From: Bordetella parapertussis
GTDB taxonomy: Bacteria; Pseudomonadota; Gammaproteobacteria; Burkholderiales; Burkholderiaceae_C
DNA length: 19,497 nucleotides
NCBI GenBank assembly: GCA_945888535.1
Contig: CAMDAN010000041.1
Span: 1-19,497 of the forward strand
Reading direction: 5' to 3'
Of the stretch, positions 1 through 19,497 are shown in pieces. Both the position numbers and the translations under genes were made by a program. The notes under the pieces are model-generated. The model ran no database searches. It was given only the letters and a program-made list of their open reading frames with translations, and was not told the origin of the DNA. How positions within the stretch are numbered: the first letter of the stretch is position 1; the number at the start of each line of letters is the position of its first letter.

Positions 1-111
1 AAGCACCAGCCAAGCGGCTTCATCAAAAGCGTTTTGGGTGCCGTGGCCAAAGCTGAGATGGGCACCATCGAGTTGCTTGGCGCAACTGTTCACCAGTTCG
101 ATCAGTGTCAT
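1..111 (-). CDS. prmB: 50S ribosomal protein L3 glutamine methyltransferase, N-terminal fragment (cut by window edge)
   Basis: Only the first 37 codons are present; the gene runs off the left edge. The translation begins [20 protein letters not shown] and continues with an FGHGT..A.DEA..LVL pattern. That pattern is typical of the N-terminal helical domain of PrmB, which methylates a glutamine of ribosomal protein L3. The catalytic SAM-binding part with its NPPY motif is outside the window, so the call rests on the N-terminus and on gene order. The start ATG (111-109) overlaps the dapE stop (110-108) in an ATGA arrangement, which implies translational coupling at the end of the dap operon. A different methyltransferase of the HemK/PrmC family is the main alternative. 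Confidence 0.72.
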
Positions 112-1268
112 GCACGGGCCTGATGATCAAGGCGCTCTAAGACTTTACGGTAAATATTTTTAAGCGGTTCGATATCAGCGACGCTGACATGTTCATTGAG
201 TTTGTGAATGGTGGCGTTGGGCGGGCCGACTTCAACGACTTGAGTGCAAACTTGCGCAATAAAGCGGCCGTCGCTGGTTCCGCCGGTGGTGGAGAGTTGC
301 GTTTGCAGCCCAGTCTCTTCCAATATAGCGCCGCGAACGGCTTCAACTAAGACGCCTGGGGTAGTCAGAAAAGGCAGGCCGCCAATCGTCCAGACCAGCT
401 CATACTCCAAAGCGTGTTTTTTGAGCACGGCAATCAGGCGCTCTTGTAAAGACGCGGGCGTGGATTCGGTAGAAAACCGGAAGTTAAAGTCCAGAACCAA
501 ATGCCCCGGGATCACATTACTCACGCCCGTTCCGCCATGCACATTGCTGACCTGCCAGCTCGTGGGCGGAAAGAAGTCGTTGCCTTTGTCCCATTCAATC
601 GTTACCAAATCGGCTAAGGCCGGGGCTAACAAGTGAATCGGATTTTTCGCTAAATGCGGGTAGGCGATATGGCCTTGTATGCCTTTGACCGTCAGCTTGC
701 CGCTCATAGTTCCACGCCTGCCGTTTTTAATCATGTCGCCGGTTTTTTCGACCGAGGTGGGCTCGCCCACAATGCACCAGTCCAGCGTTTCGCCGCGAGC
801 GGTGAGGGCCTCGCACACTTTGATCGTGCCATCGACTGCGGGGCCTTCTTCGTCACTGGTGAGTAAGAAGGCAATGTTGATAGCCGCAGAAGGCTCTGCC
901 GCAGCAAATTCTTCACACGCCACCACCATCGCTGCCAGTGACGTTTTCATGTCGCTGGCACCTCGGCCAAACAATTTACCGTCGCGGTGGGTGGGGATAA
1001 AAGGGTTGCTGGCCCATTGGTCGATGGGGCCGGTGGGCACCACATCGGTATGGCCTGCGAATACCAGCGTTTTTGCGCCTGCGTGTGCGCTGCGTTTAAT
1101 CGCCCACAGGTTGCTCACCCGAAACGTATCGGGCCCGCTGTCTATGCGCTCACATTCAAAACCGAGGGCGCTAAGCCGCGCGGTGATGATGTCCAAGCAG
1201 CGCGCGTCTTCGGGGGTAACCGAAGGGCGCGAGAGGAGTTGCTCGGTGAGCTGAAGGGTGCGAGACAT
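108..1268 (-). CDS. dapE: Succinyl-diaminopimelate desuccinylase
   Basis: Hydrolyses N-succinyl-LL-2,6-diaminopimelate to LL-diaminopimelate and succinate in the cytoplasm, the last succinylase step towards meso-DAP and lysine. The 386-aa length matches the M20 metallopeptidase-like DapE family (about 375-385 aa). Visible di-zinc and catalytic residues are H73 and D75 in AGHTDVVP, D106 in GRGASDMK, E140/E141 in TSDEEGP, E169 in VGEPTSVE, and a C-terminal histidine in TIHKLNEHV. The GGTSDGRFI stretch near residue 330 is also typical of DapE. It lies 20 bp downstream of dapD and overlaps prmB by 4 bp, so dapC, dapD, dapE and prmB look like one transcription unit. No anomaly is seen. Confidence 0.97.
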
Positions 1269-1288
1269 TGAAAAAGACTTTAAGAAGA

Positions 1289-2122
1289 TCAGTCGCGCAA
1301 CAAGTCGTTGATGCTGGTCTTGGAGCGGGTTTGTGCGTCTACGCGCTTGACCACGATCGCGGCGTACATGCTAAAGGGTGCGCCGTTGGCCGCTACTTTA
1401 GGAATGTTACCGCTCACAACGACGGAGCCGCTGGTAACGCGCCCGTAGGAAATCTCACCAGTGGCGCGGTCAAAAATGGGAGTGCTTTGGCCGATGAAAA
1501 CACCCATGCCGAGAACAGAGTTTTCTTCGATGATCACGCCTTCAACCACTTCCGAACGAGCGCCAATAAAGCAGTTGTCTTCAATGATGGTAGGGCCGGC
1601 TTGCATCGGCTCCAATACGCCGCCAATGCCAACGCCGCCTGATAAGTGAACGTTCTTACCAATTTGTGCGCATGAACCCACGGTCGCCCAGGTGTCCACC
1701 ATCGTGCCGGAATCGACATACGCGCCGATGTTGACATACGAGGGCATCAAAATTGCGCCAGCGGCTACGAAGCTTCCGCGTCGCGCTACGGCAGGAGGCA
1801 CCACGCGTACGCCTGAGGCCTTGAGTTCTGCTTCCGTCATGTGGCCAAATTTGGTGTCCACTTTGTCGTAGAAAGCCAAGTCGCCAGACTTCATGACACG
1901 GTTGTCTTTTAAACGAAACGACAACAGCACAGCTTTCTTGATCCACTGGTGCGTTGTCCATTGGCCCACGCCGTCGCGGGTAGCAACGCGCAAAGTGCCG
2001 TTGTTCAACTGGGCGATGACGTGCTCGACTGCGTCAGCAACTTCTTTGGGTGCGGATTGGATAGAAATATTGGCGCGGTCTTCCCACGCGGCATCAAGGA
2101 TCGTTTGCAATTGTTGGCTCAT
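1289..2122 (-). CDS. dapD: 2,3,4,5-tetrahydropyridine-2,6-dicarboxylate N-succinyltransferase
   Basis: Transfers succinyl from succinyl-CoA to tetrahydrodipicolinate, opening the succinylase route to DAP. The protein is 277 aa from the chosen ATG, close to E. coli DapD (274 aa). It has an alpha-helical N-terminal part, then a left-handed beta-helix built of hexapeptide-type repeats ([20 protein letters not shown] and onward through about residue 240), and motifs such as [17 protein letters not shown] and [14 protein letters not shown]. An upstream in-frame TTG at 2137 would add five residues (MKEQR). The ATG at 2122-2120 is preferred because a GAAAGAG-like ribosome binding site lies about 7 nt before it and MSQQLQ is the usual N-terminus. 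It lies between dapC (about 40 bp upstream) and dapE. Confidence 0.96.
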
Positions 2123-2164
2123 GCGCTGCTCTTTCAAAGGAGGGGTTTAACTAAGATACAAAAA

Positions 2165-3367
2165 TCAGTGACGGGACTGCACAAACTGCACGATGCGCGT
2201 GGCAGCTTCAATACATTCATCGGTGTGCGCGACCAGCGCCATCCGAATCCGGTGGGCGCCAGGGTTGTGTCCTCGCGCTTCTCGCGCCAGATAACTCCCC
2301 GGCAAAACCATCAGATTGTAGGCAGCGTAAAGATCACGGGCGAAGTCTTCGTCGCTGCCCTCGATACCCGCCCACAAATAAAAACCGGCATCCGGCAAAG
2401 CCACATCCATCACCTTTGCCAACATGGGTGTGACCTGTGCGAACTTTTCGCGGTACATCCTGCGGTTGTCAATAACATGCGCCTCGTCGTTCCAAGCGGC
2501 AATACTGGCCGTTTGAACCACCGGGCTCATGGCGCTGCCGTGGTAGGTGCGATAGAGTAAAAACGGTTTGATGAGGGCGGCGTCGCCTGCGCAAAAGCCA
2601 CTGCGCATACCGGGCACATTGCTGCGCTTTGACAAACTCGTAAAGCTCACGAGGTTTTTGAAATCGTGGCGGCCGAGTTGTGTCGCTGCTTCCAACCCAC
2701 CCAAAGGCGCTTCGTCGCGGAAGTAAATTTCGCTGTAACACTCGTCTGAGGCAATCACAAAACCAAAGCGGTCGCTCAGATCAAAAAGTTTTTTCCATTC
2801 TTGCAGCGGCATGACTGCGCCAGCGGGGTTGCCCGGCGAGCAGACAAACAGCAATTGGGTTTGGGTCCACACCGATTCAGGAACGCTGTCCCAGTCTTGG
2901 GCAAAGTTGCGCTTGGGGTCAGAGTGAACGAAATACGGTGCGCCACCACTGAGTAGCGCGGCGCCTTCGTAAATTTGGTAGAAAGGATTGGGGCAGACTA
3001 CCCAGAGCTTCTCTGCGCCAGCCTTTGGGGAAACGATGGTTTGCGCAAAGGCAAATAGCGCTTCGCGGGAGCCGTTGATTGGCAAAATTTGGGTGGCTGC
3101 GTTGAGGTTCAAGCCGTAGCGACGGTGCGCCCACTGCGCTATAGCGCCTCGCAATGCGGGCTCGCCCGCGGTTGCAGGATAAGCCGACAAGCCCGAGCCC
3201 AGGACCGCGTCGCTAAAGGCTTGTTTGATCAAAGCAGGAGTTGCGTGGCGGGGCTCACCAATACCCAAGCTGATGGGGGCGTAGCTGGCGTTGGGTTTAA
3301 CGGACGAAAAAAGCTGGCGCAGGCGTTCAAAGGGATAAGCCTGCAAAAGCGATAAATTGGGGTTCAT
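2165..3367 (-). CDS. dapC: Succinyldiaminopimelate transaminase (PLP-dependent, class I/II aminotransferase)
   Basis: Converts N-succinyl-2-amino-6-ketopimelate to N-succinyl-LL-DAP with glutamate as amino donor. It is a 400-aa fold-type I aminotransferase. The PLP Schiff-base lysine is K247 in SFTSLSKRSNVPGMRSGF. The cofactor-binding D208 and Y211 lie in SDECYSEIY, and the SPGNPAG motif is at about 177-183. N-terminal LGIGEPRHATP and GEPALRGAIAQWA are typical of DapC rather than of general aspartate aminotransferases. Adjacency to dapD and dapE confirms the role. The ATG at 3367 has no strong Shine-Dalgarno sequence and may follow a short leader. It is the first gene of the minus-strand operon; a 115-bp gap separates it from the divergent HPt gene. 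Confidence 0.93.
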   Translation of the reverse strand: MNPNLSLLQAYPFERLRQLFSSVKPNASYAPISLGIGEPRHATPALIKQAFSDAVLGSGLSAYPATAGEPALRGAIAQWAHRRYGLNLNAATQILPINGSREALFAFAQTIVSPKAGAEKLWVVCPNPFYQIYEGAALLSGGAPYFVHSDPKRNFAQDWDSVPESVWTQTQLLFVCSPGNPAGAVMPLQEWKKLFDLSDRFGFVIASDECYSEIYFRDEAPLGGLEAATQLGRHDFKNLVSFTSLSKRSNVPGMRSGFCAGDAALIKPFLLYRTYHGSAMSPVVQTASIAAWNDEAHVIDNRRMYREKFAQVTPMLAKVMDVALPDAGFYLWAGIEGSDEDFARDLYAAYNLMVLPGSYLAREARGHNPGAHRIRMALVAHTDECIEAATRIVQFVQSRH

Positions 3368-3482
3368 GGGGTCGTATTATCGTCGAGTCATCGTTAAACT
3401 CAGCCTCAGGCAGGGCGTTTTAAGACCGATAAGCGCGCCGCTTTGCTTGAACTATTAAAACATTCATCATTCAGGGGGCTGG

Positions 3483-3842
3483 GTGGACTATCGCTACTTA
3501 GATATCGAACGCGCCATGGGCTTCATGGGCGATGCGCAGGGCGTAAGGGATATGTTGAGCGTTCTTTGCGCGACCCTCAAGACCGATCTTCCCAAAATGC
3601 AAGAGCGTCTTCGTGCCAATGACTTGCCAGCCTTGCAGAAAAACTTGCACTCGCTCAAAGGCTTTATTCCCATTTTTTCTAACCAAGCGCTGGCGGATCA
3701 ACTGATTGCTCTTGAACGGATGGCCAGAACCCCAGACTTAGCCCTAGACGCCAAAGACTTTCAGCCGCAGTGTGAAGTGTTTTTTAATGCGATTGCTGAT
3801 TTGTCGCAAGAAGCGGAAAACTACCTCGCCCAGCCGATGTAG
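3483..3842 (+). CDS. Orphan HPt-domain phosphotransfer protein
   Basis: A 119-aa, probably all-helical protein that fits a stand-alone histidine phosphotransfer (HPt) domain. The signature is NLHSLKGF, with H56 as the predicted phosphoryl-accepting histidine followed by the usual K-G. Such proteins carry phosphate between hybrid sensor kinases and response regulators. No kinase, receiver domain or regulator gene is visible nearby, so its partner is unknown. The start is a GTG at 3483 preceded by a G-rich CAGGGGGCTGG stretch that can serve as ribosome binding site; no upstream in-frame ATG gives a longer homologous N-terminus. It is divergent from dapC and 147 bp before smc. The HPt assignment rests on the motif and helical character. 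Confidence 0.75.
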   Translation: MDYRYLDIERAMGFMGDAQGVRDMLSVLCATLKTDLPKMQERLRANDLPALQKNLHSLKGFIPIFSNQALADQLIALERMARTPDLALDAKDFQPQCEVFFNAIADLSQEAENYLAQPM

Positions 3843-3885
3843 CGCCGGGGCAAATGGCACGCCGGATACTAAGGGGAACCCCCTG

Positions 3886-3913
3886 TTGAGCGCGGGGACA
3901 GTCACGGTATCAT
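3886..3913 (+). promoter_or_regulatory. Predicted sigma70 promoter for smc
   Basis: A -35-like TTGAGC (3886-3891) is separated by 16 bp from a -10-like TATCAT (3908-3913), matching 4/6 and 5/6 of the consensus. Transcription would start near 3920, about 70 nt before the smc GTG. It is the best promoter match seen in the 147-bp gap between the HPt gene and smc, suggesting that the smc-zipA-ligA run is transcribed separately. Prediction by eye only. Confidence 0.4.
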
Positions 3914-3989
3914 TAGGGGATGTTTAGAGCGGTGAATTTTACGTTTTTCACAATTAAATCAACAACTTAGCCAAGAATAGTTCTCGCCC

Positions 3990-6900
3990 GTGCGCCTTAA
4001 TTCGATCAAGTTATCTGGATTCAAATCCTTTGTTGACCCCACCAACTTCCTCTTGCCGGGTCAATTGGTCGGCGTAGTGGGCCCCAACGGGTGCGGTAAA
4101 TCCAACATCATGGATGCGGTGCGCTGGGTGCTTGGTGAGAGCCGCGCCAGCGAGTTGCGCGGCGAGTCGATGCAAGACGTGATCTTTAACGGAACGACTT
4201 CGCGCAAAGCCGCAAGCCGCGCCAGTGTCGAATTGGTTTTTGACAACGCTGACCACCGCGCCGGTGGGCAGTGGGGGCAGTTTGGTGAAATCGCTGTCCG
4301 CCGGGTGTTGACCCGTGACGGAACGTCAAGCTACTTTATCAATAACCAACCCGTGCGTCGCCGCGACGTGCAAGATGTATTTTTAGGAACTGGCCTAGGT
4401 CCTAGGGCCTACGCCATCATCGGCCAAGGCACCATTAGCCGCATCATCGAATCCAAGCCTGAAGAGTTGCGCTTGTTTTTAGAAGAGGCTGCGGGCGTTT
4501 CCAAATACAAAGAACGCCGCCGCGAGACGGAAAACCGCTTGAGTGATACCCGTGAAAATCTTACCCGGGTTGAAGACATCTTGCGGGAGCTCAATAGCAA
4601 CTTAGAAAAATTAGAAAAACAAGCCGAAGTCGCCTCTAAATACAACACGCTCCAACACGACATCAATCGCAAACAGCAGCAGCAATGGTTTTTAAAGCGG
4701 GCCGAGGCCTTGGCCGATCAAGCCAAAGTGCTGGCGGATTCGCAAGTTGCCGTCAACGCTCTGGAAGGCCGCACTGCGGACCTTCGCCATATCGAAGCCG
4801 ATTTGGAAACTGTGCGCCAAGCCCATTACGGCGCTGGCGACCAAGTGAACCAAGCCCAAGGTTTGTTGTATGAAGCCAGTACCGAAGTAGGGCGCTTAGA
4901 AGCGGAAATTCGCTTTGTAGTAGAGGGCCGCCAGCGCGTAGAGCAGCGCTTAGTGACGCTCCAAGAACAAGCCAGCCAATGGAACACGCGCAAAGACGAT
5001 GCCCTTGCAGAAATAGAGCGCCTCGCTGAAACCGCGCTCCATGGAGATACGCAAGCCGAATTGCTCGCAGCCCAGCTCGAAGAGCAGGCGCAGCAACTCC
5101 CTGATTTGGAAGACGCATTACTGCGCGCCCAAAGCCAAGCCAACGAACAGCGCAGCACGGTTGCCCAAACCCAACAAGCCATTGGGGTGTTGTCAGCCGA
5201 ACAGCGCAATATCCAAGAACAAAGCCGACAACTCAGCCAGCGCAGCGAACGTCTAGGCGCCGACCGAAACGCATTGGCCGCGCCCGATGAAGCGCGTTTA
5301 GTGAATCTTCAGGCCGAGTTAGCGCAAGCCCAAGCGGCCGTGCAAGACGCGCAAACCCATTTAGACGAATTACAAGCAACCGTTCCTCAGCTTGATGAAG
5401 CCAGACGCTCGCAGCAACAGACTGTTAACACCGAAGCGGCCCGCCAAGCCGATTTGTCGGCCCGCTTGGATGCCTTGAAAGCGCTACAAGAAAAAGTTAA
5501 AACCGATGGCAAATTACAGCCCTGGCTTGCCAAGCACGGGCTTGATAGTTTGCAAGGGCTTTGGAGCCGAATTCAAGTCGACGCGGGTTGGGAAAACGCC
5601 TTAGAAGGTGCGTTGCGTGAGCGTTTGGGTGCTTTGGAAGTCTCGCGTTTGGATACGGTTCGCGCCTTCGCAGGCGACGCGCCGCCTTCCAAATTGGCTT
5701 TCTTTAGCCCACCAGTCGCCGCTACGGCCGAGCCAAACGCAACGCTGCCGCGTTTATCGGCCGCGCTGCGCGTGACGGATTTGGGTCAAAAAGCCGTTTT
5801 AGAAGACTGGCTCCAAGGCTGTTTTACTGCGGCGAGTTTTGATGAGGCTTTAGCCCAACGCGACAAACTCAAGGCGGGAGAAAGCATTTACGTCAAGTCC
5901 GGCCACGTCGTGGAGCGTTACAGCGTCGGTTTTTACGCCCAAGACTCTGAACAGGCCGGCTTGTTGGCCCGCGCCCAAGAAATAAAAAGTCTTGAAAAAG
6001 AGTTGCGTGCCCAAGTGCTGATTGCCGATGAGTCACGCGTCGCGCTGACCCGCGCTGAAAGCGCCTACGCTGAAAGCGCGCAGCGCTTGGTCGGGTTGCG
6101 AACCCAGGCCCAAGAAAGCCAAAGCCGCAGCCACGCGATCCAAGTTGAAACCTTGCGTATGTCGCAACTCGCTGAGCAAACCCGCAGCCGCAGCGCCGAA
6201 ATTGAATCCGATCTTGAAGAAGTGCAAGCCCAGCTCGACGCGTTGCAAGAGCGCTCGGTCGAGGCTGAGGCGCGTTTTGAGGCTTTGGATATGCAATTGG
6301 CCGATGGCCAAGAGCGCCACGCGCAGTTGGATGAGCGGGTGATCGCTTACCAAAGCCAATTGACCCAGTCGCGCGAGCAGCAGCGCAGCTTAGAACGCCA
6401 AGCCCAAGAGGCCACGTTTGCGCAGCGCAGCTTGCAAGCCCGCAACGCTGAACTCGCACGGGCCATCGAGACGGCCAATGCCCAAGCGGTCGAGGTGGCC
6501 CAAGAGTCGCATCGGGCTCAAGAAGAATTACAACGGCTTAACGATGCCTCGGCCCAAGCGGGCCTGCAGACCGCGTTGGCCTTGAAGTTAGAGCGCGAGC
6601 AGCAACTGGCGATGCGCCGAAGCGAATACGACGACCTCACCGCCAAACTTCGCGCCAGCGACGAGCGCCGCATGCAACTCGAGCGCGAGCTCGACCCGAT
6701 GCGCCAACGCATTACCGAACTCCAACTCAAAGAGCAAGCCGCCCGTTTAGGCTTCGAACAATACAACGCCCAATTGGTGGACGCCCAGGCTGATCTCGAT
6801 GCGATTGCCCAAAGCATCCAAGAAGGCAACGTTCGCCTGACTGGCATGCAGTCTGAGATTGACAGACTCGGGCGCGAGATCGCCGCTTTGGGCGCTGTGA

Positions 6901-7505
6901 ATTTAGCCGCGTTGGACGAGTTAACTTCGGCCCGCGAGCGCAAAGATTTCTTAGACACCCAAAGCCTCGACCTCAACCAAGCCATGGAAACTTTGGAGGA
7001 CGCGATTCGCCGCATTGATGCCGAAACGCGCGAGTTGCTCTCGGGTACGTTTAACCAAGTCAACGAGCACTTTGGTCGTATGTTCCCCGAGCTGTTTGGT
7101 GGCGGTAACGCCCGCTTGGTGATTACAGGCGATGAAATTTTAGATTCTGGCGTTCAAGTGATTGCGCAGCCCCCAGGCAAGAAAAACCAAACCATTCACT
7201 TGCTCTCCGGCGGAGAAAAAGCACTGACTGCGATCGCCTTGGTGTTTGCGATTTTCCAACTCAACCCTGCGCCGTTTTGCTTGCTTGACGAGGTGGACGC
7301 GCCTTTGGATGATGCCAACACCGAGCGTTACGCCAAACTGGTCACGAAGATGAGCAAAGGAACGCAGTTCTTATTCATTAGCCACAACAAAATTGCCATG
7401 GAAATGGCCGAGCAGTTGATCGGCGTGACCATGCAAGAACAAGGCGTGTCCCGTATCGTGGCCGTGGATATGGAAGCCGCCGTGAGTTTGGTGGAGTTGG
7501 CTTGA
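3990..7505 (+). CDS. smc: Chromosome partition protein SMC
   Basis: Structural maintenance of chromosomes ATPase, which compacts and segregates the nucleoid with ScpA/ScpB. The 1171-aa length is normal for bacterial SMC. The N-terminal head carries Walker A GPNGCGKS at residues 31-38 and the RGESMQDVIFNG and GPRAYAIIGQGTI motifs. Two long Q/E/A-rich coiled-coil arms flank a hinge at roughly residues 505-660. The C-terminal head has the ABC signature LSGGEKAL near 1071 and Walker B FCLLDEVDAPLDD near 1095. The start is GTG at 3990 and gives the conserved MRLNSIKLSGFKSF N-terminus; no good Shine-Dalgarno is evident. The stop is 35 bp before the zipA-like gene, consistent with an smc-zipA-ligA operon common in beta-proteobacteria. 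Confidence 0.98.
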   Translation: MRLNSIKLSGFKSFVDPTNFLLPGQLVGVVGPNGCGKSNIMDAVRWVLGESRASELRGESMQDVIFNGTTSRKAASRASVELVFDNADHRAGGQWGQFGEIAVRRVLTRDGTSSYFINNQPVRRRDVQDVFLGTGLGPRAYAIIGQGTISRIIESKPEELRLFLEEAAGVSKYKERRRETENRLSDTRENLTRVEDILRELNSNLEKLEKQAEVASKYNTLQHDINRKQQQQWFLKRAEALADQAKVLADSQVAVNALEGRTADLRHIEADLETVRQAHYGAGDQVNQAQGLLYEASTEVGRLEAEIRFVVEGRQRVEQRLVTLQEQASQWNTRKDDALAEIERLAETALHGDTQAELLAAQLEEQAQQLPDLEDALLRAQSQANEQRSTVAQTQQAIGVLSAEQRNIQEQSRQLSQRSERLGADRNALAAPDEARLVNLQAELAQAQAAVQDAQTHLDELQATVPQLDEARRSQQQTVNTEAARQADLSARLDALKALQEKVKTDGKLQPWLAKHGLDSLQGLWSRIQVDAGWENALEGALRERLGALEVSRLDTVRAFAGDAPPSKLAFFSPPVAATAEPNATLPRLSAALRVTDLGQKAVLEDWLQGCFTAASFDEALAQRDKLKAGESIYVKSGHVVERYSVGFYAQDSEQAGLLARAQEIKSLEKELRAQVLIADESRVALTRAESAYAESAQRLVGLRTQAQESQSRSHAIQVETLRMSQLAEQTRSRSAEIESDLEEVQAQLDALQERSVEAEARFEALDMQLADGQERHAQLDERVIAYQSQLTQSREQQRSLERQAQEATFAQRSLQARNAELARAIETANAQAVEVAQESHRAQEELQRLNDASAQAGLQTALALKLEREQQLAMRRSEYDDLTAKLRASDERRMQLERELDPMRQRITELQLKEQAARLGFEQYNAQLVDAQADLDAIAQSIQEGNVRLTGMQSEIDRLGREIAALGAVNLAALDELTSARERKDFLDTQSLDLNQAMETLEDAIRRIDAETRELLSGTFNQVNEHFGRMFPELFGGGNARLVITGDEILDSGVQVIAQPPGKKNQTIHLLSGGEKALTAIALVFAIFQLNPAPFCLLDEVDAPLDDANTERYAKLVTKMSKGTQFLFISHNKIAMEMAEQLIGVTMQEQGVSRIVAVDMEAAVSLVELA

Positions 7506-7540
7506 TAAACCTGCATATTGCGCATTGTTGAGATCACACT

Positions 7541-8653
7541 ATGAGTAATTTCCAAATTAGTTTGGCGATGATTGGGGGTTTGGTGTTGGCGTTTGTCGTC
7601 GCCCAAAGCGCGTGGTCCTCGCGCAGCAGCCGTCCCAAGCAAGCAGATCAACCGGAGGGTTCGTCTGAGGATTCCACCGAAGCCGTACACAACCCGCAAG
7701 AGCCGGGTGAGGGCCACGAGGACCAAGACCCTGAAAATACGGCCAACCCGCATGAGCCCGGCTTAGATGATTTAGACGACGAAGACTTTGCGCCTGCACT
7801 TTTAAAACCCGTCGCAGTGCGTCGTGCGCCTTTAGACGCGCTTATCGATGTGATCGCGCCGGTCAACCTCGACCCCGCCGAAGAAGCCATTGCAGGCGAA
7901 GTCGTCATTGCCGCTTTGCCGAGTACCCGCCGCGTGGGTACCAAGCCTTTTGCCATTGATGGATTGAACGACGACACCCAAACTTGGGAGCCCCCGCAAG
8001 CCGGTTCTTTTTACAGCGCATTTCAAAGCGGGGTTCAACTCGCTAACCGCTCCGGCGCCCTTGACGATATTGAGTACTCTGAATTTGTTATCAAAACGCA
8101 AGCTTTTGCCGATGCCATAGGCGCAACGCCTGAGATTCCAGAGATGCGCGATGAAGTGGCCCGCGCCCGCGAGTTGGATCACTTTGCCAGCCAAAGTGAT
8201 GCGCAACTGGGCGTCAACTTGCGAGCCAGAAACGCGTCGTGGAGCCCCGGTTACGTTCACCAAATCGCCGCCCAACACGGCTTTGTTGTGGGCCAATTGC
8301 CTGGGCGAATGGTCTTGCCTGCAACAACCCAAGGCTTGCCGCCAATTTTGTCTTTGACATTCGATAGCCAGGCCGCTATGTCTGAAGATGCTGCGCAGTC
8401 GGCGATTCGCGAATTGATTTTTCATTTGGACGTTCCGCAAGTCGACCGCGACGCCAAGCCGTTTCAAGCCATGTGTTTAGCCGCCCAAGCGATGGCGCAA
8501 ACCATGGACGGTTTGGTGACCGATGACAACGGCCAAGCCTTGTCTACCCAATCGCTGCAAAGTATTGCCAATGAGTTAGAGCGGCTTTACACCATGTTGG
8601 AGCAGCGCGAGCTTGCCGCCGGATCGTTGTTGGCTCGCCGCTTGTTTTCTTGA
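7541..8653 (+). CDS. zipA: ZipA-like cell division protein (FtsZ-binding, single-pass membrane)
   Basis: A 370-aa protein with an N-out bitopic layout. A hydrophobic segment at about residues 7-26 (SLAMIGGLVLAFVVAQSAW) is followed by a basic patch and a long acidic, proline-rich linker to about residue 100. The C-terminal globular part, roughly 225-365, resembles the FtsZ-binding domain of ZipA. ZipA tethers FtsZ to the inner membrane and stabilises the Z ring. Identity is supported mainly by architecture and by position between smc and ligA, where beta-proteobacteria often keep a zipA-like gene; the sequence is divergent from E. coli ZipA. The stop TGA is immediately followed by the ligA GTG, so the two are probably translationally coupled. 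Confidence 0.78.
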   Translation: MSNFQISLAMIGGLVLAFVVAQSAWSSRSSRPKQADQPEGSSEDSTEAVHNPQEPGEGHEDQDPENTANPHEPGLDDLDDEDFAPALLKPVAVRRAPLDALIDVIAPVNLDPAEEAIAGEVVIAALPSTRRVGTKPFAIDGLNDDTQTWEPPQAGSFYSAFQSGVQLANRSGALDDIEYSEFVIKTQAFADAIGATPEIPEMRDEVARARELDHFASQSDAQLGVNLRARNASWSPGYVHQIAAQHGFVVGQLPGRMVLPATTQGLPPILSLTFDSQAAMSEDAAQSAIRELIFHLDVPQVDRDAKPFQAMCLAAQAMAQTMDGLVTDDNGQALSTQSLQSIANELERLYTMLEQRELAAGSLLARRLFS

Positions 8654-10744
<2,091 letters not shown>

Positions 10745-10762
10745 ACACAACCGGAGTAAGCC

Positions 10763-11233
10763 ATGGACGCATTTCAAGACCACTACCCTCACAACGTAGC
10801 CCACTGCTACGGTTGCGGCCACCTCAATGGCCACGGCCACCAAATCAAAACGGTGTGGGATGGCGATGAAACCGTCACCCACTTCACCCCCAAGCCCTAC
10901 CACACCTCCATCATCGGCTATGCCTACGGCGGCCTGATCGCCTCGCTGATTGACTGCCACAGCACCGGTTCAGCCGCAGCCGCTATGTACCGCCAAGCGG
11001 GCCGAGACATGGACTCGCTCCCCGCGTTTCGCTTTGTCACTGGCTCTTTGCACGTGGATTACTTAAAACCCACGCCCATTGAAGGCGAGCTTGAAATTCG
11101 CGGCCGTATCAAAGAAATCAAAGGCCGCAAAGTCGTTGTAGAAACCACGGTCTATGCCGGTGGGGTTGCGACCGTGCGCGGTGAAGTGGTTGCGGTTCAG
11201 ATGCCTGAGAGTTTTTCTCAGGCGGCGTCGTAA
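10763..11233 (+). CDS. PaaI-like hot-dog thioesterase
   Basis: A 156-aa single-domain protein of the hot-dog fold acyl-CoA thioesterase superfamily (PaaI/YbgC-like). Typical features are [20 protein letters not shown], the active-site helix region, and the strand pattern [20 protein letters not shown] followed by [20 protein letters not shown]. The N-terminus has a CYGCG motif and several histidines (about residues 12-26), a feature of some PaaI relatives that may be structural or metal-binding. The substrate cannot be told from sequence. The ATG has a CGGAG ribosome binding site about 7 nt upstream. It is 18 bp after ligA and 10 bp before def, so probably cotranscribed with both. Confidence 0.85.
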
Positions 11234-11243
11234 AGGCGGCCCC

Positions 11244-11783
11244 ATGACCGTTCGCGAGATTCTCAAAATGGGCGACCCGCGCTTATTGCGCCAGGCCCAA
11301 GAAGTAAAGACGTTTGATTCGGACGCGCTGCATTTGTTGGTGCTAGACCTGCTTGACACCATGCACGCCGCCAACGGCGCAGGCCTTGCTGCGCCACAAA
11401 TCGGGGTCGATCTGCAAGTGGTGGTTTTTGGCTCGGGTGAAGCCAACCCCCGCTACCCCGACCGCGATCTGGTTCCGCGTACGATCTTGGTAAATCCCGT
11501 TATCACGCCCATCAACGACGCAACAGACAACGACTGGGAAGGCTGCTTGTCTGTTCCCGGAATGCGCGGCATGGTCCCACGTTTTACCCACATTCGCTAC
11601 ACCGGCTTTGACCCCTACGGCGACCCCATTGACCGCACGGTAGAAGGCTTTCACGCCCGCGTGGTGCAACACGAATGCGACCACCTGTGGGGCAAGCTCT
11701 ACCCCATGCGCATGACCGACTTTTCGCAGTTTGGTTTTACCGAGGTTTTATTTCCGGGCTTGGTGGATACGCAAGACGATTAG
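11244..11783 (+). CDS. def: Peptide deformylase
   Basis: Removes the formyl group from the initiator methionine of nascent proteins; a ferrous/zinc metallohydrolase. The protein is 179 aa and carries all three family motifs: [10 protein letters not shown] (residues 45-54), EGCLSVPGM with metal ligand C101, and QHECDHLWG with metal ligands H143 and H147 and catalytic E144. The ATG at 11244 is chosen because [14 protein letters not shown] is the usual N-terminus and an AAAGGCGG ribosome binding site precedes it. A longer frame starting at 11154 would overlap the thioesterase. It lies far from any fmt gene, so it may be one of several deformylase copies. It is the last core gene before the restriction block. 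Confidence 0.96.
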
Positions 11784-11813
11784 CTTGCTTAACTCCTGAT
11801 AATGGGCAGGTCC

Positions 11814-11834
11814 TAAAAGTCGTTTTGACTTTTA
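11814..11834 (+). promoter_or_regulatory. Inverted repeat just upstream of hsdM
   Basis: A perfect 8-bp stem, TAAAAGTC (11814-11821) and GACTTTTA (11827-11834), surrounds a 5-nt GTTTT spacer and ends 16 bp before the hsdM ATG. It is AT-rich and has no T-run directly after it, so it is a weak terminator candidate for def. Its position suits an operator or leader structure controlling the hsd operon. The symmetry is seen in the sequence; its function is inferred. Confidence 0.35.
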
Positions 11835-11850
11835 AAATGAACCTCCTTTT

Positions 11851-13304
11851 ATGTTCGAACAAACCTTTAAAAATATCGATGACATCCTGCACAAAGACGC
11901 GGGGTGCACTGGCGAGCTGGACTACACCGAGCAATCCTCCTGGCTGCTGTTTTTAAAGTACCTCGACGCCTTAGAGGCCGACAAAGCCACCGAGGCGGTA
12001 CTAGAAGGCAGCGACTACCCATTCATCTTGAGTGAGCCCTACCGCTGGTCGGTCTGGGCTACCCCTAAAGCTGCAGACGGCAAGATCGACCATAACGTCG
12101 CGCTCACGGGTGACGACCTCAAAGCCTTGTCAACGGCAAACTGTTTCCGTACCTAGCGGGCTTCAAGCAACGCGCCAGCGGGCCGCAGACCATCGAATAC
12201 AAAATCGGTGAAGTCTTTGGCGAAATCACCAACAAAATCCAAAGCGGCTACAACCTGCGCGACGTGATCGACCGCATCGACGAACTGCGCTTTGGCAGCC
12301 AGGCGCAAAAGCACGAGCTGTCGCACCTGTACGAAGCCAAGATCAAAAACATGGGCAACGCAGGGCGCAACGGCGGCGAATACTACACACCTCGCCCTCT
12401 GATTCGCGCCATGATCGAGGTGATGCAACCCCAAATTGGCGAACGCATTTACGACGCGGCCTGCGGATCAGCAGGCTTTTTGTGCGAAGCCTTTGCGTAC
12501 TTGAGCCCCAAAGCCACCAAGGCCGATGACCTGGACACGCTGCAAAAACGCACCTTCTACGGCAAAGAGAAAAAGAGCCTCGCCTACGTGATCGGCATCA
12601 TGAACATGATCCTGCACGGCATCGAGGCGCCCAATATCGTACACACCAACACGCTGGGCGAAAACATCAACGACATCCAAGAGCGCGACCGCTACGACGT
12701 GATCCTGGCCAACCCGCCCTTTGGCGGCAAAGAGCGCAAAGAGGTGCAGCAAAACTTCCCCATCAAAACCGGGGAAACCGCCTTCTTGTTCATGCAGCAC
12801 TTCATCAAAAGCCTGCGTGCCGGGGGCCGTGCGGCGGTGGTCATCAAAAACACGTTTCTGAGCAACACCGACAACGCCAGCGTGGCCCTGCGCAAACAAC
12901 TGCTGACCGACTGCAACCTGCACACCGTGCTGGACTGCCCCGGCGGTACCTTTCAGGGCGCGGGCGTCAAAACCGTGGTGCTGTTCTTCACCAAAGGCGA
13001 ACCGACAAGCAAAACTTGGTTCTACCAACTCGACCCCGGCCGCAACATGGGCAAAACCAACCCGCTGAACGACGCGGACTTGGTGGAGTTTGTGCAACTG
13101 CAAAAAACCTTTGCCGAATCGCCCAAAAGCTGGAGCGTGGCAGCCAACAGCGTGAACCTGGACACGTTTGAACTGTCGGTGAAAAACCCGAACGGCGGCG
13201 AAGAAGTAGTGCACCGCAGCCCGGCCGACATATTGGACGAGATCGTCGCGCTGGATGCCGAGGCTGCGGATGTGTTGAGTAATATTCGGGGGTTGTTGGC
13301 GTGA
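11851..13304 (+). pseudogene. hsdM: Type I restriction-modification methylase subunit HsdM, interrupted by a -1 nt frameshift
   Basis: HsdM is the N6-adenine methyltransferase subunit of a type I enzyme and pairs with HsdS. The reading frame opened at 11851 (MFEQTFKNIDDILHKDAG) stops at a TAG ending at 12156 after 101 codons. The rest of the protein continues in another frame from 12129 (VNGKLFPYLAGFKQRASG) to the TGA at 13304; its first in-frame ATG is at 12264. Joined at 12127-12129 the product is about 484 aa, normal for the EcoAI/EcoEI-like family. Motif I is DAACGSAGF (about 12449-12475) and catalytic motif IV is NPPF (about 12711-12722); GGEYYTPRPL is also present. One base appears lost in a codon that would read TTN before GTC. 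The 346-aa downstream frame alone keeps both catalytic motifs but lacks about 137 N-terminal residues. A sequencing error is a real alternative to a true mutation. The stop overlaps the hsdS start. Confidence 0.88.
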
Positions 13305-14491
13305 AGGCGGGGTGGCTAAGCAAAAAATTGGGCGACTTGCTTAGCGTTCAAAACGGCTATGCCTTTGACTCCAAAGCGTTTGGGGCCGATGGATTTCCCT
13401 TGATCAGAATTCGCGATTTGAAAGAGGGAGTCACAACCGAAACAAAATTCAGCGCTGCATTTGACTCTAAGTACATCGTTAATGCTGGCGATTTTTTGAT
13501 AGGCATGGATGGTGATTTCACCTGCCATGAGTGGAAAGGACCACCTGCCTTGCTTAACCAGCGAGTTTGCCGCCTGCAAGGATTCAGTGATTCGCTAGAG
13601 CCTCGATTCCTCTTCTACGGCATCAATGCTCACTTAAAAGCTATTGAAGAAGTCACTGGATACACAACAGTCAAGCACTTATCGTCAAAGCAAATTCTCG
13701 ACATTGAGATGGTGGTGCCACCACATAGTGAGCAACGCCGCATCGTCACCCTCCTCGACGAAGCCTTTGCCGACATCGCCACCGCCAAAGCCAACGCTGA
13801 ACAGAACCTCCAAAACGCCCGCGGCCTATTTGCATCTCGAATGCAAACGCTTTTCGATGAGGATCAACGTTGGGAAAGAGTTCAACTTGAAGAGCTGTTA
13901 TCTCGCGGTTGGATCGAAAGTCATTTGGATGGCAACCACGGTAGCGACTACCCAAGAAAAGAAGAGTTCGTAGCGTCCGGTGTCCCGTATATCGCTGCAC
14001 GCGCTTTAAGAGGGTGGGAAGTCGATTTCGGTGAAGCGAAATACCTGACCCATGAACGCGCTGCAACAATTCGCAAAGGTCTTGCACAAGACGGGGACGT
14101 TCTGTTTGCTCACAATGCAACCGTCGGTCCAGTCGGAATTCTCAAAACCAATGAACCATTTGTTATCTTGGGCACTTCGTTGTCCTATTACCGTTGCAAC
14201 GAAAATTTCATCCTTCCAGAGTATTTGGCGCACTTCATGCGCTCTCCAGCATTCGTTGACCAGTTTTCGCAAGTGATGAAGCAATCTACAAGAAATCAAG
14301 TACCAATAACCAAGCAGCGAGAGTTTTTCCACGTCATTCCTCCTTTGTCCATTCAACAAAAAATAGCGAATGACCTAGATAGCTTGTCTGAAAAAATTGA
14401 GTTACTCGAATCTATATACCGTCAAAAACTCACCGCCCTCAACGACCTCAAAAAATCTCTGCTGCACCAAGCCTTCAGCGGACAGCTTTAA
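13301..14491 (+). CDS. hsdS: Type I restriction-modification specificity subunit HsdS
   Basis: DNA-recognition subunit that sets the bipartite target of both methylation and restriction. It is 396 aa with the two-half layout of the family. The first target-recognition domain is at about residues 1-145. A central conserved region includes VPPHSEQRRIVTLLDEAFAD and an adjoining helix. The second target-recognition domain is at about 185-340, and the distal conserved region starts IPPLSIQQKIANDLDSLSEK and ends LLHQAFSGQL. The two conserved regions are recognisable repeats of each other. The GTG start at 13301 overlaps the hsdM TGA (13302-13304), a coupled arrangement. From about 13.35 kb the DNA is visibly AT-richer than hsdM, as expected for target-recognition domains exchanged by recombination. 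The target sequence cannot be predicted. Confidence 0.95.
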   Translation: MKAGWLSKKLGDLLSVQNGYAFDSKAFGADGFPLIRIRDLKEGVTTETKFSAAFDSKYIVNAGDFLIGMDGDFTCHEWKGPPALLNQRVCRLQGFSDSLEPRFLFYGINAHLKAIEEVTGYTTVKHLSSKQILDIEMVVPPHSEQRRIVTLLDEAFADIATAKANAEQNLQNARGLFASRMQTLFDEDQRWERVQLEELLSRGWIESHLDGNHGSDYPRKEEFVASGVPYIAARALRGWEVDFGEAKYLTHERAATIRKGLAQDGDVLFAHNATVGPVGILKTNEPFVILGTSLSYYRCNENFILPEYLAHFMRSPAFVDQFSQVMKQSTRNQVPITKQREFFHVIPPLSIQQKIANDLDSLSEKIELLESIYRQKLTALNDLKKSLLHQAFSGQL

Positions 14492-14509
14492 GAGGAAGCG
14501 ACACAACGT

Positions 14510-15223
14510 ATGTCGTCAAAAGCACATCGCTCAGAAGAAATCAACGCACTCCGGATTGCTCTGCCCCTTTTCGAATCAATCTATGGGCCTTGCACGCCAA
14601 TTCCTGAAGTTGTTGATAGGCCTGATGCAGCCTACAAAACACAGACAGGAAAAACCATTGGCGTCGAAATCATTGGCATGGACTCTAGTGAGTATTTGCA
14701 ACACACCAATACTGGTCTGAGTCAAATCAAGCGCAGAATTCCTGAATCTGCAAAGGCCCACTACCACGAAGGCCTACCGGGCGCGACAAGAATTCAATTC
14801 TTTCCGGCAGCCACGGCTCACAACATTGTCGAAAAGAAAAACCACAAATACGCTGAATATGCCAATGGATCAATCCGGTACGACGAAATTATTCTGCTGA
14901 TTCATACCCGAAACGTCAGCATCACCAACCATCCAAACTTTCCTGAACAAGACTACCTTTTCACCTTAGAAGCTGGGCTGAGATCAAACAACCTCCTGTT
15001 TGACAGGGCACTGCTAGTCAATTACAAAAGCGAGGATGCGTTAGAGGTCTATCGAAAAAACTATCGTCTGCTGTCACCATCCAAGGACTACCGAGCCATG
15101 GACTGGCTTTCCGGCAGTTATTACATGGATCAACAAATTGGACTTGTTCGCCTTGGCAGTGAAGGCGGGCTTATTTCAATCGATGGACGAATTCAAGCAG
15201 TCATCAAGACTGTGTCGGCCTAG
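14510..15223 (+). CDS. Unrecognised 237-aa protein inside the hsd operon
   Basis: I do not recognise a named family. The protein is soluble (no membrane segment or signal peptide) and mixed alpha/beta. Seen: RPDAAYKTQTGKTIGVEIIG (residues 37-56), with D39 and E53 spaced as in many degenerate PD-(D/E)XK nuclease-like folds; and RYDEIILLIHTR, a hydrophobic strand of the kind that follows in such proteins. The expected lysine of an E-x-K motif is not obvious, so nuclease activity is a guess. The start ATG is 18 bp after the hsdS stop, with AGAGGA about 13 nt upstream. Base composition is AT-richer than hsdM and hsdR (43% GC in a hand count of 14881-14940, against 63% in 12781-12840), which suggests separate acquisition. 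Its place suggests an accessory or defence role. Confidence 0.7.
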   Translation: MSSKAHRSEEINALRIALPLFESIYGPCTPIPEVVDRPDAAYKTQTGKTIGVEIIGMDSSEYLQHTNTGLSQIKRRIPESAKAHYHEGLPGATRIQFFPAATAHNIVEKKNHKYAEYANGSIRYDEIILLIHTRNVSITNHPNFPEQDYLFTLEAGLRSNNLLFDRALLVNYKSEDALEVYRKNYRLLSPSKDYRAMDWLSGSYYMDQQIGLVRLGSEGGLISIDGRIQAVIKTVSA

Positions 15224-15303
15224 TCGGTGACAGAACGTCACCGACTGAAGCAGTTCAACCGTACGAGCAAAACGTACAGTTGAACCGGTGACAAGCTGTC
15301 ACC
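15222..15303 (+). repeat. Three consecutive hairpins, outer two mirror copies of one motif
   Basis: Hairpin 1 is a perfect 10-bp stem, AGTCGGTGAC (15222-15231) with GTCACCGACT (15237-15246) and an AGAAC loop; it includes the last bases of the preceding stop codon. Hairpin 2 pairs GTTCAAC (15253-15259) with GTTGAAC (15279-15285) and, after one mismatch, GTACG (15261-15265) with CGTAC (15273-15277), loop AGCAAAA. Hairpin 3 pairs GGTGACA (15287-15293) with TGTCACC (15297-15303). Hairpins 1 and 3 share GGTGACAG-NNN-GTCACCG in opposite orientation (15226-15243, and the reverse complement of 15286-15303). No T-run follows, so these are not ordinary terminators. A REP/BIME-like element or a structured RNA leader for dinD-hsdR fits better. 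The structure is read directly; the function is unknown. Confidence 0.8.
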
Positions 15304-15305
15304 AG

Positions 15306-15336
15306 TTGAGAAAAAAGTCAGCATAAAGACAATAAT
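15306..15336 (+). promoter_or_regulatory. Possible promoter for dinD-hsdR
   Basis: TTGAGA (15306-15311) is followed after 19 bp by AATAAT (15331-15336), about 50 bp before the dinD ATG. The spacer is longer than the preferred 17 bp, so this is weak. An alternative -10, GACAAT at 15328-15333, gives a 16-bp spacer. No LexA-like CTG-N10-CAG operator was seen, although DinD proteins were first found as SOS-induced. A separate promoter here would let dinD and hsdR be expressed apart from hsdM-hsdS. Confidence 0.25.
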
Positions 15337-15386
15337 TCTGAATTCAAAGTCGCTACACTTCTTCGAACAAACTTTTCAGCTTGCCC

Positions 15387-16232
15387 ATGACCAAAAACCG
15401 CATTGCCATTCAGCACCATGCCACTTTCGAGAGCATCCGTCAGCTCGACTTAAATGACAATGAGTTTTGGTTGGCTCGTGAGCTAGCCCCGCTGCTTGAC
15501 TATCAAGCATGGCGAAATTTCACTCAAGTTATTGACAAGGCCATCCAAGCGTGTGTTAAGTCTGGCAATCCGGTAGAGGACAATTTTGTGGACGTCAACA
15601 AAATGGTCGACATTGGCTCTGGCGCACAGCGTGAACTGGCCGATGTTCGCCTGTCGCGCTACGCCTGCTATTTGATTGTTCAAAATGGCGACCCGTCCAA
15701 GCCGGTCGTTGCTAACGGGCAAACTTACTTTGCGATGCAGACCCGGCGGCAAGAGCTGGAGGATAGCGCTAAGTTTGCTCAGTTATCTGAAGATGACAAA
15801 CGCGTGGCAATTCGAAACGAACTGGCTGCGCACAACAAGCATTTGGCGGCTGCGGCCAAAGATGCGGGCGTAGAAAGTAGCCTCGATTACGCCATTTTCC
15901 AGGACCACGGCTACAAGGGGCTGTATGGCGGCTTGGGTGCTAAAGACATCCACGCCAACAAGGGCTTAAAGAAGAGCCAGAAAATTCTGGACCACATGGG
16001 CAGCACGGAGCTGGCGGCCAATTTGTTTCGCGCAACGCAAACAGAAGATAAGTTGAAACGCGAAAACGTTCAAGGTAAGCAACGCGCCAACAAGGCCCAT
16101 TACGAGGTAGGCGAAAAAGTGCGTGCCACCATCAAAGAAATCGGCGGCACGATGCCAGAGGCTTTGCCTACGCCCAACCAAAGCGTGAAGCAAATCGAAA
16201 GCGCCCAGAAAAAGCTGGACGGTAAAAAATGA
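15387..16232 (+). CDS. dinD: DNA damage-inducible protein D (DinD) family protein
   Basis: E. coli DinD (274 aa) is SOS-induced and reported to inhibit RecA-mediated strand exchange; the cellular role of most homologues is unclear. This 281-aa protein matches the family along its length: ESIRQLDLNDNEFWLARELA near the N-terminus (a Bro-N-like region), RLSRYACYLIVQNGDPSKPVVANGQTYFA in the middle, and DYAIFQDHGYKGLYGGLGAKDI, KILDHMGSTELAANLFRATQ and NKAHYEVGEKVR in the C-terminal half. The ATG at 15387 is preferred over an in-frame TTG at 15381 that would add two residues; neither has a clear Shine-Dalgarno. It sits between hsdS and hsdR on the same strand, suggesting an accessory of the restriction system rather than a core SOS gene. 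The stop overlaps a 40-codon ORF by 4 bp (ATGA). Confidence 0.9.
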   Translation: MTKNRIAIQHHATFESIRQLDLNDNEFWLARELAPLLDYQAWRNFTQVIDKAIQACVKSGNPVEDNFVDVNKMVDIGSGAQRELADVRLSRYACYLIVQNGDPSKPVVANGQTYFAMQTRRQELEDSAKFAQLSEDDKRVAIRNELAAHNKHLAAAAKDAGVESSLDYAIFQDHGYKGLYGGLGAKDIHANKGLKKSQKILDHMGSTELAANLFRATQTEDKLKRENVQGKQRANKAHYEVGEKVRATIKEIGGTMPEALPTPNQSVKQIESAQKKLDGKK

Positions 16233-16351
16233 ATACCGTGCCAATAGACATGTCGATGGGATCGACACAAAGTCACAACGTCTCGATAAAACAGAAAAAT
16301 ATAAACATGAAATTCGTGCGCGAGAGCAATGACTTTTCACATTACGCCTAA
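16229..16351 (+). CDS. Possible 40-aa small ORF between dinD and hsdR
   Basis: An ATG at 16229 overlaps the dinD TGA (16230-16232) in an ATGA arrangement. The frame runs 40 codons (MNTVPIDMSMGSTQSHNVSI...) to a TAA at 16349-16351, only 3 bp before the hsdR ATG. It fills the gap exactly. A GGACGG sequence about 8 nt upstream could bind the ribosome, while hsdR itself has no evident Shine-Dalgarno. The product resembles nothing I recognise and has no hydrophobic segment. It could be a translational-coupling ORF or a tiny protein; chance is a real possibility for a frame this short. Confidence 0.3.
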   Translation: MNTVPIDMSMGSTQSHNVSIKQKNINMKFVRESNDFSHYA

Positions 16352-16354
16352 ACC

Positions 16355-18706
16355 ATGAACGAAGCCGACACCCGCGCCGAACACATCGACCCGGCTCTAG
16401 CCGCCGCAGGCTGGGGCAAGGTAGATGGCAGCCGCATTCTGCGTGAGCACAACATCACGGCGGGCCGCCTTCAAGGCGCAGGCAAGCGGGCGCGGGCTGA
16501 CATTGCCGACTATGTGCTGGTCTACCGCCACACCAAGCTGGCTGTGGTTGAAGCCAAGGCCTGGGCCAAGCCGCTGACCGAGGGCGTGGGCCAGGCCAAG
16601 AGCTACGCGGCCAAGCTGTCCATTCGCCACACCTACGCCACCAACGGCCAAGGTATTTACGGCATCGACATGCATACGGGAGCCGAGGCTGAAGTGGCCC
16701 GCTACCCCACACCTGACGAGTTGTGGAACATGACCTTTGGCGAGACTGAGGCACAAGCCGCCGCGTGGCGAAAACGCTTTGCCGCCGTGCCGCTCGAAGA
16801 GAAAGGCGGCACCTGGACGGGCCGCTATTACCAAGAGACAGCCATCACCCGCGTGTTGGAATCGGTAGCCCAAGGTAATGACCGTGTATTGCTGACATTG
16901 GCCACTGGCACTGGCAAAACATTCATTGCGTTTCAGCTGGCGTGGAAGCTGTTCCACAGCCGCTGGAATTTGAAGGACTGGAAAGAGGGTCTAGCGGCGG
17001 ATGCTGAGCCTAGCCGCCGCCCGCGCATTTTGTTTTTGGCAGACCGCAACATCTTGGCCAACCAGGCCTACAACGCGTTTTCGCCTTTCCCTGACGATGC
17101 GCTGGTGCGCATTGAGCCCGATGAGATTAAAAAGAAAGGGCGCGTGCCCAAGAACGGCAGCGTTTTCTTCACGATCTTTCAGACCTTCATGAGCGGCCCC
17201 GAAGGCACGCCTTATTTTGGCGACTACCCCAAGGACTTTTTTGACTTCATCATCATCGACGAGTGCCACCGGGGCGGCGCTAATGACGAAGGCAGCTGGC
17301 GGGCAATTTTGGAGTACTTCAGCCCCGCCGTTCAGCTGGGCCTGACAGCCACGCCCAAGCGCACGATCAACGCCGATACCTATGGCTATTTTGGCGACCC
17401 GGTTTACACCTACTCGCTCAAGGAAGGCATCAACGACGGCTTTTTGACGCCGTTTCGCGTCAAACAATTTGCCACCACGCTGGACGACTACGTTTACACC
17501 GCCGACGACACGGTGATGGATGGGGAAGTAGAACAAGGCAAGCGCTACGAAGAAAAAGACTTCAACCGCCTTATCGAGATCAAAGAGCGCGAAGCCTACC
17601 GTGTGAAGCTCTTGATGGACAGCATCGATCAGCGCGAAAAGACGATTGTGTTTTGCGCCAACCAACAGCACGCGCTGATGGTGCGCGACCTGATCAACCA
17701 AATAAAAACTAGCCCTGCGCCCGATTATTGCGTACGCGTAACCGCCAACGACGGCAAGCTGGGTGAGCAGTACCTGAGCCAATTTCAGGACAACGAAAAA
17801 ACGCTTCCTACCATCCTGACCACATCGCAAAAACTATCGACCGGGGTAGACGCCCGCAACGTTCGCAACATCGTGCTGATGCGGCCGGTGAATTCGATGA
17901 TCGAGTTCAAACAAATCATCGGACGAGGTACACGGCTTTACGACGGAAAAGATTACTTCACGATTTATGACTTTGTGAAGGCGCACCACAAGTTCAACGA
18001 TTCCGATTGGGATGGCGAGCCGGTGGAACCCGAGACACCTCCCGAGAAGCCTTTGCCACCCAGCTGGCAAGAGCAAGACCCGACCGAGCCGCCTAAGTTG
18101 CGCGAGCCGGGTTCCGAGCGACCTGAAAAACTGGTCGTCAAGCTGGCTGACGGGAAAATCCGCAACATCCAGCACATCGCATCCACCAGCTACTGGGGGC
18201 CAGACGGAAAGCCGTTGTCGCCCGCGCAATTTTTGGAAAATTTGTTTGGCGCTCTGCCTGAGTTTTTCAAAAACGAAGACGAGTTACGCAACCTATGGGC
18301 TGACCCATCCACGCGCAAAGCACTATTGCTCGGCCTAGCCGAAAAAGGCTTCGGCCGCGACCCGCTGCGCGAAATGCAGCGAATCATTGAAGCCGAAAAA
18401 AGCGATTTGTTTGATGTTCTGGCCTACGTCGCCTTCGCGCTGCCAACTGAAACCCGCGCCACCCGCGCCGAACGCGCAAAGGCGCATAACGCACTCACGT
18501 ACGACCAAAAGCAACAAGCCTTTTTAAGCTTCGTTCTCGACCAATACGTAACCCAAGGCGTAGACGAACTAGACGCCGACAAACTCACCCCACTGCTTAA
18601 GCTTCGGTACAACAACGCGATCAACGACGCGATGGCAGATTTGGGAGATGCGGTGCAGGTGAGGAAGGCGTTTGTGGGGTTTCAGCGGAATTTGTATTCG
18701 GCTTAA
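16355..18706 (+). CDS. hsdR: Type I restriction enzyme HsdR (EcoEI-like endonuclease/translocase subunit)
   Basis: Restriction subunit that translocates DNA with ATP and cuts unmodified molecules as part of an R2M2S complex. It is 783 aa, near the EcoEI/EcoAI type (about 810 aa) and much shorter than EcoKI HsdR. The N-terminal nuclease domain shows D52 in ADYVLVYRH with E66 and K68 in VVEAKAW, a PD-(D/E)XK core. The SF2 helicase part has Walker A ATGTGKT (183-189), DECH (302-305), LTATPKRT (330-337) and motif VI IGRGTRLYDGKDYF near 521-534. The C-terminal part after about 560 fits the EcoEI-type C-terminal domain that docks on the methylase. The frame is intact, unlike hsdM. It lies 122 bp after dinD and is separated from hsdS by two cargo genes. 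Confidence 0.97.
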   Translation: MNEADTRAEHIDPALAAAGWGKVDGSRILREHNITAGRLQGAGKRARADIADYVLVYRHTKLAVVEAKAWAKPLTEGVGQAKSYAAKLSIRHTYATNGQGIYGIDMHTGAEAEVARYPTPDELWNMTFGETEAQAAAWRKRFAAVPLEEKGGTWTGRYYQETAITRVLESVAQGNDRVLLTLATGTGKTFIAFQLAWKLFHSRWNLKDWKEGLAADAEPSRRPRILFLADRNILANQAYNAFSPFPDDALVRIEPDEIKKKGRVPKNGSVFFTIFQTFMSGPEGTPYFGDYPKDFFDFIIIDECHRGGANDEGSWRAILEYFSPAVQLGLTATPKRTINADTYGYFGDPVYTYSLKEGINDGFLTPFRVKQFATTLDDYVYTADDTVMDGEVEQGKRYEEKDFNRLIEIKEREAYRVKLLMDSIDQREKTIVFCANQQHALMVRDLINQIKTSPAPDYCVRVTANDGKLGEQYLSQFQDNEKTLPTILTTSQKLSTGVDARNVRNIVLMRPVNSMIEFKQIIGRGTRLYDGKDYFTIYDFVKAHHKFNDSDWDGEPVEPETPPEKPLPPSWQEQDPTEPPKLREPGSERPEKLVVKLADGKIRNIQHIASTSYWGPDGKPLSPAQFLENLFGALPEFFKNEDELRNLWADPSTRKALLLGLAEKGFGRDPLREMQRIIEAEKSDLFDVLAYVAFALPTETRATRAERAKAHNALTYDQKQQAFLSFVLDQYVTQGVDELDADKLTPLLKLRYNNAINDAMADLGDAVQVRKAFVGFQRNLYSA

Positions 18707-18817
18707 ATTATGTCAGCAGATCATCACCTAATTAAACGAAAAGATCCATCCAAGCGAACACCACTGGTTCATAACATCCGCTTTCTCCAGTCATGAACGC
18801 ATTGAAAGAAATACTTA

Positions 18818-19497
18818 ATGAATCTCAAATTCACCGGCACATTTGAATCGCTCAAGGAAAAACTCTCGTCGCTCAACGGCGAATGGAACGAAGATCAACC
18901 TACCAAAAAAGTGCTGCGGGTCAATGAAGGCATTCTCAATTGGTTTATCAGCACTGGAACGCTCCAGTATCAAGGGAAAAGTCCGGGACTAGATCGCTTG
19001 CAGACATCAGTCCCCCATCTGCTCTACCCAGGAGAATTCACAGCACCCAAGGAAGAAATACCTCTCCCTTTGACCCCGGCGTCAAATGAAATTGCAAGGG
19101 CCGATATCGCGACATCACCAGAACAACTTTATCTGCAAGGCAACTTCAAAGACACAGAACTAATCATTGGCATCGTGAATGCAGTTGGCACCGAATACAA
19201 ACGTGTTCTCGATCCGCTGATGGACCGACTAAAAGGATTTGGTTATGAGGTAAAGGAAATTCACGTTTCAAATCTTCTGCCTGAGCCGAACAGCGGTCAA
19301 AGTGAATACGACCGCATAAAGCACTACATGAATAAAGGCGAGGATCTTCGAAAGAAGACAGGAAACAACGCCATCCTGGCCGCTGGCGCAGCTCATAAAA
19401 TTAAAGATTCGCGCAAATCCACTCCAAGGAAGACCGCATACATTGTCAACTCACTGAAACACCCAGAAGAAGTCGATTTCTTGCGCAAGGTATATGG
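18818..19497 (+). CDS. Anti-phage dCTP/dCMP deaminase-like protein, N-terminal part with an added domain (cut by window edge)
   Basis: The frame is open for 226 full codons to the window end. Residues 1-62 form a small domain with GEWNEDQPTKKVLRVNEGIL followed by NWFISTGTLQYQGK. I recall such modules at the front of other defence proteins but cannot name a family. A proline-rich linker follows (about 63-110). From residue 113, TELIIGIVNAVGTEYKRVLD, FGYEVKEIHVSNLL, NNAILAAGAAHKIKDSR and RKTAYIVNSLKHPEEVDFLR closely resemble the P-loop kinase-like half of AvcD/DCD deaminases, which deplete dCTP on phage infection. The P-loop position reads GIVNAVGTE, without the usual GK[ST]. The deaminase half (HAE and PCxxC zinc motifs) should lie beyond the edge and is not seen. 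Start at 18818: GAAAGAA about 7 nt upstream. It lies 111 bp after hsdR. Confidence 0.72.
   Translation, partial: MNLKFTGTFESLKEKLSSLNGEWNEDQPTKKVLRVNEGILNWFISTGTLQYQGKSPGLDRLQTSVPHLLYPGEFTAPKEEIPLPLTPASNEIARADIATSPEQLYLQGNFKDTELIIGIVNAVGTEYKRVLDPLMDRLKGFGYEVKEIHVSNLLPEPNSGQSEYDRIKHYMNKGEDLRKKTGNNAILAAGAAHKIKDSRKSTPRKTAYIVNSLKHPEEVDFLRKVY

Follow-up and report, generated by a model that had tools for sequence, protein, structure and literature searches.

The gene that closes the 19,497-nucleotide stretch of DNA analysed here (the window) raises the question of what an additional N-terminal domain does on an anti-phage deaminase. The window end interrupts this gene, leaving a 226-codon open reading frame (ORF) that starts at an ATG (Table 1). 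PADLOC dCTPase (PDLC02373) matches ORF residues 108-226 (E 8.8e-32), and positions 1-127 of the 437 in NCBIfam NF041025 (anti-phage dCTP deaminase) match residues 114-226 (E 1.2e-24). The preceding residues are matched by PADLOC candidate PDC-S35, from residue 4 to 65-67 (E 2.9e-7 to 8.7e-7). Together these matches divide the ORF into two distinct pieces, an unnamed N-terminal domain (N-domain) and then the start of an AvcD-type protein. A Pfam scan of the 226-aa ORF at E up to 1 gave zero family matches.

Table 1. Coordinates of the features at and upstream of the deaminase gene; residue numbers are those of the ORF.
Feature	Position	Strand	Basis or remark
HsdR, type I restriction enzyme, next gene upstream	16355..18706	+	Pfam/PADLOC matches
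Intergenic stretch (111 nt) from hsdR to the deaminase gene	18707..18817	+	no AvcI-like RNA, promoter or terminator recognised
AvcD-type anti-phage dCTP deaminase gene (almost certain), 5' part, 226 codons	18818..19495	+	cut by window end; profile matches and identical full-length P0186
N-terminal domain, probably TBP-like, residues 1-72	18818..19033	+	beta-alpha-beta-beta-beta-beta-alpha
Signature hairpin NWFISTGTLQYQG, residues 41-53	18938..18976	+	near-invariant across 120 aligned relatives
Linker, residues 73-112, partly disordered	19034..19153	+	pLDDT <50 at 81-96 in P0186 model
Kinase-like domain, first part, residues 113-226	19154..19495	+	domain extends to ~307 in P0186
Non-canonical P-loop GIVNAVGTE, residues 118-126	19169..19195	+	GxxxxGK[ST] absent in 232/233 relatives

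The deaminase gene and its surroundings

The ORF scores 87 bits against NF041025 (cut-off 400), a shortfall to be expected from its truncation. A 590-aa protein, P0186, is 100% identical to it across the 226 aa and scores 472.7 bits, above the cut-off. P0186 contains the kinase-like domain followed by a zinc deaminase domain with the motifs H440AE and P467CHNC, both of which lie beyond the window end and outside the window DNA. The first-pass annotation, made from the fragment, had read residues 113-226 as the kinase-like half of an anti-phage deaminase and suggested looking for HAE and PCxxC in the continuation; the profile matches and the full-length score bear out that reading, and both motifs are present in P0186. 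Its division of the ~110 preceding residues into a compact domain and a linker agrees with a separate domain at residues 1 to ~72 and a disordered linker in the P0186 model. In the full-length fold search, coverage among the matches listed comprised the deaminase and kinase-like domains, and the N-domain was searched separately. An ordinary dCMP deaminase was rejected, as ComEB, the highest-scoring of the house-keeping models, reaches 73 where 219 is required, whereas NF041025 passes. Judged by these profiles, the gene product is almost certainly an AvcD-type deaminase, from a family that is already named in public databases. The encoded anti-phage enzyme probably destroys a DNA building block, and family membership predicts dCTP/dCMP deamination and phage protection for this protein.

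The missing GK[ST] of the P-loop, to which the same annotation had drawn attention, is indeed absent but is not peculiar to the window protein. Among the matches listed, 232 of the 233 gathered proteins of at least 480 aa lack GxxxxGK[ST] within the first 200 residues; the loops in those relatives end most often in NAVGTE (72), GAVGTE (36), SAVGTE (31), and GAVGTD (24). The P-loop lysine is thus missing family-wide and does not single out this protein. Two distant deaminase relatives (L068 and L069; frames of 616 and 632 aa, E 2.5e-115 and 4.8e-87) have loops that look closer to a P-loop (TGRTGSGCSTT and TGPLRSGCTTA); the N-domain profile did not find the domain in either.

The gene was correctly placed downstream of a type I restriction-modification (RM) system from the outset: type I RM genes lie upstream, with hsdR adjoining. 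The hsdM gene is split (11851-12156 and 12264-13304, +), its N-terminal and methylase domains being in different frames, which may stem from a sequencing error or be genuine; the RM system is possibly inactive. Between hsdS and hsdR lies a Bro-N gene (15381-16232, +), whose product is matched by PADLOC candidate PDC-S13 (E 2.4e-122). Beside hsdS, 14510-15223 (+) encodes a 237-aa protein with a weak Pfam match to the MunI restriction enzyme (E 0.21) and no PADLOC match at E up to 1.

Distribution and conservation of the N-domain

A survey of homologues for the same N-terminal fusion found it in many relatives. Among the 120 matches listed of 6356 in a search seeded with P0002, the N-domain occurs in 99 of the 119 proteins of at least 480 aa, and among the 120 listed of 1880 in a search seeded with P0127, in 113 of 113; both shares are biased upward because both seeds carry the domain. 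The architectural variant proposed at first is therefore real, but it is common in the survey and not special to this locus. Judging from their sequences, some of the 20 N-domain-less proteins may be start-site calls and not real absences; P0007 is identical to P0002 past the N-domain. The absence is real in L003 and L005, whose frames have no upstream room (1 and 4 codons), and in L004, which has just 18 more codons.

A first scan with the window fragment found one truncated relative (L001) in genome contigs, whose gene carries the N-domain, and zero relatives in viral contigs. Five AvcD-type matches at E 1e-60 were found in 395 genomes of the L001 phylum, with the N-domain in none of the five loci. 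The N-domain profile listed two of these genomes, of which one is real (that of L001), and missed three loci (L056-L058) that the PDC-S35 model later found there. L011 was rejected as an N-domain carrier, being a chance match within an unrelated protein. Ten of 19 viral-contig deaminase loci have the N-terminal part of the core, and one of these ten (L037) has the N-domain; its N-domain dCTP deaminase gene (1-1719, +) opens a 39-kb IMG/VR contig. The window fragment matched 47 plasmid records, each over less than 80% of its length. The window N-domain alone had no match in plasmids, and the N-domain of a relative gave one weak match, to L036. A distant DNA search of E. coli genomes gave no match.

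A quick tree built on the other domains, with long branches that meet, has 81 rows: 53 of the 214 relatives with the N-domain and 28 of the 31 without. At least nine changes of label are needed on it, against 23.5 in shuffles, and three are forced by starred branches. The tree left out 12 proteins whose domain start was missed by the pattern, including the N-domain-less P0015, P0108, and P0112; P0015 starts with a partial N-domain. The window protein falls in a group of 28 rows, all of which have the N-domain. The label changes, together with the relatives that do without the domain, are compatible with an expendable leftover of a fusion, attached to an ordinary AvcD in which only the deaminase and kinase-like domains matter. 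We regard this as very improbable, since the hairpin is near-invariant over 120 relatives despite N-domain identities to the window protein that fall to ~20%, and unrelated TIR effectors retain this domain as well (see below). Across these 120 aligned relatives, which include P0186, W/F42 is found in 120, an aromatic residue at 43 in 117, S/T45 in 99, T/S46 in 118, Q52 in 118, G53 in 119, and R/K34 in 114.

Kinship with TIR effectors and probable kinship with TBP-like domains

All 31 deaminase N-domains match the PDC-S35 model PDLC05003 at E up to 1 (best 3.4e-13). The PDC-S35 protein L036, from a Paludisphaera plasmid, begins with this N-domain (46 bits against the deaminase N-domain profile) and continues with a CAP12-type TIR domain (E 1.1e-32). 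L056-L058, which are three of the ten PDC-S35 matches among the 395 genomes, likewise have the N-domain (E 5.8e-6 to 3e-4, in a small set) and then TIR; a Pfam scan of P0186 at E up to 1 gave no TIR domain. Aligned by hhalign, the deaminase N-domains and these four TIR N-domains reach a Prob of 97.6, and 35 control windows from other parts of the deaminase reach at most 4.3 against the TIR set. Profile comparison shows that the N-domain is common to deaminases and TIR effectors.

The profile link from the deaminase N-domain to known TBP-like domains runs only via the TIR N-domains (97.6, then 94.7). The four TIR N-domains align with seven RNase HIII/RnlA-like domains at Prob 94.7 (reversed TIR set, 0.3); against the TBP-like reading, the value drops to 5.6 when two RnlA-like repeats are removed. 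Compared directly, the deaminase N-domain reaches Prob 10 over 21 columns, after a first choice of rows had given 1.5 and 2.8 and three RNase HIII rows were dropped and four added; against RNase HIII alone it reaches 2.9, and the direct alignment to RNase HIII rows lacks significance on its own. The direct score of 20.2 exceeds 60 of 60 column shuffles (maximum 13.1), 35 of 35 control windows (maximum 11.6), and the reversed profile (8.3). DUF3378 was found in none of the 31 deaminase N-domains in Pfam at E up to 10. The N-domain of the TIR relative L056 touches DUF3378 (E 0.0028, under the cut-off), and an RnlA-like protein matches RnlA_toxin (E 1.4e-9) as well as DUF3378 (E 3.5e-5, under the cut-off), which closes the chain from deaminase through TIR to RnlA/RNase HIII.

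The TBP-like fold and kinship are supported, short of proven. From the structural model and the profiles, the N-domain is most likely TBP-like of the RnlA/RNase HIII kind, short of Pfam-grade DUF3378 membership, and we think it quite probable that it is a nucleic-acid-binding module. That it is a protein-protein or autoinhibitory (KA1-like) module, one that promotes oligomers or packs against the kinase-like or deaminase domain without nucleic-acid binding, appears unlikely to us. Two other loci encode TBP-like stretches. L014 (2419-3525, -) is an RnlA-like protein with two of them, whose gene shares its 3.9-kb locus with one for RNase HIII, and L015 (10-2364, +) is a 785-aa frame with a Lon-type protease domain, a TBP-like stretch that weakly matches RnlA_toxin (E 0.0099), and an RNase HII/HIII domain.

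The TBP-like reading offers a candidate binding face. The available part of PMC4132731 describes the isolated N-domain of Ta-RNase H3 as a weak binder whose sole ligand is RNA/DNA hybrid. Deoxyriboses are contacted through stacking by Tyr43 and His28, and a DNA phosphate by Ser45 and Ser47; the 2'-OH groups are read by Gly52 and Glu27, and Arg32 adds a weak contact to RNA. Gln54 of the Bst enzyme matters 40-fold. The hairpin alignment places the RNase H3 Tyr on F43 and Ser on T46, with one extra turn residue, and an alternative hhalign alignment puts the gap one or two residues later. The RNase H3 contact positions in the hairpin are conserved in the 120 deaminase N-domains; Glu27, His28, and Arg32 have no confident placement, so the contact set is matched in part only.

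According to the available part of PMC3710099, some RNase LS proteins carry TBP-like domains of the RNase HIII kind, which are read there as hybrid targeting. A partial literature search found no paper that extends this idea to deaminases or TIRs, or that places the N-domain on either, although such work may be in print. What is likely to be new here is what the N-domain probably is and that TIR effectors share it.

Control of the deaminase and comparison with known systems

According to the available portions of PMC10511110, PMC9455884, and PMC12409362, AvcD causes depletion of dC nucleotides in infected cells, and AvcI RNA holds this enzyme in check. The best overall explanation for the window gene, to which we give an even chance, is an AvcD-type (d)CTP deaminase with an N-terminal TBP-like nucleic-acid sensor on a flexible linker. 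The N-domain would bind, via its open beta-sheet face, a nucleic acid that appears or changes in infection, possibly RNA/DNA hybrid as in replication primers or R-loops; binding would release or localise the deaminase, and the enzyme would remove dC nucleotides and starve phage DNA synthesis. That the N-domain gates the effector is somewhat favoured, and the earlier suggestion of a sensor or regulator is made more likely by the TBP-like model and by the presence of the same domain on TIR effectors. Hybrid as the ligand is a tentative choice by analogy, favoured because of the RNase H3 precedent alone.

More doubtful is a wider scheme, in which one interchangeable TBP-like RNA/DNA-hybrid sensor fronts dCTP deaminases, TIR effectors (PDC-S35), and RNases (RnlA type), infection is signalled by phage primers or R-loops, and some members of the AvcD family are activated directly by nucleic acid and not by AvcI loss. 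If the N-domain is a sensor shared with TIR and RNase effectors, it would have a concrete ligand class and named residues, and a large part of the dCTP deaminase family would be joined with an uncharacterised PADLOC candidate under one idea.

The N-domain could also dock an AvcI-like antitoxin RNA encoded nearby, as in a type III toxin-antitoxin system, with loss of the RNA after transcription shut-off freeing the deaminase. RNA binding is possible for a TBP-like domain, and forms that have the N-domain also occur in Vibrio, by source names (P0240, P0245, and P0250). There is a precedent: as far as the available text of these sources goes, AvcI is an inhibitor that binds AvcD and disappears once phage shuts down host transcription (PMC10511110), and it lies 5' of avcD (PMC9455884). 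The tagged AvcD in the available text of PMC10511110 is 60 kDa, however, a mass that by estimate would fit a form lacking the N-domain, in which case RNA control would be independent of this domain. Nor does the upstream gap favour an AvcI: its 111 nt compare with a minimum functional AvcI of ~171 nt (same text of PMC10511110), its folding z-score of -0.04 is no better than shuffles, and an Rfam scan at E up to 1 gave no match, which is weak evidence of absence; the set lacks an AvcI model. The gap has no consensus promoter and no terminator, and the one short direct repeat found near it lies inside hsdR; an RNA may overlap hsdR. We consider RNA docking improbable.

Set against known systems, the sensor-gated deaminase that we prefer shares with AvcD, NF041025, and PADLOC dCTPase the kinase-like domain with its non-canonical P-loop and the zinc deaminase domain. 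NF041025 begins at P0186 residue 114 and the PADLOC match at 108, which leaves the N-domain outside both; unlike the window protein, the AvcD relatives L003, L004, and L005 lack it. In the AvcID type III system, AvcI adjoins avcD (from the accessible part of the sources); in the gap here no AvcI-like RNA was recognised, though one may overlap hsdR. PDC-S35 has the same N-domain, but the four members examined have a TIR domain (PF10137) as their effector, and the effector here is a deaminase. The N-domain of RNase HIII (DUF3378, TBP-like) differs in that the window N-domain has no Pfam DUF3378 match and a weak direct profile link, its hairpin turn is one residue longer by alignment, and the protein has no RNase domain. 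The TBP-like repeats of RnlA/RNase LS are 13% identical to the window N-domain, and their effector is a HEPN RNase (PMC3710099, available part), whereas the one here is a deaminase.
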